DNA of 64,000 nt from an archaeon (GTDB lineage Archaea > Iainarchaeota > Iainarchaeia > Iainarchaeales > DTGL01), in assembly GCA_029258755.1 (NCBI GenBank), contig JAPDKC010000010.1, forward strand, positions 62,001 to 126,000, in the 5' to 3' direction. The notes beneath the pieces are model-generated. The model was not told the origin of the DNA. It saw only the letters and a list, made by a program, of their open reading frames with translations, and did not search any database. Below, one piece after another: positions 1-64,000 of this stretch; positions within the stretch are counted from its first letter, which is position 1; each line of letters starts with the position of its first letter. The position numbers were made by a program, and so were the translations under genes.

Positions 1-301
1 AACTCGAGAAACGCACATCCAAAGCTGGTTGTACAGGTCCTGCTAAGAACAAGAAGTCCCTGTTGTTGAATCTATAGAGAAGAATCTCATCCTTTATAAG
101 CTCTAAAACCCCCTTCTCAATATACACGCTTGGCGGAAAAGAGTCTGAGTAAACATTAGCGATCTTTTCAGCTTTAAATTGCTTGAGCATGTAATCAACG
201 GCTATCTTGCCAACAAGACCAATACCAGGCAAACCCGTAAAGAGAATCGGCTTTTTTAGGCGCTTCTTCCTTTTCCATACAAACTCCACGGTTGTGTTCA
301 T
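1..301 (-). CDS. PAC2 family (proteasome assembly chaperone-like) protein, C-terminus truncated by window edge
   Basis: Manual reverse-strand translation from ATG at 301: MNTTVEFVWKRKKRLKKPILFTGLPGIGLVGKIAVDYMLKQFKAEKIANVYSDSFPPSVY..., with the PAC2-type GLPGIGLVGKIAVDY motif. Lies next to aIF2-alpha as in many archaea. Confidence 0.8.
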   Translation of the reverse strand, partial: MNTTVEFVWKRKKRLKKPILFTGLPGIGLVGKIAVDYMLKQFKAEKIANVYSDSFPPSVYIEKGVLELIKDEILLYRFNNRDFLFLAGPVQPALDVRFSS

Positions 302-343
302 ACGTAGCTAATTTTTGCAGAAAATATTTAAAAAGCAGTAACG

Positions 344-1114
344 TTATTTTACTTCCTCAAAAGATGCTGTGCCTTTAGCTTTTTTTATCTCATCCATCAC
401 TTTCTGACAAACAGCATCAAGGTTTCTTTTTGCAGTTTTGTAATCATAAGCAACACTGCTTACCATGTACTTGCCTCCGCCTGCATACGTTATCTCAACC
501 TCTGCATCTTTGGCTTCTTTAAGCCCTGCTAAAAGTGCTTTCTTTATTGCAAAAAGTGCTTGCGGCTCGTAGCTCTTTATTTTTATTATACCCCTTACCT
601 TTCTTTTTGGAATTTCTATGCTCTTTTCAAGCAAAGCAATTAGCGGTTTTACATATTTTTTTGGAATATTTTTGAGTACTTCTTGCCCTTCAAGCACAAC
701 ATCCTGGAAAGCATCCATTAATGTATCGTATTCCTGAAGGAGGGGTTCAGCTACTTCCTTCCAAACCTTATTAAAAGACACTTTTTGCTGTTTTGCAAAG
801 ACCTCTAGTATCTTCCTTGCCCTTTTTGCCTGCTCCCATTCTTCTATCTTTGCTCTCTCTTGTTCAGCGGAAAGCTTTGTTAGGGAAAGATCAACTTGGT
901 GCTTCGATGGATCAACATTTATCACTTGTGCGGCTCTTACCTGATTCGGCCTAACATAATTTCTGATATTTTTTACCCAACGTGAGGCAACCTGAGATAT
1001 GTGAATAAAACCCTGCAAGCCATCATATTCTAATAACTCAGCAAATGCACCATAGTTTAGTACCTTGTTAATTCTGATAACAACGATTTCCCCTTTTTCA
1101 GGCCATTTTTGCAA
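344..1114 (-). CDS. eif2a: Translation initiation factor aIF2 subunit alpha
   Basis: S1 domain start KGEIVVIRINKVLNYGAFAELLEYDGLQGFIHISQVASRWVKNIRNYV, followed by aIF2-alpha-like middle and C-terminal domains. Confidence 0.95.
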   Translation of the reverse strand: MQKWPEKGEIVVIRINKVLNYGAFAELLEYDGLQGFIHISQVASRWVKNIRNYVRPNQVRAAQVINVDPSKHQVDLSLTKLSAEQERAKIEEWEQAKRARKILEVFAKQQKVSFNKVWKEVAEPLLQEYDTLMDAFQDVVLEGQEVLKNIPKKYVKPLIALLEKSIEIPKRKVRGIIKIKSYEPQALFAIKKALLAGLKEAKDAEVEITYAGGGKYMVSSVAYDYKTAKRNLDAVCQKVMDEIKKAKGTASFEEVK

Positions 1115-1130
1115 GCAAACACCTCGCTAA

Positions 1131-1331
1131 CTAATTGTACTCCCTAAGCTTCTTTGCATTCTTAAGCTTTATTTTGTGCCCTGTAGTTTCTGCTAGCTCT
1201 GCATTGCAAACTAAGCACTTTATTTTTGTGGACGCGCAGGAAAAAACTATCTGCTCATTTCCGCAAGCATTGCACTTTATACGATAGAATTTATTCTTTG
1301 GCTTAGCTATTAATTCTTCGCGCGAAACCAT
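1131..1331 (-). CDS. rps27e: 30S ribosomal protein S27e
   Basis: 66 aa with zinc ribbon CNACGNEQIVFSCASTKIKCLVCNAELAETTGHK; upstream of aIF2-alpha. Confidence 0.93.
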   Translation of the reverse strand: MVSREELIAKPKNKFYRIKCNACGNEQIVFSCASTKIKCLVCNAELAETTGHKIKLKNAKKLREYN

Positions 1332-1346
1332 GGTATCACCTTTAAG

Positions 1347-1898
1347 CTATTGTTGTAAAGCAAGCTTTCTGGCTATTAGAAGTTCAGCGGTTTTTGAAGG
1401 CAACTTTACAATCTGCCCTTTTTTAAATGGTCCGTACTCTTTTAAATCTGTGCCTACAAAAGCAGGCACATCCTGAATAATTTGAACAGAAACCATATTT
1501 AAATCCTTTTGTTTTTCTTCAGCTTCTGGTAGCGCAAACAACGCATCTATTTCTTTTTTGTATGACTGGAATGTCTTTGTTAAAGCTTCGTAAAGCTTTT
1601 TTTCCTGATCGCATAAGTTTGTTACGTCTGGCTCAGCGCCAAACGATGCCTGCAAGGCTTTATTTACAATCTTCTTTTCCCTTATTTGTATTATCTCTCT
1701 TGCCATCCGCTCTATATTCGATACATCTTGAGCTTTTTCTAAAGCACCTGTTTTTAATGATTCCAAATACTGCTTCCGCTTTTCAGCAATGAATGCCTTC
1801 AGCTGAAGGAAAAAATCCTCGCTTATGTTGGCTAGTTGTGAAGAATTTTTTTCTTGCCTGTGAATCTGCCTTAGCTCATCAAAATCCATATTACTCAC
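1347..1898 (-). CDS. GINS complex protein (archaeal Gins51-like)
   Basis: Alpha-helical N-terminus and C-terminal VQIIQDVPAFVGTDLKEYGPFKKGQIVKLPSKTAELLIARKLA, typical of the archaeal Gins51 B domain; overlaps the primase gene. Confidence 0.85.
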   Translation of the reverse strand: MSNMDFDELRQIHRQEKNSSQLANISEDFFLQLKAFIAEKRKQYLESLKTGALEKAQDVSNIERMAREIIQIREKKIVNKALQASFGAEPDVTNLCDQEKKLYEALTKTFQSYKKEIDALFALPEAEEKQKDLNMVSVQIIQDVPAFVGTDLKEYGPFKKGQIVKLPSKTAELLIARKLALQQ

Positions 1899-3111
1899 AT
1901 AAGCTTGCTAAGCCCTTCCCAATCAAGTAAATTGCTGCATACTCAGGCAGCACTGCTTCTTCATTTTCATAAGGGCCGAAGCTTTGATTGCCTAACCTAA
2001 ATCTTGGTGCTTTATTAATAAAAACCTTTATTTGTCTGTCTCCAAAGGCCAAAGCATGCTCCAAAGGCCTGAAATCAGCTAGCGCTTGCAAAGAAACAAT
2101 TTTTGCAATAAGCCCTGTGCTACCATGCAAGCTATTTGGAACGCGGATTATTTTGTACTTATCTATAGAGGTCTGCCTATCAATCTTTATAGATTCTTTT
2201 TGTTTTGCGTACTCAAGTAGGTTTCGCCAAAACTTTAAACTTGTTGCTCTAGAGCTAGCAATAGGTGGCAAGCGACCTTCATCTATCTTAGCAATAATTT
2301 TTTTCTTATTCTCATAAACTTCTCTTGCTTTGCTAAGCTTTATACCCCCGTAAAGCGCTATTTGATCAGGATTTGCTCTTAAGAGAAACTCTTTAAGGGT
2401 TTTTAGAATTCTGCTTAAAGGTGCCTTAACCTGCTTAGATTTTTCAAAAATAGGCACCGCTTGCGAAAAATCGATTGCAAGCTCAAAGTCAAAACCTGCA
2501 AGCGTTAGATAATCAATAAGTTCTGCTCTAGCGTTTTCGCTCAGAGTTCTTATGCGCTCACTCCTTATGTGCAAATGATAGCCAGCGTTTCCGGAAAAGT
2601 TTATGCTTATATCCTCTAAAATGCCGAGCTCCTCATCTAATACTTTTATTAATCTATTGAGCTGTTTTTTCGTTTCTGCAAGGCAGTTTTCGCATATGAA
2701 CTGATATTGTTCTGTGTCGCTGCCGCAGCTTGCACATTTTTTGGCAGTGCCTTTTCCATAGCTTTTGCAATTCTTGCAATACCAAAAATCATGCTTTTCC
2801 CTGCAATCAAGCTCAAGCTCATCGGCATCAAATTCATAAATTAGGTCAGCACCTAAAAACGACTTTTTTTCCATAGGCCTTGCGCTAGGATCTTTATAGT
2901 ATGCAGCAGAGTAAGAGATATAGAGCGGTGCTTCGCTTTTCAAAAATCTATTAAGCTCAGCTGTGCTGCTAAAGCTCATGTGCCTTTTAACAATCTTTTT
3001 ACCCCAATCACCTATGCCAAATTCCCTGCTTTCGATAGAAGGTACGCTAGCAATGCGGTGCTTAGCGTAGTATTCCTTAAATTTTCTCCTTATAAACTCT
3101 TGCTCATTCAC
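1891..3111 (-). CDS. priS: DNA primase small (catalytic) subunit PriS
   Basis: YEFDADELELDC, FSGNAGYHLHIRSE and KYKIIRVPNSLHGSTGL motifs of AEP primase; precedes priL. Confidence 0.95.
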   Translation of the reverse strand: MNEQEFIRRKFKEYYAKHRIASVPSIESREFGIGDWGKKIVKRHMSFSSTAELNRFLKSEAPLYISYSAAYYKDPSARPMEKKSFLGADLIYEFDADELELDCREKHDFWYCKNCKSYGKGTAKKCASCGSDTEQYQFICENCLAETKKQLNRLIKVLDEELGILEDISINFSGNAGYHLHIRSERIRTLSENARAELIDYLTLAGFDFELAIDFSQAVPIFEKSKQVKAPLSRILKTLKEFLLRANPDQIALYGGIKLSKAREVYENKKKIIAKIDEGRLPPIASSRATSLKFWRNLLEYAKQKESIKIDRQTSIDKYKIIRVPNSLHGSTGLIAKIVSLQALADFRPLEHALAFGDRQIKVFINKAPRFRLGNQSFGPYENEEAVLPEYAAIYLIGKGLASLCE

Positions 3112-4111
3112 GCTTTTTCACCCTGCTTTGGGATTTTGTAAGCTGCCTTCTATAGTACTGTATAGGATTTCGTACATTACAGTTAGCTATACAAAGCCCA
3201 TAGCTTTTCATCTTTTTGCAGGACGCAGGCGCATAGTTCTTTCCAGATTTTGCATGAACAATTCTGGCTACCTGATAGCGAGTTATCTTTTCGTTATAAT
3301 TTGGTGCATGTGTAAATGCTTCAATGATTTTTTCCTCAGGCACATTTATTGCATTGAGGAATGTCGCTAACACAAACCTTGCCATATGAGGAATGTTTTT
3401 GCCTGCTAGCAACTCTGAATATATTTTCTCTATGCACGGTGGCAAATAAGCTAAATTTGCTTTTATGCGCAGAGTTTTTTTGGCAAAACTTGTTGCTTGC
3501 GTCAAGGTTTCAAAAGCGAGTTCTTTTAGCTTTTTAGGCAAGCCCTCAGTATTGACCGGCATATTTTCCTTTGCGACCTGCGCTGCAAAGCCAGCAACAA
3601 ATTTTCTGAAGCGATTCTCATTTAGAAAAACTTGCCCTTTAGAAACGCTTTGATTTACAAGTTTTAGCGTATTTTCTTTTGCCTCGCACTTTAAAAAATC
3701 CAGGATTGGCACAGCCAACATGCCATTGGAATCTATCCTGAAGGAAATACCAAGATCTGCTGCAAGCTTATCCCAATCCTCAAAACTACTCATATGGTTT
3801 AGAGAGGTTTTGTAGATAGCGTCCGAGAAGTATTCGTAGTATTTAATATTATCCAGAAAGGAAAGCATTATTCTTACAAGAGGATATGCAAGAACCTCTA
3901 CCAAAAGATCGTCTTGGTAAGGGGTAAGAAAAGTAGGATATGGCTCGCGTTTTAATATTGCTAAAAGCTTATTTCTTGCATTATCCATGAGCTTTGAGTT
4001 TGCAACAACACTGTTCATATCTGGGTTTAGGGTTTTTACAATCCGCTTGGCTGTATTAGAAAAAGGATACCTGGCAGCAAAGCTTAGCTCCTCTATAGGA
4101 AAATCCGCCAT
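3104..4111 (-). CDS. priL: DNA primase large subunit PriL
   Basis: Conserved Cys set (LPPCIEKI ... APASCKKMKSYGLC ... NC) and YQVARIVH; overlaps priS by 8 nt. Confidence 0.92.
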   Translation of the reverse strand: MADFPIEELSFAARYPFSNTAKRIVKTLNPDMNSVVANSKLMDNARNKLLAILKREPYPTFLTPYQDDLLVEVLAYPLVRIMLSFLDNIKYYEYFSDAIYKTSLNHMSSFEDWDKLAADLGISFRIDSNGMLAVPILDFLKCEAKENTLKLVNQSVSKGQVFLNENRFRKFVAGFAAQVAKENMPVNTEGLPKKLKELAFETLTQATSFAKKTLRIKANLAYLPPCIEKIYSELLAGKNIPHMARFVLATFLNAINVPEEKIIEAFTHAPNYNEKITRYQVARIVHAKSGKNYAPASCKKMKSYGLCIANCNVRNPIQYYRRQLTKSQSRVKKRE

Positions 4112-4177
4112 AAAGAAGTTTGTTAGCGTTCTAATTTTAAACTCTTTGAGAGGAGAGTTCCGGTTTTATACACCTTC

Positions 4178-4594
4178 CTACAACAGGCGAAGTTCAGCCA
4201 ACAGCTCCTTTGTGCTAAAAACCTTAACAGCAGACTGCTGTTTGAACCCTTTATCATTACTCCAAATAGGGATATGTTTAGCTAGAGCTAATGCAAGGAA
4301 CGGCCAATCTTTTTCGTCTGTCAGCATTTCTAATGCCTGCTTTTTAAAGTTTACATATTCTTGGGCTGAAACAATAGTAACTTGTGAAAATATTATCGCA
4401 AGTGCAAGCCCAAATTCTTTCTCAGATTTGCCCATGCGCCTGGCAAATTCGGAGGAGTATTTTTCAATTTCTTCTAAGCAATGCTCTGGTACATACAATC
4501 TGAGCTTCTCAGAAAACAGCAATTGCTGGGTTGTCGATGGTTTAAGTAAAGCTGCAAGCAGTATGTTGGTGTCTACAACAAGTTCCATTGTCAT
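4178..4594 (-). CDS. PIN-domain toxin (VapC-like)
   Basis: LVVDTNILLAALLK ... TDEKDWPFLALALAKHIPIWSNDKGF PIN core acidic residues; 4-nt overlap with the upstream small ORF. Confidence 0.85.
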   Translation of the reverse strand: MTMELVVDTNILLAALLKPSTTQQLLFSEKLRLYVPEHCLEEIEKYSSEFARRMGKSEKEFGLALAIIFSQVTIVSAQEYVNFKKQALEMLTDEKDWPFLALALAKHIPIWSNDKGFKQQSAVKVFSTKELLAELRLL

Positions 4595-4827
4595 TCCTTC
4601 TTCTCGTGCGCTTTTACAATTCCCTTCTTAATTTTTTTACCAAGTTCTTCTATGTCTTTCTTTGTTAACTTACTATCTTTTGTGAGAGCTTCCAATAATT
4701 TCAGTTTGTTGATCTTTTCAACGAATGCTTCTCTCGCAACCGCGCTCCAATTAATGATTTTAAATTTCTCCATCTCCTTTTTCAGCTCATCTGGGACAGA
4801 AAGTGTTATCGTAGCCATAATCACCAC
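4591..4827 (-). CDS. VapB-like antitoxin (RHH-type N-terminus)
   Basis: MATITLSVPDELKKEMEKFKIINWSAVAREAFVEKI ribbon-helix-helix pattern, coupled to the PIN toxin gene. Confidence 0.78.
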   Translation of the reverse strand: MVIMATITLSVPDELKKEMEKFKIINWSAVAREAFVEKINKLKLLEALTKDSKLTKKDIEELGKKIKKGIVKAHEKKE

Positions 4828-4953
4828 TCCGTTCTAATATTTAAATTATGTGCAAATATTTAAAGTAATTACTTACATTTAGCGGTGCGTTACACTGGCT
4901 TTTTAGTCCAAAGTCGAAAGTTATAGAAAAATTATGTTTTTAGAAAAATCAGT

Positions 4954-5676
4954 TCATAATATCATATGGGCTAGGTGAAACTGTATCTTTGCAGGGCCTA
5001 TGTTGTAAGTTATTCTCATAGGCGCTTCGCTTTTAAGCTCAAGCAAGATGCGCTCGCCTGGCTCTGCCTCTTTTACAATATTCTCCAGAAAGTTGAGCGA
5101 ATATTTGCTTACAACATTGTCCTTTGCTTTTATCTTTACAAGCTCGCTCTGGCTGGCTTCTGTTTTAAGGGTTCCTTCCGAGCCTCTTGCCTCTATAAAG
5201 AGTTTTGAACCCTCGATCCTAAAAACAACGCTGCTTCCAAACAGAGAAGCATCCTTTAAGGCCTCTTGCAATACGCGTGCCTCTATTTCTATGTTAGCAT
5301 CGTAATCCTGCTCAGGGATCTCTGGCTCTTCCTCAAGAACATCGATTAGCGGAAGCATAAAGTTTCTGGTTAAGCTTCCTCTAAGTGTTATTCTTAAAAA
5401 CGAGTCCTCGAGCTCCATCTCAAGCTGATCGTTGCTCGATGCCCTTCTTATAACCTTATTGAGCTCATCTATGTCAAGGCCTATAAGATTCGGCTCTATA
5501 TCGAATTCATCGAAGAAGTCGTTAGCGGCATGGTAATTTACAAGCACTATTTGGCTTGGATCTATTGCACGGAAGAAAAGCCCTTTTTCATTGAAGCGAA
5601 AGTTTCCTTCTGAAATAAAATTAGAGATCGCACGAATAGCGCTCTGAAACGGCGCGATTCTACTTATCTTGATCAT
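4954..5676 (-). CDS. pcn: DNA polymerase sliding clamp PCNA (paralog 1)
   Basis: FNEKGLFFRAIDPSQIVLVNYH, LIGLDIDELNKVIRRASSNDQLEMEL, RILLELKSEAPMRITYNIGPAKIQFHLAHMIL. Confidence 0.95.
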   Translation of the reverse strand: MIKISRIAPFQSAIRAISNFISEGNFRFNEKGLFFRAIDPSQIVLVNYHAANDFFDEFDIEPNLIGLDIDELNKVIRRASSNDQLEMELEDSFLRITLRGSLTRNFMLPLIDVLEEEPEIPEQDYDANIEIEARVLQEALKDASLFGSSVVFRIEGSKLFIEARGSEGTLKTEASQSELVKIKAKDNVVSKYSLNFLENIVKEAEPGERILLELKSEAPMRITYNIGPAKIQFHLAHMIL

Positions 5677-5742
5677 GAACCCACCTGAAAAGCTAATTAA
5701 ATTAAATGCGGATAAGGATTTAAATTGTTTGCTCGCAAGCAG

Positions 5743-6489
5743 CTATTCTGCCTCTATTCTTGGAGCTAAATAATAAGTGACGCGAGCTTCGCCAATATTA
5801 AAATCTATCTTTACTGGAGCATCTGTGCGTAAATGTAAAGCGATAATATCATCGCTTGCAGGCGTTTTTAGCATATCCTTAAGGTAGTCCAGCGGAAACA
5901 TTGCTTTGCATTCATTTTTTACCTCAAACTTCTTTATCACATCCTCTGTTTTGGGAGTTTCGCTATTAAGAGTGCCTTTGCTGCTGTTAGCTTTTACATA
6001 AAATACTTCTTTAGTACAGCCAAGGATAACATGCCCAGAAATCAGCTCAGCATCCTTTAAAGCTTCTTGAAGAACTGATGCTTCCAAAGCAATATCTGCT
6101 TCAAACTCAATCTTTGGATTCGGAATTTGCCCTTTTGAAACATCAATTAAAGGGATTGAAAAGCTCCTTGTAGATTTGCCCCTAAAGCTTATGGTAAGCG
6201 CTGTTTTTTCCGGATTTAGCTCTAAATGCAAAGCATCTTTGCTTTTGGCTCTTGCCATTATCTGCCTAAAATAATCCACATCTATTCCCAATGTAACTTC
6301 CTCAGAGACCTCAAATTCTTTGAAAGCCTTTTTTGGCATCTCAAAATCAACCATGGCTATTTGACTTGGATCTGTTGCTTTTAAAGTAAGACCGTTTTCA
6401 TTAACTATAAATTCTGCCTCATCTATTAGTGCTGCTATTGCTTCTATGCTCTTTCTGAAAAGGGTTGCATCTTCAAAAGTAAGTTTCAT
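5743..6489 (-). CDS. pcn: DNA polymerase sliding clamp PCNA (paralog 2)
   Basis: VNENGLTLKATDPSQIAMVDFEMPKKAF, LGIDVDYFRQIMARAKSKDALHLEL, ALHLRTDAPVKIDFNIGEARVTYYLAPRIEAE. Confidence 0.96.
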   Translation of the reverse strand: MKLTFEDATLFRKSIEAIAALIDEAEFIVNENGLTLKATDPSQIAMVDFEMPKKAFKEFEVSEEVTLGIDVDYFRQIMARAKSKDALHLELNPEKTALTISFRGKSTRSFSIPLIDVSKGQIPNPKIEFEADIALEASVLQEALKDAELISGHVILGCTKEVFYVKANSSKGTLNSETPKTEDVIKKFEVKNECKAMFPLDYLKDMLKTPASDDIIALHLRTDAPVKIDFNIGEARVTYYLAPRIEAE

Positions 6490-6842
6490 GACCCATCACC
6501 AGTTAAGCTTGACCACAATTCTTTCACCTTCCTGAATAGATTAGCATCAAAATCTTTTAATTCTTGTGCAAGTTCAAACTGTAAGGTTAATGGCTTCAAA
6601 TTTATTGGCTTAGCGAAAATCCTAAATATCTTGCCTTCCTTGAAGCCTCTCATCTCAGCGGTGCTATTAAATCTAATTATAGCTTCTCCTGTGCTGTCAG
6701 CAACCACTGCTGTTTTTTCAGCCCTGTTAACGGAAATTACGCTTACAACTATAGCTACTCTTGTCTCATTTCCTTTTATCTCTTTAATAAATCGCTCCTT
6801 TGCAGGAACCCTCTTCGGCTGCGTTTCCTCAAACTCTTCCAT
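6486..6842 (-). CDS. Small OB-fold protein (RPA/SSB-like domain)
   Basis: Start chosen at internal ATG (6842): MEEFEETQPKRVPAKERFIKEIKGNETRVAIVVSVISVNRAEKTAVVADSTGEAIIRFNSTAEMRGFKEGKIFRIFAKPI, a single OB-fold pattern; 4-nt overlap with PCNA-2. Confidence 0.65.
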   Translation of the reverse strand: MEEFEETQPKRVPAKERFIKEIKGNETRVAIVVSVISVNRAEKTAVVADSTGEAIIRFNSTAEMRGFKEGKIFRIFAKPINLKPLTLQFELAQELKDFDANLFRKVKELWSSLTGDGS

Positions 6843-6897
6843 AAAGAATAAGAGGGAAAAGCTGTTTTTAAAAGGGAATGTAAGCAGATTGGATGAG

Positions 6898-8283
6898 CTA
6901 GCGAAGTTTGAGATATTCCATCTTTTTAAAGCCAAAAGCTTTTGCCACTATAACGAATGGGAAGAGCTCTATAAAAGTATTGTATTTAAGCACGGTTTTA
7001 TTGTAAAAGCTCCTAAAGTATGCTATATTTTTCTCTATGACAGCTAAGCGAGTTGCAAACTCAAGGAAAAGCTTGCTTGCTTTTAGCTTAGGATACTGCT
7101 CAACCTTTGCAATAAGCTTAACGAGCTCCTTTTCTTTCTGGTCGTATTCTCTAATTTGTTCTAAAATGCCTAGCTTTTTAGTGGTTCTTAAAGCAGTGAG
7201 TCTTTTGAGAACCAGTTGTTCATAATTGGCATAGCCTTTTACCACGTTAGCGAGCATTGGAATTAGATTGTTTCTTTTCTTGAGTTCTATTGAGATTTGA
7301 TGCAAGGCATTTTTGCATCTGTTTTGCAGCTCAACCATTCTGTTGTAAGTACCATAAACCATCCTAGCAAGAACAAGCAAAAGAGGAATAAAGAGCAAGG
7401 ATAAAGGAAGTCCGATAGAATAGTGAGCAAACAAAAAAAGCGCAACTAAACCCAACATCAGCAAAAAATTTGACGTATAGAAGAAATTATCCCCTTTTGC
7501 AAAATCTTCCAAATAAGCTTCCTTTTTCTTTCGGCTTATTATTAACGGCGTACTTGCATGCTCCGCAAGGTACTTTTTTCCATCTTCTTCAAACACATAG
7601 CCGTTGACAAAAACATCAATGCCTTCAGGCAAAATATACTCAGAAACCCTAACGTTAGAATAAAGTCTTAATCCCAAAATTTTTGGTCCTGGTAAGCGCT
7701 TGCGATAACAAAGCTTAACAGCATCTATTTCGCTATTATCATAATCAGGATATTTGTCCCTCAAAGCTCCTTCTACAGCATATCCACTCAGATCAGAGTC
7801 AACATTGCGTAGGTTTATAAGAATCTCGCCAGAATCATCAACAACTTTAAAAGGTACATAGCACGCTTTATTTTCAACAACAACCCACGAGCCAGATTTG
7901 CCGTGCTGTCTATATTCTTCTTTAATATAATGATAAAAAACACAGGGCTTTTTTTCTAAAGGACTTACGAGAAGCTTGCCATCAACAGATTTTATCTTCC
8001 CATAAACCTGTGCTACCGTACCAGGCGTACAATACTTTACTGGAATTATCGGCTGCCTTGCGATCTTATAGATAAGCATATCTGTACTTGCCCACACACG
8101 CGAATAATGGAAGGTTCCGCCTATGAAAACAATTCCGAGAATTAAAAATATATAACCTAAAATCCCTCCTGGGAGCGTTATGCCTGGGTAAAAAACAAAA
8201 GATATAATGAGTATAAGAAATGAGGAGAAGATCATAGTAGCTAATGCTTTTGAGAAGCTTAATCTTTCCACCATGCATGCCAC
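6898..8283 (-). CDS. Membrane protein with GIDE/MUL1-like N-terminal domain fused to a LemA-like C-terminal domain
   Basis: GKIKSVDGKLLVSPLEKKPCVFYHY ... VPFKVVDDSGEILINL (GIDE-like), then YNRMVELQNRCKNALHQISIELKKRNNLIPMLANVVKGYANYEQ (LemA-like). Confidence 0.7.
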   Translation of the reverse strand: MACMVERLSFSKALATMIFSSFLILIISFVFYPGITLPGGILGYIFLILGIVFIGGTFHYSRVWASTDMLIYKIARQPIIPVKYCTPGTVAQVYGKIKSVDGKLLVSPLEKKPCVFYHYIKEEYRQHGKSGSWVVVENKACYVPFKVVDDSGEILINLRNVDSDLSGYAVEGALRDKYPDYDNSEIDAVKLCYRKRLPGPKILGLRLYSNVRVSEYILPEGIDVFVNGYVFEEDGKKYLAEHASTPLIISRKKKEAYLEDFAKGDNFFYTSNFLLMLGLVALFLFAHYSIGLPLSLLFIPLLLVLARMVYGTYNRMVELQNRCKNALHQISIELKKRNNLIPMLANVVKGYANYEQLVLKRLTALRTTKKLGILEQIREYDQKEKELVKLIAKVEQYPKLKASKLFLEFATRLAVIEKNIAYFRSFYNKTVLKYNTFIELFPFVIVAKAFGFKKMEYLKLR

Positions 8284-8297
8284 TTTCTATGAGCCTT

Positions 8298-9185
8298 TTA
8301 AGGAAGCCTACATTTCTTCATAAAATCTAAAGGGTGCGTTATAATACAAGGCAGATCATCCATCAAAAGAAGTTTTACATAGCCAAGCTTTGGTATTGCA
8401 AATATCACCTTGCCCTGAAGCTCTTCTATTGGAATTGCTCCGCTAGCCAAACCAGCTTCTTGATCTATAAGGGGGTTGTAAACGGAATCTCCTTTAGTCA
8501 GAACAAAAGCGCCATCTTTAGCATACAGCTTTACAACAACCCTATGAATAACTGGTATGCCTAAAGTATCAGAATTGTATACAACGATATCGTTTTCTTT
8601 ACTTATATCTACACATCTATCTGCTGAAGGAAAGCATATCTGCTTACTTCGAAGCTTTGAGTAGGGAAGCATTCCTGCCTGCATGTATGGGATTAGTTCT
8701 CTGCATTCGAATGTCTTATCGCTTCCTTTCAGCTCGCAGTAGGTTATTGCATAATCGTAAAGATTCTTACTGCCTATTGCTACAGGCAGATTTACACTTG
8801 GAGCATTAAGCGATTCTGCATCTACGCCCTGCAATATCATTATATCTCCTCTATAAAAGGTTGGCTCCATAGAGCCGCTCATAACAACAACTGCAGGCGA
8901 AGCTGTGCCTAAAATAAATCCTGCAATAGTATAAATGAGCCATGCGGTAATAAAAGCGGTAAGTAAATAGATGGGCCAAGCCACAAGCTTATTATCTTGC
9001 TGCCCGATGCGCAAAAGCAAAATATCGGCATAAGTGAAAGGGTCCAGCCAACGCATCTTTTCTTTTGCTTTTTTTAGCATACCTCCAAACGCGCTATGCT
9101 TTTGTCTTCCGGGCCTTAGCTTATCTCTCTTTCCCACAAAAACACCATAGGAAAAAGTAATTAAAGAGATTCCGCTCTCAAGCAC
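8298..9185 (-). CDS. Signal peptidase I (archaeal/ER type); true start may be internal
   Basis: AVVVMSGSMEPTFYRGDIMILQGV catalytic Ser box, IPVIHRVVVKLYAKDGAFVLTKGD box; N-terminal TM. Confidence 0.88.
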   Translation of the reverse strand: MLESGISLITFSYGVFVGKRDKLRPGRQKHSAFGGMLKKAKEKMRWLDPFTYADILLLRIGQQDNKLVAWPIYLLTAFITAWLIYTIAGFILGTASPAVVVMSGSMEPTFYRGDIMILQGVDAESLNAPSVNLPVAIGSKNLYDYAITYCELKGSDKTFECRELIPYMQAGMLPYSKLRSKQICFPSADRCVDISKENDIVVYNSDTLGIPVIHRVVVKLYAKDGAFVLTKGDSVYNPLIDQEAGLASGAIPIEELQGKVIFAIPKLGYVKLLLMDDLPCIITHPLDFMKKCRLP

Positions 9186-9201
9186 TTTTTAAAAATGCCT
9201 A

Positions 9202-9405
9202 CTAAGCTACTGTCTTCTTTGTTTGCAGTATTGGTTTTATTATATTTAACGCGTTTTCACTTGCATTTAATATTTCAATCTCTATGGGTTTTCCATCTTT
9301 GTTGTAATGTGTTATAATGTCGCCCGCTTGCTCACCAAAATCTGGTTTTTCATCCGAGAGTGTTATTATAAGAATGTCTGTCTCCTTATCATACTTAAAT
9401 TTCAT
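9202..9405 (-). CDS. DUF2283 family small protein (antitoxin-like)
   Basis: MKFKYDKETDILIITLSDEKPDFGEQAGDIITHYNKDGKPIEIEILNASE; overlaps the partner ORF by 11 nt. Confidence 0.8.
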   Translation of the reverse strand: MKFKYDKETDILIITLSDEKPDFGEQAGDIITHYNKDGKPIEIEILNASENALNIIKPILQTKKTVA

Positions 9406-9655
9406 ATCTTTCCCTCCTCGCCCTATATACAGTAATTACAACAACTTCTTTATCTCTTTCCTCAAATATCACTCGCAATACATAACTATTAAGTCTTTTC
9501 TGTGCGATCTTCCTACCTGAATGGCCATCAAGCAAAACATTTAGTTCCTGCAATGCTTGCACAACTTCCCGCTTAGAGATTCCATATATTTTCATTCTTC
9601 TTTTCGCATGCTTTGTTATCCTTATTTTAGTAGCTGGCACAATGAACAAATGCAA
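9395..9655 (-). CDS. DUF4258 family protein (RelE-like toxin candidate)
   Basis: IRITKHAKRRMKIYGISKREVVQAL ... RVIFEERDKEVVVITVYRARRERYEI. Confidence 0.78.
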   Translation of the reverse strand: MHLFIVPATKIRITKHAKRRMKIYGISKREVVQALQELNVLLDGHSGRKIAQKRLNSYVLRVIFEERDKEVVVITVYRARRERYEI

Positions 9656-9678
9656 GAAAATTCTTAAAATAAGTGGGA

Positions 9679-10263
9679 TTAAGGCGTTGTGCTTCTGCCA
9701 AGAGTTATTGCACTAGCGATCAGGTGTGCCATTCTTACAGGTTCTGGTAGATTTGAGTGAATGGAAAATTTCTTTATAAGTGCTTTTGCTTCGCTAGCTT
9801 CTATGCCTGCACATTGGAAGAATATATGCTCCGCTTTATAAATCCTTCCAGCTTTTTTAATGAGCTCTTTTCTTAGATCCTTATCGGCAAAGCGTTCTAA
9901 CGCTTTAAATATCTTCTCCATCTTGGGCATTTTTCGAAACACCACTATTACAGGCATCTCTAAAGCATTGCTTAAAGCATTTATATCCACAATGTTAAAG
10001 CCCGCAAAATTAATGCCATCCAGAAATACTACGCTTGCCTGCTTAATGAATTTTGAATCGTCTTTTTTCAGCATATTGAGTATGCGAGCTGTTGCATCAA
10101 GTGCATCAACCTCTATTTCGCTGCAGAGTATGCCTTCTAAACGACAATCAGCACGCAATAAAACAGCCACAAGCTTTGTTTTGCCCTTTCTCTTAGGCCT
10201 AAAATAACCATCATCTATGCCTATCGCACGGATATTTTCCTTTATATAGGACAAAACTATCAC
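9679..10263 (-). CDS. DUF99 family protein
   Basis: IKENIRAIGIDDGYFRPKRKGKTKLVAVLLR ... VVFLDGINFAGFNIVDINALSNALEMPVIVVFRKMP, typical of archaeal DUF99. Confidence 0.85.
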   Translation of the reverse strand: MIVLSYIKENIRAIGIDDGYFRPKRKGKTKLVAVLLRADCRLEGILCSEIEVDALDATARILNMLKKDDSKFIKQASVVFLDGINFAGFNIVDINALSNALEMPVIVVFRKMPKMEKIFKALERFADKDLRKELIKKAGRIYKAEHIFFQCAGIEASEAKALIKKFSIHSNLPEPVRMAHLIASAITLGRSTTP

Positions 10264-10535
10264 TTAAATGCTTCTTTAACCTTCTTCTTAAAATCTTCAA
10301 GATCTGCTATAATCTCCTTATTTACCTCAAGAAGCACTTTGGCTGGTTTTGCCCCTTTGGTTTTGAGAATGAATAAAGCATCCTTATCGAAAGGATGATT
10401 TAACTTATAGGACGCATACTCGACCTCTGGATGCTTAAGCAAATAATGCTTCAGCAGCTGAGCGAATGTATGTCTTTCGCCAATTAATTTGAATTCAACC
10501 ATATTTTTTTCAGCACTCAAAACCTCTATTTGCAT
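10260..10535 (-). CDS. rpoL: DNA-directed RNA polymerase subunit L
   Basis: MQIEVLSAEKNMVEFKLIGERHTFAQLLKHYLLKHPEVEYASYKLNHP; start set at the internal ATG. Confidence 0.93.
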   Translation of the reverse strand: MQIEVLSAEKNMVEFKLIGERHTFAQLLKHYLLKHPEVEYASYKLNHPFDKDALFILKTKGAKPAKVLLEVNKEIIADLEDFKKKVKEAFK

Positions 10536-10562
10536 GCAAACACCTCTCAACATTAAAGGGAA

Positions 10563-11123
10563 TCAAACCTTTAAAATGTATTCCGCACTTAGCTTGCGTT
10601 TCTCAACGCTTCCACAGCGCTTACACATAAGCTTTTGGTTTGTTAGGTACAGCGGTGCTCTGCAAACAGAGCAGTAAGCTTTTATTACGCCAAGCGAGGG
10701 CTTATTAGTGCGCAAATAAACGCCATAGGGCTTTATGGATTCTACCTCTGCGATTATAAAATCGCCTACCTTAAATTCCTCGTTTAAGTCCTTTATGAAT
10801 CTTTCATCAACGTTTGATATGAAGAGTGTTGCAAAGAATTGTGTAAGTATGCGTTTTTCAGGACCTAAGCGCGCTTCTATAAGCTTAACAAGCACTCTCG
10901 ATTTTCTAACAGCAAGCACTTGGGCTATTACCTTGCATCCCTCAGTAAAAGGCTTTGCTGTTTTCTCTGCAAGCACGCTTATCTCATGCTTTGCTTTATC
11001 ATACTCTGCCCTGCCCAAAACGCTGGCATATATCCTCTCGTTTTCCTCAAATGTATTTTCGCTAGCTGCATATTCTTCCGCTATCGCTAATTCCTCCCCT
11101 GGAATCACAACCTTCTTCCGCAT
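10563..11123 (-). CDS. csl4: Exosome complex RNA-binding protein Csl4
   Basis: VVIPGEELAIAEEYAASENTFEENERIYASVLG, S1 domain, C-terminal zinc ribbon CSVCRAPLYLTNQKLMCKRCG. Confidence 0.93.
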   Translation of the reverse strand: MRKKVVIPGEELAIAEEYAASENTFEENERIYASVLGRAEYDKAKHEISVLAEKTAKPFTEGCKVIAQVLAVRKSRVLVKLIEARLGPEKRILTQFFATLFISNVDERFIKDLNEEFKVGDFIIAEVESIKPYGVYLRTNKPSLGVIKAYCSVCRAPLYLTNQKLMCKRCGSVEKRKLSAEYILKV

Positions 11124-11189
11124 AGCATCGCCAAAAGCGTTTAAAAAGCAGTAGCACTAATTTATTTTTTAGACCTAAGAAATTAAATA

Positions 11190-12161
11190 TTGCAAAGTTA
11201 TTTAATAGTTGTTGGTGCCAGCATGGTTTTGGAATCGCTCGTAAGCGAAGCTCAGGCAATAAAAAAGCCCCAAATAATGCTATTTCTCGGCTTTGTGTTT
11301 AGCTGTGTTTCCATGTGGGTTGTTAGCTTTTTCTTTCAAACAAACGTAAGCTTTCTTGCGATAGCATTCATAACCATAGCTTCCGCGCCTATAATCCACG
11401 GCATATTTATAAGGGAGGAGGAAAGCGAAGCAGCAATACCTTTGATGAGCAAAAGCTTTATCGAGAGAAACTTTGAGCTTATAAGCGTTTATGCTTGCTT
11501 TACTTTGGGGGTCATAATAAGCTATGCTCTTATGTATGTTGTAATGCCTGCTGAACAAACAAAGTTTTGTATTAGCGTAGCATGCATAGATGTGCCTGCA
11601 AAACAAAAATTGTTTGCAGAGCAGGAAAACACGCTAGCGTATATAGCAAAGGTGGCAAAAGGCAAAACCGCAAAGGTTGTTGAGCTAACGCCTGCAAAGC
11701 TCAATGAGTTCTTCTATTGGTTTGAGCTTATATTAGTAAACAATGCTAATGTTTTGTTTATAGCCGTGCTTTTTTCCTTCCTATTCGGAGCTGGCGCTAT
11801 CTTTCTGATATCGTGGAATGCAAGCGTTGTCGGGGTTTGGATAGGTAAAAGCATACTTGCATCAGATCACCTAAAGTTTTTGGGCCTTCTTCCGCACGGC
11901 ATACCTGAATTTATAGGATATTTTTTAGGGGCGATCTCAGGCGGTCTTATATCAGTGGCAATAAGTAAAAGGAGGCATTTCACACACGAAATCGAGCGTA
12001 TAGCAGCTGATTCATTTCTGTTGCTTGCAGCAGCTTTTATTTCCCTAATATTTGGAGCTGCTATAGAAGCAAGCGCAAAAACTGGCTTAACATCGCTAGG
12101 ACTTACAATTTCTATTTTTTACATTGCAATCCTCGGTGCATTAGCAATAAAAATCGAATAA
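11190..12161 (+). CDS. SpoIIM-like (stage II sporulation protein M / DUF95) membrane protein
   Basis: FLFGAGAIFLISWNASVVGVWIGKS ... LLPHGIPEFIGYFLGAISGGLISVAISK. Confidence 0.85.
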   Translation: MQSYLIVVGASMVLESLVSEAQAIKKPQIMLFLGFVFSCVSMWVVSFFFQTNVSFLAIAFITIASAPIIHGIFIREEESEAAIPLMSKSFIERNFELISVYACFTLGVIISYALMYVVMPAEQTKFCISVACIDVPAKQKLFAEQENTLAYIAKVAKGKTAKVVELTPAKLNEFFYWFELILVNNANVLFIAVLFSFLFGAGAIFLISWNASVVGVWIGKSILASDHLKFLGLLPHGIPEFIGYFLGAISGGLISVAISKRRHFTHEIERIAADSFLLLAAAFISLIFGAAIEASAKTGLTSLGLTISIFYIAILGALAIKIE

Positions 12162-13142
12162 CTACTTGGTGCTTTTAGCTTCTTTGCCAGAGCTTATATC
12201 TAGGGCTTTCTTTATTAAAGGAAGCAGCTTTTCTATCTCGCTTGATGAAAGCCGCTCACTTAAGGATTGTGCCAAAGAAGTAAATGGAAGTGGGAATATT
12301 ATCTTAGTGCTTTTGCCGTCCGACATCTTTTCGAGAGCTTTTATATAGTAATAGTTTAGCGCTCTATCGCTTAAATCGCCAGCGGCTTCTTTGACAGCGT
12401 TTATCTCTATCTTCTGCGCTTCCGCACGCTCTAAGCGAGCAAGCTTTTCTTGAACAGCTGCTTTTTGTCTGTGCATAGCATTAAGCACGACTTCTGGCAG
12501 ATCAACATCCTTTATCTGTACTGCGGTAACATGCAAACCCCATTTCTCAGCAACAGGAGCTAAATGAGCATAAAGCTGCTCGTTTATCTTATCTATATTT
12601 GCTATAACTTCTTCCGCTGTCATTCCGCCAACTATGTCACGAAGCAAAGAAACAACAAAGGTTTTTGATGCCTCTTCAAAGTTTTCGACCTCAAGCACCG
12701 AACGGGCAACGCTTTCTTCATCCTTCTTAACTCTTAAATAAATCACGGCATCTATCTTAAGCTGTATCGAATCCTTTGTAATAACGTCCTGCTTCTCAAC
12801 ATCGAGCGTTTTTACCCTTAAGTCAACTTTAGTGTATGACTCTATGAAAGGTAGCACTATGGTCCAACCAGGGCCACCTATGCGATTGAATTTTCCAAAC
12901 CTAAAAATAACGGCTCGCTCATAGTCCTTAAGCTTTATAAGTACTGGTGTTTTAGATGCGCGCAAAATAAAAACAAAAAAAGCAATCAATGCGATAAACC
13001 AAAATATTTCGCTTAGAAGCAGCGCTACAACTAGCTCGCGGTATAGGTACAGAAGAAAAAGAGCTCCTATTATAAGAAGCAAAACCTCTGCAGAGGGTTT
13101 CTTGAATTTTTTCTTTATTTCCTCATATAGCATTAGGTTCAC
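12162..13142 (-). CDS. SPFH/stomatin-like (slipin) membrane protein
   Basis: LKDYERAVIFRFGKFNRIGGPGWTIVLPFIESYTKVDLRVKTLDVEKQDVITKDSIQLKIDAVIYLRV ... LALERAEAQ-type coiled region. Confidence 0.92.
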   Translation of the reverse strand: MNLMLYEEIKKKFKKPSAEVLLLIIGALFLLYLYRELVVALLLSEIFWFIALIAFFVFILRASKTPVLIKLKDYERAVIFRFGKFNRIGGPGWTIVLPFIESYTKVDLRVKTLDVEKQDVITKDSIQLKIDAVIYLRVKKDEESVARSVLEVENFEEASKTFVVSLLRDIVGGMTAEEVIANIDKINEQLYAHLAPVAEKWGLHVTAVQIKDVDLPEVVLNAMHRQKAAVQEKLARLERAEAQKIEINAVKEAAGDLSDRALNYYYIKALEKMSDGKSTKIIFPLPFTSLAQSLSERLSSSEIEKLLPLIKKALDISSGKEAKSTK

Positions 13143-13235
13143 TCTTAGGCGTAGAAATAAATATATGTGCCAACCATAAATATATGGGCGTATGAAAGTT
13201 TAAATAATTAACCAGAGCAAATTAATTAGTTAAAA

Positions 13236-14507
13236 GTGGTAGGAATGCGGAAAGAAGCCAAAAGGAGCGGAAATAAGCAAAGGGTTACGCTCATCGTTTG
13301 CGTTGATAGAGACAACGATCTCGGAAGAAAAGCTAAGATTGAAGGACCCATAATAGGCAGAGATAAAAATATTAAAGCTGCAGAAAAACTTGCTTTAGCG
13401 GATCCTACAGAAAGCGACGCCAACTGCCTCTTTGCCGCTGTGAAAAAGTACGATGAGCTCAAAGACAGGATTCAAAACCTTGAGATTGTTACGCTAACGG
13501 GCCATGGAAAAGCTGGTTTTAAATCAGACCAGAAGATAAACGAACAGCTAGATATGCTAGAAAAGAAGTACAAAATAGACGGTTTTATTTTAGTTACTGA
13601 CGGTGCTGAAGACGATCAAGTATTGCCTATACTTCAATCCAGAGCCAAGATACTGTCTAAGGAGGTTATTATTGTTAGGCAAGCAAAGCCTGTTGAGTCA
13701 ATGTATTACACCATTCGAGATGCTTTAAAAGACCCTTATCTTGCTAGAATTGTCTTTGGCATTCCGGGAGCCATAGCGCTTTTCTATGCTTTAACTCAGC
13801 TCTTTAATATGCAGAGCCTCTTTATTCAAGGAATCTCTTTCATAGTTGGGTTTTATTTGCTTATGAAGGGTCTCGGGATAGAGCTGAAGATGCACGCTGC
13901 TTACGAAAAAACGCTAAGCATGATCTCGCCACAAAGAGCATCTTTTCCGATATACGTTGGCTCTATGTTCCTTCTCATCTTTGGTCTTTATACTGGCTTT
14001 CAGAATGCGTTCTTTGGCGCTGCGGAGCAAAACGCATTAACCACTTATATAAGGGCTTTGCAATCAACCTACTTATTCATTGCTATGGCTGCTATCCTAG
14101 TATTTGTCGGTAGGATTGCTGATTCACTGCAGATAAAGAAAGCCATTCTGTTAAGGAAGTACGCTCTCTATGCTATCTCAACGCTTACTATATGGATAAT
14201 ACTTGATTCAGCAACACTTGTTTTCTTAAGGGAAGCAGACCTAAACTTCTTCCTCTTCTCAGTACTTATTTCATTTGCCATACTGCTCATCGCATTTAAG
14301 ATCTTTGATGCTTTGGATATAACAAGGAAGGCAACTAAGCTCCTCATAGGATTACCTGTGTACAGTGCAAGTGGTCAATGGCTTGGAAAAGTAGTTGCTA
14401 TAGACAGGCATAAAAATCTCATAATGTTTTCAAAGGACAATACTGAGGATGTGAATAAAGAAAGTAAATTCAAGCTTGTTGGAAACAGGGTTGTTATAGC
14501 AAGCTAA
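13236..14507 (+). CDS. DUF373 family membrane protein
   Basis: VTLIVCVDRDNDLGRKAKIEGPIIGRDKNIKAAEKLALADPTESDANCLFAAVKKYDEL and multiple TM segments. Confidence 0.88.
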   Translation: MVGMRKEAKRSGNKQRVTLIVCVDRDNDLGRKAKIEGPIIGRDKNIKAAEKLALADPTESDANCLFAAVKKYDELKDRIQNLEIVTLTGHGKAGFKSDQKINEQLDMLEKKYKIDGFILVTDGAEDDQVLPILQSRAKILSKEVIIVRQAKPVESMYYTIRDALKDPYLARIVFGIPGAIALFYALTQLFNMQSLFIQGISFIVGFYLLMKGLGIELKMHAAYEKTLSMISPQRASFPIYVGSMFLLIFGLYTGFQNAFFGAAEQNALTTYIRALQSTYLFIAMAAILVFVGRIADSLQIKKAILLRKYALYAISTLTIWIILDSATLVFLREADLNFFLFSVLISFAILLIAFKIFDALDITRKATKLLIGLPVYSASGQWLGKVVAIDRHKNLIMFSKDNTEDVNKESKFKLVGNRVVIAS

Positions 14508-16420
14508 GCTACCGCTTTACTAATAACGCCTTTTGGCAGAGAAGGTAGCGTTGCTATTATTTTTCTTAAGGATTTCATAAGAATGCTTTTTCTTCTGTTT
14601 TTAACTAACGCGTGCTCTAAAACCTCGCTTAGAGTAGTAACTGGTATAACTTTTATCTTCTTCAGCTCCTTCTTTGGAATAACTATATCATCAAGATTTG
14701 CTTTAGGAATTATTACCTCTTTGAAGCCTGCCTTTATTGCAGCTTCGACCTTTGCTGTTATGCCGCCTACTGGCAGAACCTCGCCTCTAACAGAAAGCGA
14801 GCCGGTCATAGCCATCGATTGTTTTACTGGAATTCCTTCCAAGGCGGAGATTACTGCTGTTGCAACGCTAACGCTTGCGGAATCGCCTTCTACGCCTTCA
14901 TAGGTCTGTAAGAACTGTATGTGTAAGTCATGCTTGCTTATATCCTTTCCACTTATCTTCTTTATAATTGCAGAAACGTTCTGAACAGCTTCTTTTGCTA
15001 TTTCCCCAAGTTTGCCTGTAGCTATAATCTTCCCCTCGGCTCTTGAAGCTGCTGGTGCAATTTCTGCTTCTATAGGCAAAACTAAGCCTGCTGATCCATC
15101 TGGGCTTACAGCCAAGCCGTTTACTCTGCCGACAGCAGAGCCTTCGGTAAGGTAAACCTCATAATCCTTCCTTAGTTCAATGAGTTTTGCCATCATCTGC
15201 TGCTCTAATGTAAGAGCCGAATGCTTTGCTTCAATAACATCCTCTCTTGTTACAATATTTTTTCCTTTACTTCTTGCAATATCGCCGGCTGCCCTTATCA
15301 AGCCACCTAAATCACGAAGCTTTAGGGTTAAGCGATTCTTTCTTTGCGCTCGTTTTTTCGCTTCAAGGATTATTTCCTCTACAGCTTCTCTATCGAAGTG
15401 TGGAATCTTACCATCTTTTTTAACCTCCTGAGCGACAAATTGCACAAGCTTTGCTCTGTTTTCCGGTGTATCAGGCATATCCATATTCATATATATCTCA
15501 TATCCGTAGCCCCTAATCCTTGAGCGCAAGGCAGGGTGCACTTTTGCAAGATCTTCATAGTTGCCAGCAGCAACCAACACAAAGTCGCAAGGAACAGGAT
15601 CTGTCCTCACCATTGAGCCAGAGCTTAGTTCGCTTTGCCCAGTTATAGCATATTTTTTCTCCTGCAAAGCCGTTAGCAATTCTTGCTGTGATTTAGGTGT
15701 TAAGGAGGCGATCTCATCTATAAAGAGCACGCCTTTATGTACGCGATGGATCATTCCTGGTTCGACTCGTAAATGCGGTGGTGTTCCCAAGCCACCGCTT
15801 TGCAGAGGATCGTGCCTAACATCGCCAAGTAAAGCGCCAGCTTTTGCACCTGTAGCTTCTATAAAAGGCGCTGTCTTTCTTCCGGAATTATCTACTAGGA
15901 GCTTTGGTGTCTTTATTGATTCTCTCGGCTTAACCTGAACACTTAAAGCAGAGGCAACAAAAACAAAGCCGCCTAAGATTAAAGTTGCCGCATAGATTAT
16001 ATCGTTTATCCAGCCAATACGCCATATAACAAAGGTGGATATAAACCAGAGCAAGGGCAATATCATTGCAAGCATTCTTACGCTCTGGTCCTCTCGCATC
16101 GCTTCAAGCCTGGCTTCATGAACTATGCGCTTACCTTCACCAGCTGGCACAACCTTTATTTTTGGGTTGTTTGGATCTATGGGGTTTGGATAAACCAAAA
16201 TATCTTGAAGCTGCTCAACAGGCATTATCTCTGCCATTGCTTGCGCCAGCATGCTCTTGCCTGTTCCAGGCAGGCCTATAAGCAAAACGTTACGCCTTTG
16301 CATTGCGGCTTTTTTAATTAGCTCCACAGCTCTGTCTTGGCCTATAACCTGATCTATAAGTTTTTCAGGAACAGGAACATCAGCTGTTGTTTTAAACTCG
16401 AGTGGGATAGAAATGCTCAT
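14504..16420 (-). CDS. lonB: Archaeal Lon protease (LonB, membrane-anchored)
   Basis: Walker A LLIGLPGTGKSMLAQAMAE, two TM segments, Walker B VLFIDEIASL, protease motif VEGDSASVSVATAVISALEGIPVKQSMAMTGSLSVRGEVLPVGGITAKVEAA. Confidence 0.97.
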   Translation of the reverse strand: MSISIPLEFKTTADVPVPEKLIDQVIGQDRAVELIKKAAMQRRNVLLIGLPGTGKSMLAQAMAEIMPVEQLQDILVYPNPIDPNNPKIKVVPAGEGKRIVHEARLEAMREDQSVRMLAMILPLLWFISTFVIWRIGWINDIIYAATLILGGFVFVASALSVQVKPRESIKTPKLLVDNSGRKTAPFIEATGAKAGALLGDVRHDPLQSGGLGTPPHLRVEPGMIHRVHKGVLFIDEIASLTPKSQQELLTALQEKKYAITGQSELSSGSMVRTDPVPCDFVLVAAGNYEDLAKVHPALRSRIRGYGYEIYMNMDMPDTPENRAKLVQFVAQEVKKDGKIPHFDREAVEEIILEAKKRAQRKNRLTLKLRDLGGLIRAAGDIARSKGKNIVTREDVIEAKHSALTLEQQMMAKLIELRKDYEVYLTEGSAVGRVNGLAVSPDGSAGLVLPIEAEIAPAASRAEGKIIATGKLGEIAKEAVQNVSAIIKKISGKDISKHDLHIQFLQTYEGVEGDSASVSVATAVISALEGIPVKQSMAMTGSLSVRGEVLPVGGITAKVEAAIKAGFKEVIIPKANLDDIVIPKKELKKIKVIPVTTLSEVLEHALVKNRRKSILMKSLRKIIATLPSLPKGVISKAVA

Positions 16421-16470
16421 ATAACAAAACTAAAACAAATCAATTTAAAAAATCGATTATAGAGGTTTGG

Positions 16471-17058
16471 CTATTGCCTTCTCAACATGCTTTTGCTTTT
16501 CCTCTCAAGCTTTGCTAATGCTTCTCTTGCAGCTTTTCTAAGCATCGGGTTTTCTCTCGGGTTTTCGGCTATCATTCTAAGAAGCTTTCTTGAACGCAAA
16601 GAAGGCCAATTGATCAATGCTTCTGCGCAAGCGATTCTAACGGTTAATGACTCTTTAGTATCCGCAAGAAGCTTTCTTAAAAGAGAGCCCTCATTCCTGG
16701 TTGAACCCTTTCCAAGCTCGCGAACCATTTGGGCTCTAACTGTTGCAGGAATATCCTTCACAAGAATCAGGTTTCTGAAAAGTCCGTAAGCTTTGCCCGG
16801 ATACCTTAAAGCAAGAACGCTTACGGCCTTTATTCTATCAGCGGTTGTTAAGCGAGCATCCCTCAGCAAGCGTACAAGCACATCAAGAACTGCTTTACTA
16901 TGCATGGTCATTAGCAATCTGAAAAACGTTTCTCTGGCCCTTGGATCCCTCAGCAAGCGTGTTCTTTTATCCAAATATTCCAAGCTTTCCGCTATTCTGC
17001 GCCTCTTAGCATGAGGCATGTTTTCTATTATTCTTCTTAGCAAATTTGGTCTTTTCAA
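16471..17058 (-). CDS. HEAT-repeat-like protein
   Basis: Repeated pattern VLDVLVRLLRDARLTTADRIKAVSVLA / LLRKLLADTKESLTVRIACAEALINW. Confidence 0.55.
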   Translation of the reverse strand: MKRPNLLRRIIENMPHAKRRRIAESLEYLDKRTRLLRDPRARETFFRLLMTMHSKAVLDVLVRLLRDARLTTADRIKAVSVLALRYPGKAYGLFRNLILVKDIPATVRAQMVRELGKGSTRNEGSLLRKLLADTKESLTVRIACAEALINWPSLRSRKLLRMIAENPRENPMLRKAAREALAKLERKSKSMLRRQ

Positions 17059-17143
17059 CCCGCATCACCACGCTGCTTAAGAAAAACCTTTAATAACAAT
17101 AAGCTGTTGCTCTTAATAAAACTTTTGTTGTTATGATTGTTCT

Positions 17144-18085
17144 ATGGAGCTAAAGCTTTACTTCCTCGGCTCGAGCTGTTCGGCACCAACAAAGGAACGT
17201 AACCTTACAAGTATAGCGTTGCAGTTTAAGGGCAATGTTTTTCTTTTCGACTGTGCGGAAGGGACGCAGCAGCAGATGATGAGAGCCGATATAAGCTATA
17301 TGAAGATTGACAGCATCTTCTTCAGCCATTTTCATGCAGACCATTTTTTGGGCCTGCCTGGGCTGCTTGCGACTATGAATATGTATGAACGCGACTCTTT
17401 GCTTAGAATCTTTGGGCCCAGAAGAGTTGAAGAAAAAGTCAAGCTTGCTTTAAAGATCGCAGGCCTAAAGCCGCTATTCGATATAGAATGCATAGAGCTA
17501 AAAGAAGGAATCGTGCTTAAGGAGAAAGGATTTTATATAAAGGCGTTTAAGCTAGAGCACAACACAGAATGTTTTGGTTTTACCTTCAAGGAAGAGGATA
17601 AGCTTGGCAAATTTATGCGCGAAAAAGCGATAGCTTTAGGCGTACCAGTAGGACCTCTCTTCTCAAAACTTCAGCAAGGAAAGGCTGTGCATATAGGTAA
17701 GCGTATTATAAAGCCCGAGCAAGTGCTTGACTACGATAAAGGGCGAAGAGGCAGAAAAATAAGCATAGTGCTTGACACAAGGCCGAGTGAAAAGTATATT
17801 AAGCACATCAAGCATAGCGATGTGCTTGTGCATGAAGCTGTGTTTGCCAGCGACCTTATGGAACGTGCTATAGAAACCTTCCACAGCACAGCCAAAGAGG
17901 CAGCTGAGATTGCAAAAAAGGCAGAATGCAAAAAGCTCTATTTAACCCATTTTTCTACGCGTTACAAAAATCTTGGAAAACTGCTCAGCGAAGCTAGAGA
18001 GGTGTTCCAAAACACTTATATCGCAAAAGATTTGCTAGTAGAAAGCTTGCCATTAAATCCTGAGGAGAGGATTGTTGGAAGATGA
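17144..18085 (+). CDS. rnz: Ribonuclease Z
   Basis: FLGSSCSAPTKERNLTSIALQ ... FFSHFHADHFLGLPGLLATM ... LYLTHFSTRY metallo-beta-lactamase tRNase Z motifs. Confidence 0.94.
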   Translation: MELKLYFLGSSCSAPTKERNLTSIALQFKGNVFLFDCAEGTQQQMMRADISYMKIDSIFFSHFHADHFLGLPGLLATMNMYERDSLLRIFGPRRVEEKVKLALKIAGLKPLFDIECIELKEGIVLKEKGFYIKAFKLEHNTECFGFTFKEEDKLGKFMREKAIALGVPVGPLFSKLQQGKAVHIGKRIIKPEQVLDYDKGRRGRKISIVLDTRPSEKYIKHIKHSDVLVHEAVFASDLMERAIETFHSTAKEAAEIAKKAECKKLYLTHFSTRYKNLGKLLSEAREVFQNTYIAKDLLVESLPLNPEERIVGR

Positions 18086-18798
18086 AAAGCGTTGCTGTTG
18101 TTCTGGCTGGTGGAAAAGGAGTAAGGATGCTTCCTCTCACCAGAGATAGACCAAAAGCGATGGTTATATTCAATAACAAGCCCTTACTTGAATGGATTCT
18201 TCTGGAGCTAAGCAAAGCTTGCATAAAAAAGGTTATTCTTGTTGTTGGTTATAAGAAAGAGAAAATAATTGAGTATTTTGGCAAAAGTTTTGCTAACGTG
18301 AGCATAGATTATGTTGTACAAGAAAAGCCGCTCGGCACAGGGCATGCGCTTCTTCAAGCCAAACAAGCAATCGCAAAACATTCTGCAAAACAGTTTCTTG
18401 TATGTTACGGCGATGTTATAGCAAGCTGTAAGGAGTTAAAAAAGATTATGGAAGCTAAGCAAGAAAATGTTATTGCTTTACGCTATGAAGAAAGACCAGA
18501 AAGATTTGGCGTTGTTGAGGTGAAAAATGGCAAAGTGATGAACATTGTTGAAAAACCAAAACGCATAGAGAAACCAGCTCTAATAAATGCCGGTCTCTAC
18601 AAGCTTAGCCAAGATGTATTTACTATTATTGAAAAATTAGAGCCGAGCGAACGAGGCGAAATTGAACTAACGGATGCTTTAAAGAAACTCATAGAAAATG
18701 GAAAATTAGCATATGTTATAGTAGAAGATGTGCTGGATATTGGCACAATTAACGACTTGGTAAGGTTATCGAAAACAAAAGCTAAATTTTTATTCTAG
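18082..18798 (+). CDS. Sugar-phosphate nucleotidyltransferase (NTP_transferase family)
   Basis: VAVVLAGGKGVRMLPLTRDRPKAMVIFNNKPLLEWIL ... EKPLGTGHALLQA. Confidence 0.9.
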   Translation: MKSVAVVLAGGKGVRMLPLTRDRPKAMVIFNNKPLLEWILLELSKACIKKVILVVGYKKEKIIEYFGKSFANVSIDYVVQEKPLGTGHALLQAKQAIAKHSAKQFLVCYGDVIASCKELKKIMEAKQENVIALRYEERPERFGVVEVKNGKVMNIVEKPKRIEKPALINAGLYKLSQDVFTIIEKLEPSERGEIELTDALKKLIENGKLAYVIVEDVLDIGTINDLVRLSKTKAKFLF

Positions 18799-19465
18799 CC
18801 CCCGGCTTAAGAACAGCAACTTTGGTTGCTACAATGCTGTCTTCAATCTTTTCTCTGAATTCTAAAGGAGATGCTTTGATCATATCAAACGTGTTGTAAT
18901 GCATTGGCACAACTACCTTTGGACTAATGCTTTTAACAACCTTTACAGCATCCGTTACATCCATTGTTGTTGCCCCGCCGATAGGAACCATAAGAACATC
19001 GGCTTTAAGCTTGTTGAATGAATCCATTAGGAAAGTATCTCCCAAATGCACGAAAGAAGTATTGTTGTACTTTATTTTGAAGCCCAAGGGATAAAATGAG
19101 GTTGGATGGTGCACTGGAAAAGCCTCTACTGAAATGCCCCTCAGGCATGCTCTCTTGTTTATTGCTATTGCATACTTGTTTGAGCGCTTTATGTTGAGCT
19201 GCGACAAAATATGATCATGCGCTACTACGCATGCGTTATCTCTTGCAACTATTTCCTCTATAAGCTTTTTATCAAAATGGTCAAAGTGCTCATGAGAGAT
19301 TAGGATTATATCTATGTTTTTGAGGTACTTCTTTCCGCTAGAATTCATCAGCTTTGGTTTTACGTTAACTTCTTTCGGTATGTTTAAAAAAGGGTCTATA
19401 AGCACGTTACATGCTGGCAGAGAAAGCAGAAAGAAAGAGTGGTGGATATAGCGCAAGAAGGCCAT
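18782..19465 (-). CDS. Metal-dependent hydrolase, beta-lactamase superfamily (UPF0173-like)
   Basis: FLRYIHHSFFLLS ... IILISHEHFDHFDKKLIEEI ... FVHLGDTFLMDSF ... VVPMHYNTFDMI. Confidence 0.88.
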   Translation of the reverse strand: MAFLRYIHHSFFLLSLPACNVLIDPFLNIPKEVNVKPKLMNSSGKKYLKNIDIILISHEHFDHFDKKLIEEIVARDNACVVAHDHILSQLNIKRSNKYAIAINKRACLRGISVEAFPVHHPTSFYPLGFKIKYNNTSFVHLGDTFLMDSFNKLKADVLMVPIGGATTMDVTDAVKVVKSISPKVVVPMHYNTFDMIKASPLEFREKIEDSIVATKVAVLKPGARIKI

Positions 19466-19547
19466 ACCTTATCCCAATTATAAATATGCTCAAAAAGAGT
19501 TTTAAATGATGCCACAAAATCCCTTATAGAAAAAATTAAGTAAAGTA

Positions 19548-20387
19548 GTGCGCAAAAATATTATGGTGCTTAACATGAGAAAGCTCTTTTTTCTTGCGCT
19601 TGTTTTGCTCATGCCAGGCTTGTGCTTTGCATTGCGATATTCTTTAGGTCATCATTACATCACTATAGAAATTGATGACAAGGGCTATGCGAAGGTTACT
19701 GAGCGCTATTACTTAGCGTTCAAAACACAGCAAGATATAGAGGAGTTTGCGCAAAAAAAGACCGACCTTGGTGTAAACATAGATGCTTGGAGCAGATTCA
19801 ATCCTGCCTTTGGCATTCATGTAGGAAGCAAGGATAAGCTCAAACCACAGACACTAAATATTTCTTTAACCACAGCAAAAGATAATTATCTTGAAATAAG
19901 CTATGAAATAGATAGGCCTATTGTTAGAGTCATAAAGGAAGAAAGTAGAATGATTGTTTATGAACTGAATAAATGGGTTCTTAGCTCCTTTGTCGAGGGA
20001 ACAGATTACGTTATTCCCGAGGGGACCTTTATTACATTTATTTTACCTAAGGAAAGCACCGTGCTTGAAGAAGGGGAGCTGTTTAATTATGCAGAAGTTT
20101 ATAAGGATGTAAAACCAAAGGTAATGGTAAGAGGTTTTTTGGCTATAGGAAGCTTTAACCTTCGCTACATATACTGGAAAGGCATAGCTCCAAAATTCAG
20201 TATATCCTTCCTGTTAAAGCAGATTATAGAAGGTGCTGATACAAATACAATTGCGGCTTCGTTAGCAATAGTTTTTATTATTGGCATATTCGTATACTTC
20301 AACAGGAAAAAGCTTAGCGAAAAGGTTACAAACTTTGTTGTGAGAAACACCGAGCTCAGCGAAGAAGAAGAGCTTAAAGGTTTTTAG
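19548..20387 (+). CDS. Uncharacterised secreted/membrane-anchored protein (signal peptide and C-terminal TM)
   Basis: N-terminal LFFLALVLLMPGLCFALRY, C-terminal SLAIVFIIGIFVYFNRKK. Confidence 0.6.
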   Translation: MRKNIMVLNMRKLFFLALVLLMPGLCFALRYSLGHHYITIEIDDKGYAKVTERYYLAFKTQQDIEEFAQKKTDLGVNIDAWSRFNPAFGIHVGSKDKLKPQTLNISLTTAKDNYLEISYEIDRPIVRVIKEESRMIVYELNKWVLSSFVEGTDYVIPEGTFITFILPKESTVLEEGELFNYAEVYKDVKPKVMVRGFLAIGSFNLRYIYWKGIAPKFSISFLLKQIIEGADTNTIAASLAIVFIIGIFVYFNRKKLSEKVTNFVVRNTELSEEEELKGF

Positions 20388-20892
20388 TGCTTTTTTCTAT
20401 AATTCTTTTTGTTCTCAGCTCGACGCCACAATCAGGACACTCTTTAACAGAACTGCCTGCCGCATACTCTTTCTTGCACACGGGACAAAAACGCACAAAC
20501 GATATTATATTCTTTATCTTTCCCTGCATAACAGAAGCAAAAGGGATTGCTAGCATCGCGAGAAAATTCTGAATTGAATAGTCATCTGTTATCACTAGAA
20601 ATTCCTTATTTTGCTCCTTAAATTGCATCGCTAGCGCTAACGTGCTTATGTCTGCTTTACTCATTTTAGTGAAGCCTTTGCTTCTAACAAGCTTTTTTGC
20701 TCTGTTTAAGTATTTATGTTTTGGTCTGTAAACCCTTAGAAGCTTGCGCTTTAATGCATTCTCAACTAAAGCTCTTGTTTCCATGCTTCTGAATTCTTCA
20801 AGAACTTCATAGGTGCAAGCATACCTTTCACTTTCTTCAAAGGTAAAAGCCGGTTGATTTATTAGTGCAGATGCATCAAGCAGTATCAGCAT
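20374..20892 (-). CDS. nob1: rRNA maturation endonuclease Nob1 (PIN + zinc ribbon)
   Basis: LILLDASALINQPAF, TMSKADISTLALAMQ-like, VITDDYSIQN, then FCPVCKKEYAAGSSVKECPDCG. Confidence 0.88.
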   Translation of the reverse strand: MLILLDASALINQPAFTFEESERYACTYEVLEEFRSMETRALVENALKRKLLRVYRPKHKYLNRAKKLVRSKGFTKMSKADISTLALAMQFKEQNKEFLVITDDYSIQNFLAMLAIPFASVMQGKIKNIISFVRFCPVCKKEYAAGSSVKECPDCGVELRTKRIIEKSTKNL

Positions 20893-20963
20893 AAAAAACT
20901 ATCGAAGAGTTTCCTTAAAATTTATAACCCTCAATTTTTACATATAAGGTTTGAGGTGCTCGC

Positions 20964-22424
20964 ATGCACATAGAGGAGATCGCAAAAACGCTAAGCGAGA
21001 TCGAGGTAAAAACACTTAACGCTTTAAGCTCTGGTGCAAAACTTTCTGAAAACGAGATAGCTGTAAAAGCGGCAATTCCTATAGATTCTGTAAGGCGCGC
21101 ATTAGCTTGGTTAAAAGAAAAAAACTTAGCAGATGTTTCGCAAAAGGAAGTATGTTTTTATGAGTTAACTGAAAAAGGCAGGCAGGTAGTTGAGCAAGGT
21201 CTGCCAGAGGAGCGCTTTATTCTCACTCTTAAAAAACTTGGCAATAAAGCCAGTGTTAAGGAGCTACTTAAAGAAAGCTCCTTAAGCAGGGAGGAATTCA
21301 ACATCGCTTTTGGAAAAGCAAAACGTTACAATTGGGTTGTTTTTAATGAAAATAATGAATTGGAGCTTACAGGACTTGAAGCTGATTTGTTAGCGAAAAA
21401 ACTTCCTGAACAAAAGCTCTTGGAAAAAATAAGAGCCAATGAGCTTGCAAGTATTGAGCAAAGTAAAGCGCTTAGCGAATTCTTGAAGCGCGGGCTTCTT
21501 GAAAAAAGAAGTAGAATAGTGTTAGAAGCGCAAATAAATGAGAATGGAAAGCGTGCTTTAGCTATAGCTTCTAAGAGCAAAGAGCGTTTCTATAATTTGC
21601 AAGCAGAGGTTGAACCCCTCTATATAGGAAAGAAACAACCATATGCTAGATTCCTAGATGAGATAAGGAGAAAGCTTATTGTTATGGGATTCAAGGAGAT
21701 GAAAAGTCCGCTAATAGTGCAGGAGTTTTATAATTTCGATGTGTTGTATCAGCCGCAAGATCATCCCGCAAGAGAATGGGCGAGCACATTTAGGCTAAAG
21801 AATCCTCGCTATGGAAAGCTTCCAGATAAAAAGATAGTCAACGCTGTTAAAGCCGCTCACGAGCATGGCGCGAACACAGGAAGCACTGGTTGGCGCTACA
21901 AATGGAGCATTGAAAAAGCTATGCGCTTAATGCCATGTGCCCACGGCACAGCGCATAGCGCAAGACAGCTTGTTGAAGGGATTGAAATTCCTGGAAAATA
22001 TTTTTCCCTTGCAAGGTGTTATAGACCAGATAAACCTGATAAAACGCATTTGATGGAATTCAACCAGCTTGAAGGGATTATAGCCGCCGATCTGAATTTC
22101 AAACACCTATTAGGAATTCTTAAACAATTTGCTGAAGAAATAGCAAACGCTAAAAAGGTTAAGTTTTATCCGGACTATTATCCATTTACTGAGCCTTCTG
22201 TACAACTTTCAGCGAAGCATCCTGAGCTTGGTTGGATCGAGTTTGGGGGAGCTGGCTTGTTTAGACCTGAAATTCTTGAGCCTTTAGGCATAAAATGCAA
22301 TGTTCTTGCATGGGGTCTTGGCATAGATCGCTTGGCAATGTTTAAGCTTGGCATAGAAGACATGCGTGAGTTATTCAGCAGCAATTTAGCATGGCTTAGG
22401 AAAGAACCTATTGCGGTGCTTTAA
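20964..22424 (+). CDS. pheS: Phenylalanyl-tRNA synthetase alpha subunit
   Basis: N-terminal winged helix, FKEMKSPLIVQEFYNFDVLYQPQDHPAREW, GAGLFRPEILEPLGI, AWGLGIDRLAM. Confidence 0.97.
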   Translation: MHIEEIAKTLSEIEVKTLNALSSGAKLSENEIAVKAAIPIDSVRRALAWLKEKNLADVSQKEVCFYELTEKGRQVVEQGLPEERFILTLKKLGNKASVKELLKESSLSREEFNIAFGKAKRYNWVVFNENNELELTGLEADLLAKKLPEQKLLEKIRANELASIEQSKALSEFLKRGLLEKRSRIVLEAQINENGKRALAIASKSKERFYNLQAEVEPLYIGKKQPYARFLDEIRRKLIVMGFKEMKSPLIVQEFYNFDVLYQPQDHPAREWASTFRLKNPRYGKLPDKKIVNAVKAAHEHGANTGSTGWRYKWSIEKAMRLMPCAHGTAHSARQLVEGIEIPGKYFSLARCYRPDKPDKTHLMEFNQLEGIIAADLNFKHLLGILKQFAEEIANAKKVKFYPDYYPFTEPSVQLSAKHPELGWIEFGGAGLFRPEILEPLGIKCNVLAWGLGIDRLAMFKLGIEDMRELFSSNLAWLRKEPIAVL

Positions 22425-22425
22425 A

Positions 22426-24069
22426 ATGCCAACTATAGAGATAAGTAAAAAAGATCTTGAAACATTGCTGGGAAAAAAGCTTAGCGACACTGAGCTTAGA
22501 GAAAAGGCTGCTTTGTTTGTTAAGGGAGAGATAGAGGAACTTGAAGGGGATAGAATAAAGATAGAGCTTAAGGACACAACAAGGCCCGATCTCTGGAGTG
22601 TTGAAGGATTAGCTAGAGAGCTAGCCGGATTATATGGAATAAAGAGAGGTCTTCCCAAATTTAAAGTTTATAAAAGCAATGTTAAAGTGCGCGTTGATCC
22701 TAAATTGAAAGATATAAGACCTAAAGGCGCTTATGCTATAGCAAAAGGTGTTAAAGTAAGTGAGCATTTCTTGGTTCAGCTTATTCAGCTTCAGGAAAAG
22801 TTATGCGAAACGTTTGGAAGAAAACGAAAGGAAGTAGCAATAGGCATATTCGATTATGACAAGGTTGAAGGAAACTTACGCTATTATGCAGCTAGCCCAG
22901 ATACGCGCTTTGTTCCGCTAGGGTTTACAACTGAATTGAGCTTGCAGGAAATACTCGAACAGCATCCTAAAGGAATAGAGTATCGCAAGTTATTAGAGGG
23001 CAAACGCCTTTATCCTCTGTTGGTTGACGAGCGCGATGAAGTGCTATCTATGCCACCAATAATAAACTCTGAGTATTCTGGTAAGGTGACAACAGAGACA
23101 CGGAATCTTTTCATAGATGTTACTGGCTTTAATCAGGAAACTATTAACATAGCCCTGGAAATAGTTTGTGCTGCTTTACACGATCGTGGTGCAAGAATAG
23201 AGAGCGTAACCGTTGATTATGGAAAGGAAAAGATAGTAACGCCTACGTTTAAAGCAAAAAGCATAAAAGTGCCTCTAGCTCTTATCGAGAAAACGTTAGG
23301 TGAAGCCATACCTAAAGGAAAACTCAAGAAATATATTGAAATGAAACGCATGTGTTGCAAGTTTTCGAAGAAGCACTTAACAGTGCAATATCCTTCTTAC
23401 AGAGCCGATGTGATGCATCCGATAGATATAGTGGAGGATATACTTATAGCAATGGATTATAATTCCCTGCAGCCTGAACCTGTTGTGCTTGCTTGCGAAG
23501 GCTCTGAGCTTGAAGAACGCAAGCTAATAGATGCTGTTAGGGAAATATGCATAGGAATGCAGCTACAAGAAGTGCTTACGCTTACATTAACATCTAAAAA
23601 GAAACAGCAAGAAAAAATGTTGCTAAGTAGCGAAGAATTTGTGGAGCTTGAAAATCCACTATCGAACGAGTTCGCTGTATTTAGGAAAAGCATTATTCCT
23701 GAGCTTCTGGACTTTTTGGCAAAAAATAAGCATTGTGCTTATCCACAACAAATATTTGAGGTAGGAAAGGTCTTGCATCTGAACGAAAATAGCGAAACTG
23801 GAGTAGAGGAAAAGAATGTCGTTTGTATAGCGCTTAGCGGTAAAGAAGCAAACTTCAACGAGATAAAGAGATTCTTAGATGCTTTATGTTGTGCGCTCTC
23901 ATGGAAATACGAGCTTAAAAGAGCTGAACATAAAGCTTTCAAAAAAGGCCTTTGCGCTGTGATCAAAGCAGGAGATAAGCAAGGCATTATTGGAGAAATT
24001 AGTAAAGATGTTTTGCAGAACTTTGGCTTAAAGATGCCCGTTGCTGTACTCGAGCTTGAGTTAAGCTAA
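22426..24069 (+). CDS. pheT: Phenylalanyl-tRNA synthetase beta subunit (archaeal type)
   Basis: MPTIEISKKDLETLLGKKL ... TRPDLWSVEGLARELAGLYG ... PPIINSEYSGKVTTETRNLFIDVTG. ORF track begins at 22411; start set at internal ATG. Confidence 0.96.
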   Translation: MPTIEISKKDLETLLGKKLSDTELREKAALFVKGEIEELEGDRIKIELKDTTRPDLWSVEGLARELAGLYGIKRGLPKFKVYKSNVKVRVDPKLKDIRPKGAYAIAKGVKVSEHFLVQLIQLQEKLCETFGRKRKEVAIGIFDYDKVEGNLRYYAASPDTRFVPLGFTTELSLQEILEQHPKGIEYRKLLEGKRLYPLLVDERDEVLSMPPIINSEYSGKVTTETRNLFIDVTGFNQETINIALEIVCAALHDRGARIESVTVDYGKEKIVTPTFKAKSIKVPLALIEKTLGEAIPKGKLKKYIEMKRMCCKFSKKHLTVQYPSYRADVMHPIDIVEDILIAMDYNSLQPEPVVLACEGSELEERKLIDAVREICIGMQLQEVLTLTLTSKKKQQEKMLLSSEEFVELENPLSNEFAVFRKSIIPELLDFLAKNKHCAYPQQIFEVGKVLHLNENSETGVEEKNVVCIALSGKEANFNEIKRFLDALCCALSWKYELKRAEHKAFKKGLCAVIKAGDKQGIIGEISKDVLQNFGLKMPVAVLELELS

Positions 24070-25440
24070 CTTTGTTTGCTTACCTGTTGCCTTCGGCTTG
24101 TGGCTTTCTTTCTTACCAGGTGTTTTTGCTTCCTTAGCAACTTTTTCTTTGACAGCTTCCATCTTAAGCGCTAGCAATTCCTTTTTGAGTTTCTCAGCTT
24201 CTTCTTTTATTTCACTAACTTGTTTATCTGAGGGCTTTCCTAACAAAAATGCTATCTCGTTCTCATCGAAATCGAAAAGGGCTGTGAAAGCTATCGCTTT
24301 TCCCTTATCTGAAAAAAGTGTTTGTATTAAGGGAAGCTCGTAAGCTGCTACGCTCCTTGCAGATTCGTTTATTCTTTTTCCTATTTTCTTACAAATGCTT
24401 TGCCTAATTGCTCTCGCTTGCATACTTGCGTGGAGCCTTTTAAGGATCGTAGGAAATTGGTATTTTACCCAGCCCTTATATTCTTTGCTTCTGCTTAAAA
24501 CCGCGCAAGCAGTCATTAAATCGTAAGAATAGCGTCTTAAACCAAAGTATTGTCTTTTAGTTATGCGCCCTTCATACATATCTCCCCGAGAAATATAGTC
24601 AAAGGCCCTTGCAACATCTTCAGGATCGTATTGTAGAGGAATATTTTCCTCTATCCAAGCAAGAAGTAATTCATCATCTACCTCAGCTCTTGCTCTGGCT
24701 AAACGCACCTGCGCGAAACTTTTAGCACGCATTATTTGAGCCACAATCATAAATATGTTCTGCTCGCGTTCTCTATAGCTTAAGCTCTCCACATCGCTCA
24801 CAGTTATTTTGCCTTTAGCAGCAAGTGTTTGCAAATCCAATATTGCTGCCCTAACATCTCCTTCAGAACGCTTAGCCAAGAGCTCTAAAGCGCCTTTCTC
24901 AAAGGAAACGTTTTCCTTTTCACATATCTCGCGTAAGCGCTTCGCTATAGAAAGAGCGTTTACTCTCTTCATCTGCAAGAGTTCGCAGTAAGGTCTTATT
25001 ACCGCAAGCTTTTTGTCAGCATAAACATCGTTTGCGGTTAGAATTACAGGATTGTTTGTTTCCCTTAGAATCTTTGCAATTGCTTGCGCTCCGCCGCGGT
25101 CCTGGGCCTGTAAACCATCAACCTCATCAAGCAGGATTAAACGTTTTGTTCCAGAAAAGCTTGCTCCTTGCGATGCAGCACCTGCTAAGCGCTCAATAAT
25201 ATCTTTTGTGCGAAAATCGCTTGCGTTCATCTCAAAAACTTGCCAGTTCATCTCGCGAGCACAAAGTAAAGCAAGCGTAGTTTTTCCATTGCCAGCAGGC
25301 CCGTACAAAAGCAGTGGCTTTTGCTTTTTACCTTTTTGCCATGCTTCTGCCCATGCTTTTACTCTAACAACTACCTCTGGATTGCCAACAAATTCACGCC
25401 AGTGCTTTGGCGCATGCTTTTCTGTCCAGAGCTCGGGCAT
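24061..25440 (-). CDS. rfcL: Replication factor C large subunit
   Basis: LWTEKHAPKHWREFVGNPEVV, PLLLYGPAGNGKTTLALLCARE, LILLDEVDGLQAQDRGGAQAI. Confidence 0.95.
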   Translation of the reverse strand: MPELWTEKHAPKHWREFVGNPEVVVRVKAWAEAWQKGKKQKPLLLYGPAGNGKTTLALLCAREMNWQVFEMNASDFRTKDIIERLAGAASQGASFSGTKRLILLDEVDGLQAQDRGGAQAIAKILRETNNPVILTANDVYADKKLAVIRPYCELLQMKRVNALSIAKRLREICEKENVSFEKGALELLAKRSEGDVRAAILDLQTLAAKGKITVSDVESLSYREREQNIFMIVAQIMRAKSFAQVRLARARAEVDDELLLAWIEENIPLQYDPEDVARAFDYISRGDMYEGRITKRQYFGLRRYSYDLMTACAVLSRSKEYKGWVKYQFPTILKRLHASMQARAIRQSICKKIGKRINESARSVAAYELPLIQTLFSDKGKAIAFTALFDFDENEIAFLLGKPSDKQVSEIKEEAEKLKKELLALKMEAVKEKVAKEAKTPGKKESHKPKATGKQTKLA

Positions 25441-25528
25441 AAAAGAAAAAGAGATAAAAAAGGTTAAATTAGCTGTGGTTGTGGCATTATTAGATAACTG
25501 GCTGTTTTATCAGCATTTATCTTTTATT

Positions 25529-26749
25529 TTAGGAATAAGCAACTTGCAGTATGAACAAGGAAGCTGCGAGAAGTGCTGCTACAAGCAGCAATGCTTTTTC
25601 GTTATCACTAATGGCATCTATGCCCAAAAAAGTAGAAAAAAGCAATCTAGAATCGAATTCATCTAAAATTTTATGGGGGGAACAATTTACTTCTGCAAAA
25701 GTGCTTTTGTTCTTTTCGAACCTATACCCATTAACTTGTCCTCGATAGCTGACAGAAAGACCGCGTTCTGTTGGGGTTATACCAACTTTTGGAGGCGTTT
25801 CTATTGGGATAATCTTCCAAGTATCAGTACTTATAGGCCTAATCTCTTTATTTGCAAAATCCACAATACCAACCAGCTTATCATTTAGTTTAACCGATGC
25901 CCTTCCGCGCGAAATATCGGCACAAATCTTCTTCCCCGAACAGGTAAATAGTAGTTTCCCTTTTATTGTAGAAAGATACTTAGATGGGTTGTGGGTTTTG
26001 CCCCTAAGTACTACAAGCGCATTTGCAATAGGCCTATCAAAAAATGCCTTGCTATTTTTTTCGAAAGCGATTTTTGCTTCATTCTTTTCAAAAAGCTCAA
26101 AATAAATATCGGCTGCCTGCAGCCAGCCCGAAAACTCGAAATTGTACCATAAATTTGCTATATTTTCAAAAACATTCTTGAAATGTGGTTTTTTTAAATC
26201 CACTTTCTTATTATATTCTCTCTCTTTTTCTTCAATTGGTCTTGAAACAATGCCATATGTATTATAAAAAACCTTTGCGAAGATTGTTAACAAACCTATA
26301 AAAAACAGAGGTGCAAACAAAAAGTTAAAAATAACAAAAAGAAAATGAAATGGCACAAAAAAAGAATTACTAAAGGTATAAAGTAACAGATACGAACCAG
26401 AAGAAGATATCGATAATCCTCCAAAGAAAAAAGACAGTACAAACAAAAAGTATGGCTCAATATAAAACCCTTCCTTAAAGGTTAGAATGTTTGCAATTAT
26501 AGAAACCGACAGGGACAAAACAGCAAACAACGCACAAAGCAAAAAAATGAAAAAATACATCATATAGCTCTCTGGGCTTAGAATAGGCTTAGATAAAGGA
26601 GGCTTTTTAATTGTTTCAACTTTCATATCTACAATGTCTGGTTTTGGAGCAAAAATAGAGAAAACAATAAGGACTATCAACAAAATGAGATCAAGCTTAA
26701 GAAAAATGCTTACTACTCTCTTTAAAGTTTTATTTCCTCGAAAAGCCAT
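25529..26749 (-). CDS. Uncharacterised multi-TM membrane protein
   Basis: Long ORF with five or so hydrophobic segments and a soluble C-terminal region; no recognised family. Confidence 0.6.
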   Translation of the reverse strand: MAFRGNKTLKRVVSIFLKLDLILLIVLIVFSIFAPKPDIVDMKVETIKKPPLSKPILSPESYMMYFFIFLLCALFAVLSLSVSIIANILTFKEGFYIEPYFLFVLSFFFGGLSISSSGSYLLLYTFSNSFFVPFHFLFVIFNFLFAPLFFIGLLTIFAKVFYNTYGIVSRPIEEKEREYNKKVDLKKPHFKNVFENIANLWYNFEFSGWLQAADIYFELFEKNEAKIAFEKNSKAFFDRPIANALVVLRGKTHNPSKYLSTIKGKLLFTCSGKKICADISRGRASVKLNDKLVGIVDFANKEIRPISTDTWKIIPIETPPKVGITPTERGLSVSYRGQVNGYRFEKNKSTFAEVNCSPHKILDEFDSRLLFSTFLGIDAISDNEKALLLVAALLAASLFILQVAYS

Positions 26750-26806
26750 AATAAGGTTTGCAAACCCTTATTTATTAATTTTTGTTATTCAATTAGTAGG
26801 GTTTGC

Positions 26807-27991
26807 ATGGAAATCGCTTTGGTTGGCGCACCGAACTCGGGCAAAAGCACATTCTTCAACTCTGCTACTTTAGGGAATGCTGAGGTAGGCAATAGGCCTT
26901 TTGTAACAATAAAACCAAATGAAGGTATTGCTTATGTTAAGGTTAGGTGTCCGCACAACGAACTCGGAAAGGAATGTAATCCTAAGCATGGCTACTGCAA
27001 AAATGGCTGGAGGTTTGTTCCTATCAAGCTATGGGATGTTGCTGGCTTAGTGCCGCAAGCGTGGCAGGGCAAAGGTTTGGGCAACCAATTTTTGAACGAT
27101 ATCATGCAAGCGCAGGCCTTAATACATGTTCTGGATGCTAGTGGCTCAACAGATACTGAAGGCAACGTTGTTGGCCCAGGCAACTTTGATCCAGAAATAA
27201 CTGCAAACTTCTTAGAAAAAGAGATTGCTTATTGGATAAAGGGAATTATCGAGAGATCCCTGAAGGAAGTAAAACATGTAAGTTTTGAAGAATCTATAAA
27301 AGTGCTAGCCAAGCATCTAAGCGGGCTGGGCATAACACTGGAGCATGTAAAAGAAGTGATAAATAACAACGAAAACTTACAAACCAGGGCAAGCGAGTGG
27401 AACGCTGAACAGTTGCTCGAGTTTGCAGAATGTATCCGCGAAATAAGCAAGCCTATGATTATAGCAGCAAACAAAGCGGATCTAAGCACAGCAAAGCAAA
27501 ATATTAAGAAACTCAAGGAGAAATTCTCCGAGAAAAAAATAATACCTGTTTCTGCCGAAGCTGAATTGGCATTACGAAAAGCGAGCGAAGCTGGTCTTAT
27601 AGATTATATTCCAGGCGATTCTGACTTCAAAGAACTTAAAGAGATGTCCGCAGAGCAGAAAAAAGCTTTACAATATATACGTGAGCATGTGCTTAAAGAG
27701 TTTGGAAACACTGGTGTGCAACAAGCGCTAAACCATGTTGCTTTCGACTTACTTAACCTTATAGTTGTTTTCCCTGTTGAAGACCAAAACAAGTGGAGCG
27801 ATTCCAAAGGCAATGTTTTGCCAGATGCATTTCTGCTTAAAAAAGGTTCAACTGCTCTAGATTTAGCATACAAAGTGCATACAGAAATCGCTGAACACTT
27901 TGTAGCTGCTATCGACTGCAGAACAGGGCAAAAGATAGGGAAAGACACAGAGCTTAAGCATATGGATGTTATAAAGATTATTACTCGTTAG
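26807..27991 (+). CDS. ychF: Redox-regulated/Obg-like GTPase YchF (archaeal type, TGS domain)
   Basis: MEIALVGAPNSGKSTFFNSATLGNAEVGNRPFVTIKPNEGIAYV, KLWDVAGLVPQAWQGKGLGNQFLND, C-terminal TGS. Confidence 0.94.
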   Translation: MEIALVGAPNSGKSTFFNSATLGNAEVGNRPFVTIKPNEGIAYVKVRCPHNELGKECNPKHGYCKNGWRFVPIKLWDVAGLVPQAWQGKGLGNQFLNDIMQAQALIHVLDASGSTDTEGNVVGPGNFDPEITANFLEKEIAYWIKGIIERSLKEVKHVSFEESIKVLAKHLSGLGITLEHVKEVINNNENLQTRASEWNAEQLLEFAECIREISKPMIIAANKADLSTAKQNIKKLKEKFSEKKIIPVSAEAELALRKASEAGLIDYIPGDSDFKELKEMSAEQKKALQYIREHVLKEFGNTGVQQALNHVAFDLLNLIVVFPVEDQNKWSDSKGNVLPDAFLLKKGSTALDLAYKVHTEIAEHFVAAIDCRTGQKIGKDTELKHMDVIKIITR

Positions 27992-28244
27992 TCTCGCTTT
28001 TTGCTTCCTTAACGAGCCCTTCCTCTATAAGCTTGCTTATCTTCTTCATCTCTTTATCCTTGTTTTTAAGTTTGTGCAGGGAGTAGAAATAAGCGTTTAG
28101 TATTGAGTCCAGCGTTAAGTTTCGCTTAAAGCCTACTCGCGCGATTTCCTCAAAATAAAGCTTTACTATTCGCAAAGCAATCTCTTCATCAGGAATTTGA
28201 AATCTTTTATTTGGAATGAAAACCACCTCCTTGGCTATCTTCAA
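27981..28244 (-). CDS. Small uncharacterised protein overlapping the cdc6 3' end
   Basis: 87-aa ORF co-directional with and overlapping cdc6 by 38 nt. Confidence 0.5.
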   Translation of the reverse strand: MKIAKEVVFIPNKRFQIPDEEIALRIVKLYFEEIARVGFKRNLTLDSILNAYFYSLHKLKNKDKEMKKISKLIEEGLVKEAKSETNE

Positions 28245-29358
28245 ACATCCTTTCTATAGCGTCCTTTGGCTGCTTTAATCTTATTTCTCTTGTTCTGCCT
28301 CTAATTCCTTTCGATACATCGCTTAGTTCTATTAGATTGAGTTCAGCTAGCCGATTGAGCTTTTTGCGAAAGCTCCTTTCAGTTATTGGTTGCTTTACTT
28401 GCTTGCAATACAGCTCGTAGAGCTTTCCTGAAAAGAGAGGTTCATGTCTGCATAAAATTGCAAGTATCTGCTTCTCATGTGGATCAAGGAAAGGTTCCGC
28501 TTTCTGCAAAGCCCTGGGCTTTATCTGCTCAAACGCTTTTCTTAAGTGAGCTAGGGTTACCTTGCTTGCGTTTTCGTTTTCGGCTATGCGACCAGCGATA
28601 AGCAGGGATTCTATTGCTATGCGAGCATCGCCTTTATGCTTTGCGGCATAAGCGGCTGCAACGTTTATAACCTCTTTATCCAGAGCGTTCTCAAAGAAGG
28701 CATATTTGGCACGCTCTTTTAGGATTTGTTTAAGCTGCATTGGCGTATAAGGTTCGAAAAGTATCTCTTTACTTAGCAAGGAGCTTCTTACGCGAGAATC
28801 AAGCATCGCTAGCAATTCGGCGTTGTTAGATATCATGATTATGCCTATATATGCTTGCTGATGCTCCACAATCCTCAGCAAATCATAGAGAAGCAGAGAA
28901 ATGTTTCTGTTACTTACAAGCTGGTCAACTTCATCTAAAACGACTATTGGAACAACGCTGGTTCTTTTAAGTGCGCTAAGCAATTCAGCATACACTTCAT
29001 CTGTAGCTATGCCGCGCCTCGGCACGGCTCTGCCAAGAGCTAAGCAAAGTTTGTTTAGTATCGCGTTGCGTGTGTTGTATTCGAAGCAGTTTATATAGAT
29101 TCCTTTTGCTTTGGATGTGTACTCTTCAAGCTCTCGAAGCACATATTTTGCTGTTACTGTTTTGCCAGTTCCGCTTTCGCCATAAATAAAGAGATTTTGT
29201 GGTTTGCCGCCTCGCAAAGCTGGCTTCAACGCATAAGCTATTTCCTCTATTTGTGCCTCTCTGAAAGGAAGCTTTTCCGGAATATATTCCGGATACAAAT
29301 AGCGCTCATCTTTGAATATATTGCTAGCACTTATCTTAGCAAAGATGTTTGTTGGCAT
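28207..29358 (-). CDS. cdc6: Orc1/Cdc6 replication initiator
   Basis: NLFIYGESGTGKTVTAKYVLREL, VVPIVVLDEVDQLV, DSRVRSSLLSKEILFEPYTPMQLKQIL and C-terminal winged helix. Confidence 0.96.
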   Translation of the reverse strand: MPTNIFAKISASNIFKDERYLYPEYIPEKLPFREAQIEEIAYALKPALRGGKPQNLFIYGESGTGKTVTAKYVLRELEEYTSKAKGIYINCFEYNTRNAILNKLCLALGRAVPRRGIATDEVYAELLSALKRTSVVPIVVLDEVDQLVSNRNISLLLYDLLRIVEHQQAYIGIIMISNNAELLAMLDSRVRSSLLSKEILFEPYTPMQLKQILKERAKYAFFENALDKEVINVAAAYAAKHKGDARIAIESLLIAGRIAENENASKVTLAHLRKAFEQIKPRALQKAEPFLDPHEKQILAILCRHEPLFSGKLYELYCKQVKQPITERSFRKKLNRLAELNLIELSDVSKGIRGRTREIRLKQPKDAIERMFEDSQGGGFHSK

Positions 29359-29459
29359 AATAAAAGTGGATAGCGAACTATTTTAATTGATAAAGCATTT
29401 TTACCGGAAACGAGCTCTTTGGGGCTTTTTAAATATCCTCGTGACATAAAATTTCGAAG

Positions 29460-29648
29460 GTGGTTGGTATGCGCATCGTAAGGAAGGTTGAGTTCGAGGC
29501 AATGCCTCTGGAAAGATTGGAAATGGAAAAGAAAAGGATGTTTAAGCGCTTGCTTGCTGGTGAAGAAGCAAGGAAATACAGAAACCTGCTTTATGAGCTT
29601 TTAGGTGTGATAGAGTGGAAAAAGCGCTATGATCTAGAGATGGCATAA
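29460..29648 (+). CDS. Small uncharacterised charged protein
   Basis: 62-aa ORF divergent to cdc6 with plausible upstream promoter/RBS (aaggtggt). Confidence 0.5.
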   Translation: MVGMRIVRKVEFEAMPLERLEMEKKRMFKRLLAGEEARKYRNLLYELLGVIEWKKRYDLEMA

Positions 29649-29711
29649 CAAACTTTTACCGTGAAAAAGTTAATGAAAGTTATTTAAATTGATTCTCTTA
29701 GAGATATCTTT

Positions 29712-29999
29712 ATGGGGGAAGAAAAGAAAGAGGAAAAAGCACCTAGCAACAGGATAGACGGCTTGCTCCAAAAATTGCTCGATAGAGTAAGCAAAGGAAT
29801 AAGCACGTTTGTTGCTTCGATATTTTTTATCCTCACTATAGGCATCTTTATCGGCGTATACGTTGCTTCTAGAGAGCCGGAGTATATTTATATTGCTATA
29901 GGTACGCCTGCGGTGCTAGGGCTTGTTTCCTATTATAATCGCGATATAGCGGCTATCGTATTCTTCGTATTTTTGATATTCTTTTTCTTTATAGCTTAA
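29712..29999 (+). CDS. Small two/three-TM membrane protein
   Basis: 95 aa; FVASIFFILTIGIFIGVYVA and two further hydrophobic helices. Confidence 0.6.
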   Translation: MGEEKKEEKAPSNRIDGLLQKLLDRVSKGISTFVASIFFILTIGIFIGVYVASREPEYIYIAIGTPAVLGLVSYYNRDIAAIVFFVFLIFFFFIA

Positions 30000-30079
30000 G
30001 AGCTATTTTGCTAGCTTTAAAATCCTTTTTTAATAACTTCTCCGCTTTTTATTCTTAGGGCTGCTAAGAGAGTGGTTGG

Positions 30080-30598
30080 TTGAGAAAAGGCTTCTTTGTA
30101 TTGGCTTTTGCTTTGGTTATTATAGCAACGCTTCTCCTTCTTACAGTAAAGCATATACTCATAAGCACCAGAATTCAGGAAGCAAGCATAAAAGCTCTAG
30201 AGCTAGAAAAAGCAAGCTTTGTAAGATTTCAAATGGAGGAGAATATCGCATATGTAATAAGAAGGTCGCTTGAAAAAGGTTTGGAAGAAGATATAGATTC
30301 TTTATTGCTGAACGAGATTATCTCGCTAAAAATCGAGCATCTAATGAAAAAGTTTTCTTCCAAAGAAAATGTAAATTTATACATAACAGATGGCTTGAAC
30401 AAGGAGCCTTTAAAGGAGCTGTCTAAACTATCGCAAACAATAGTAGTAAAAGATCCTAAAACAGGAATTGGTCTTGCGGAATATACCTTTACAGGCGGCG
30501 TTATGAAGAACAAAAAGGTAGTTGCAGAAATAAAGGTCGGCAAGGCACTTGTGCTAATGGAGATAAGACCTGGGTATGCGATAAAGGTGGTTAAATGA
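30080..30598 (+). CDS. Pilin-like / N-terminal-TM secreted protein (TTG start)
   Basis: MRKGFFVLAFALVIIATLLLLTVKHI..., then overlaps the next pilin-like ORF by 4 nt. Confidence 0.6.
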   Translation: MRKGFFVLAFALVIIATLLLLTVKHILISTRIQEASIKALELEKASFVRFQMEENIAYVIRRSLEKGLEEDIDSLLLNEIISLKIEHLMKKFSSKENVNLYITDGLNKEPLKELSKLSQTIVVKDPKTGIGLAEYTFTGGVMKNKKVVAEIKVGKALVLMEIRPGYAIKVVK

Positions 30599-30939
30599 AA
30601 GCACAAGCAAGCTTAGAGCTTATGTTAGCGCTAGCTAGCTTAATCACACTACTGACTTTTCTTACTAGCACAATTTTTCAAACAACAAACGCGCTAAATT
30701 CTGCACAACAAAAGATGCTTGCTTATCAAAAAGCCCAAAGCTGTGCGCTTGTTGCCAGCTCATTAGCAGCAAATCCAGAAGCAAGAATTAAGGAAGGGCT
30801 AGAATGCAAATACGCAAAAGGAATGATGGTGAAAGATTTTAACAACAGTTATGTAGCGTGCGATGTTATAGGTGAGCTTCATGTTGAGCAAAGAAAAGGA
30901 GCGCTTACGCTTATTGCATACGGTTCACATTACAGATAG
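30595..30939 (+). CDS. Class III signal peptide (pilin-like) protein
   Basis: MKAQASLELMLALASLITLLTFL (QxSxE + hydrophobic). Confidence 0.7.
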   Translation: MKAQASLELMLALASLITLLTFLTSTIFQTTNALNSAQQKMLAYQKAQSCALVASSLAANPEARIKEGLECKYAKGMMVKDFNNSYVACDVIGELHVEQRKGALTLIAYGSHYR

Positions 30940-30949
30940 GAAAGGTTTT

Positions 30950-31375
30950 ATGTTTACTATTGATTTGCAAGTAGCGTTCTTATTAGTGCTATTTATGCTT
31001 TTCCTAAGCGTGCTAACAAGTTTTTATATGATTCAAAAAGAAAAAGAACTTCTCGAGGAATTTGAAAGGGAAAGAAATGCTATTATGCTTGCGGATTTCT
31101 TGGTGAAAAGAGGGCATGATCAAAACGGTCTAGCAAAGCTGGATACGGAAAGGAGCATAGTATTAGAAAACGAGATTGATGCTGAAAAGATCGTAAGCAA
31201 TATTAAATCCCTGGAAAGCTTTTTGCGGAGCAAGGATGTTGCTGAGCTTTATTTAGGCGCTGACCTCTTGTTCAAAAACAATTCTTCAACATGTGAAAAG
31301 AGCGTTGCTGTAGAAAGAGGTGTCATAACAAAAGGAGATTTCGCAATACTTAAGGTTGTGATATGCTATGGCTAA
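30950..31375 (+). CDS. N-terminal-TM pseudopilin-like protein
   Basis: MFTIDLQVAFLLVLFMLFLSVLTSFYMIQKEKELLEEF; ATG at 30950 preferred over the ORF-track start. Confidence 0.6.
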   Translation: MFTIDLQVAFLLVLFMLFLSVLTSFYMIQKEKELLEEFERERNAIMLADFLVKRGHDQNGLAKLDTERSIVLENEIDAEKIVSNIKSLESFLRSKDVAELYLGADLLFKNNSSTCEKSVAVERGVITKGDFAILKVVICYG

Positions 31376-31724
31376 AAGCGGTTTTGTTCTATCGCTAGAA
31401 GCAACCCTTTCTTTGCTTATAGTAGCTTCTATATCTATTTTAGCTTTAAGCCCAGCGCAAAAGCCGGATAGCTTAGCGGAATTACTAATACTTCAAAAAG
31501 AGCACGATTTACTAAAGCTCTGGCTTAAAACAAGGTGTTCAGATGCAGACATGATTCGACAGGCAAAAGAACTCTTTTCTGGACAAGAATTTGAATTGGA
31601 AATTAACGGCATAAAAGTGTTTACCTCTTATAGTGGCGGAAGCAAAACAGCTATAAGCGCTGAAGTATTCATAGTTGATGAAGGGCTAAACATGAAAAAA
31701 GTTAAGTTAACAGTTTTTCATTAG
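31368..31724 (+). CDS. N-terminal-TM pseudopilin-like protein
   Basis: MAKSGFVLSLEATLSLLIVASISILALSP; 8-nt overlap with previous gene. Confidence 0.6.
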   Translation: MAKSGFVLSLEATLSLLIVASISILALSPAQKPDSLAELLILQKEHDLLKLWLKTRCSDADMIRQAKELFSGQEFELEINGIKVFTSYSGGSKTAISAEVFIVDEGLNMKKVKLTVFH

Positions 31725-32123
31725 AGGTAAAACCCCTTCCGAGAAACGCTTAATGTTGAAGCAGGAACGCTCTTTGATAACAAAATAATCTTTTTTCAAA
31801 AATTTTAATTTTGAATCTATCACAAGCTTTTTTCCGTTCTTTAATTCCAACAATGCTTTAGAATCGCTAAATGAGATACGCCAACTATAAATAGGTTCTG
31901 CAACAACAGTAAGCTCTGAGCCCTCAGCAAATACGGAAAGCTTTTCTAACGCATGCTTAAGCTCTTGCGAGAATGCTCTTGCCTTAGCTAAATCAATTGA
32001 TTGTAAAGCTGAATTTAGCACATTTGAACAAACAGAGAGTAAACCTATAAGCATAGCTATGGCTGCGCAGAAAACAAGAAGGAACTCTAAGCTTGCTTGT
32101 GCTTTTGCTTGCATGAAATTCAC
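31707..32123 (-). CDS. Class III signal peptide (pilin-like) protein
   Basis: MQAKAQASLEFLLVFCAAIAMLIGLLS; start may be GTG 32123 or the nearby ATG. Confidence 0.68.
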   Translation of the reverse strand: MNFMQAKAQASLEFLLVFCAAIAMLIGLLSVCSNVLNSALQSIDLAKARAFSQELKHALEKLSVFAEGSELTVVAEPIYSWRISFSDSKALLELKNGKKLVIDSKLKFLKKDYFVIKERSCFNIKRFSEGVLPLMKNC

Positions 32124-32299
32124 TTAACTGAGCTAGCGATCTTATCTATCTTCTCCAAAAGCTCTTTTGACCTTTTGTCTATTACCTTGCTTGCCTCGCT
32201 TGCAGATGACTGAAGCTTGCTCACAACAAGCAATGCCACAACTATAAGGGCTGCCAACACAAGAATCATTTCAAGCGATATTTGTGCTCTGTTATCCAT
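32120..32299 (-). CDS. Short class III signal peptide protein (59 aa; below the length cut-off of the ORF track)
   Basis: Manual translation: MDNRAQISLEMILVLAALIVVALLVVSKLQSSASEASKVIDKRSKELLEKIDKIASSVK; RBS ggagggttgg upstream. Confidence 0.75.
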   Translation of the reverse strand: MDNRAQISLEMILVLAALIVVALLVVSKLQSSASEASKVIDKRSKELLEKIDKIASSVK

Positions 32300-32369
32300 A
32301 CCAACCCTCCTAGCAGCAATAAAATTTTAGCCCTGAAATATTTAAAAGAATACCTAAGCAAGATTTCTC

Positions 32370-32972
32370 TTGAGCAGTATGAGAAGCGTTGAGAAAAAAG
32401 AGCTTATAATAAGCTGGATCACAATAAGCATAGCTTTTGCTTTCTTCTGGTCGGATATCTTGCGCTTAGATGAGTTTGCACGCTTTCTTCCAATAAGCTT
32501 CTTTGCGGTTGGTACTGGCTTTGTATTTCATGAACTGGCGCATAGAACAGTCGCTAGACATTATGGCTGCTTTGCCGAGTATAGAATGTGGAAAGAAGGT
32601 TTGTTGCTAGCACTTATATTGCCTATAATAAGCTTAGGGCACCTATTCTTTGCAGCACCAGGTGCTGTTTACATTTATGGTCCGCATTTGAGAAGGAAAG
32701 AACACGGCATTATCTCGCTTGCTGGGCCATTAACAAACATCATAATCGCTCTGCTTTTTTTATTTGCCGCTGGCTTTATCGAAGCGTCTGGGTTTTTACC
32801 AACACCTTATTTAATAAAACTTCTTCTATCAACAGCTTCCCTAAACCTGTGGTTTGCATTCTTTAACCTTATCCCCCTTCCGCCTCTTGATGGAAGCAAG
32901 GTGTTTATCTGGAACCCTCTTGTATGGGCCGTTCTTTTCTTCCCGCTGCTTGGTCTTTTCTTTTTAATTTAG
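32370..32972 (+). CDS. M50 family intramembrane metalloprotease
   Basis: GFVFHELAHRTVARHYG, LAGPLTNIIIALLF, NLIPLPPLDGSKVF. Confidence 0.92.
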   Translation: MSSMRSVEKKELIISWITISIAFAFFWSDILRLDEFARFLPISFFAVGTGFVFHELAHRTVARHYGCFAEYRMWKEGLLLALILPIISLGHLFFAAPGAVYIYGPHLRRKEHGIISLAGPLTNIIIALLFLFAAGFIEASGFLPTPYLIKLLLSTASLNLWFAFFNLIPLPPLDGSKVFIWNPLVWAVLFFPLLGLFFLI

Positions 32973-32978
32973 ATTTTT

Positions 32979-35153
32979 TTACCTTACGTAGCTCGGCATA
33001 AATTCAGCATATCTTGTTTTGAATTCCTCATATGCTTTTCTGGTAGCTTCGCTTATAGATGGTTTAATTTTGGCTAATGCTTCATCGAAATGTTTCTGCC
33101 TGACTGTTGTCTTTTTCATGTTATTCTCTTTTATAGCTATAAGCACCGCTTCCCTAACAAGACCTTCTAAATCAGCTCCGCTAAATCCTTCGGTAAGTTC
33201 AGCAAGCTTCTTTAGGTTTACATCCTTTGCGAGCGGAACATTCTTTGTATGTATCTTTAGTATAGATTCTCTCGATTTAAGATCTGGCGCGGGAATCTCT
33301 ATTATTTTGTCTATTCTTCCTGGTCTAAGTAAAGCTTTGTCTATAAGATCCGGCCTATTAGTTGCTCCCATAAAGACAACATTCTCAAGCGTTTCCAAGC
33401 CGTCAAGCTCTGTTAACAACTGATTTAAAACCCTGTTGCCAACACCTGAATCAAAGCTTATGCTGCGTTCAGATGCTATAGCATCTATTTCATCGAAGAA
33501 AACTATGCAAGGAGCTACCTGCCTAGCACGCCTGAATATTTTCCTTATTGCCTTTTCGCTCTCTCCAACAAACATTGAAAGGAGCTCTGGACCTTTTATG
33601 CTTATAAAGTTAGCTTCGCTTTCGTTAGCAACTGCTTTCGCTAGCAATGTCTTTCCGCAGCCGGGAGGACCGTAAAGCAATATTCCTTTTGGCGGCTTTA
33701 TCCCCATCTCGGTGAATAATTCAGGATACTTTAGTGGCCATTCTACGGCTTGCTTTAATTCTTCTTTAACCTCTTCTAAGCCACCTATGTCACGCCAAGA
33801 AACCTTAGGAATCTGCACAGCTACTTCACGCAAAGCGCTCGGCTGAACATCTTTAAGAGCTGCTAAAAAGTCCTGCTTTTTCACCTCGAGCTTTTCCAGT
33901 ACCTCCGCAGGTATCTCATCCTGCTCTAGGTCAATCTCTGGTAAATAGCGCCTTAGCGCTTTCATAGCGGCTTCTTTTGCAAGTGCCTCTAAATCAGCGC
34001 CAACAAAGCCATGAGTAATTGAAGCTAAATAATCTAAATCAACGTCCTTAGCGAGAGGCATACCTCTTGTATGAATCTGCAGTATTTCTTTGCGCTCATT
34101 TCTATCTGGTATGCCAAACTCTATCTCACGATCAAAGCGCCCAGGTCTGCGCAAAGCTTCATCTAAAGAATTAACACGGTTGGTGGCGGCCATTACAATT
34201 ACGTTTCCTCTTGCTTCAAGACCATCCATTAAAGCTAGAAGTTGTGCTACAACTCTACGCTCTACCTCACCAACCACTTCATCTCTTTTTGGAGCGATAG
34301 CATCTATTTCATCTATAAAAATAATACTTGGTGCATTTTCTTCTGCTTCCTTAAACACCTGCCTCAAGCGTTCTTCAGCTTCACCAACAAATTTGCTCAT
34401 TATCTCAGGAGCATTTACACTTATAAACGTTGCATTTGTTTCATTGGCAACTGCTTTAGCCATTAGGGTCTTTCCCGTACCAGGAGGGCCATAAAGCAGT
34501 ATTCCTTTTGGCGGAACAATGCCTAAGCGCCTGAACAATTCTGGATGCCTCAAAGGCAGTTCTACCATTTCCCTTACTTTTTGTATCTGCTCCTTCAAGC
34601 CGCCTATATCTTCATATGCTACTGTCGGTATGCCTTCTGGCACTTCTTTTACTGGCTTTTCCTTAAGTATGAACTCAGTAAGCTCTGTTACTTTTACTAT
34701 ACCTCTCGGCTTAGTGCTAACCACTCTGTAAACAAACCCGGAACCAAAAACACTTATCCAAACGCTGTCCCCTTGGCAGAGAGGCCTGCCTAAGAATGTT
34801 CTTTTCAGTATTTTATTGTAGCCAGAGGCAATTATTCTAACACGCTGCGTTGGTGCTAAAACAACCTCGCGAGCTTCCTTATAGTTTGCCTTTCTAACAA
34901 GGACAGAATCGCCCAAGCCAATGCCAGCATTATGTCTTATGAAGCTATCCATTCTTATGATGCCTTTGCCTTCATCTTCTGGTCTAGCAGGCCAAACTAT
35001 TGCTGCAGTCGTTCTAGTGCCAATAATTTCAACTATATCGCCGCTCGTTAAGCCGAGCTTTTCTTTTGTTTCTCTATCAAGCGTTATTATGTTTCTACCT
35101 ACATGTGCAGGATCTGCATCTTGCACTTTAAGCCTTACCTCAGCACGTTCCAT
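32979..35153 (-). CDS. cdc48: Cdc48/VCP-like AAA+ ATPase (two AAA domains)
   Basis: N-domain plus two Walker A motifs ([34 protein letters not shown]) and two Walker B motifs. Confidence 0.97.
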
Positions 35154-35238
35154 AAAACACCCCTAAGCTTGTTTAATGCTTTTATCTCTATAATAGTAGA
35201 AAACGCTCAAAGTATTAAAAAACAATAGCAATGCTTTT

Positions 35239-36045
35239 TTACTGTAAAGCTTCTATCTCAAGATTTTCGCTAGGAAGCATGCTTATTATCTCATCTAGGC
35301 TAAGCGTTGTGTTGAGCTTTTTCTCTGCTATGCTCTTTATTTGCTTAGCGATGTCGCTTTTTTTCCTTGACCCTGGAATTATCTTGAAGCATATTAAAGC
35401 ATGCTTTTTTATCGCACTGCTCGGCCCAGAGATTATGCGATAATGTTCATTAAGCTTTTCAACACCTATTGCAAAATCCAATTGCACGTTCTTAAACCAT
35501 TCTCGCTTGCCGTAAATCATAAATGCACCTTTTGCAAGGGCTTCGCCAGTAGGCGCTTTCTTTGACACCTGCTCAGGCTTTACTGAATAAACATCTACAG
35601 CCGCTAAACCCTGCTTCCAGGCCTTGCTATAAGCAGCGGCAAAGATTGCTGCTTCTCTTTTTGTTTGTTCCGGAACCTCTTTACCAGAGGTTTTTACTAT
35701 GCAATGCGCGGCACCCTGAATATCTGCATGAAAGTAAAGATCTTCTGGTTCCATATAGCGCTTTATTAGAAGCTCGTTTGTCTTTGCATCTTTGCCAGCC
35801 AATACAAGGAAGCCGTCGCTTGAAAAAAACCAATGGAACTTTTCATACCATGCACGTGGTCTCTTTTTTAAGGGCTTCTTGGCTTGCTCTTCTTCTTTTT
35901 TCTTTTTAAGCTCTGCAATCTTTGCTTCAACCTCTTTTATTGCCTGCTCTATACGCTCTGCCTTCTTACTGGCTTTCTTGCTTTTTTCAAAATAAAGGCT
36001 TGCATTTCTATGCAAGCTTTGTGTCAGATCAAGCTCTATCTCCAT
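35239..36045 (-). CDS. NFACT-R domain protein (RqcH-like; coiled coil + NFACT-R only)
   Basis: LTQSLHRNASLYFEKSKKASKKAERIEQAIKE coiled coil, then DLYFHADIQGAAHCIVKTSGKEVPEQTKREAAIFAAAYSKAWKQGLAAVDVYSVKPEQVSKKAPTGEALAKGAFMIYGKREW. Confidence 0.9.
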   Translation of the reverse strand: MEIELDLTQSLHRNASLYFEKSKKASKKAERIEQAIKEVEAKIAELKKKKEEEQAKKPLKKRPRAWYEKFHWFFSSDGFLVLAGKDAKTNELLIKRYMEPEDLYFHADIQGAAHCIVKTSGKEVPEQTKREAAIFAAAYSKAWKQGLAAVDVYSVKPEQVSKKAPTGEALAKGAFMIYGKREWFKNVQLDFAIGVEKLNEHYRIISGPSSAIKKHALICFKIIPGSRKKSDIAKQIKSIAEKKLNTTLSLDEIISMLPSENLEIEALQ

Positions 36046-36046
36046 T

Positions 36047-36592
36047 TCAAAGCCTCTTCGAGCGTTTTATTATTTCTATTATTGATTTTGTTCTAGAAGC
36101 GCTTTTATAAACAGGTTCTGTGGTGAAAAAGATCTGCCTATCTCTTATGAAATCGTATATGCCCGGAACCTTTTCAAAGTAATGTTCTGCCATATGCTTT
36201 CTGTAGGATTCTACGTCCTTGTAAATATGCCTTGCGATCAAATTCCAGTTTCCTGAACCAAGCATACCAGAAAACCAGTACATATGCGGGTCCTTTGCGG
36301 CTTGCTCAAGAAATGCTTCCATAGCGCTTTTCCTTGAAAGGTCTGCCTGAAATAGTGTTGTTACCTCTAAGTTGTAGCCGAGAACCCTAAAGTTTATCTT
36401 CGGCCCATAGCCCTGAATAAGGCCTGCTTTTTCAAGGAAATCTAAGGAACTTATTATAGTGGCTTTATGGAAGCCAGTATATTGCTTTATCTGCCTTATA
36501 TTTGGCCTAACAGAGCTCTTTTTGAGCAATGCTTCTAAAACAGCAATTCTTATAGGATCTGTTATAGACATCTTACTTGGCAAGCATATCAC
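36047..36592 (-). CDS. Lrp/AsnC-like HTH transcriptional regulator; true start probably the internal MSITDP
   Basis: ITDPIRIAVLEALLKKSSVRPNIRQIKQYTGFHKATIISSLDFLEKAGLIQGYGPKINFRVLGY followed by a RAM-like domain. Confidence 0.75.
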   Translation of the reverse strand: MICLPSKMSITDPIRIAVLEALLKKSSVRPNIRQIKQYTGFHKATIISSLDFLEKAGLIQGYGPKINFRVLGYNLEVTTLFQADLSRKSAMEAFLEQAAKDPHMYWFSGMLGSGNWNLIARHIYKDVESYRKHMAEHYFEKVPGIYDFIRDRQIFFTTEPVYKSASRTKSIIEIIKRSKRL

Positions 36593-36666
36593 CTTTTAGA
36601 TGTACAAAAAGTTGTTTAAAAATTTATTTAAATATACCTTTTGGTCGCTAAAAGAGCAACAATTTC

Positions 36667-36676
36667 TTTATATAAG
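36667..36676 (+). promoter_or_regulatory. Putative archaeal TATA box (TTTATATAAG) upstream of the candidate ncRNA
   Basis: Direct reading; about 30 bp upstream of the presumed transcript start. Confidence 0.5.
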
Positions 36677-36696
36677 TTAGGAGAACAACATATATG

Positions 36697-36830
36697 TAAA
36701 AACTTGAAAGGAGGGTTGTAAAAAGGCGCGAACAGCTGAGGGGGCGAGGGGCGGCTCACCAAGCTGAAACTGGTTTCATTTGAGGCCCCTCAGGCCCCTT
36801 TAAAATGTTGCTTCCCCTTCCTTCTTATTT
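36697..36830 (+). ncRNA. Candidate structured ncRNA (GC-rich nested hairpin), boundaries approximate
   Basis: No ORF. 5-bp (36741-36745/36794-36798) + 7-bp (36746-36752/36785-36791) + 4-bp (36755-36758/36781-36784) + 5-bp (36765-36769/36774-36778) nested helix; TATA upstream; T-rich tract (tatttttcttct) downstream. Confidence 0.45.
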
Positions 36831-37643
36831 TTCTTCTGCTTGATTGCATGCAGAATTCAAATCTCTATAAAACCTTTCGAGTTCATTGAATGCTGTTCGA
36901 ATATTTCCATAACTTTCAGAGATTTCTTTTGTAGCAATATCCAAAGCAGCTGCTTCTTCTAGAATCTCTTTAGCGCTTCTTACAAGCTTGTTAGCGTCGC
37001 TTATTTTATCTTGTAGCATATCTAAGCTTTCACAAGCATTTTCTATTGAGATGCTACTTAAAAGTTCTCTAACTGCGGCATTAAAGGAACAGAGCTTGCC
37101 GAAAAGCAAAGCAGCTTGAGCTTTCTTCTTCGCTAGAGCTAAACCTTGTTCATCCAATTCAAACCGCGTTTGCTCAGCTGAAAACTTTTCGCTTGATTTA
37201 AGCATGAGGTTTATTTTCTTTGCTTGGTCTAAAAGTTCCTCAAGCTCTAAGGCAAGATGCTTTAATCTAAGTAATTTATTGCAATCGCTAGCCAAAAGCT
37301 TGTTGAAATCTTGCTCCGGCAATGTTTTGAAAAGGAAGTAAGCGTCCTTTGATTCGAACACTTCTATTTTTTTCTCTAAAAAATCTGCAAAAGCGGCATT
37401 AAGTTTGCGAAACTCTGTGTTTTCAATACCTTTTAGCTCTTCTTTTATAGAGGATAGTTTAGCTAATACCTCTTTTTTCTCTTTAATTGTAAGCTCCAGC
37501 GTCTTTGGTTCTTTGAGAAATTCTATATTGAGATCCTGCCAAAGGTCACGCTTTTGTTCCTCTTGCTTCGGTTGAATACATGCGGGAATAAACAAAAGGA
37601 GGAAAAGCATTGCTATAACTAAGCTATTCCTGTTGTTTAGCAT
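36825..37643 (-). CDS. Putative lipoprotein, coiled-coil rich
   Basis: Signal peptide LVIAMLFLLLFIPAC with lipobox-like Cys, then helical charged region. Confidence 0.6.
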   Translation of the reverse strand: MLNNRNSLVIAMLFLLLFIPACIQPKQEEQKRDLWQDLNIEFLKEPKTLELTIKEKKEVLAKLSSIKEELKGIENTEFRKLNAAFADFLEKKIEVFESKDAYFLFKTLPEQDFNKLLASDCNKLLRLKHLALELEELLDQAKKINLMLKSSEKFSAEQTRFELDEQGLALAKKKAQAALLFGKLCSFNAAVRELLSSISIENACESLDMLQDKISDANKLVRSAKEILEEAAALDIATKEISESYGNIRTAFNELERFYRDLNSACNQAEEK

Positions 37644-39681
37644 TGTTCCTCTCCTTAATCCTATTATTCCATTCTTCCTTCGTTTTGCAGTTTGGATTTA
37701 TACACATTTTAAACGAATATCGCTTGCCTTTTACTCTTATCATGGGCATACCACAATATTCACACTTTTCTTCAAGTGGCTCTATGGTTCCTTTCTGCGG
37801 AAGTGGATAAGTAACCTTGCACTTAGGATAATTTGTACAGCCCAAAAAACGTTTGCCTGCTTTGCTTTTACGTAAAACTAATGAACCATCGCAATTAGGA
37901 TCTGTGCAAGGGAACTGCTTCTTGTCTTCGAAAAGTGCCTTTCTTAGCTCTTGACCTATTGTTGCTCTATTTTTCAGTAAATCCTCCATAACCTCGCTGA
38001 GCATTCGCCTTGAATCATCAACAACGCTATCCTTTGTGCGCTTCCCTAATGCAATTTCATCCATTTCCTTTTCAAGGTTCGCTGTCATCTCTGGTTTAAG
38101 TATTATGCACTGGTGCTTTTCAAGAGAATCTATAACAGCAAAAGCAATTCTATTAGGAACTATGGATTTGTTTCCTTTTATATACCCCCTTGCATAAAGC
38201 TTCTGGATTATCTCATGCCTTGTTGACTTTGTCCCTAGGCCTAAATCTGCCATAGTTTTTATAAGAGAGCTCTGTGAATACCTTGCCGGTGGCTTCGTTT
38301 CTTTTTCGTGTATCTTCATATCCAAAAGCTTTATTGTTTCGCCTTCTTTTAGCTCAGGCAATATTATTTCTGATGCTTGACTATAAGGATAAACCTTCTT
38401 CCATCCAAGATTTAGGTAATGCTGGCCTCTTGCAATGAACGGCTCTTTGCCAACAAGAATCTCCGCTGACATTGTCTCAACTACAGCATCGCTGCTTAGC
38501 GTTGCTAAAAACCTCCTGCATATAAGCTCATAGATTTTTTCATGATTCTTGCTTAATTTTTCTTTCGGCACTGCAACAGGATGTATCGGCGGATGATCCT
38601 TAGTAGCTTTTCCTTTAGAAGGGATTAATTTTTCCTTTGCAAGAATTTCGGAAGCATCGCTAGCCAAAGGCCCATACTTAGTAAGCTTTTCCACTATCGC
38701 GCGCAAATTAATGGTTGCTGGATAGGCAGCATTATCTGTTCTAGGGTAGCTTATATAACCTAGATTGTAGAGCTCCTCAGCTATGCTCATTGCTCTCGCG
38801 GCTGAAAAGCCCAAAGAGGTGGCAGCCCTCAAAAAACTTGTTGTATTAAATGGTTCCGGCCTTTTTAATGTCTTTTTCTTTACTGTTATCTTTGCAACCT
38901 TGCCAAACGGTTGCCTGCTCTCAAGCACTGCTAAAGCTTTTTCTTTTTCCCAGAAGCGCCCTTGCTTATGTAAAGCCGAAAACTTTTGACCATTTTTTTC
39001 GAATATTGCTTCTACCTCCCAATATGGTTTTGGCTTGAATGCAAGTATTTCCTTTTCGCGATCCACAATTAAAGCAAGCGTTGGACTCTGCACACGGCCA
39101 GCGGACAAAAACTCCCTGCCAAGTTTTCTAGTAATTATAGAAAGGTACCTTGTAAGCACCGCGCCCCAAATAAGATCTATTTCCCTTCTAGCGTTTGCGG
39201 AATTAGCTAGATTGAAATCAAGCTCTGTGAGCGAACTAAATGCTTTCTCTATATCTTGCTTTGTTATTGCAGAAAAAACAGCCCTCTTTGCCTCTATTTT
39301 AGGATTTGCTTCCTGCAAGCATTCAAGCGCTTCTAAAGCAATGCTTTCACCTTCGCGATCGTAATCGGTTGCAAATATTGCAACATTGAATTTTTTTGCA
39401 TACTCCTTTAGAACAGCAATTATTCCCTTTTCCTTTTCCGCATATTCAACATCGCTATATATGAGCTCCTTTAAATCGGTGCCTATCCATGAAGAAAACC
39501 TTTTTGGAAAATCAACATCCTTTATATGACCCTTCAGAGGTATCACTACGTATTGCTCATTGTTTCTTTCAAAGCGATAGATAGGCACGCTATTTATTCG
39601 CTCTTCAGTAACCTTTCCTTCAGCAAGGAGTTCTGCTATGCGCTTAGCTGCTATGGGCTTTTCTGCAACAATAAGCTTCAT
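37624..39681 (-). CDS. topA: DNA topoisomerase I (type IA)
   Basis: MKLIVAEKPIAAKRIAELL, FATDYDREGESIALEAL, ISYPRTDNAAYP, C-terminal zinc fingers CTNYPKC/CEYCGMP. Confidence 0.96.
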   Translation of the reverse strand: MKLIVAEKPIAAKRIAELLAEGKVTEERINSVPIYRFERNNEQYVVIPLKGHIKDVDFPKRFSSWIGTDLKELIYSDVEYAEKEKGIIAVLKEYAKKFNVAIFATDYDREGESIALEALECLQEANPKIEAKRAVFSAITKQDIEKAFSSLTELDFNLANSANARREIDLIWGAVLTRYLSIITRKLGREFLSAGRVQSPTLALIVDREKEILAFKPKPYWEVEAIFEKNGQKFSALHKQGRFWEKEKALAVLESRQPFGKVAKITVKKKTLKRPEPFNTTSFLRAATSLGFSAARAMSIAEELYNLGYISYPRTDNAAYPATINLRAIVEKLTKYGPLASDASEILAKEKLIPSKGKATKDHPPIHPVAVPKEKLSKNHEKIYELICRRFLATLSSDAVVETMSAEILVGKEPFIARGQHYLNLGWKKVYPYSQASEIILPELKEGETIKLLDMKIHEKETKPPARYSQSSLIKTMADLGLGTKSTRHEIIQKLYARGYIKGNKSIVPNRIAFAVIDSLEKHQCIILKPEMTANLEKEMDEIALGKRTKDSVVDDSRRMLSEVMEDLLKNRATIGQELRKALFEDKKQFPCTDPNCDGSLVLRKSKAGKRFLGCTNYPKCKVTYPLPQKGTIEPLEEKCEYCGMPMIRVKGKRYSFKMCINPNCKTKEEWNNRIKERNNAKQQE

Positions 39682-39747
39682 AGCAACCCTCTAAAAAACC
39701 TTTTTTGGAAGAAAAAGAATAAAAAGTAGCTTGCATCTTATTAGGAT

Positions 39748-40944
39748 ATGCTTTCTCCGCCTGTAGAGAGTTTCAGCATACTTAGCATTCTGACGCAAAT
39801 AGCAATAATTCTCTTTGTAGGCCTAGCGCTAAAGCTTTTGTGTGATAAAACCGGCTTGCCATTTATTGTTTTGCTTATTTTAAGCGGCACTGCGCTTGCT
39901 AGCATTTCTCTGCTTAAAATCGAATTTTTAGGGATAATTCCAGATACGCTGAGAATGCTAGCGCTAATAATAGTTGTGTTCGCTAACGGATTTTACTTAA
40001 AGGTAGAAACAATCATGAAACAGCGCAGCGTTGTTGTTGCGCTTGCAACATTAGGTGTTTTGCTCACGGCATCTATTGTTGCTTTTATATCGCATGTATT
40101 GCTCGGTTTAGCTATCTTGCCAGCGCTTTTTATGGGAGCAATATTAAGTGGCACGGATCCTGCTGTTGTAGCAAATCTGCTTAAAAAAATGCCACAAAAG
40201 CTGCAAACGATACTGAATGTAGAATCTATAATGAATCAGCCGCTCACAATAATACTTCCTACAATTATTTTTGATTTTGCCGTCGCAAAAGCACCGGAGA
40301 TTTTAGCATTGCCTATTTATCTTGGAAAACTTATAGTGCTTGTTGTTGGTGGCTTTATCGCTGGCCTGCTTGGTTTCTTCGTAGGGCAAAAGATACTTAA
40401 GCTTGCTGGAGCAGAGCTTGAGGAGCTTGCTGGCTTAGCCCTTGCTTTAGGCGTCTTTGTTCTCGCTGAAAATATGGGTGGCTCAGGCATACTGGCTGTT
40501 GGCATAACAAGCATCTTGCTTAATTCATCAAAAACCATAACCAAAGAGACGTTCTCGGAATTCAATAGAGAGCTTGCGTTATTATTTACCATATTTGTTT
40601 TTGTGATGTTTGGAATGCAGTTCCCAATACAATTGCTTAGCATGCTTGAGATAACCAGATTCGATGTTATAGTGGTTATCTTTTCAGTTGTAACGGCCAG
40701 ATTATTTACGGTACTTGTAATAGGATACAAAACAGGTCTTTCTATAAGCGAAAGATTCAAGCTTGGGCTTATAGCGCCAAAAGGAATTGCACCAGCTGCA
40801 TTAGCACCTTTAGCACTAACAATGGCTCATGCATCTGAATTTGTGAGTATGGAAGCTGCATTTATTATAATGAAAATTGTTTACTTAACCATTATAGTTA
40901 GTGCCTTGTTAAGCATTATTGTAGCAAGCGTTAGCAAGGATTAG
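39748..40944 (+). CDS. CPA-type Na+/H+ antiporter
   Basis: Multi-TM; ALFMGAILSGTDPAVVANLLKKMPQKLQTILNVESIMNQPLTIILPTIIFDFA. Confidence 0.9.
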   Translation: MLSPPVESFSILSILTQIAIILFVGLALKLLCDKTGLPFIVLLILSGTALASISLLKIEFLGIIPDTLRMLALIIVVFANGFYLKVETIMKQRSVVVALATLGVLLTASIVAFISHVLLGLAILPALFMGAILSGTDPAVVANLLKKMPQKLQTILNVESIMNQPLTIILPTIIFDFAVAKAPEILALPIYLGKLIVLVVGGFIAGLLGFFVGQKILKLAGAELEELAGLALALGVFVLAENMGGSGILAVGITSILLNSSKTITKETFSEFNRELALLFTIFVFVMFGMQFPIQLLSMLEITRFDVIVVIFSVVTARLFTVLVIGYKTGLSISERFKLGLIAPKGIAPAALAPLALTMAHASEFVSMEAAFIIMKIVYLTIIVSALLSIIVASVSKD

Positions 40945-41414
40945 AATCTCTTCTGTAGCACGCTTGCTGGCAGGGTATCTCTTTTCTGAATCTTTTCAAG
41001 TACCATTAGCGTCTTTATGTCAAGAATACCGTCTAAGGATCCTAAGCGGGTAATAAATTCCTTTATGGCCTTCATATCTGGGAGGACTGCTTTAACAAGG
41101 AGATTGTATTCGCCAAGCACTTGATACACTTCCATTACGTGTTCAAAGCTTTCTATGCGCTTCAATAGGTCCTTTGTCTTTGAAAGGTCCGACCTTATCT
41201 GAATAAAAATAGGTTTTTCAAAGCCGAGTACATCATAGTTGATCTCTGCCTTTATGCCTGCAAGCACGCCCTTTCTTTTAAGCGATTCTACGCGTTTCTT
41301 TATGGCAACATCCGTTAGCTGGGTTTCTTCGGCAATTGCTCTGTAACTTATTCTGCCATCCTCCATAAGCTTTTTTAGAATATGAAAATCTATCCTGTCA
41401 AGTACAGCAAACAT
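40941..41414 (-). CDS. Lrp/AsnC family transcriptional regulator
   Basis: LDRIDFHILKKLMEDGRISYRAIAEETQLTDVAIKKRVESLKRKGVLAGIKAEINYDVLGF + RAM domain. Confidence 0.93.
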   Translation of the reverse strand: MFAVLDRIDFHILKKLMEDGRISYRAIAEETQLTDVAIKKRVESLKRKGVLAGIKAEINYDVLGFEKPIFIQIRSDLSKTKDLLKRIESFEHVMEVYQVLGEYNLLVKAVLPDMKAIKEFITRLGSLDGILDIKTLMVLEKIQKRDTLPASVLQKRF

Positions 41415-41508
41415 TCCAAAGCCCCCGACTTTATAAATTAGAACTAAAAATTAATAAAAAGTTTGCTTTCTTAAAAGCATATTCTAAATAGGTTTTGTTC
41501 CGCAACGT

Positions 41509-42246
41509 TTAGCCCAAAAGCTCGCTTTTCTTTATCAAATGGTACTTTAGCATATAAAGATAGGTTTTAAGCACTTCCATGAATGGCACAACGAAAACAA
41601 GCGCAAATATAAGCGTAATAAACTCCGCAAACAAAAATTCTAAAACAAGCCTATCTAAAAGGAATTCAAACAAAGCAAGCAGCAAAAGCAATGCTGAGCC
41701 AACAAAAAGTGCCGTTAAAGATTCCTTAGGATATCTTTTTACAAAATGAATGCTCTCAACTATTGCACCTCTTAAATTCCTTTCATCAACAACAAGCGCT
41801 TGCGGCACAAACATAAGCAAAAAGCTTATCAAGAAAACAAGGAAATAAATTAGCAAAGCGGTTAAAGGAGTAAGCGTTGTTGCAAACAAGAGAGCTAAAT
41901 AAAAAACAACAAGCATAAGCGAATAAAAAGCAAACAAACGCGAGGAAAACTTGCTTATCATTTCATCTAAGTAGAATTCAACCTTGACAGAACTAAGGTC
42001 ACGCCTAATACTAAAAACAATCAAACTTATGAAGAAGGAAAAAATTGCTAAATAAATTATAGCTAAAAGGATAAGCACTGGAAGGTACTTAAAGATTCTT
42101 AGCTCAATAAATATCGTGCCAGAGGAAACAAAAATACCAGCATTTAGAAAAGGAAGCACAAATACTGGAACAAACGCTAACAAAAGCGCGAATAGCAAGG
42201 CAACTTTTATGTTTGCAACGTATTTTTCAAATACCTTTGCTAGCAT
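41509..42246 (-). CDS. Uncharacterised multi-TM membrane protein
   Basis: About six hydrophobic segments; PQALVVDERNLRGAIVESIHFVKRYPKESL resembles archaeal DUF-type membrane proteins. Confidence 0.6.
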   Translation of the reverse strand: MLAKVFEKYVANIKVALLFALLLAFVPVFVLPFLNAGIFVSSGTIFIELRIFKYLPVLILLAIIYLAIFSFFISLIVFSIRRDLSSVKVEFYLDEMISKFSSRLFAFYSLMLVVFYLALLFATTLTPLTALLIYFLVFLISFLLMFVPQALVVDERNLRGAIVESIHFVKRYPKESLTALFVGSALLLLLALFEFLLDRLVLEFLFAEFITLIFALVFVVPFMEVLKTYLYMLKYHLIKKSELLG

Positions 42247-42292
42247 AGCATCAATAGATTTTCTGGTAGAAAATGAATAAAAAAGAATTGCG

Positions 42293-43537
42293 CTAGCTTA
42301 CGAGCTTGCCTATAAGGTGTGTTGGCTTAGCGTCGATTATTTCCACTTCCACAAATCTGCAAAAAGCATTCTCTTCAATAACAACCGGTTTATAAGCATT
42401 TGTTCTTGCAACAAAATTGCCTTTAATTCCGCATTCTGAAACAAGAGCCGTTAAGCGCTTCCCTATAAATCTCTTGTTGTTTTCAAGGGCTATTTTTCTC
42501 ACAAGTTCTGAAAGCTTTTTGCTTCTTGCTTTTACCTCTCGCGTATCAAGCTGCTTCATAGTTGCAGCTAAAGAGCCTGGTCTTACACCAAATCGCGATA
42601 CATTTACTACATCCGGTTTTATTTTTTGTACTAGCTCTAATGTTTTCATAAAATCTTCCTGTGTTTCTGAAGGAAAGCCAACAATAATATCGGTAGCGAT
42701 AGTAGCATCTTTGAACCTCTCGCGTATGCTTGCTACCATTTCCACAAAATCGCTCACAGCATAACCTCTTTTCATGCTTTTTAGTACCTCATCAGAGCCG
42801 CTCTGCACAGGCAGATGGAAAAATTTATAGGCACGTTCATCTTCCATAACATCTAGCAGTTCTGGGAAGAAGCGCTTAACATGCTGTGGATTCATCATGC
42901 CTACGCGTACACGATAATTGCCTTTATTCTCAAGCAATACTTGCAGCAGTTCAGCTAGATTTGTTTTCAGATCAAATCCATAGCAAGCGGTATCTGTAGC
43001 GGTAAGCCAAATCTCTTTAGCTTCCTTTAACGCTCTCTTGAAAGCTGAATTTATTTCCTCAATGCTGTAACTTTTAAGCGTGCCTCTTGCGAGCCAAACG
43101 CAGCAATAGGCACATCTGTTTAGGCATCCTCTTGCTATAGGTATTATCGCTATACATTTGTTGTAAGGTAGCGCTTTGGCCTCTGGTGAATAACTAAGCT
43201 TTAAATTAAAGAATTCTGCTATTTCGCTAGCATCTGTGCCGAACAGCAACGCTTGCGGAAAAAGCTTTTGCAACATCTTCTTCCTTATCTCAACCAAGCA
43301 GCCGATAATAACAAGCTTAAAGTTATGAACTTTTGCTAATTCGCTAAGCTTTCTCAGCCTAGCGATTATTTTGTGCTCTGTTGGCGATTTGACAGCACAT
43401 GTGTTAACTATGCAATAATCAGATTCTTCAGGCTTATCAACAAGCTTGTAGTTAGCACTTGCAAACGCATATCTAAGCTTTTCTGTGTCGCCCTTATTCA
43501 AAGAACAGCCGTACCACTCTATGTATACCTTAGCCAC
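42293..43537 (-). CDS. Radical SAM methylthiotransferase (MiaB/e-MtaB type)
   Basis: VYIEWYGCSLNKGDTEKLRYAF, VNTCAVKSPTEHK, IPIARGCLNRCAYCCVWLARG, TRAM-like C-terminus. Confidence 0.93.
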   Translation of the reverse strand: MAKVYIEWYGCSLNKGDTEKLRYAFASANYKLVDKPEESDYCIVNTCAVKSPTEHKIIARLRKLSELAKVHNFKLVIIGCLVEIRKKMLQKLFPQALLFGTDASEIAEFFNLKLSYSPEAKALPYNKCIAIIPIARGCLNRCAYCCVWLARGTLKSYSIEEINSAFKRALKEAKEIWLTATDTACYGFDLKTNLAELLQVLLENKGNYRVRVGMMNPQHVKRFFPELLDVMEDERAYKFFHLPVQSGSDEVLKSMKRGYAVSDFVEMVASIRERFKDATIATDIIVGFPSETQEDFMKTLELVQKIKPDVVNVSRFGVRPGSLAATMKQLDTREVKARSKKLSELVRKIALENNKRFIGKRLTALVSECGIKGNFVARTNAYKPVVIEENAFCRFVEVEIIDAKPTHLIGKLVS

Positions 43538-43570
43538 CTAAGAACACCTATAAGGAAAATAAAAATAGCT

Positions 43571-45310
43571 TTACTTTATGCTAAGCTCCAAAGCCCTGCT
43601 TTCGATTTCCTCCTTTATAAGAGAGAGGAATTCTTCAAGCTTTACACTCTTTTTGATAACTCCCTTCCTTGTCCTTACAGTAACGCTGCCTTCTTTTTGC
43701 TCATTGTCACCTATAACAAGCATATAAGGAATTTTCTCAAGCTGTGCCTCTCTTATCTTCTTTGGCAATGTTTCTTTTCTACTATCCAGCTCTGCCCTAA
43801 TATCACTTTCCCTAAGTTTTTCAAGTACAGCTTTTGCGTACTCTAAATTCCTATCCGTTATTGGCATTACCCTTACTTGCACAGGACTTAACCAAGTGGG
43901 AAACATGCCACCGTAATGCTCAATAAGCACGCCCATAAAACGTTCTATTGAGCCCAATATTGCTCTGTGAATCATAACTGGTCTGTGCTTTTTATCATCA
44001 GGGCCTATGTAGTATAAATCAAACTTTTCTGGCATTGAGAAATCAACTTGGATTGTTGCACATTGCCATTCTCTTTCTAATGCGTCCTTTATATGGAAAT
44101 CTATCTTCGGACCGTAGAAAGCTCCTTCACCCTCATTTATTTTATAGTCGATTTTTAGCTCTTTCAAAGCGCTTTCCAAAGCATTAGTTGCATGCTCCCA
44201 TTGCTCATCCGTGCCCATTGAATCCTCAGGTCTTGTGCTTAGCTCCATCGAATAGTCCTCAAAGCCGAACGTTTTGTATATTTTGTCCGTTAGCTTAATT
44301 ATTTTTATTATCTCATCTTTTAGCTGTTCTTCTGTGCAGAATATGTGAGCATCATCTTGCGTAAACTTTCGCACTCTAATTAAGCCATATAAAACACCGC
44401 TCCTCTCAAGTCTATGCACTATACCAAACTCTGCTATCTTTATAGGAAGCTCCTTATAGGAATGTCTTTTTTCTTTATAGATTAAGATATGTCCTGGACA
44501 ATTCATCGGCTTTACCGCAAGCATCCTATCATCAGCTTGGGTAAAATACATATTCTGCCTATAGTGATCCCAATGGCCTGATCTTACCCAAAGCTCTTTG
44601 CTCATTATAATAGGGGTTCTCACAAACTTGTAGCCCTCAGCTATGTGTAACTTCTTCAGGAATTTTATCATCTCATCCCATATAATCGCGCCCTTAGGCA
44701 AAAAGAAGGGAAAGCCCGGTGCTTCCTCATGAATTGAAAATATGCCAAGTTGTTTGCCAAGCTTAATATGATTCCTTTCGCCAAGTTCTTCGAGCTTTTT
44801 AAGATAAGCATCTAACTCTTGCTTGCTTGGGAAAGCTATCCCATAGATACGCTGAAGCATCGGGTTTTTCTCGCTGCCACGCCAGTAAGCACCCGCTGTG
44901 CGAATAAGCTTGAAAGCTTTTATCTCACCAGTGTTGTCTACATGCGGTCCCCTGCACAAATCTATAAAGTTGCCGTTCTGGTAGATTGTTATAGGCCCTT
45001 TTATCTCACGCAAAAGCTCCAATTTGTAAGGTTCATCTTTGAAAAGCTTTTCTGCTTCCTCTCTGCTTATCTCCTTCCTTATGAAACGTTCTTTCCTATC
45101 TATAATCTCTTGCATCTTCTTTTCTATGCGCTCCAGATCTTGCTGCGTAAAGGGCTCTTTTACATCAAAATCGTAGTAGAAGCCCTCCTTTATAGGCGGC
45201 CCTATACCTAGCTTTGCATCAGGCCAGAGCTCCTTAACAGCGCTAGCCAATACATGCGATGCTGAATGCCAAAGCTTCTTATAGTATTCCTTTTTTTCTT
45301 CAGGAATCAT
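43571..45310 (-). CDS. thrS: Threonyl-tRNA synthetase, bacterial-type editing domain, no TGS
   Basis: LWHSASHVLASAVKELWPDAKLGIGPPIKEGFYYDFD, FIDLCRGPHVDNTGEI, MNCPGHILIYK, FTQDDAHIFC. ATG at 45310. Confidence 0.95.
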   Translation of the reverse strand: MIPEEKKEYYKKLWHSASHVLASAVKELWPDAKLGIGPPIKEGFYYDFDVKEPFTQQDLERIEKKMQEIIDRKERFIRKEISREEAEKLFKDEPYKLELLREIKGPITIYQNGNFIDLCRGPHVDNTGEIKAFKLIRTAGAYWRGSEKNPMLQRIYGIAFPSKQELDAYLKKLEELGERNHIKLGKQLGIFSIHEEAPGFPFFLPKGAIIWDEMIKFLKKLHIAEGYKFVRTPIIMSKELWVRSGHWDHYRQNMYFTQADDRMLAVKPMNCPGHILIYKEKRHSYKELPIKIAEFGIVHRLERSGVLYGLIRVRKFTQDDAHIFCTEEQLKDEIIKIIKLTDKIYKTFGFEDYSMELSTRPEDSMGTDEQWEHATNALESALKELKIDYKINEGEGAFYGPKIDFHIKDALEREWQCATIQVDFSMPEKFDLYYIGPDDKKHRPVMIHRAILGSIERFMGVLIEHYGGMFPTWLSPVQVRVMPITDRNLEYAKAVLEKLRESDIRAELDSRKETLPKKIREAQLEKIPYMLVIGDNEQKEGSVTVRTRKGVIKKSVKLEEFLSLIKEEIESRALELSIK

Positions 45311-45331
45311 GCATATCACTGGACAAATTTT

Positions 45332-45348
45332 AACTATTTTTATTCTGT
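45332..45348. repeat. 17-bp direct repeat copy 1 (AACTATTTTTATTCTGT)
   Basis: Exact match to 45406-45422. Confidence 0.9.
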
Positions 45349-45405
45349 CCAGAAAAGTTTTAATATTAGCACCTTTTGGGCTTTAAAAGCGGAATATTGC
45401 CATAA

Positions 45406-45422
45406 AACTATTTTTATTCTGT
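45406..45422. repeat. 17-bp direct repeat copy 2 (AACTATTTTTATTCTGT)
   Basis: Exact match to 45332-45348. Confidence 0.9.
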
Positions 45423-45442
45423 TTTTGGGAAAAAATTTAATT

Positions 45443-46684
45443 ATGATAGATGCAAAGCTTTGCGTCCGCTGTAAGGGCAAGTTGCTTTGCGGTTTAAGCT
45501 ATTGCCCAATCCTGCGCAAATACGAGAACCAGCTAAGGATTGTTAAGAAAGTAAGCGCTTCATTCTTTGGGATATCGCCTCCTGGGCTTTTTGTTTCTTG
45601 GCACAACTATCCTAAAGTAACTGTTGCTCCTCTTAGCACATCTGAAAGGGTAAGCAATGCTAAGCTTTTAGATATGCCAGAGCTTTGGTATGGCATGCCA
45701 GAGCACAAAATAATAGAGTTCAGAAGCTCGCTCCTTATGAGTGGAAAAAAGTTTGATGCAAGCGATGCAAGCAATCCAAGCTATGATCTGCTAACTATTC
45801 AGGAGCTTGCTATGAGCTTTTCCCAGGTTGATGTTGAGGTAGAGCTGCTCAAAAAACCTAAGCTAAAGCTTTCCTTCAGCGATTTTGTTGGCCCTCTTGG
45901 TCCAAAAGCACCACTAAAAAATATTGAGCTTGAAAGCAATCCTAAAGTGCCCAGAAAGGTGGATTATATTGTAAGCGATACAGATGTTAAAGCAAACACA
46001 GCAATGCTTGAGCTTTATCAAGCAGGCTTTCCTGTTTCTTTCATCCATAAGCTCCTTAGCGCCGGCACTTTAGGCATAGAAAGGAATAGAAAGCTTGTGC
46101 CTACACGATGGGCTATTACAGCAGTAGATGCAAATATAAGCAAGGAGCTTATAGAGGAAAGGATAAAAGCAAATGAAACGATAGATAAGTTTGAGCTTTA
46201 TCATTCGAAATACCTTGAGAATGATTTTTGGATTGTGCTTATTCCAAGCGTTTGGGCTTTCGAGCAATTAGAATGCTGGCTACCTGGAAGCATCTGGACA
46301 AAGAAAGAAAAGCGCTATCATATAATACAAAATGCTGAATTTTTGCATGGAAGGAATGATTATGCAGTTATAGAAGATGGTGCCTACTTTGCTGCAAGGC
46401 TTGCTGTTGCCGAGCATTTGGTAAAAAGAAGGAAGCAAGCAGCATGCATATTCTTCCGCGAGATATGGCCTGGTTATGCTGTACCTTTAGGTGTATGGCA
46501 GGTAAGAGAAAACGTTAGGCATGCCTTAAAGAATAAGCCAATCTGTTTTGAAACGCTTAGTGAAACACTAAACTTCCTTAAAAAGAAGCTTGCCGTACCT
46601 ATAGAAGAATATGTGAAAAAATCTAAGCTTATAGATTGGCTAAAACATCAGAAAAAGCTTAGCGAGTTTAACCAAAGCGCATAA
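45443..46684 (+). CDS. nreA: NreA-like archaeal DNA repair protein
   Basis: MIDAKLCVRCKGKLLCGLSYCPILRKYENQ ... ISPPGLFVSWHNYPKVTVAPL ... VDYIVSDTDVKANTAMLELYQAGFPVSFIHKLLSAGTLGIERNRKLVPTRWAITAVD. Start set at ATG 45443. Confidence 0.88.
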   Translation: MIDAKLCVRCKGKLLCGLSYCPILRKYENQLRIVKKVSASFFGISPPGLFVSWHNYPKVTVAPLSTSERVSNAKLLDMPELWYGMPEHKIIEFRSSLLMSGKKFDASDASNPSYDLLTIQELAMSFSQVDVEVELLKKPKLKLSFSDFVGPLGPKAPLKNIELESNPKVPRKVDYIVSDTDVKANTAMLELYQAGFPVSFIHKLLSAGTLGIERNRKLVPTRWAITAVDANISKELIEERIKANETIDKFELYHSKYLENDFWIVLIPSVWAFEQLECWLPGSIWTKKEKRYHIIQNAEFLHGRNDYAVIEDGAYFAARLAVAEHLVKRRKQAACIFFREIWPGYAVPLGVWQVRENVRHALKNKPICFETLSETLNFLKKKLAVPIEEYVKKSKLIDWLKHQKKLSEFNQSA

Positions 46685-47630
46685 GTTGTGCTAACAAAGC
46701 TTCAAGCTGTATTCTTTCGTTAGCTCCTTCGACCAAGCGGAAATTATAGTCAGCGATTATATCTACAAGCTCTACCTTTTGCTTTGTTGGCAGGATTTTT
46801 TCATCCATGTTTATTACTTCACGATAAAGCTGAACTATAACATCCTCGCCGCTCATACCGTAATCATACATAAGCTTTGTGAGAAGCTCGCGGGCTTCAT
46901 TGAATTTTTTGTTTAGAGCAAGCTCTATCATGCGCTTTATTTCCTCAGGCCTGGCTCTGCTTGAGACACTATAAACAACCTCTTCAGTTATTTCTTTACC
47001 AAGGAATGCGGAACCTTGCAAGATATTGATTGCTTTTCTCATGTCCCCCTCGCAGGCATAAACTATAGCATCCAATGCTTTCTTATCTATCTTGAGACCT
47101 TCTTGCTTAGCGATTTCGCTAAGCTTGCTTTTTATCTCTTCTTCCGTAAGTGGAGTGAAGCGGAATATAACACATCTTGACTGAATCGGCTCGATAATTC
47201 TTGATGAATAGTTGCATGAAAGTATGAAGCGTGCTGTCCTTGTATATTTCTCCATCGTTCTGCGCAATGCTTGCTGAGCATCTGCTGTTAATGCATCTGC
47301 CTCATCCAAAAAGATTATTTTAAAATCGGCATTAAACGCTAGCGTCCTTGCAAAATCTTTTATTGTATTTCTCACAACATCTATGCCGCGCTCATCGCTA
47401 GCGTTTAGCTCCAAAAAGTTTTGAGAAAAGCCTTCTTCACCGAAAAGTTCCTTAGCTAAGGCAATCGCGCAGCTTGTCTTTCCTACGCCAGCCGGGCCAG
47501 CAAAGAGCATATTCGGCACATTTCTACTTTTAACATAGCTTTTGAGTCTTGCAACTATGTGCTTCTGGCCAACAACCTCTGCAAGCTTCCTTGGCCTATA
47601 TTTTTCAACCCAAGGCAGATCTATTTGCAT
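46668..47630 (-). CDS. rfcS: Replication factor C small subunit
   Basis: LPWVEKYRPRKLAEVVGQKHIVARLKSYV, NMLFAGPAGVGKTSCAIALAKELFG, IIFLDEADALTADAQQALRRTME. Confidence 0.97.
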   Translation of the reverse strand: MQIDLPWVEKYRPRKLAEVVGQKHIVARLKSYVKSRNVPNMLFAGPAGVGKTSCAIALAKELFGEEGFSQNFLELNASDERGIDVVRNTIKDFARTLAFNADFKIIFLDEADALTADAQQALRRTMEKYTRTARFILSCNYSSRIIEPIQSRCVIFRFTPLTEEEIKSKLSEIAKQEGLKIDKKALDAIVYACEGDMRKAINILQGSAFLGKEITEEVVYSVSSRARPEEIKRMIELALNKKFNEARELLTKLMYDYGMSGEDVIVQLYREVINMDEKILPTKQKVELVDIIADYNFRLVEGANERIQLEALLAQLMRFG

Positions 47631-47717
47631 GAAGACACCTTTTAAATTAATGCTTGGTAATTTTAATAAACTCTTTGCAGGTAAAAATTGTTTTAAAATG
47701 TTGTATCCAAATTTTTT

Positions 47718-48302
47718 GTGATCTCAATGAATGAAAAAGTTCGCTCATATGGTATTATGATAGCATTTGCAGTTATTACCTATGCGCTGGTTTATATAAT
47801 AACCAATTATGGCTTGCACAATGTCGCTTACGACTGGCGATTTAATTCGGCAAGCGTATCATTAAACTATGCTCTTATGCCTATCTTTGGCTTCATATTC
47901 GGTTTCTTCGGCTTGGAATACTGGAAAAAAACTTTCGATGAGAAGAGAAATGCTTTGCTTGCACTATTTATGCTTTTTATTCTTGTTTCATTGCTTTCAT
48001 TTGCTATAGCTGTTTGGTTTTTCTACAAACCAACTGTAGATATGGCTTTCTCCAGAATTGCTGACAACTTTAAAAGAGCTAATAGAGAGCTGCCCTATTT
48101 CTCATACAATGTGTGTTTTGCAAACTGCAAAAGCCCCGGCTTTGGTTGCTTCCTTTTAGAGGAACAAAACAGATATGTTTGTGAGATAAACTTTTGGAAT
48201 GAATTGTTTAGGTCTGCGTTCTTCCCCTTCTGGCTCGCTTGCCTGCTTGCAGGTTTTAGCTTTTTCGCTTACGACTTTCTCCAAAAATATAAAAGAGCTT
48301 AA
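47718..48302 (+). CDS. Uncharacterised membrane protein with extracytoplasmic Cys-rich segment
   Basis: Four hydrophobic segments; NVCFANCKSPGFGCFLLEEQNRYVC. Confidence 0.55.
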   Translation: MISMNEKVRSYGIMIAFAVITYALVYIITNYGLHNVAYDWRFNSASVSLNYALMPIFGFIFGFFGLEYWKKTFDEKRNALLALFMLFILVSLLSFAIAVWFFYKPTVDMAFSRIADNFKRANRELPYFSYNVCFANCKSPGFGCFLLEEQNRYVCEINFWNELFRSAFFPFWLACLLAGFSFFAYDFLQKYKRA

Positions 48303-48397
48303 GATTACAGGGATTAGTAAAAAGGTTTCTAACTTTGTGTTTCTTCCAAGAGCGGTTAAATAACGTAAGGTTTAAATAAAACATTTTCATTCTTTTA

Positions 48398-50188
48398 TTG
48401 AGCATTATGCCAGCGGACTATTTGAAGGAGTTGCTTGAAAAAGCAAAAAAAACAAAGGTTAGCGATGACGATATATTTAAGGCACTTAAAGAGGAGGAAA
48501 GGGGATTAAAACCTCCAGCAGGAGGAAAAGCGAAAAGCAGGGAGGAGTTAGAGGACAGGTTAATGCAAATAAGAGCTCAGCTTAGGGAAAGCCTAAAAGA
48601 GACCGAAGTTCCTGAGAAGAAACCTGCCAAAGCGGTTGTAAAAGAAAAACCCATAAGCATACCTCCAAAAGAAGCTGAAAGCATGCCAGCTAAAGAGGCA
48701 AAACTTGAACTTACTGGCGAGAGCGCTGCTGAACGAGAAGTGCAGCAAGCACCAGAAAAGATTGAGGTTGAATCCTACGGCAATGTTAAAATCTATAAGA
48801 TTCCTGGGCAAAAGCTTCTTTACTACTTTGTTCCTGTGCCAAGACCAACACCAAGCGAAAAAAGAATAATAAGGATAATAAAGGAGGCTGCAACAAGGCT
48901 TATAACCATAGAACCCTATAAAATAAGGGATCCTGAACAAAGGAGGGCCGTATATAGGCAGAGGATTATGGACATTTTGCAGTCTTCACCAGAGATTAAT
49001 ATTCCCAAAGGAAGAATTCCTTTCTATACAGAAGCTGTTGTAAGAGAAATGGTTGGCTATGGGCTTATAGACCCCCTTGTAAGGGATGATAGATTAGAGG
49101 AGATTATGGTAATAGGTGCAAAGAAACCCGTGTATGTGTTCCACAGAGATTACGAAATGATGAAAACAAATATAGAGTTCTATTCGGATGAGGAGATTAT
49201 AGATTTGATCAACAAAATTGCTCGCGAAGTTGGCAGGCGTGTGGATCTTTCAAGCCCATTGTTGGATGCTCGCTTACCAGATGGCTCAAGAGTAAATGCT
49301 ACGATTCCTCCAGCTTCTATTTCAGGACCAACTCTTACTATTAGAAAGTTTAGAAAGGACCCTTTTTCCATAACAGATTTGATAAACTTTGGAACAGTGA
49401 GCACTGAGCTTGCCGCATTTTTGTGGCTTGCGGTTGAAGGGCTCAGCACAAAGCCAGCGAACATACTTATTTCTGGAGGCACAGGAAGTGGAAAAACAAC
49501 TTTGCTCAATGTATTAGCTACGTTTATACCACCTTCCGAAAGAGTTATATCAATTGAGGATACTGCAGAACTAAATCTGCCTCTTGAGCATTGGGTTAGG
49601 TTCGAAGCTAGGCCGCCGGGACTTGAAAATAAAGGAGAAATAACCTTGGACGTGCTTACAAAGAACTCGCTTAGAATGAGGCCCGATAGAATAATTGTAG
49701 GTGAAATCAGGCATAAGGAAGCTTTTACCCTCTTTACAGCGATGAATACTGGGCATGATGGTTGTATGGGAACAGTGCATGCTAACTCATCGCAAGAAAC
49801 GCTTGTAAGAGTTACAAGCCCGCCCATGAGCGTTCCCGAGGTTATGCTTTCTGCTTTGGACTTTATCATAGTAGAGCACAGATTACACACGAAGAAGAAA
49901 GGAACTATTAGGCGCGTAACAGAAGTTGCAGAAGTTACTGGTGTGCTTGAAGGAAAACCGCAAACAGAAACCCTGTTCCAATGGGACGCGGCAAAGGATA
50001 AGATAGTACGGACAGGTGTGCCCTGCAAATACCTAAAAGAGCTGAGTAAGCTTTCAGGAATGAGCGTATCTGCTATAGAAAAGGAGCTTAAGAGAAGAGA
50101 AAGTTTTTTGCAAACACTTGTGAGAAAGAATATAAGAACCGTGAGGGAAACCGCTGAAGCCATGCATAAGTTTTTAGAAGTGGAATAA
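48398..50188 (+). CDS. Type II/IV secretion (archaeal pilus) ATPase
   Basis: ILISGGTGSGKTTLLNVLATFIPPSERVISIEDTAELNLP, MRPDRIIVGEIRHKEAFTLFTAMNTGHDGCMGTVHANS. Confidence 0.96.
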   Translation: MSIMPADYLKELLEKAKKTKVSDDDIFKALKEEERGLKPPAGGKAKSREELEDRLMQIRAQLRESLKETEVPEKKPAKAVVKEKPISIPPKEAESMPAKEAKLELTGESAAEREVQQAPEKIEVESYGNVKIYKIPGQKLLYYFVPVPRPTPSEKRIIRIIKEAATRLITIEPYKIRDPEQRRAVYRQRIMDILQSSPEINIPKGRIPFYTEAVVREMVGYGLIDPLVRDDRLEEIMVIGAKKPVYVFHRDYEMMKTNIEFYSDEEIIDLINKIAREVGRRVDLSSPLLDARLPDGSRVNATIPPASISGPTLTIRKFRKDPFSITDLINFGTVSTELAAFLWLAVEGLSTKPANILISGGTGSGKTTLLNVLATFIPPSERVISIEDTAELNLPLEHWVRFEARPPGLENKGEITLDVLTKNSLRMRPDRIIVGEIRHKEAFTLFTAMNTGHDGCMGTVHANSSQETLVRVTSPPMSVPEVMLSALDFIIVEHRLHTKKKGTIRRVTEVAEVTGVLEGKPQTETLFQWDAAKDKIVRTGVPCKYLKELSKLSGMSVSAIEKELKRRESFLQTLVRKNIRTVRETAEAMHKFLEVE

Positions 50189-50204
50189 ATTCTAAGGGAG
50201 CTCT

Positions 50205-51302
50205 ATGGTGGAAAGGGAAGAGATGGAAAAAATAGATATGAAAAAGGTTGAAAAAATAGTGGAAAAGATGCGAAAGAAGTACGCCAAAGAGGGCATAAGA
50301 GCTTATGCTACTGGCGAATATGACCAGCTTAGAGGATTGATTATAGAAGGACGCGTAAGCCCCATTGAGATTCAAAGGATTGAAGACCTCAAAGAACACG
50401 AATCAAAAACGATAAGTTTTTTGGGCAACCTCTACCTTACGCTTGGAGCAATCACAAAACCCATCTTTCACATATTCAGCAAGTTTCCATTTGCAAGGAA
50501 ACTCGAACTTGATCTTTATTCTGCTAATATGCGTTTTTCTGCTAAGCAATGGCTTGCGTTAAGCACTATTGTTACTTTGCTTGTGACGATTTTTACTTTT
50601 GGCATAATGTTGCTTATAATAACACTTACCGGAGTTTCATGGACTATTGCTGTAGGCATCTCGCTCCTTGTATTTTTCCTTTCAGCCGTTATTATGCTTC
50701 TTATCCCGAAACAGCGCGCTGAAGCTCGAGGAAAAGCAATAAGCTATGAACTGCCGTTTGCGCTTAGGCATATAGCCACACAGCTTAGCGCTGGCATAGG
50801 TCTCTATAGAACATTGCAAGCAGTAGCAAAAGCTGATTACGGGCCACTAAGCGAGGAATTTGCAAGAACTATAGCTGAGATTGAAGAGGGCACCGATACA
50901 CAAGATGCCTTAAGACATCTTGCTTTACGTACAAGATCGCTAGCATTGAGAAATGCTATAATGCATACTATAAGAGCGTTAAAAACTGGTGGCAACTTAT
51001 CAGATGTTATGAGTGATATTGCAGAAGATGTTGCATTCCAGTTAAGAATGAACATGCGCGAGTTTGGGCAAAAAATGAACTTTATAGGTGTAATATTTAT
51101 CTTTTTAGCCATAGTGTTTCCAGTGTTTGTAGCAATTCTTGGAAGTATCCGAAATGCGCCCATAGGCGCTGCTCAGCTAGGGTTTTCATTTAGGGTCATA
51201 CCTTTAAGCGTTGATATGATGGCATTAATATACTTTCTCCTAATGCCAGCATTGCTTCTTTGGATCTTCATATTTATTAAGGTTATCCAGCCTCATGTTT
51301 AG
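50205..51302 (+). CDS. TadB/FlaJ-like pilus membrane platform protein 1
   Basis: T2SSF pattern ELPFALRHIATQLSAGIGLYRTLQAVAKADYGPLSEEFARTIAEIEEGTDTQDALRHLALRT. Confidence 0.9.
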   Translation: MVEREEMEKIDMKKVEKIVEKMRKKYAKEGIRAYATGEYDQLRGLIIEGRVSPIEIQRIEDLKEHESKTISFLGNLYLTLGAITKPIFHIFSKFPFARKLELDLYSANMRFSAKQWLALSTIVTLLVTIFTFGIMLLIITLTGVSWTIAVGISLLVFFLSAVIMLLIPKQRAEARGKAISYELPFALRHIATQLSAGIGLYRTLQAVAKADYGPLSEEFARTIAEIEEGTDTQDALRHLALRTRSLALRNAIMHTIRALKTGGNLSDVMSDIAEDVAFQLRMNMREFGQKMNFIGVIFIFLAIVFPVFVAILGSIRNAPIGAAQLGFSFRVIPLSVDMMALIYFLLMPALLLWIFIFIKVIQPHV

Positions 51303-51310
51303 GTGATAGC

Positions 51311-52291
51311 GTGCTAAAAAATTCCTGGAAAACGTACAAAGAATATCTTAGAGAAATAAGATGGCCTTTTGATCCAAAAATATGGATGGTTATAAGCATA
51401 ATTCTTGCATTTTCCTTAGGAGTAACTACATGGGTTCTTTTAGGAATATTACAACTCGTGCCAATGAAATTTATTCACAGTGCTCTTTTTTCTGCAATTA
51501 TATTTATTGTTGTTTTGGACATTACGTTAGCTTATCCTTATCTCGCTGCAGTAAGGAGAATCTCACAGATAGAGCAGGCCTTACCAGATGCATTTAAGCA
51601 GATGGCTGATACGTTGAAAGCTGGCGGTACATTTGAGTACGCTTTGAGAACTGTAAGTTCTGCCGAGTACGGCCCTTTAACAGAAGAAACAAATTTAATA
51701 TTGAGAAGGTTAGAAGAAGGGGAAAACTTAGAGAATTCTATGAGGGCTTTTGCCAACAATGTAAATAGTAGGATCGTGAAAAGAGCTGTTAGCATAATAC
51801 TTGATTCTATTAAGGCTGGTGCAAGCTTAGCCGATATTTTGGATGAGATAGCTGATGATGTAAGAGCTACCCACAGAATTTTGCAAGAAAGAAAAAGCAG
51901 TACGTTAATGCAGGTCCTTTTCATGATTGCTGCTGGTGCTGTTGTGGCCCCATTTATTTTCGGCTTAGTTACTACAATCATTGAGTTTCTGATGAGTCAG
52001 TCCCTTCAAGCGTTGGCTGTTATAGGTGGTTCCGGTATTCAAGAGGCCACGCTGATATGCGGCGCTACATCAGGCTCTTCGCTAGCCTATTGGGAGTGTA
52101 TAAAAGAAACTATTACGTTGTTGCTTGTAGTATATATCATTATTGAGGTCATAGCAGTAGGTTTTATGGTTTCTATGATCCGCACAGGCAGTTCAAGCAA
52201 AAGTTTTATATATATCCCTGTGCTTTTATTAATAGCATATGTCGTATATTACGGCACTTACACGCTCACCGTAGGATATTTCGGGAGGTAG
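51311..52291 (+). CDS. TadC/FlaJ-like pilus membrane platform protein 2
   Basis: ALPDAFKQMADTLKAGGTFEYALRTVSSAEYGPLTEETNLILRRLEEGENLENSMRAFANNV. Confidence 0.9.
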   Translation: MLKNSWKTYKEYLREIRWPFDPKIWMVISIILAFSLGVTTWVLLGILQLVPMKFIHSALFSAIIFIVVLDITLAYPYLAAVRRISQIEQALPDAFKQMADTLKAGGTFEYALRTVSSAEYGPLTEETNLILRRLEEGENLENSMRAFANNVNSRIVKRAVSIILDSIKAGASLADILDEIADDVRATHRILQERKSSTLMQVLFMIAAGAVVAPFIFGLVTTIIEFLMSQSLQALAVIGGSGIQEATLICGATSGSSLAYWECIKETITLLLVVYIIIEVIAVGFMVSMIRTGSSSKSFIYIPVLLLIAYVVYYGTYTLTVGYFGR

Positions 52292-52293
52292 GG

Positions 52294-52437
52294 ATGATGT
52301 GGAAAGAGGAAAAGGCGCAAACTTCCCTTGAGTATTTGCTAGTAATAGGCGGCGCTGTCGTCACAGCAACAATTGTTGGCTTTACTCTTAAGAATGTTGC
52401 AAAGACTAAGGGTAAACAAGCCGAAAAATTCACTTAG
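52294..52437 (+). CDS. Short pilin (class III signal peptide; 47 aa, absent from ORF track)
   Basis: Manual translation: MMWKEEKAQTSLEYLLVIGGAVVTATIVGFTLKNVAKTKGKQAEKFT. Confidence 0.8.
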   Translation: MMWKEEKAQTSLEYLLVIGGAVVTATIVGFTLKNVAKTKGKQAEKFT

Positions 52438-52454
52438 TCAGAAAGGAGGTGTAA

Positions 52455-52742
52455 ATGGTGAATAAAAAAGCCCAAGGTGCTCTAGAGTACCTAATCCTCA
52501 TAGGTGCTGCTGTCCTTATTGCAGTTATAGTAATAACTTTTGTTGTTCCCAGTGCAGGAAATTTAGCATGTGAAAATGCAAAAAGAAGCTGGGAAGCCTC
52601 ATGCAATGGATTGACCAAAACACTTTGCAATAATATAAAATTTACCGATTTTGACGGAGACGGCACTGCAGACTGCACCTGGGATAGTGCCAATAACATA
52701 TGCACCTTAAGTTCAACTGCTAATCCGCCAGAGTGCAAATAA
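52455..52742 (+). CDS. Pilin-like protein with Cys and DxDGDG motif
   Basis: MVNKKAQGALEYLILIGAAVLIAVIVITFVVPSAGN ... DFDGDGTADCTWDSANNIC. Confidence 0.75.
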   Translation: MVNKKAQGALEYLILIGAAVLIAVIVITFVVPSAGNLACENAKRSWEASCNGLTKTLCNNIKFTDFDGDGTADCTWDSANNICTLSSTANPPECK

Positions 52743-52758
52743 TAACTGGTGCTATTCA

Positions 52759-53025
52759 ATGGTTCCCAAACTCGCTACAGAGTTTGTGCCTTTCTTGGAA
52801 TATTTTATCATAGCGGGCTCTGGCATAATAATAGCCCTAATGGTGTTTATCGCTTTTGGAAGTAGTGTGAAGGAGCGCACAGCACATACCGAAAAAATGT
52901 TATATCAGGTGTTTTGTTCGAGAGTATTTAGCCCAAAAACATGCAATCAGCTCGATATTGAAGGAGATAATAAGGTTGACTGCGTATGGGACTTAGAAAG
53001 AGGGTTATGCAGGGCAAGACAATAG
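52759..53025 (+). CDS. Minor pilin-like protein related to the preceding gene
   Basis: N-terminal TM; FCSRVFSPKTCNQLDIEGDNKVDCVWDLERGLC aligns with the upstream ORF's Cys/Asp/Trp pattern. Confidence 0.65.
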   Translation: MVPKLATEFVPFLEYFIIAGSGIIIALMVFIAFGSSVKERTAHTEKMLYQVFCSRVFSPKTCNQLDIEGDNKVDCVWDLERGLCRARQ

Positions 53026-53198
53026 CTTTGGAAGAAAAGGCGCAAGTTGCATTTGACTATTTAATACTACTGACCTTCGTTCTTGGGCTTGTTATTGCTG
53101 TTTCAATACTTGTCACTTACTTGCAGACGGTCGCTAACGAAGCGGTTAAAGAAGCTGGCAATATTCGAATCTCTATTTTGAATTCAATGATGCATTAG
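53007..53198 (+). CDS. Pilin-like class III signal peptide protein
   Basis: MQGKTIALEEKAQVAFDYLILLTFVLGLVIAVSILVTYL; ATG at 53007. Confidence 0.7.
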   Translation: MQGKTIALEEKAQVAFDYLILLTFVLGLVIAVSILVTYLQTVANEAVKEAGNIRISILNSMMH

Positions 53199-53206
53199 GT
53201 GCTTCA

Positions 53207-54151
53207 ATGTGGCAGATTCCTGCATTTGTAATCTCCTTGATTGGACTTATAATTGCTACTTATACGGATTTAAAAGAACGTATAGTTTCAAACAAGCTCA
53301 ATTTCTCCCTTCTTGCAGCTGGCTTAAGCTTGCATCTCATCTACTCAATTTTTATTTTCGATGCATTGCCCATCTTGTATTCTATATTGGCACTCGCTTA
53401 TGCATTTCTTTTTGCCTATTTTCTTTATAAAATTGGCTTTTGGGCAGGTGGTGATGTAAAGCTGTTTGCAGCAATTGCAGCACTAAATCCTTTAAACCCA
53501 GCAATAGTTCGATTTTTTGGCTTAAAGCTCACGATTTTTTCTCTGCCTATCTTCCCTTTGGAGCTGTTCATAGTAGCTTTGTTCTCTATGCTGCCAATTA
53601 ATATTGGCATTGTCTTTTACAAAGCGGACAATAAGATCAGGAAAGATTTGCTACTAATGCTTAGCATACCCTTATTGCTATGGATTGCAAGCTTTTTTTT
53701 GCCAAAAGGAATCAAAGACTTTTTAATAGCGCTTACATTATTTGGTTTTGTTTATTTTATATTTGCATGTTATTTTGTAGGAAAGTTCGTACTTGTTAGG
53801 AAAATTAAAATAAGCGAGCTTTATGAAGGAATGATCCCAGCTGAGTTCATTTTTATAGAAAACGGCAAGGTGCACAGGGAAAAAAAAGGTTTTAATATAA
53901 AAAGCTTTATTAATTACTTAACTTATCAAAAGATTAGCTGCGCCCGCGAAGAAATCGTTAATCCTTTTAAAGCCCGCGGCGTTACTAAGCAAGAAATAAA
54001 AAAATTAAAAGAGTTGGTGAAGAAGAATATGCTCGAAGACAGCATTCTTGTGAAAGAATCTTTGCCTATGGTTCCTTCATTCCTTTTTGCATATATTATA
54101 CTAAACTTTAGCGGTGATATTTTATGGCTTTTCTTACCTTTCTTACCTTAG
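53207..54151 (+). CDS. Type IV prepilin peptidase (A24 family)
   Basis: LIIATYTDLKERIVSNKLNF, GFWAGGDVKLFAAIAALNP. Confidence 0.88.
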   Translation: MWQIPAFVISLIGLIIATYTDLKERIVSNKLNFSLLAAGLSLHLIYSIFIFDALPILYSILALAYAFLFAYFLYKIGFWAGGDVKLFAAIAALNPLNPAIVRFFGLKLTIFSLPIFPLELFIVALFSMLPINIGIVFYKADNKIRKDLLLMLSIPLLLWIASFFLPKGIKDFLIALTLFGFVYFIFACYFVGKFVLVRKIKISELYEGMIPAEFIFIENGKVHREKKGFNIKSFINYLTYQKISCAREEIVNPFKARGVTKQEIKKLKELVKKNMLEDSILVKESLPMVPSFLFAYIILNFSGDILWLFLPFLP

Positions 54152-54672
54152 GTAAAAAGGCGCAAGCATCGGTAGAGTTTCTATTTCTGTTTGTGATGAT
54201 GCTTATGTATGTCAATACTATTGTTTATCCGAGCATGGAAGACTCGCAAAAATATTTGGAAGAAACCTATAAATTGGCTGTTGGAAGGCTTGCCGCAAAA
54301 CAGATAGCAAATGCTGTTAGTGAAGTTGCATCCTCAACCGGCGATAGTCAACAAGTATTTTATATATTCCTCGATGATAATATCAGCATCTCTTGCAACT
54401 CTACAGGTACTTATCCCACAATAGAGTTTCAAGTAGTTTATAATTTCAGTAATGTTTTGGAATTTCCATCTGACGTAACAGAAAATGGTGTTGTTGTGGC
54501 CGAATGTCCTGCTGCAGACACATGCATTGGCAGGGAAATAATCTATCTTCCAAGCGGCATAACTCTAAACTGTTTTGCTGCAGAAATAGATGGTTCTGCA
54601 ACAAAAAAAGCAAAGATTATTATTACAAAGCTTGGAGGTCTCGTAAGTGTCACATGGATTGGAGTTACATAA
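54124..54672 (+). CDS. Class III signal peptide pilin-like protein
   Basis: LGKKAQASVEFLFLFVMMLMYVNTIVYPS ... secreted Cys-containing C-terminus. Confidence 0.72.
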   Translation: MAFLTFLTLGKKAQASVEFLFLFVMMLMYVNTIVYPSMEDSQKYLEETYKLAVGRLAAKQIANAVSEVASSTGDSQQVFYIFLDDNISISCNSTGTYPTIEFQVVYNFSNVLEFPSDVTENGVVVAECPAADTCIGREIIYLPSGITLNCFAAEIDGSATKKAKIIITKLGGLVSVTWIGVT

Positions 54673-55015
54673 AGACAGGAAAGGGCAATCATCTTTTGAA
54701 ATGGCGATGATAACTATAGCTATAGTTACGCTTGCGTTTGTTGTTTTAGTTCACATACCAAAAAATATACTTGCTACAGGTTCTGTGGCTGTTTTAAAGT
54801 CAGAAATACTGAAGGAGTTAAGCAAGCAGGACGAGTTGTATTTGATAGATCAGATTGAAGAACCTTCAGGGGTTGGAAGCACAGGGGATATTAATGTATG
54901 GATTTCTGGCCCCAATGTTTCTGCCATAAAAAGCGATATAGAGGCAAAAGATACGATATTGGAGGATTTGAATTTCTATAGCGATGTTAAAATAAATGTG
55001 AATGAGGCGCCTTAA
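54647..55015 (+). CDS. Class III signal peptide pilin-like protein (GTG start)
   Basis: DRKGQSSFEMAMITIAIVTLAFVVLVHIPKN. Confidence 0.7.
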   Translation: MSHGLELHKDRKGQSSFEMAMITIAIVTLAFVVLVHIPKNILATGSVAVLKSEILKELSKQDELYLIDQIEEPSGVGSTGDINVWISGPNVSAIKSDIEAKDTILEDLNFYSDVKINVNEAP

Positions 55016-58000
55016 TCCTTCTGTGTGGGCTTAACAAAGCCATATCTTGGTCTATATATCTCGCCTTTTTTCTCAAGCTTGTTTAAGAGATCCTCAACCT
55101 TATCCTTATCAAGCCCAAACTGCATTGCTTCGCTTACCACCTCGTCCACAGCAACCATTTCCTTTTCTTTCGATTTTTCTTTTATTATCGCAAGAACCTT
55201 GCGCATATTTTCAATCTGCGTATGGGTTTGGCCTGCTATAATAAGGTCTATATCTATTTTGCCCGTTTCAGGATCTGTAACAACATCTTTGAGCGAGCGC
55301 TTTAGCAATCTTATCGCACGCTCAGCATCCTGCTTTTCAACAACATTGCTAAGCCTTACCCTGGCAGATGCTTCCGCTAATCTAACCAAGCCCTCAAGCT
55401 GTCTATGCGTTGCAGCATACGAACCTTCTTGCTTTCCTTTTTCTCTCAGATTCACATAAAACTCTGCTATAGTGTCCATAGCCTCCTTAGAAAGCACCGG
55501 GAAAACATTCTTTCTAGCATAAGAAATATATTTGCGCAAAAGCTCTGGCTCTATCTCTGGCTGGGTTATGCTCTTTATCTCTTCTTCCTCCTTCTTTTTG
55601 AGTTTTTTGCCAGCTACCTCTGCGCTTGAAAGTCTTTCACCAGCTCTATGGGTTTTAAGTATAAATTCCGCTATTTCTTTGTCACGGGTTTTATCCAAGA
55701 CATCTTTTATCATGAAGAATAGATCAAAGCGCGAGATCAATGTAGGTGGCAAATCTATTTGCTCAAGCAATGGCTCATATTCATCGAAGCGCGAGAATTT
55801 TGGGTTAGCGGCTGCCAAAATACTTGTGTCTGTTTTAAATCGCGTAATTATACCTGCTTTGGCAACACTAACAGTACCTTGTTCCATCGCTTCGTGCAAA
55901 GCTGAGCGTTCATCAGAAGGCATCTTATCGAGCTCGTCTATCATGGCTATGCCGCCACTTGCCAAAACTAATGCACCTGCCTTAAGGGTCCAGCCACCTT
56001 CGCCAAACTCGTCCTTTACAGCACTTGCTGTAAGGCCAACGCCCGTAGATGTTTTGCCACCTACATATATGCTCTTTGGTGCAATAGCATTAGCTGACAT
56101 GAGAAGCTGTGAATTATGGGAATATATTAGGTTGGAAATGAAATTATGCGCTAAATTCGTTTCTATATCATACACCCAACATTCTTTAGAGAACTTTTTG
56201 ACATAGACAACCTCATCCCAAAAAATATCGGCATAAGCAAGCTTAAATAAATCTAAAAGTCTTTCCTCCAACTCTCTATCAAATACTCCCAATGCTGAAT
56301 ATCTGGAAAGCATAACGTTTGCGATTATCTGTAGGTTCTCCCTGCTGGGTTTTCTATCGCCACGCTCGTAATGTTGGTATGTGCTTCGAGGAATAAGGAA
56401 ATCGCTTTGGCTTAAGCCAAGCTTTTTGCGTAGCTGTAGTAAAAGTTTGGGATCAAGCGGAACAATATCTGTATTTGTATTTAATTTTTTTGACGCTAAT
56501 GAGCACGCAATTTTTTTCTTTCTTTCTGTGATAAACCCTATAAGCTCTATATATCTTTGAACAAATTTACCACCAATGAGCAAGCGATAGTATGTTTTGG
56601 GCCTTTTCATCCTTCCATTAGTTGCTCTGGATCGCGTTTTTTCAACTTTGGAGATTATTCCAAATCTCAAAAGCAAAAGCTGTAAGCTCTTTATAATATC
56701 CTTGCTAGCAGACACTACGCTGAGCATCCTTTTTGTTTTACTTATAGAGCCCTCTGCCTCGATAAAAGCCCTTAAAAATTCTTTAACTATAGCGTCGGGT
56801 GCTTTTAAAATTGTCTTAGGCACCGCACGGCATCGCGAACTGTGCAACAATTCAGGGAAGTTCTCCTGCAAAAAGTTCGCTAATTCTCTATAATCACATA
56901 TAACCTCCTTTGAACGCTTTCTAGAGCGTAGCGAAGGTTTGAATCCAAAAGTTTCAAAAACTATTTTAGTAAAATCGTCCAGAATTTCCTTATCGGAATT
57001 TGTGAACCTTATTTGCTTTTCTTTCTTATTGATTCTCGCATAACCTTCTGCTAGCATATAGCCAACGAATCTAGCAAGCCCAGTATTAATCTTTGTAGGG
57101 AACTTTATATGAAAAGCGTTGGTTTTTCCTTTTTCCGAAAGGGTTAACTCTGCTAAGCAAGGGCTTATCTTTATTTGCCTTGGTGCGGCAATGAAAAACC
57201 CTGGCGTTATTTTTTCTGCTGGCACTGCTCTTACTTTGCCGTTATCATAAACAAACAATGGATGCGTGTGCGTAACACACAATTCTTTTCCTGTGCGAGT
57301 TCTTATAAGAACAAGCTCCTTTGCCCTTCTTTTATACACCCTTTTAACTTCCCCTTCAACAAGCTTTCCGTCATAGTTCATTAACGGTATCTTAATGCTT
57401 GTGTTTGCATAATAACCATCATCTAATTTTACTGGATTGGAAAGGTTGCTTTCGACAAGCTTGGATATTGGCACAAAGCTCCCGTCGCTCAGCAAAACTT
57501 CGGTGTCTGCTGAAACACACTTAGCAACGCCTGGGTCGCCAACAAGAAGAATGTGAATATTTCCTCTTATAGTTTGGGTTGGCAGAACTTTTTTAACGCC
57601 ACCGAAAAGCTGCAGTACTATTGCTTCTTTAACGTCTTCATGCCCATAGATATTTGGAGCTATGCTATTTATCAGCTTCTTATAAATTTCAGGATCTTTC
57701 GCAAGCTCCTTTATCTTTTTTTCTTCCTCCGGTGTAATATCGATCTCTTCAAACTCTTGCTGAGTTTGCTCTAAATAAACACATTCTAAATAACGACCGA
57801 AAACAAGCTTAGTTCCTTTTGCTGGAGAAAGTCTTAATATCCCAACAAGCTCAACCTTCTCACCAGGCAGTGCCTTATTGACCAAATCATCCGAAACATA
57901 TATGTCAAGCGTTGTTGGTTGTTCGCTTCCTTTTAGCACCTCAAGAGGCTCCTGAATCTGAATCTTCTGGTAATCTACAAACTTCGATTGTTCCTCAACC

Positions 58001-58533
58001 AAGGAAAAATCTTTGTAGCGGCATTCGCACAAAGCTGGTTGCACAACATTCTGGCCAGATTGCGGAATTCTGTAAATGTTGCCGCACCTGTTGCAGCGCC
58101 AAACAGCAAGCTTTAGTTTTGGTAAAACATCAGTTATCTGCTTAACAACTCCTTCTACACAAATAAGCTTATTTATGTGCTCCGAGCTTAAATCGCGAAG
58201 CAGAACCTTCCTATCTTCAGGTAGATTGCAGAACCTAACGTGAGGCATAAAATCTTTAACATCGAAGGGGAGCTCTATCCGCTTCAGAGCTAGGCGTGCT
58301 GCTTCTATAAGCATATCCGGCTTATCAAGAAGCTCGTCAGCCAAGCTATAATCAAATCTTTCCAGCTCTGCAAAATCTATAATTAGAGAGCGTTTCTTTG
58401 GGTAAGCATCTGCCAAGCGCTCTATCTCCTTTTTATATTTGGTTTCAAGGAAATACTGGAATTTCTCTACAAGCGGATTATCTTCCGAGATAATTTCTTG
58501 CGTACCAGCTATTTTAAGCGCCATAGCCCCCAC
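55012..58533 (-). CDS. mcm: Replicative helicase MCM interrupted by an intein
   Basis: HILLVGDPGVAK|[intein]|SQLLMSANAIAPKSIYVGGKTSTGVGLTA; zinc finger CNRCGNIYR...CEC; arginine finger IDLPPTLISRFDLFF. Confidence 0.97.
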   Translation of the reverse strand: MGAMALKIAGTQEIISEDNPLVEKFQYFLETKYKKEIERLADAYPKKRSLIIDFAELERFDYSLADELLDKPDMLIEAARLALKRIELPFDVKDFMPHVRFCNLPEDRKVLLRDLSSEHINKLICVEGVVKQITDVLPKLKLAVWRCNRCGNIYRIPQSGQNVVQPALCECRYKDFSLVEEQSKFVDYQKIQIQEPLEVLKGSEQPTTLDIYVSDDLVNKALPGEKVELVGILRLSPAKGTKLVFGRYLECVYLEQTQQEFEEIDITPEEEKKIKELAKDPEIYKKLINSIAPNIYGHEDVKEAIVLQLFGGVKKVLPTQTIRGNIHILLVGDPGVAKCVSADTEVLLSDGSFVPISKLVESNLSNPVKLDDGYYANTSIKIPLMNYDGKLVEGEVKRVYKRRAKELVLIRTRTGKELCVTHTHPLFVYDNGKVRAVPAEKITPGFFIAAPRQIKISPCLAELTLSEKGKTNAFHIKFPTKINTGLARFVGYMLAEGYARINKKEKQIRFTNSDKEILDDFTKIVFETFGFKPSLRSRKRSKEVICDYRELANFLQENFPELLHSSRCRAVPKTILKAPDAIVKEFLRAFIEAEGSISKTKRMLSVVSASKDIIKSLQLLLLRFGIISKVEKTRSRATNGRMKRPKTYYRLLIGGKFVQRYIELIGFITERKKKIACSLASKKLNTNTDIVPLDPKLLLQLRKKLGLSQSDFLIPRSTYQHYERGDRKPSRENLQIIANVMLSRYSALGVFDRELEERLLDLFKLAYADIFWDEVVYVKKFSKECWVYDIETNLAHNFISNLIYSHNSQLLMSANAIAPKSIYVGGKTSTGVGLTASAVKDEFGEGGWTLKAGALVLASGGIAMIDELDKMPSDERSALHEAMEQGTVSVAKAGIITRFKTDTSILAAANPKFSRFDEYEPLLEQIDLPPTLISRFDLFFMIKDVLDKTRDKEIAEFILKTHRAGERLSSAEVAGKKLKKKEEEEIKSITQPEIEPELLRKYISYARKNVFPVLSKEAMDTIAEFYVNLREKGKQEGSYAATHRQLEGLVRLAEASARVRLSNVVEKQDAERAIRLLKRSLKDVVTDPETGKIDIDLIIAGQTHTQIENMRKVLAIIKEKSKEKEMVAVDEVVSEAMQFGLDKDKVEDLLNKLEKKGEIYRPRYGFVKPTQKD
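56113..57519 (-). mobile_element. Intein (469 aa) with LAGLIDADG-type homing endonuclease and HTH, inserted in MCM Walker A
   Basis: N-block CVSADTEVLLSDGS, THTHPLFVY B-block, FVGYMLAEGYA and FLRAFIEAEGSI endonuclease motifs, C-block VYDIETNLAHNFISNLIYSHN|S. Junctions mapped on codons at 57519 and 56113. Confidence 0.96.
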
Positions 58534-58642
58534 AATGAAAGATTCAATCTTACGATTAAGGTTTTTATGGTTCAGTTCCGCTAAATCAGGTGCTGAGAGC
58601 TTGCATAATAGAAAACAGCATTTTTAATTTATTTATATTGGG

Positions 58643-59290
58643 TTAAGAATCTGAACCTAAAAGCTTGTTTCTTTTTGGCTTCCCAGGCACAATGTGGTGC
58701 TCTCTACAGCGCGCCTCATAAAGCTCTTCGCTACCAACAAGGATAAGCGGACTATCATAAGGTGCTGGTTTTCCATCAATAAGCCTTTGCGTAAAATACG
58801 CCTCTTTGCCACAGATTCTTGTACCATTCTTTGTTTTTATTTTATAGGTGCATATTGCATGCAGCTTATCAACCTTATCGCTTAATGCAATCATATCAGC
58901 AACTGTGCGCTTTGAGTTCCTAAACGCAAAAGGTTCGCCGCGAAAATCAAGGTTTAAGCATGCCAGAATCACCCTAAGCTTCCTTGATGCTAGCTCCAAA
59001 GCAACATCTATCATCCCATCATCCAAAAACTGAATTTCATCTACGCCTACTACCTCTGTATCCGGTTCAAGATTCCTTAATATTTCATAGCTATTTTCTA
59101 CAGGAATTGCTTCTATGCGCCTATCGTCATGCGAATATATGTAGTTAGCACCTCCTCGAAAATCCAGAGAAGGGGTAAAGAGCTGAACCTTTTGGCCTGC
59201 TATCATTGCTCTGCGTACCCTGCGCATAAGCTCCTCAGATTTGCCGCTGAACATAGGTCCTGTTATAATCTCTATAGGCATGCGAACCAA
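58643..59290 (-). CDS. tdk: Thymidine kinase (type II)
   Basis: IEIITGPMFSGKSEELMRRVRRAMIAGQKVQLFTP, VVGVDEIQFLDD, CTYKIKTKNGTRICGKEAYFTQRL. Confidence 0.95.
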   Translation of the reverse strand: MVRMPIEIITGPMFSGKSEELMRRVRRAMIAGQKVQLFTPSLDFRGGANYIYSHDDRRIEAIPVENSYEILRNLEPDTEVVGVDEIQFLDDGMIDVALELASRKLRVILACLNLDFRGEPFAFRNSKRTVADMIALSDKVDKLHAICTYKIKTKNGTRICGKEAYFTQRLIDGKPAPYDSPLILVGSEELYEARCREHHIVPGKPKRNKLLGSDS

Positions 59291-59438
59291 TAAAATTCTG
59301 CAGAGTTTTGTTTAAAAAATTAGTTTTTGATTCTTGATAAAATGCGTATTTTGAATAATCATTGCTAAATTGGAATATTTGTCAAAAAAATCAACGTTTT
59401 TAACGTTTTTTGCAAAAGTTAAGATAAGAGGTGACGCT

Positions 59439-60923
59439 TTGTCCAAGGGCAAGTTCTATATAACAACCGCGATAGACTACCCTAGCTCGAATCCGCATCT
59501 AGGGCACGCTTATGAAAAGCTATGCGCGGATGTTTTGGCTAGATGGCATAGGCTACTTGGCAAAGAGGTATTTTTCCTTACAGGAACAGATGAGCATGGA
59601 ATAAAGATTATGAGAGCTGCAGAAAAAGCAAATATGAGCCCGCAAGAATTTGTAGATATGCAATCAGAAAAATTCAAGGAGCTATGTAAGCTGTGGAATA
59701 TAAGCTATGACCGCTTCATAAGAACAACTGAGGCACAGCATATTAAAATAGCTCAGGAGATCTTCAAAAAGATTTATGAAAATGGAGATATATACTTGGG
59801 AAAGTACGTTGGAAAATATTGCCCTGACTGCGAAACCTTTTATACAGAAAAGGATCTTGTAAATGGTAAATGTCCCGTGCACAATAAGCCATGCGAGATT
59901 GTGAGCGAGGAATCCTACTTTTTCAGATTGAGTAAATATAAGGAAAAGATTTTGGAGTATCTGGAAAAAAATGAGCTTTCGATATGGCCCGCTGGTAAAA
60001 AAGAGGAGATTAGGAATAGGCTTAAAAATGGGCTTTTAGACTTAAGTGTTTCACGCACTAGCTTTGATTGGGGGGTTCCAGTACCTATAAACCCCAAGCA
60101 TGTTCAGTATGTATGGGTTGATGCCCTAATTAATTATATAAGCGGTATTGACTATCCAAGCGAGCGATTTAAAAGATTCTGGCCAGCGGATGTGCATTTA
60201 ATTGGCAAGGATATAGTTTGGCACCATACCGTGATCTGGTGGAGCTTGCTTATGTCCGCTAACATTGAGCTGCCAAAAACAGTACTTGTGCATGGGTTTA
60301 TTCAGACCGCTGGCGGCGAAAAGATGAGTAAAAGCAAGGGCAATGTTATAGACCCTATAGAACTAGCAAAACGCTATAATGTAGATGCGATCCGCTACTA
60401 CCTAATAAGAGAGATTCCATTCGGCGAGGATGGCTACTTTTCCGAAGAAAAGCTTATAGAGAGAAACAATACTGAGCTAGCAAACGATTTGGGAAACTTA
60501 GTAAATAGAACGCTAGCGATGATTGAGCGCTACTTTAATAGCACTATTCCTTCTGGAAGCTTAGATAATGCTCTCAAAGAAAAGTTGAGATTGCAAGCCA
60601 TAATGCAGCATATGCAAAACTTTGAGCTGCACCTTGCACTGGCCGAAATAATGCAGTTTGTAAAAGCATGCAACCAGTATATAAATGAAAAGGAACCTTG
60701 GAAAAAGCAGGGAAGCGAGCTGGCTGATATCATATATACGCTTGCTGAATCCTTGCGTGTAATTGCATTGCTCCTTCACCCATTTATTCCTACAAGCGCT
60801 GAGCGCATAGCGAATTCTTTAGGAATAAAAATCACTAATTTTGAGGATATATTCTCTGGCAAGGGGCTTGCTGGAAACAGGATAGAAAAAATTGGCATTT
60901 TATTCGAGAAGACAAAGCGCTAA
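59439..60923 (+). CDS. metG: Methionyl-tRNA synthetase, bacterial-like; probable TTG start
   Basis: KGKFYITTAIDYPSSNPHLGHAYEKLCADVLARWHRL, CPDCETFYTEKDLVNGKCPVHNKPC, EKMSKSKGNVIDPIEL. RBS-like gaggtga upstream of 59439. Confidence 0.93.
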   Translation: MSKGKFYITTAIDYPSSNPHLGHAYEKLCADVLARWHRLLGKEVFFLTGTDEHGIKIMRAAEKANMSPQEFVDMQSEKFKELCKLWNISYDRFIRTTEAQHIKIAQEIFKKIYENGDIYLGKYVGKYCPDCETFYTEKDLVNGKCPVHNKPCEIVSEESYFFRLSKYKEKILEYLEKNELSIWPAGKKEEIRNRLKNGLLDLSVSRTSFDWGVPVPINPKHVQYVWVDALINYISGIDYPSERFKRFWPADVHLIGKDIVWHHTVIWWSLLMSANIELPKTVLVHGFIQTAGGEKMSKSKGNVIDPIELAKRYNVDAIRYYLIREIPFGEDGYFSEEKLIERNNTELANDLGNLVNRTLAMIERYFNSTIPSGSLDNALKEKLRLQAIMQHMQNFELHLALAEIMQFVKACNQYINEKEPWKKQGSELADIIYTLAESLRVIALLLHPFIPTSAERIANSLGIKITNFEDIFSGKGLAGNRIEKIGILFEKTKR

Positions 60924-61405
60924 ACATTCAGGCCATACTTTGCTATATAAAATAGGTCGTTTAGCATATCTAACGGTTTGTAGTTTAAAGCACAATATAA
61001 GCTTAAAGCATCTACTAGTGCTAGAAGCTTTGATTTCGGACCGCCTAAATATACCTTAAGTAAAGCTGGCTCTGAAAAAAGCGCCTCGCCATACCTTATA
61101 AGCAAAGCCGCTACAACCTCTCTTTCGGAAGCGGTTAGTTCTGCAAACAATTTATGTGCCTTAGCAAGTTCTCTGTTTTGGATCAAAAGCTCGCCAACAT
61201 TAGGGTGCTTTATGCGGAATTCCCTAATAACTTCTTCTGGCTTTTCTATTCCTACAGTGGGCTTTATGTAAACGCTTCCTGTCCTGAAAACCTTGGCTTT
61301 AAAGATTCTAAAGATTGTTTTAGTTCTTCTTATTCCCGCTCTTCTATGCCTTTCACCTATTTTTGGTTTAGGAGCTTTAGGAGCAACTCTCTTTGCGGAA
61401 GGCAT
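60920..61405 (-). CDS. Uncharacterised basic protein
   Basis: 161 aa with very basic N-terminus (KRVAPKAPKPKIGERHRRAGIRRTKTIFRIFKAKVFR). Confidence 0.55.
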   Translation of the reverse strand: MPSAKRVAPKAPKPKIGERHRRAGIRRTKTIFRIFKAKVFRTGSVYIKPTVGIEKPEEVIREFRIKHPNVGELLIQNRELAKAHKLFAELTASEREVVAALLIRYGEALFSEPALLKVYLGGPKSKLLALVDALSLYCALNYKPLDMLNDLFYIAKYGLNV

Positions 61406-61463
61406 AATAAAGGTAACAGAAAGAAGTATTTAATAGTTTTTGTTGATTTTGAGCAAAAGTTTA

Positions 61464-61572
61464 CGCCGGGAGTGGGATTCGAACCCACGCGTGCTTGCGC
61501 ACACCTGCTTGCTCGCTAATGAGCTTGCAAGAATCTCGAGGCAGGCGCGTTGGACCGCTCCGCCATCCCGGC
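61464..61572 (-). tRNA. trnS: tRNA-Ser(CGA), intron-containing
   Basis: Acceptor GCCGGGA/TCCCGGC, T-arm GTGGG-TTCGAAT-CCCAC, long variable arm GTGC-GCAA-GCAC, discriminator G73, anticodon stem CCTGC/GCAGG, loop CT-CGA-G|A with 25-nt intron at 61510-61534. Confidence 0.93.
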
Positions 61573-61602
61573 TTATATAAAAAATAATTTGCAATTTCTT
61601 TT

Positions 61603-62718
61603 TTATCTTTGTCTGAATGAGCTTTGCAGCATGCGTTTTATTTTTGCTAAGCGATATGCGTTTTCTAAAGCTTCTAAGGATATCGCACCAACAAGCTGGC
61701 CTGAGGCAAAAACTGGTATTAAAGAATAGCCTCTCGTTAGAAATCTTTCCAAAACCTTATCTGCGGCTGTGTGCACATCTATTGGCTCAGCATAGCGAGC
61801 ATATCTGGCTAAAGGGACTCTTAGGTCTGCGCCTTCTGGAAGCTCATTGAGATCAAAGATAGCGTAGCGGTTATTTCCTAAATCAACTAAGCATGCAAGC
61901 CTATTTTCTGAGAGAAGTTCTTCTACAGCAAGCGCTAAAGGTATTGAGGCTTCTAAAATTATTGGCTTTTTATCCAATAAATCCTCAATTCTTATGTGCT
62001 TTATCATTTCTTTTGCTTCAATTATGCGTTCTTCTTCCTTAGCACCGAAGAATATGAAAGCAGCGATTACAACGAGAAGTAAGCTGCCTGCAAAAACACC
62101 AACAAAGAATAAAAGCACCGAAACAAAGCCGCTAAGCATAGTTACAAGCTTTGTGGCTTTTAAGTAACCAAGCTTCATGCTGAGCAAAGAACGCAAAACG
62201 CGACCACCATCTAAAGGCAGAGCAGGCAAGAACAAATTGAACGCTCCTAGGATAAGGTTTACGTAGAATATTGCAAATAAAGGATAAGTGTAAATAGCGT
62301 TTTCAAATTCGCTTACACTAAAGCTTTCTGTAAATATATGCCAAGGAAAAGGCAATGAAGCCAAAGAAGCGCTTGTAAGAACAAGAAAAACAACAAGGAA
62401 ATTAAATAAAGGCCCGCTTATAGAGATTAAAAACTCATCCTTTGGTTTATCAGGCAGCTCATCTGTTAGAGCAACACCGCCTATTGGAAGCAAAACTATT
62501 TTTAGAACCTTAATTCCTCTTGTAAGGGAAACAACGCTATGTGTAAGCTCATGCAAAAACACGCTTAAAAAGAGAAAGAAGAAAACCATTGTTGTTGGAA
62601 TAAACGCCTGTGGCTTGACAACAGCTACTGAAATAAGTATGAAAAAGATCACTAGAAGGAATGACCAATGCAGTTCAATCTTTATTCCAAGTATCTTTCC
62701 AAGAGCAAGCGAACGCAT
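61603..62718 (-). CDS. M50 site-2-protease-like metalloprotease, CBS-like C-terminus
   Basis: SVFLHELTHSVVSLTRG, LPALPLDGGRVLRSLLS, C-terminal CBS-like repeats. Confidence 0.9.
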   Translation of the reverse strand: MRSLALGKILGIKIELHWSFLLVIFFILISVAVVKPQAFIPTTMVFFFLFLSVFLHELTHSVVSLTRGIKVLKIVLLPIGGVALTDELPDKPKDEFLISISGPLFNFLVVFLVLTSASLASLPFPWHIFTESFSVSEFENAIYTYPLFAIFYVNLILGAFNLFLPALPLDGGRVLRSLLSMKLGYLKATKLVTMLSGFVSVLLFFVGVFAGSLLLVVIAAFIFFGAKEEERIIEAKEMIKHIRIEDLLDKKPIILEASIPLALAVEELLSENRLACLVDLGNNRYAIFDLNELPEGADLRVPLARYARYAEPIDVHTAADKVLERFLTRGYSLIPVFASGQLVGAISLEALENAYRLAKIKRMLQSSFRQR

Positions 62719-62776
62719 CTGCTTTCACGTATAGAAAAAACAGCAAATAAAAATATAAAAGGGAAAGATCGCTAAG

Positions 62777-63541
62777 CTATGCTCTCTGCTCTAACTCTCT
62801 GTAAGCTTGTGCAAACAAGGTACTAACTGCCACGGCACCTGTATAGAACACAAAGCCTAGTGCTAGGTAATCACCTATTACAGCTATCCCGCTTAGTATT
62901 GTTCCTATCACTGTTAGCACAACATTGCATACGAGAGAGTAAAATATTGCTTTTATATAAGGAACTCTGCCGAATAACGAAGGAATTGCTAGTCCTGCGG
63001 TAAAGCTTTCTTGCCTGAGCCAATGCATAATTGCAACTGGGATAAGAATCACTAAGAATATTGCAAGAATAAACAGTATAAAAAACACTGCAAAGATGAA
63101 TGGCGCTGTTGTCGTGGCTAAACCTAGCATGACAGGCAGGTTTATTCCTGCAGTAGATATGCCGCCACTTGGATAAGCTTCAGGCAAAGCTGTAGCGTGC
63201 CCAGTGGGAGGCATTGTGCTAAATGGAAGCATTCCCACAGATAAACCCAGTAACCCTAGTATTCCAAGAAATATTCCGAGTACTGCTAGGAATATACCAA
63301 TTATGATACCTACGTATATCAGTAAGAGTACTATTAGTAGTATTGATTTCACTATGATGTCGCCCCAGTCGCCCCAGCCTAACAATGAATCGTCGCCTTC
63401 CAAGCTTCTCTTTGCGTTGCGCAATGCAAAGCCTGGAATTGTAAGCAGATTTACTATTGGAATCATTCCTAGGATTATACCTACTATTGCTGTCTTTATG
63501 TCTTGAAACGGTCTTTTTATTGCAACACCTAAGCTAACCAT
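62777..63541 (-). CDS. DUF4013 family membrane protein
   Basis: RPFQDIKTAIVGIILGMIPIVNLLTIPGFALRNAKRSLEGDDSLLGWGDWGDIIVKSILL. Confidence 0.82.
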   Translation of the reverse strand: MVSLGVAIKRPFQDIKTAIVGIILGMIPIVNLLTIPGFALRNAKRSLEGDDSLLGWGDWGDIIVKSILLIVLLLIYVGIIIGIFLAVLGIFLGILGLLGLSVGMLPFSTMPPTGHATALPEAYPSGGISTAGINLPVMLGLATTTAPFIFAVFFILFILAIFLVILIPVAIMHWLRQESFTAGLAIPSLFGRVPYIKAIFYSLVCNVVLTVIGTILSGIAVIGDYLALGFVFYTGAVAVSTLFAQAYRELEQRA

Positions 63542-63633
63542 TTAAAACCACCTTCTCTTATAAGGGATTTTTTATTTAAAAACTTTTCTACAAACGTTAA
63601 GATTTTTGGTTTTTTCAAATTTTTTGTTATAAA

Positions 63634-64000
63634 ATGCATGTGACAAAGGAATTCTATGAAAAATACCCCTATCCAAGTAAATGCATAGCTTCCTATGAAA
63701 CCCTCTACAGAAATGTTAGCTGGCTTACTGAGCTTGTGGATAAAAAGCCAGGTGAATTTAAAGAACATGAGAGCATACTTGACGCTGGTTGCGGTACTGC
63801 TGAACATACCTGTGGCTTTGCTTTAGGAAAAGCAAGGGTTGTAGGTATTGATATAAGCAAAAGCTCTATTATTAATGCAAGAAAGCTAGCAAAGAGGTTT
63901 GGACTAAACAATGTAAAATTCATATGCGAAGACCTTTTGGAAGCTGAACTGCCAAAAGAAAGCTTTGATTATGTTTTTGCGTAGGAGTTTTGCATCATAT
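63634..64000 (+). CDS. Class I SAM-dependent methyltransferase, partial at window edge and apparently frameshifted near 63974-63978
   Basis: FYEKYPYPSK ... ILDAGCGTAEHTCGFALGKARVVGIDISKSSI ... SFDYVF, then motif continues in another frame (FCVGVLHH). Confidence 0.75.

Follow-up and report, generated by a model that had tools for sequence, protein, structure and literature searches.

In bacteria, a regulator gene and a small RNA gene may share one divergent promoter region, as in the pairs gcvA-gcvB and sgrR-sgrS, whose RNAs are Hfq-dependent antisense RNAs of mRNAs. DPANN archaea are mostly uncultured and have some of the smallest cellular genomes; we know of few stand-alone non-coding RNAs in them. 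Two small RNAs from other organisms act on the ribosome itself. In Staphylococcus aureus, SprF1 binds ribosomes by its purine-rich 5' end and competes with mRNA loading (PMC8938821). In Haloferax volcanii, Val-tRF attaches to the small subunit close to the mRNA channel and is a competitor of mRNA (PMC3544259, PMC8938821).

The RNA described here, from an archaeal genome of 1.21 Mb, resembles each of these in part. Like SprF1, it is a small RNA with a purine-rich 5' end. However, SprF1 is bacterial and doubles as an antitoxin, antisense to a toxin mRNA, whereas the new RNA is archaeal, has no toxin gene and is differently structured; ribosome binding has been reported for SprF1 and is only predicted for the new RNA. 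With Val-tRF it has in common that it is an archaeal small RNA (small-subunit binding being, again, merely predicted), but Val-tRF is a processed 26-nt fragment of a tRNA, while the new RNA, which has stems and conserved motifs, appears to come from a dedicated gene and a promoter of its own. The likeness to gcvA-gcvB and sgrR-sgrS is that a transcription-factor gene lies divergent from a small RNA gene; unlike gcvB and sgrS, the new RNA has no mRNA targets that have been shown, and no sequence relation to them is known. Finally, it joins RNase P RNA and SRP RNA as a stand-alone structured archaeal RNA of the same genomes, each encoded by a separate gene. The RNA family is new; the general kind to which it belongs, that of stand-alone regulatory or ribosome-associated RNAs, is known.

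Anatomy and homologues of a GC-rich element

The DNA analysed, which we call the window, is a stretch of 64,000 nucleotides (G000:C1:62001-126000). The original prediction, made from its letters alone, was of a GC-rich nested hairpin with a TATA box upstream and a T-rich tract downstream, and all three can be read in the sequence. The GC content of positions 36700-36799 is 57%, versus 23-48% in 100-base windows from 36000 to 36699. Four nested helices had been proposed. Two, GGGGC/GCCCC (36741-36745 with 36794-36798) and GAGGGGC/GCCCCTC (36746-36752 with 36785-36791, next to a 2-nt AG bulge at 36792-36793), together form a stem, P1, that is conserved and covaries in relatives. The two inner helices, CTCA/TGAG and TGAAA/TTTCA, are not conserved: in relatives GCTCACC is an invariant unpaired motif, and the conserved apical element is a hairpin of the form CCNN...NNGG, P2. 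The element begins further 5' than the hairpin, at GGAGGG. Judged by comparison of sequences, then, a larger predicted RNA of roughly 135 nt, with its own TATA box, has the hairpin at 36741-36798 as its 3' half; in relatives the part that runs from GGRGG through P1 is about 95 nt long. The ends of the RNA are inferred, the start from a distance of about 25 nt past the TATA box and the end from the T-rich tract. The parts of the locus are as follows.

36047..36592, - strand: Lrp/AsnC-type regulator gene, the divergent conserved neighbour (PDB profile matches, NCBIfam, synteny)
36667..36676, + strand: TATA box TTTATATAAG of the ncRNA (sequence; peak of TATA-like words in 66 homologues)
36695..36833, + strand: predicted ncRNA transcript, ~135-140 nt (homologous region matched by the covariance model)
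36710..36715, + strand: purine motif GGAGGG, a Shine-Dalgarno core without a start codon (alignments; predicted pairing with the 16S 3' end)
36741..36752, + strand: 5' strand of P1, GGGGC + GAGGGGC (fold; covariation in relatives)
36754..36760, + strand: invariant unpaired motif GCTCACC (identical in 64/66 of the member table)
36759..36773, + strand: apical mini-hairpin P2, CCA/TGG in the window (pairing counts in 66 members)
36785..36798, + strand: 3' strand of P1, GCCCCTC + AG bulge + GCCCC (fold; covariation in relatives)
36825..36835, + strand: T-rich tract, candidate 3' end (sequence only)

Folding of both strands had been suggested as a check. The 70-nt core has a fold energy of -33.1 kcal/mol and both strands do fold, with z-scores against single-sequence shuffles of -1.83 (+) and -2.23 (-). 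Such z-scores range overall from -1.3 to -2.2 and are not decisive. Since GC-rich shuffles fold almost equally well, folding alone is weak evidence, and the case rests on relatives.

A search with DNA showed that all four other genomes of the genus have similar sequence upstream of their Lrp-like gene. In 30 genomes the DNA preceding this gene was then compared, and a near-universal anatomy emerged: TATA box, purine block (GGAGGG or GGGGGGATCCAATCCTAA), A-rich linker, a stem of 10-14 bp with free sequence, and a loop starting with AGGCTCACC. A first covariance model, built on nine of these upstream regions, matches 29/30 (E<0.004). Of 75 genomes of the order, 61 have a match to the refined model, R2, at E<=0.01; the 12 further genomes of the class have none, and the searches of class and phylum cover the same 87 genomes. 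Weaker members occupy the equivalent position in another three genomes (L106, L107 and L108), and the covariance search shows the RNA to be absent from family f4. The window's genome has a single copy, as have nearly all carriers. When 84,980 named species were searched with an exact pattern, eight contigs matched. All are archaeal; GW2011_AR10 (CP010424) is one, two are records that carry the name Diapherotrites, and it is through these relatives that the window is assigned to Diapherotrites. Motif searches of viral contigs gave 43 and 13 matches; three of these motif-preselected sequences score on the model (E 0.003-0.04) and lack both the 5' motif and a clean P1, and we read them as chance. 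Literature searches found no paper on this RNA. That it is a previously uncatalogued family of the Diapherotrites order, present in nearly all members and usually once per genome, is well supported as far as genome sequences can support it.

It had been stated beforehand that absence of covariation in related genomes would count against an orphan structured RNA. Strong covariation was found. In an alignment of 71 matches, five of them weak ones on the opposite strand, 88.7% of the pairs in P1 are standard, and double-sided changes number 219 as against 72.6 in shuffles. The covariation score is 0.743, versus 0.284 when shuffled and 0.17-0.23 when slid, which is about threefold above the slid controls; none of 500 shuffles attains it. 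This alignment was fitted to P1 and is hence biased towards it. Alignment-free folds of individual members give the same stem in different letters, and the first set of 29 members agrees on the covariation. It is the shape of P1 that is conserved, not its sequence. Compensatory changes of this kind, beyond shuffled controls and spread across the order, meet the usual criterion for a structured ncRNA and support the original reading, with the reservation that transcription is unproven. Even with no expression data, we have very little doubt that this is a real, transcribed RNA family.

P2 lies outside the covariance model. At least four complementary pairs are possible there in 33/66 members, versus a mean of 2.7 in shuffles. 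Its family form is CCNN-GCUNAA-NNGG, and the pair sets are CCAA/UUGG, CCAG/CUGG, CCGA/UCGG, CCGU/ACGG, CCGC/GCGG, CCUA/UAGG and CUCA/UGAG. The motif GCUCACC is unpaired, apart from its CC, which is often paired within P2. By inspection, the only conserved blocks in the alignment are GGRGGG, which is GGAGGG in the window and GGRGGG in most members, GCTCACC and GCTNAA. The distance from the 5' motif to the loop varies from 35 to 74 nt, and in some members (L113, L115, L044) the 5' motif has diverged.

A few copies depart from the usual arrangement. In one genus second copies occur (L113:814-903 in G056; L115 in G037, reverse strand 1545-1633) with genes for a PRPP synthase on one side and an Lhr-type helicase on the other, and the f20 copies L109 and L110 are also upstream of an Lhr-type gene; these positions suggest an old second locus. 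The weak member L111 (G014, reverse strand 3052-3152) has no regulator gene adjoining; it follows, after 13 nt, a same-strand gene for an MFS-type transporter. L032 (G012), about 90-230 bases upstream of the Lrp-like gene, has kept the stem and lost the 5' motif, and its loop is enlarged to about 100 nt.

Neighbouring genes and known identities

The same Lrp/AsnC-type gene is the divergent neighbour in 56 of 66 members; three more (L106-L108) were taken from directly upstream of the Lrp-like gene and two are at contig ends. Family f20 is without this gene, and its members L109 and L110 are divergent from a different HTH regulator that, by eye, reads like Lrp. Among the 56 members with the Lrp/AsnC-type neighbour, there are 97-154 bp from the regulator's start to the GGRGG motif in all but one (195 bp). 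The product of the window's regulator gene has PDB profile matches to the Lrp/AsnC structures 8q90 and 1i1g, while its matches to NCBIfam models of Lrp are below the cut-offs. The expectation that the RNA has a plus-strand TATA promoter of its own was borne out to the extent that TATA-like words in the 66 members peak at -45 to -40 relative to the GGRGG motif; transcription from there remains unproven. A second peak at -90 to -75 is probably the regulator's own promoter. No consistent operator palindrome was found in the spacer between regulator and RNA. Judging by position only, the Lrp/AsnC-type regulator probably controls the RNA. Beside the regulator gene in the window, on the - strand at 35239-36045, is a gene whose product is an NFACT-type protein cut down to the RNA-binding domain; of the N-terminal region of NFACT it keeps a remnant only.

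The other neighbour is convergent with the RNA and is topA in most families and a lipoprotein gene in the window's genus. In the window this short lipoprotein-like gene, without a Pfam match, is at 36825-37643 on the - strand between topA and the RNA. The hairpin is thus placed just downstream of the stop codon of an opposite-strand lipoprotein or topA gene, and both strands fold, as would be expected of a (bidirectional) terminator between convergent transcripts; a passive GC island could also be imagined. Terminators, however, need no loop that is invariant in 64/66 members, no separate 5' motif and no TATA box, and a scan for intrinsic terminators finds none at the hairpin. The narrower alternative, that the element only ends the lipoprotein gene, fails since most relatives have topA adjoining instead of that gene and their unpaired motifs are still invariant. 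Because of these motifs a mere terminator is excluded, and as a full explanation this reading, refuted by conservation, keeps only a vanishing share of our belief; an additional role in termination remains possible.

The absence of a known identity, also part of the original prediction, was upheld: in Rfam 15 no family reaches the gathering threshold at the window element or at 20 homologous loci. In the window's genome RNase P RNA (RF00373; G000:C25:9698-9957, 148.7 bits) and SRP RNA (RF01857; G000:C30:4781-5053, 169.2 bits) each have a separate gene, so the new RNA is not a divergent form of either. Guide RNAs are recognized by RUGAUGA/CUGA boxes, or by a hairpin that has a guide pocket and is followed by a 3' ACA box. 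By inspection such boxes are not among the conserved blocks, and Rfam gives no match to box C/D or H/ACA RNAs at threshold. Elsewhere in the window, at 61464-61572 on the - strand, Rfam places a tRNA gene that ARAGORN in bacterial mode missed; since the Rfam span is 109 bases, this tRNA probably has an intron.

The 5' motif, the loop and their possible partners

A Shine-Dalgarno core following a short leader resembles the 5' end of an mRNA, and one could suppose that the RNA leads into a short peptide gene or acts as a riboswitch on a downstream gene. Yet no start codon occurs 4-12 nt past GGRGG in 44/56 members. In the other 12 the frames run for 1-44 codons and encode no common product, and the variable distance between motif and loop does not speak for a leader either. 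Moreover, a conserved same-strand gene downstream is lacking: in most members the RNA meets the 3' end of a convergent gene, topA or that of the lipoprotein. Since no same-strand gene follows in most members, we conclude that the RNA is not a leader or riboswitch and consider that explanation highly improbable. The solid fact about the 5' motif, on present alignments, is a conserved Shine-Dalgarno core without a gene behind it.

What could such a core pair with? Against its own dinucleotide shuffles, the 5' region is predicted to pair with the 16S tail at a mean z of -2.2; in controls, z is -0.1 to -0.8 for shuffled tails and 0.0 for the RNA's own loop. A pseudoknot between the 5' motif and the loop accordingly gives no signal (z 0.0). 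When 26 representatives were compared with 3202 windows, taken from AR10 16S and at random from the genome, the 16S 3' end came first with a mean of -17.9 kcal/mol, and the best 23S window is weaker at -15.6. The AR10 member pairs with the 16S tail more strongly than 99.7% of AR10 gene leaders, and the window's own member does better than 93% in the comparison with gene leaders. Different lineages pair the same 16S segment by different bases (GGGGGGAUCCAAUCC or GAGGUGGUU). Much of this pairing, however, comes from the GGRGG core alone. AR10 genomic sites sharing the GGAGGG core have a mean of -16.1 versus -17.0 for the RNA, with a median percentile of 0.36; only members of the GGGGGG type, few in number, stand out (percentile 0.05). 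Since same-core genomic sites score almost equally, no pairing past the core is demonstrated for most members, those of the window's genus among them; the predicted extension is supported for the GGGGGG type only and so for some lineages. That the RNA binds the 30S subunit through its 5' motif rests on predicted pairing, without binding data, and is a tentative idea that we stop short of calling probable.

The match of the 5' region to the mature 16S 3' end is also compatible with a scaffold or guide RNA in an RNP that binds a protein or the 16S precursor, for instance in maturation of the 16S 3' end, with the Shine-Dalgarno-like motif as a recognition or docking element. Protein-binding RNAs typically combine invariant unpaired motifs with stems of free sequence. 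The new RNA has no known archaeal RNP motif, though, Rfam has no match at threshold to box C/D, H/ACA or other families, and family f4 is viable without the RNA. We think this unlikely.

The loop offers yet another reading, a trans-acting antisense RNA whose GCUCACC pairs with mRNAs, for example with the Shine-Dalgarno word GGUGA, and which the divergent Lrp-type protein switches on, after the fashion of gcvA-gcvB or sgrR-sgrS. The divergent regulator gene at a near-constant distance fits such a role, and the loop's UCACC is complementary to GGUGA, a word that ranks among the most enriched ahead of AR10 gene starts (96 genes versus 11 in controls). But loop duplexes at predicted AR10 start regions are no better than inside genes (-8.38 vs -8.29), GGTGAG is not enriched upstream of AR10 starts, and the CC of the motif is often engaged in P2. 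By the criteria for regulator-divergent small RNAs, then, the divergent regulator is met (56/66) and seed complementarity to mRNA starts is not (AR10). We consider an antisense role distinctly unlikely. Pairing of the loop with rRNA was also considered; the best sites differ between AR10 and the window's genome, and for that reason the match is treated as chance.

A possible role in translation initiation

Our preferred reading, which remains tentative, is that of a stand-alone regulatory RNA, paired with an Lrp-type gene, that docks on the 30S subunit and tunes initiation. There are no expression data and the mechanism is inferred. The RNA would be transcribed from its own TATA promoter, back-to-back with the Lrp/AsnC-type gene that probably controls it. 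In the 30S subunit, its 5' strand would dock on the free 3' tail of the 16S rRNA as a ribosome-binding site does, with no gene to follow, and GCUCACC might be the point at which the P1/P2 hairpin holds a protein or some other ribosomal part. Once the Lrp-type regulator senses a change in nutrients or amino acids, the RNA may hold back or retune translation initiation. Docking on the anti-Shine-Dalgarno is inferred here by likeness to SprF1 and Val-tRF, which compete with mRNA.

A bolder form of the proposal can be made, in which an Lrp-controlled RNA serves throughout the order as a decoy ribosome-binding site, occupying anti-Shine-Dalgarno tails and tuning initiation globally with nutrient state. 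It is doubtful that this holds in full. To our knowledge, no gene-encoded translation regulator of the decoy kind has been described in archaea.

Whatever its mechanism, the RNA has been retained through about 18 families, at a near-fixed distance from the regulator and mostly in single copy, and so it must be useful. It is a new family for genome annotation and a testable candidate for control of translation at the RNA level in Diapherotrites cells.
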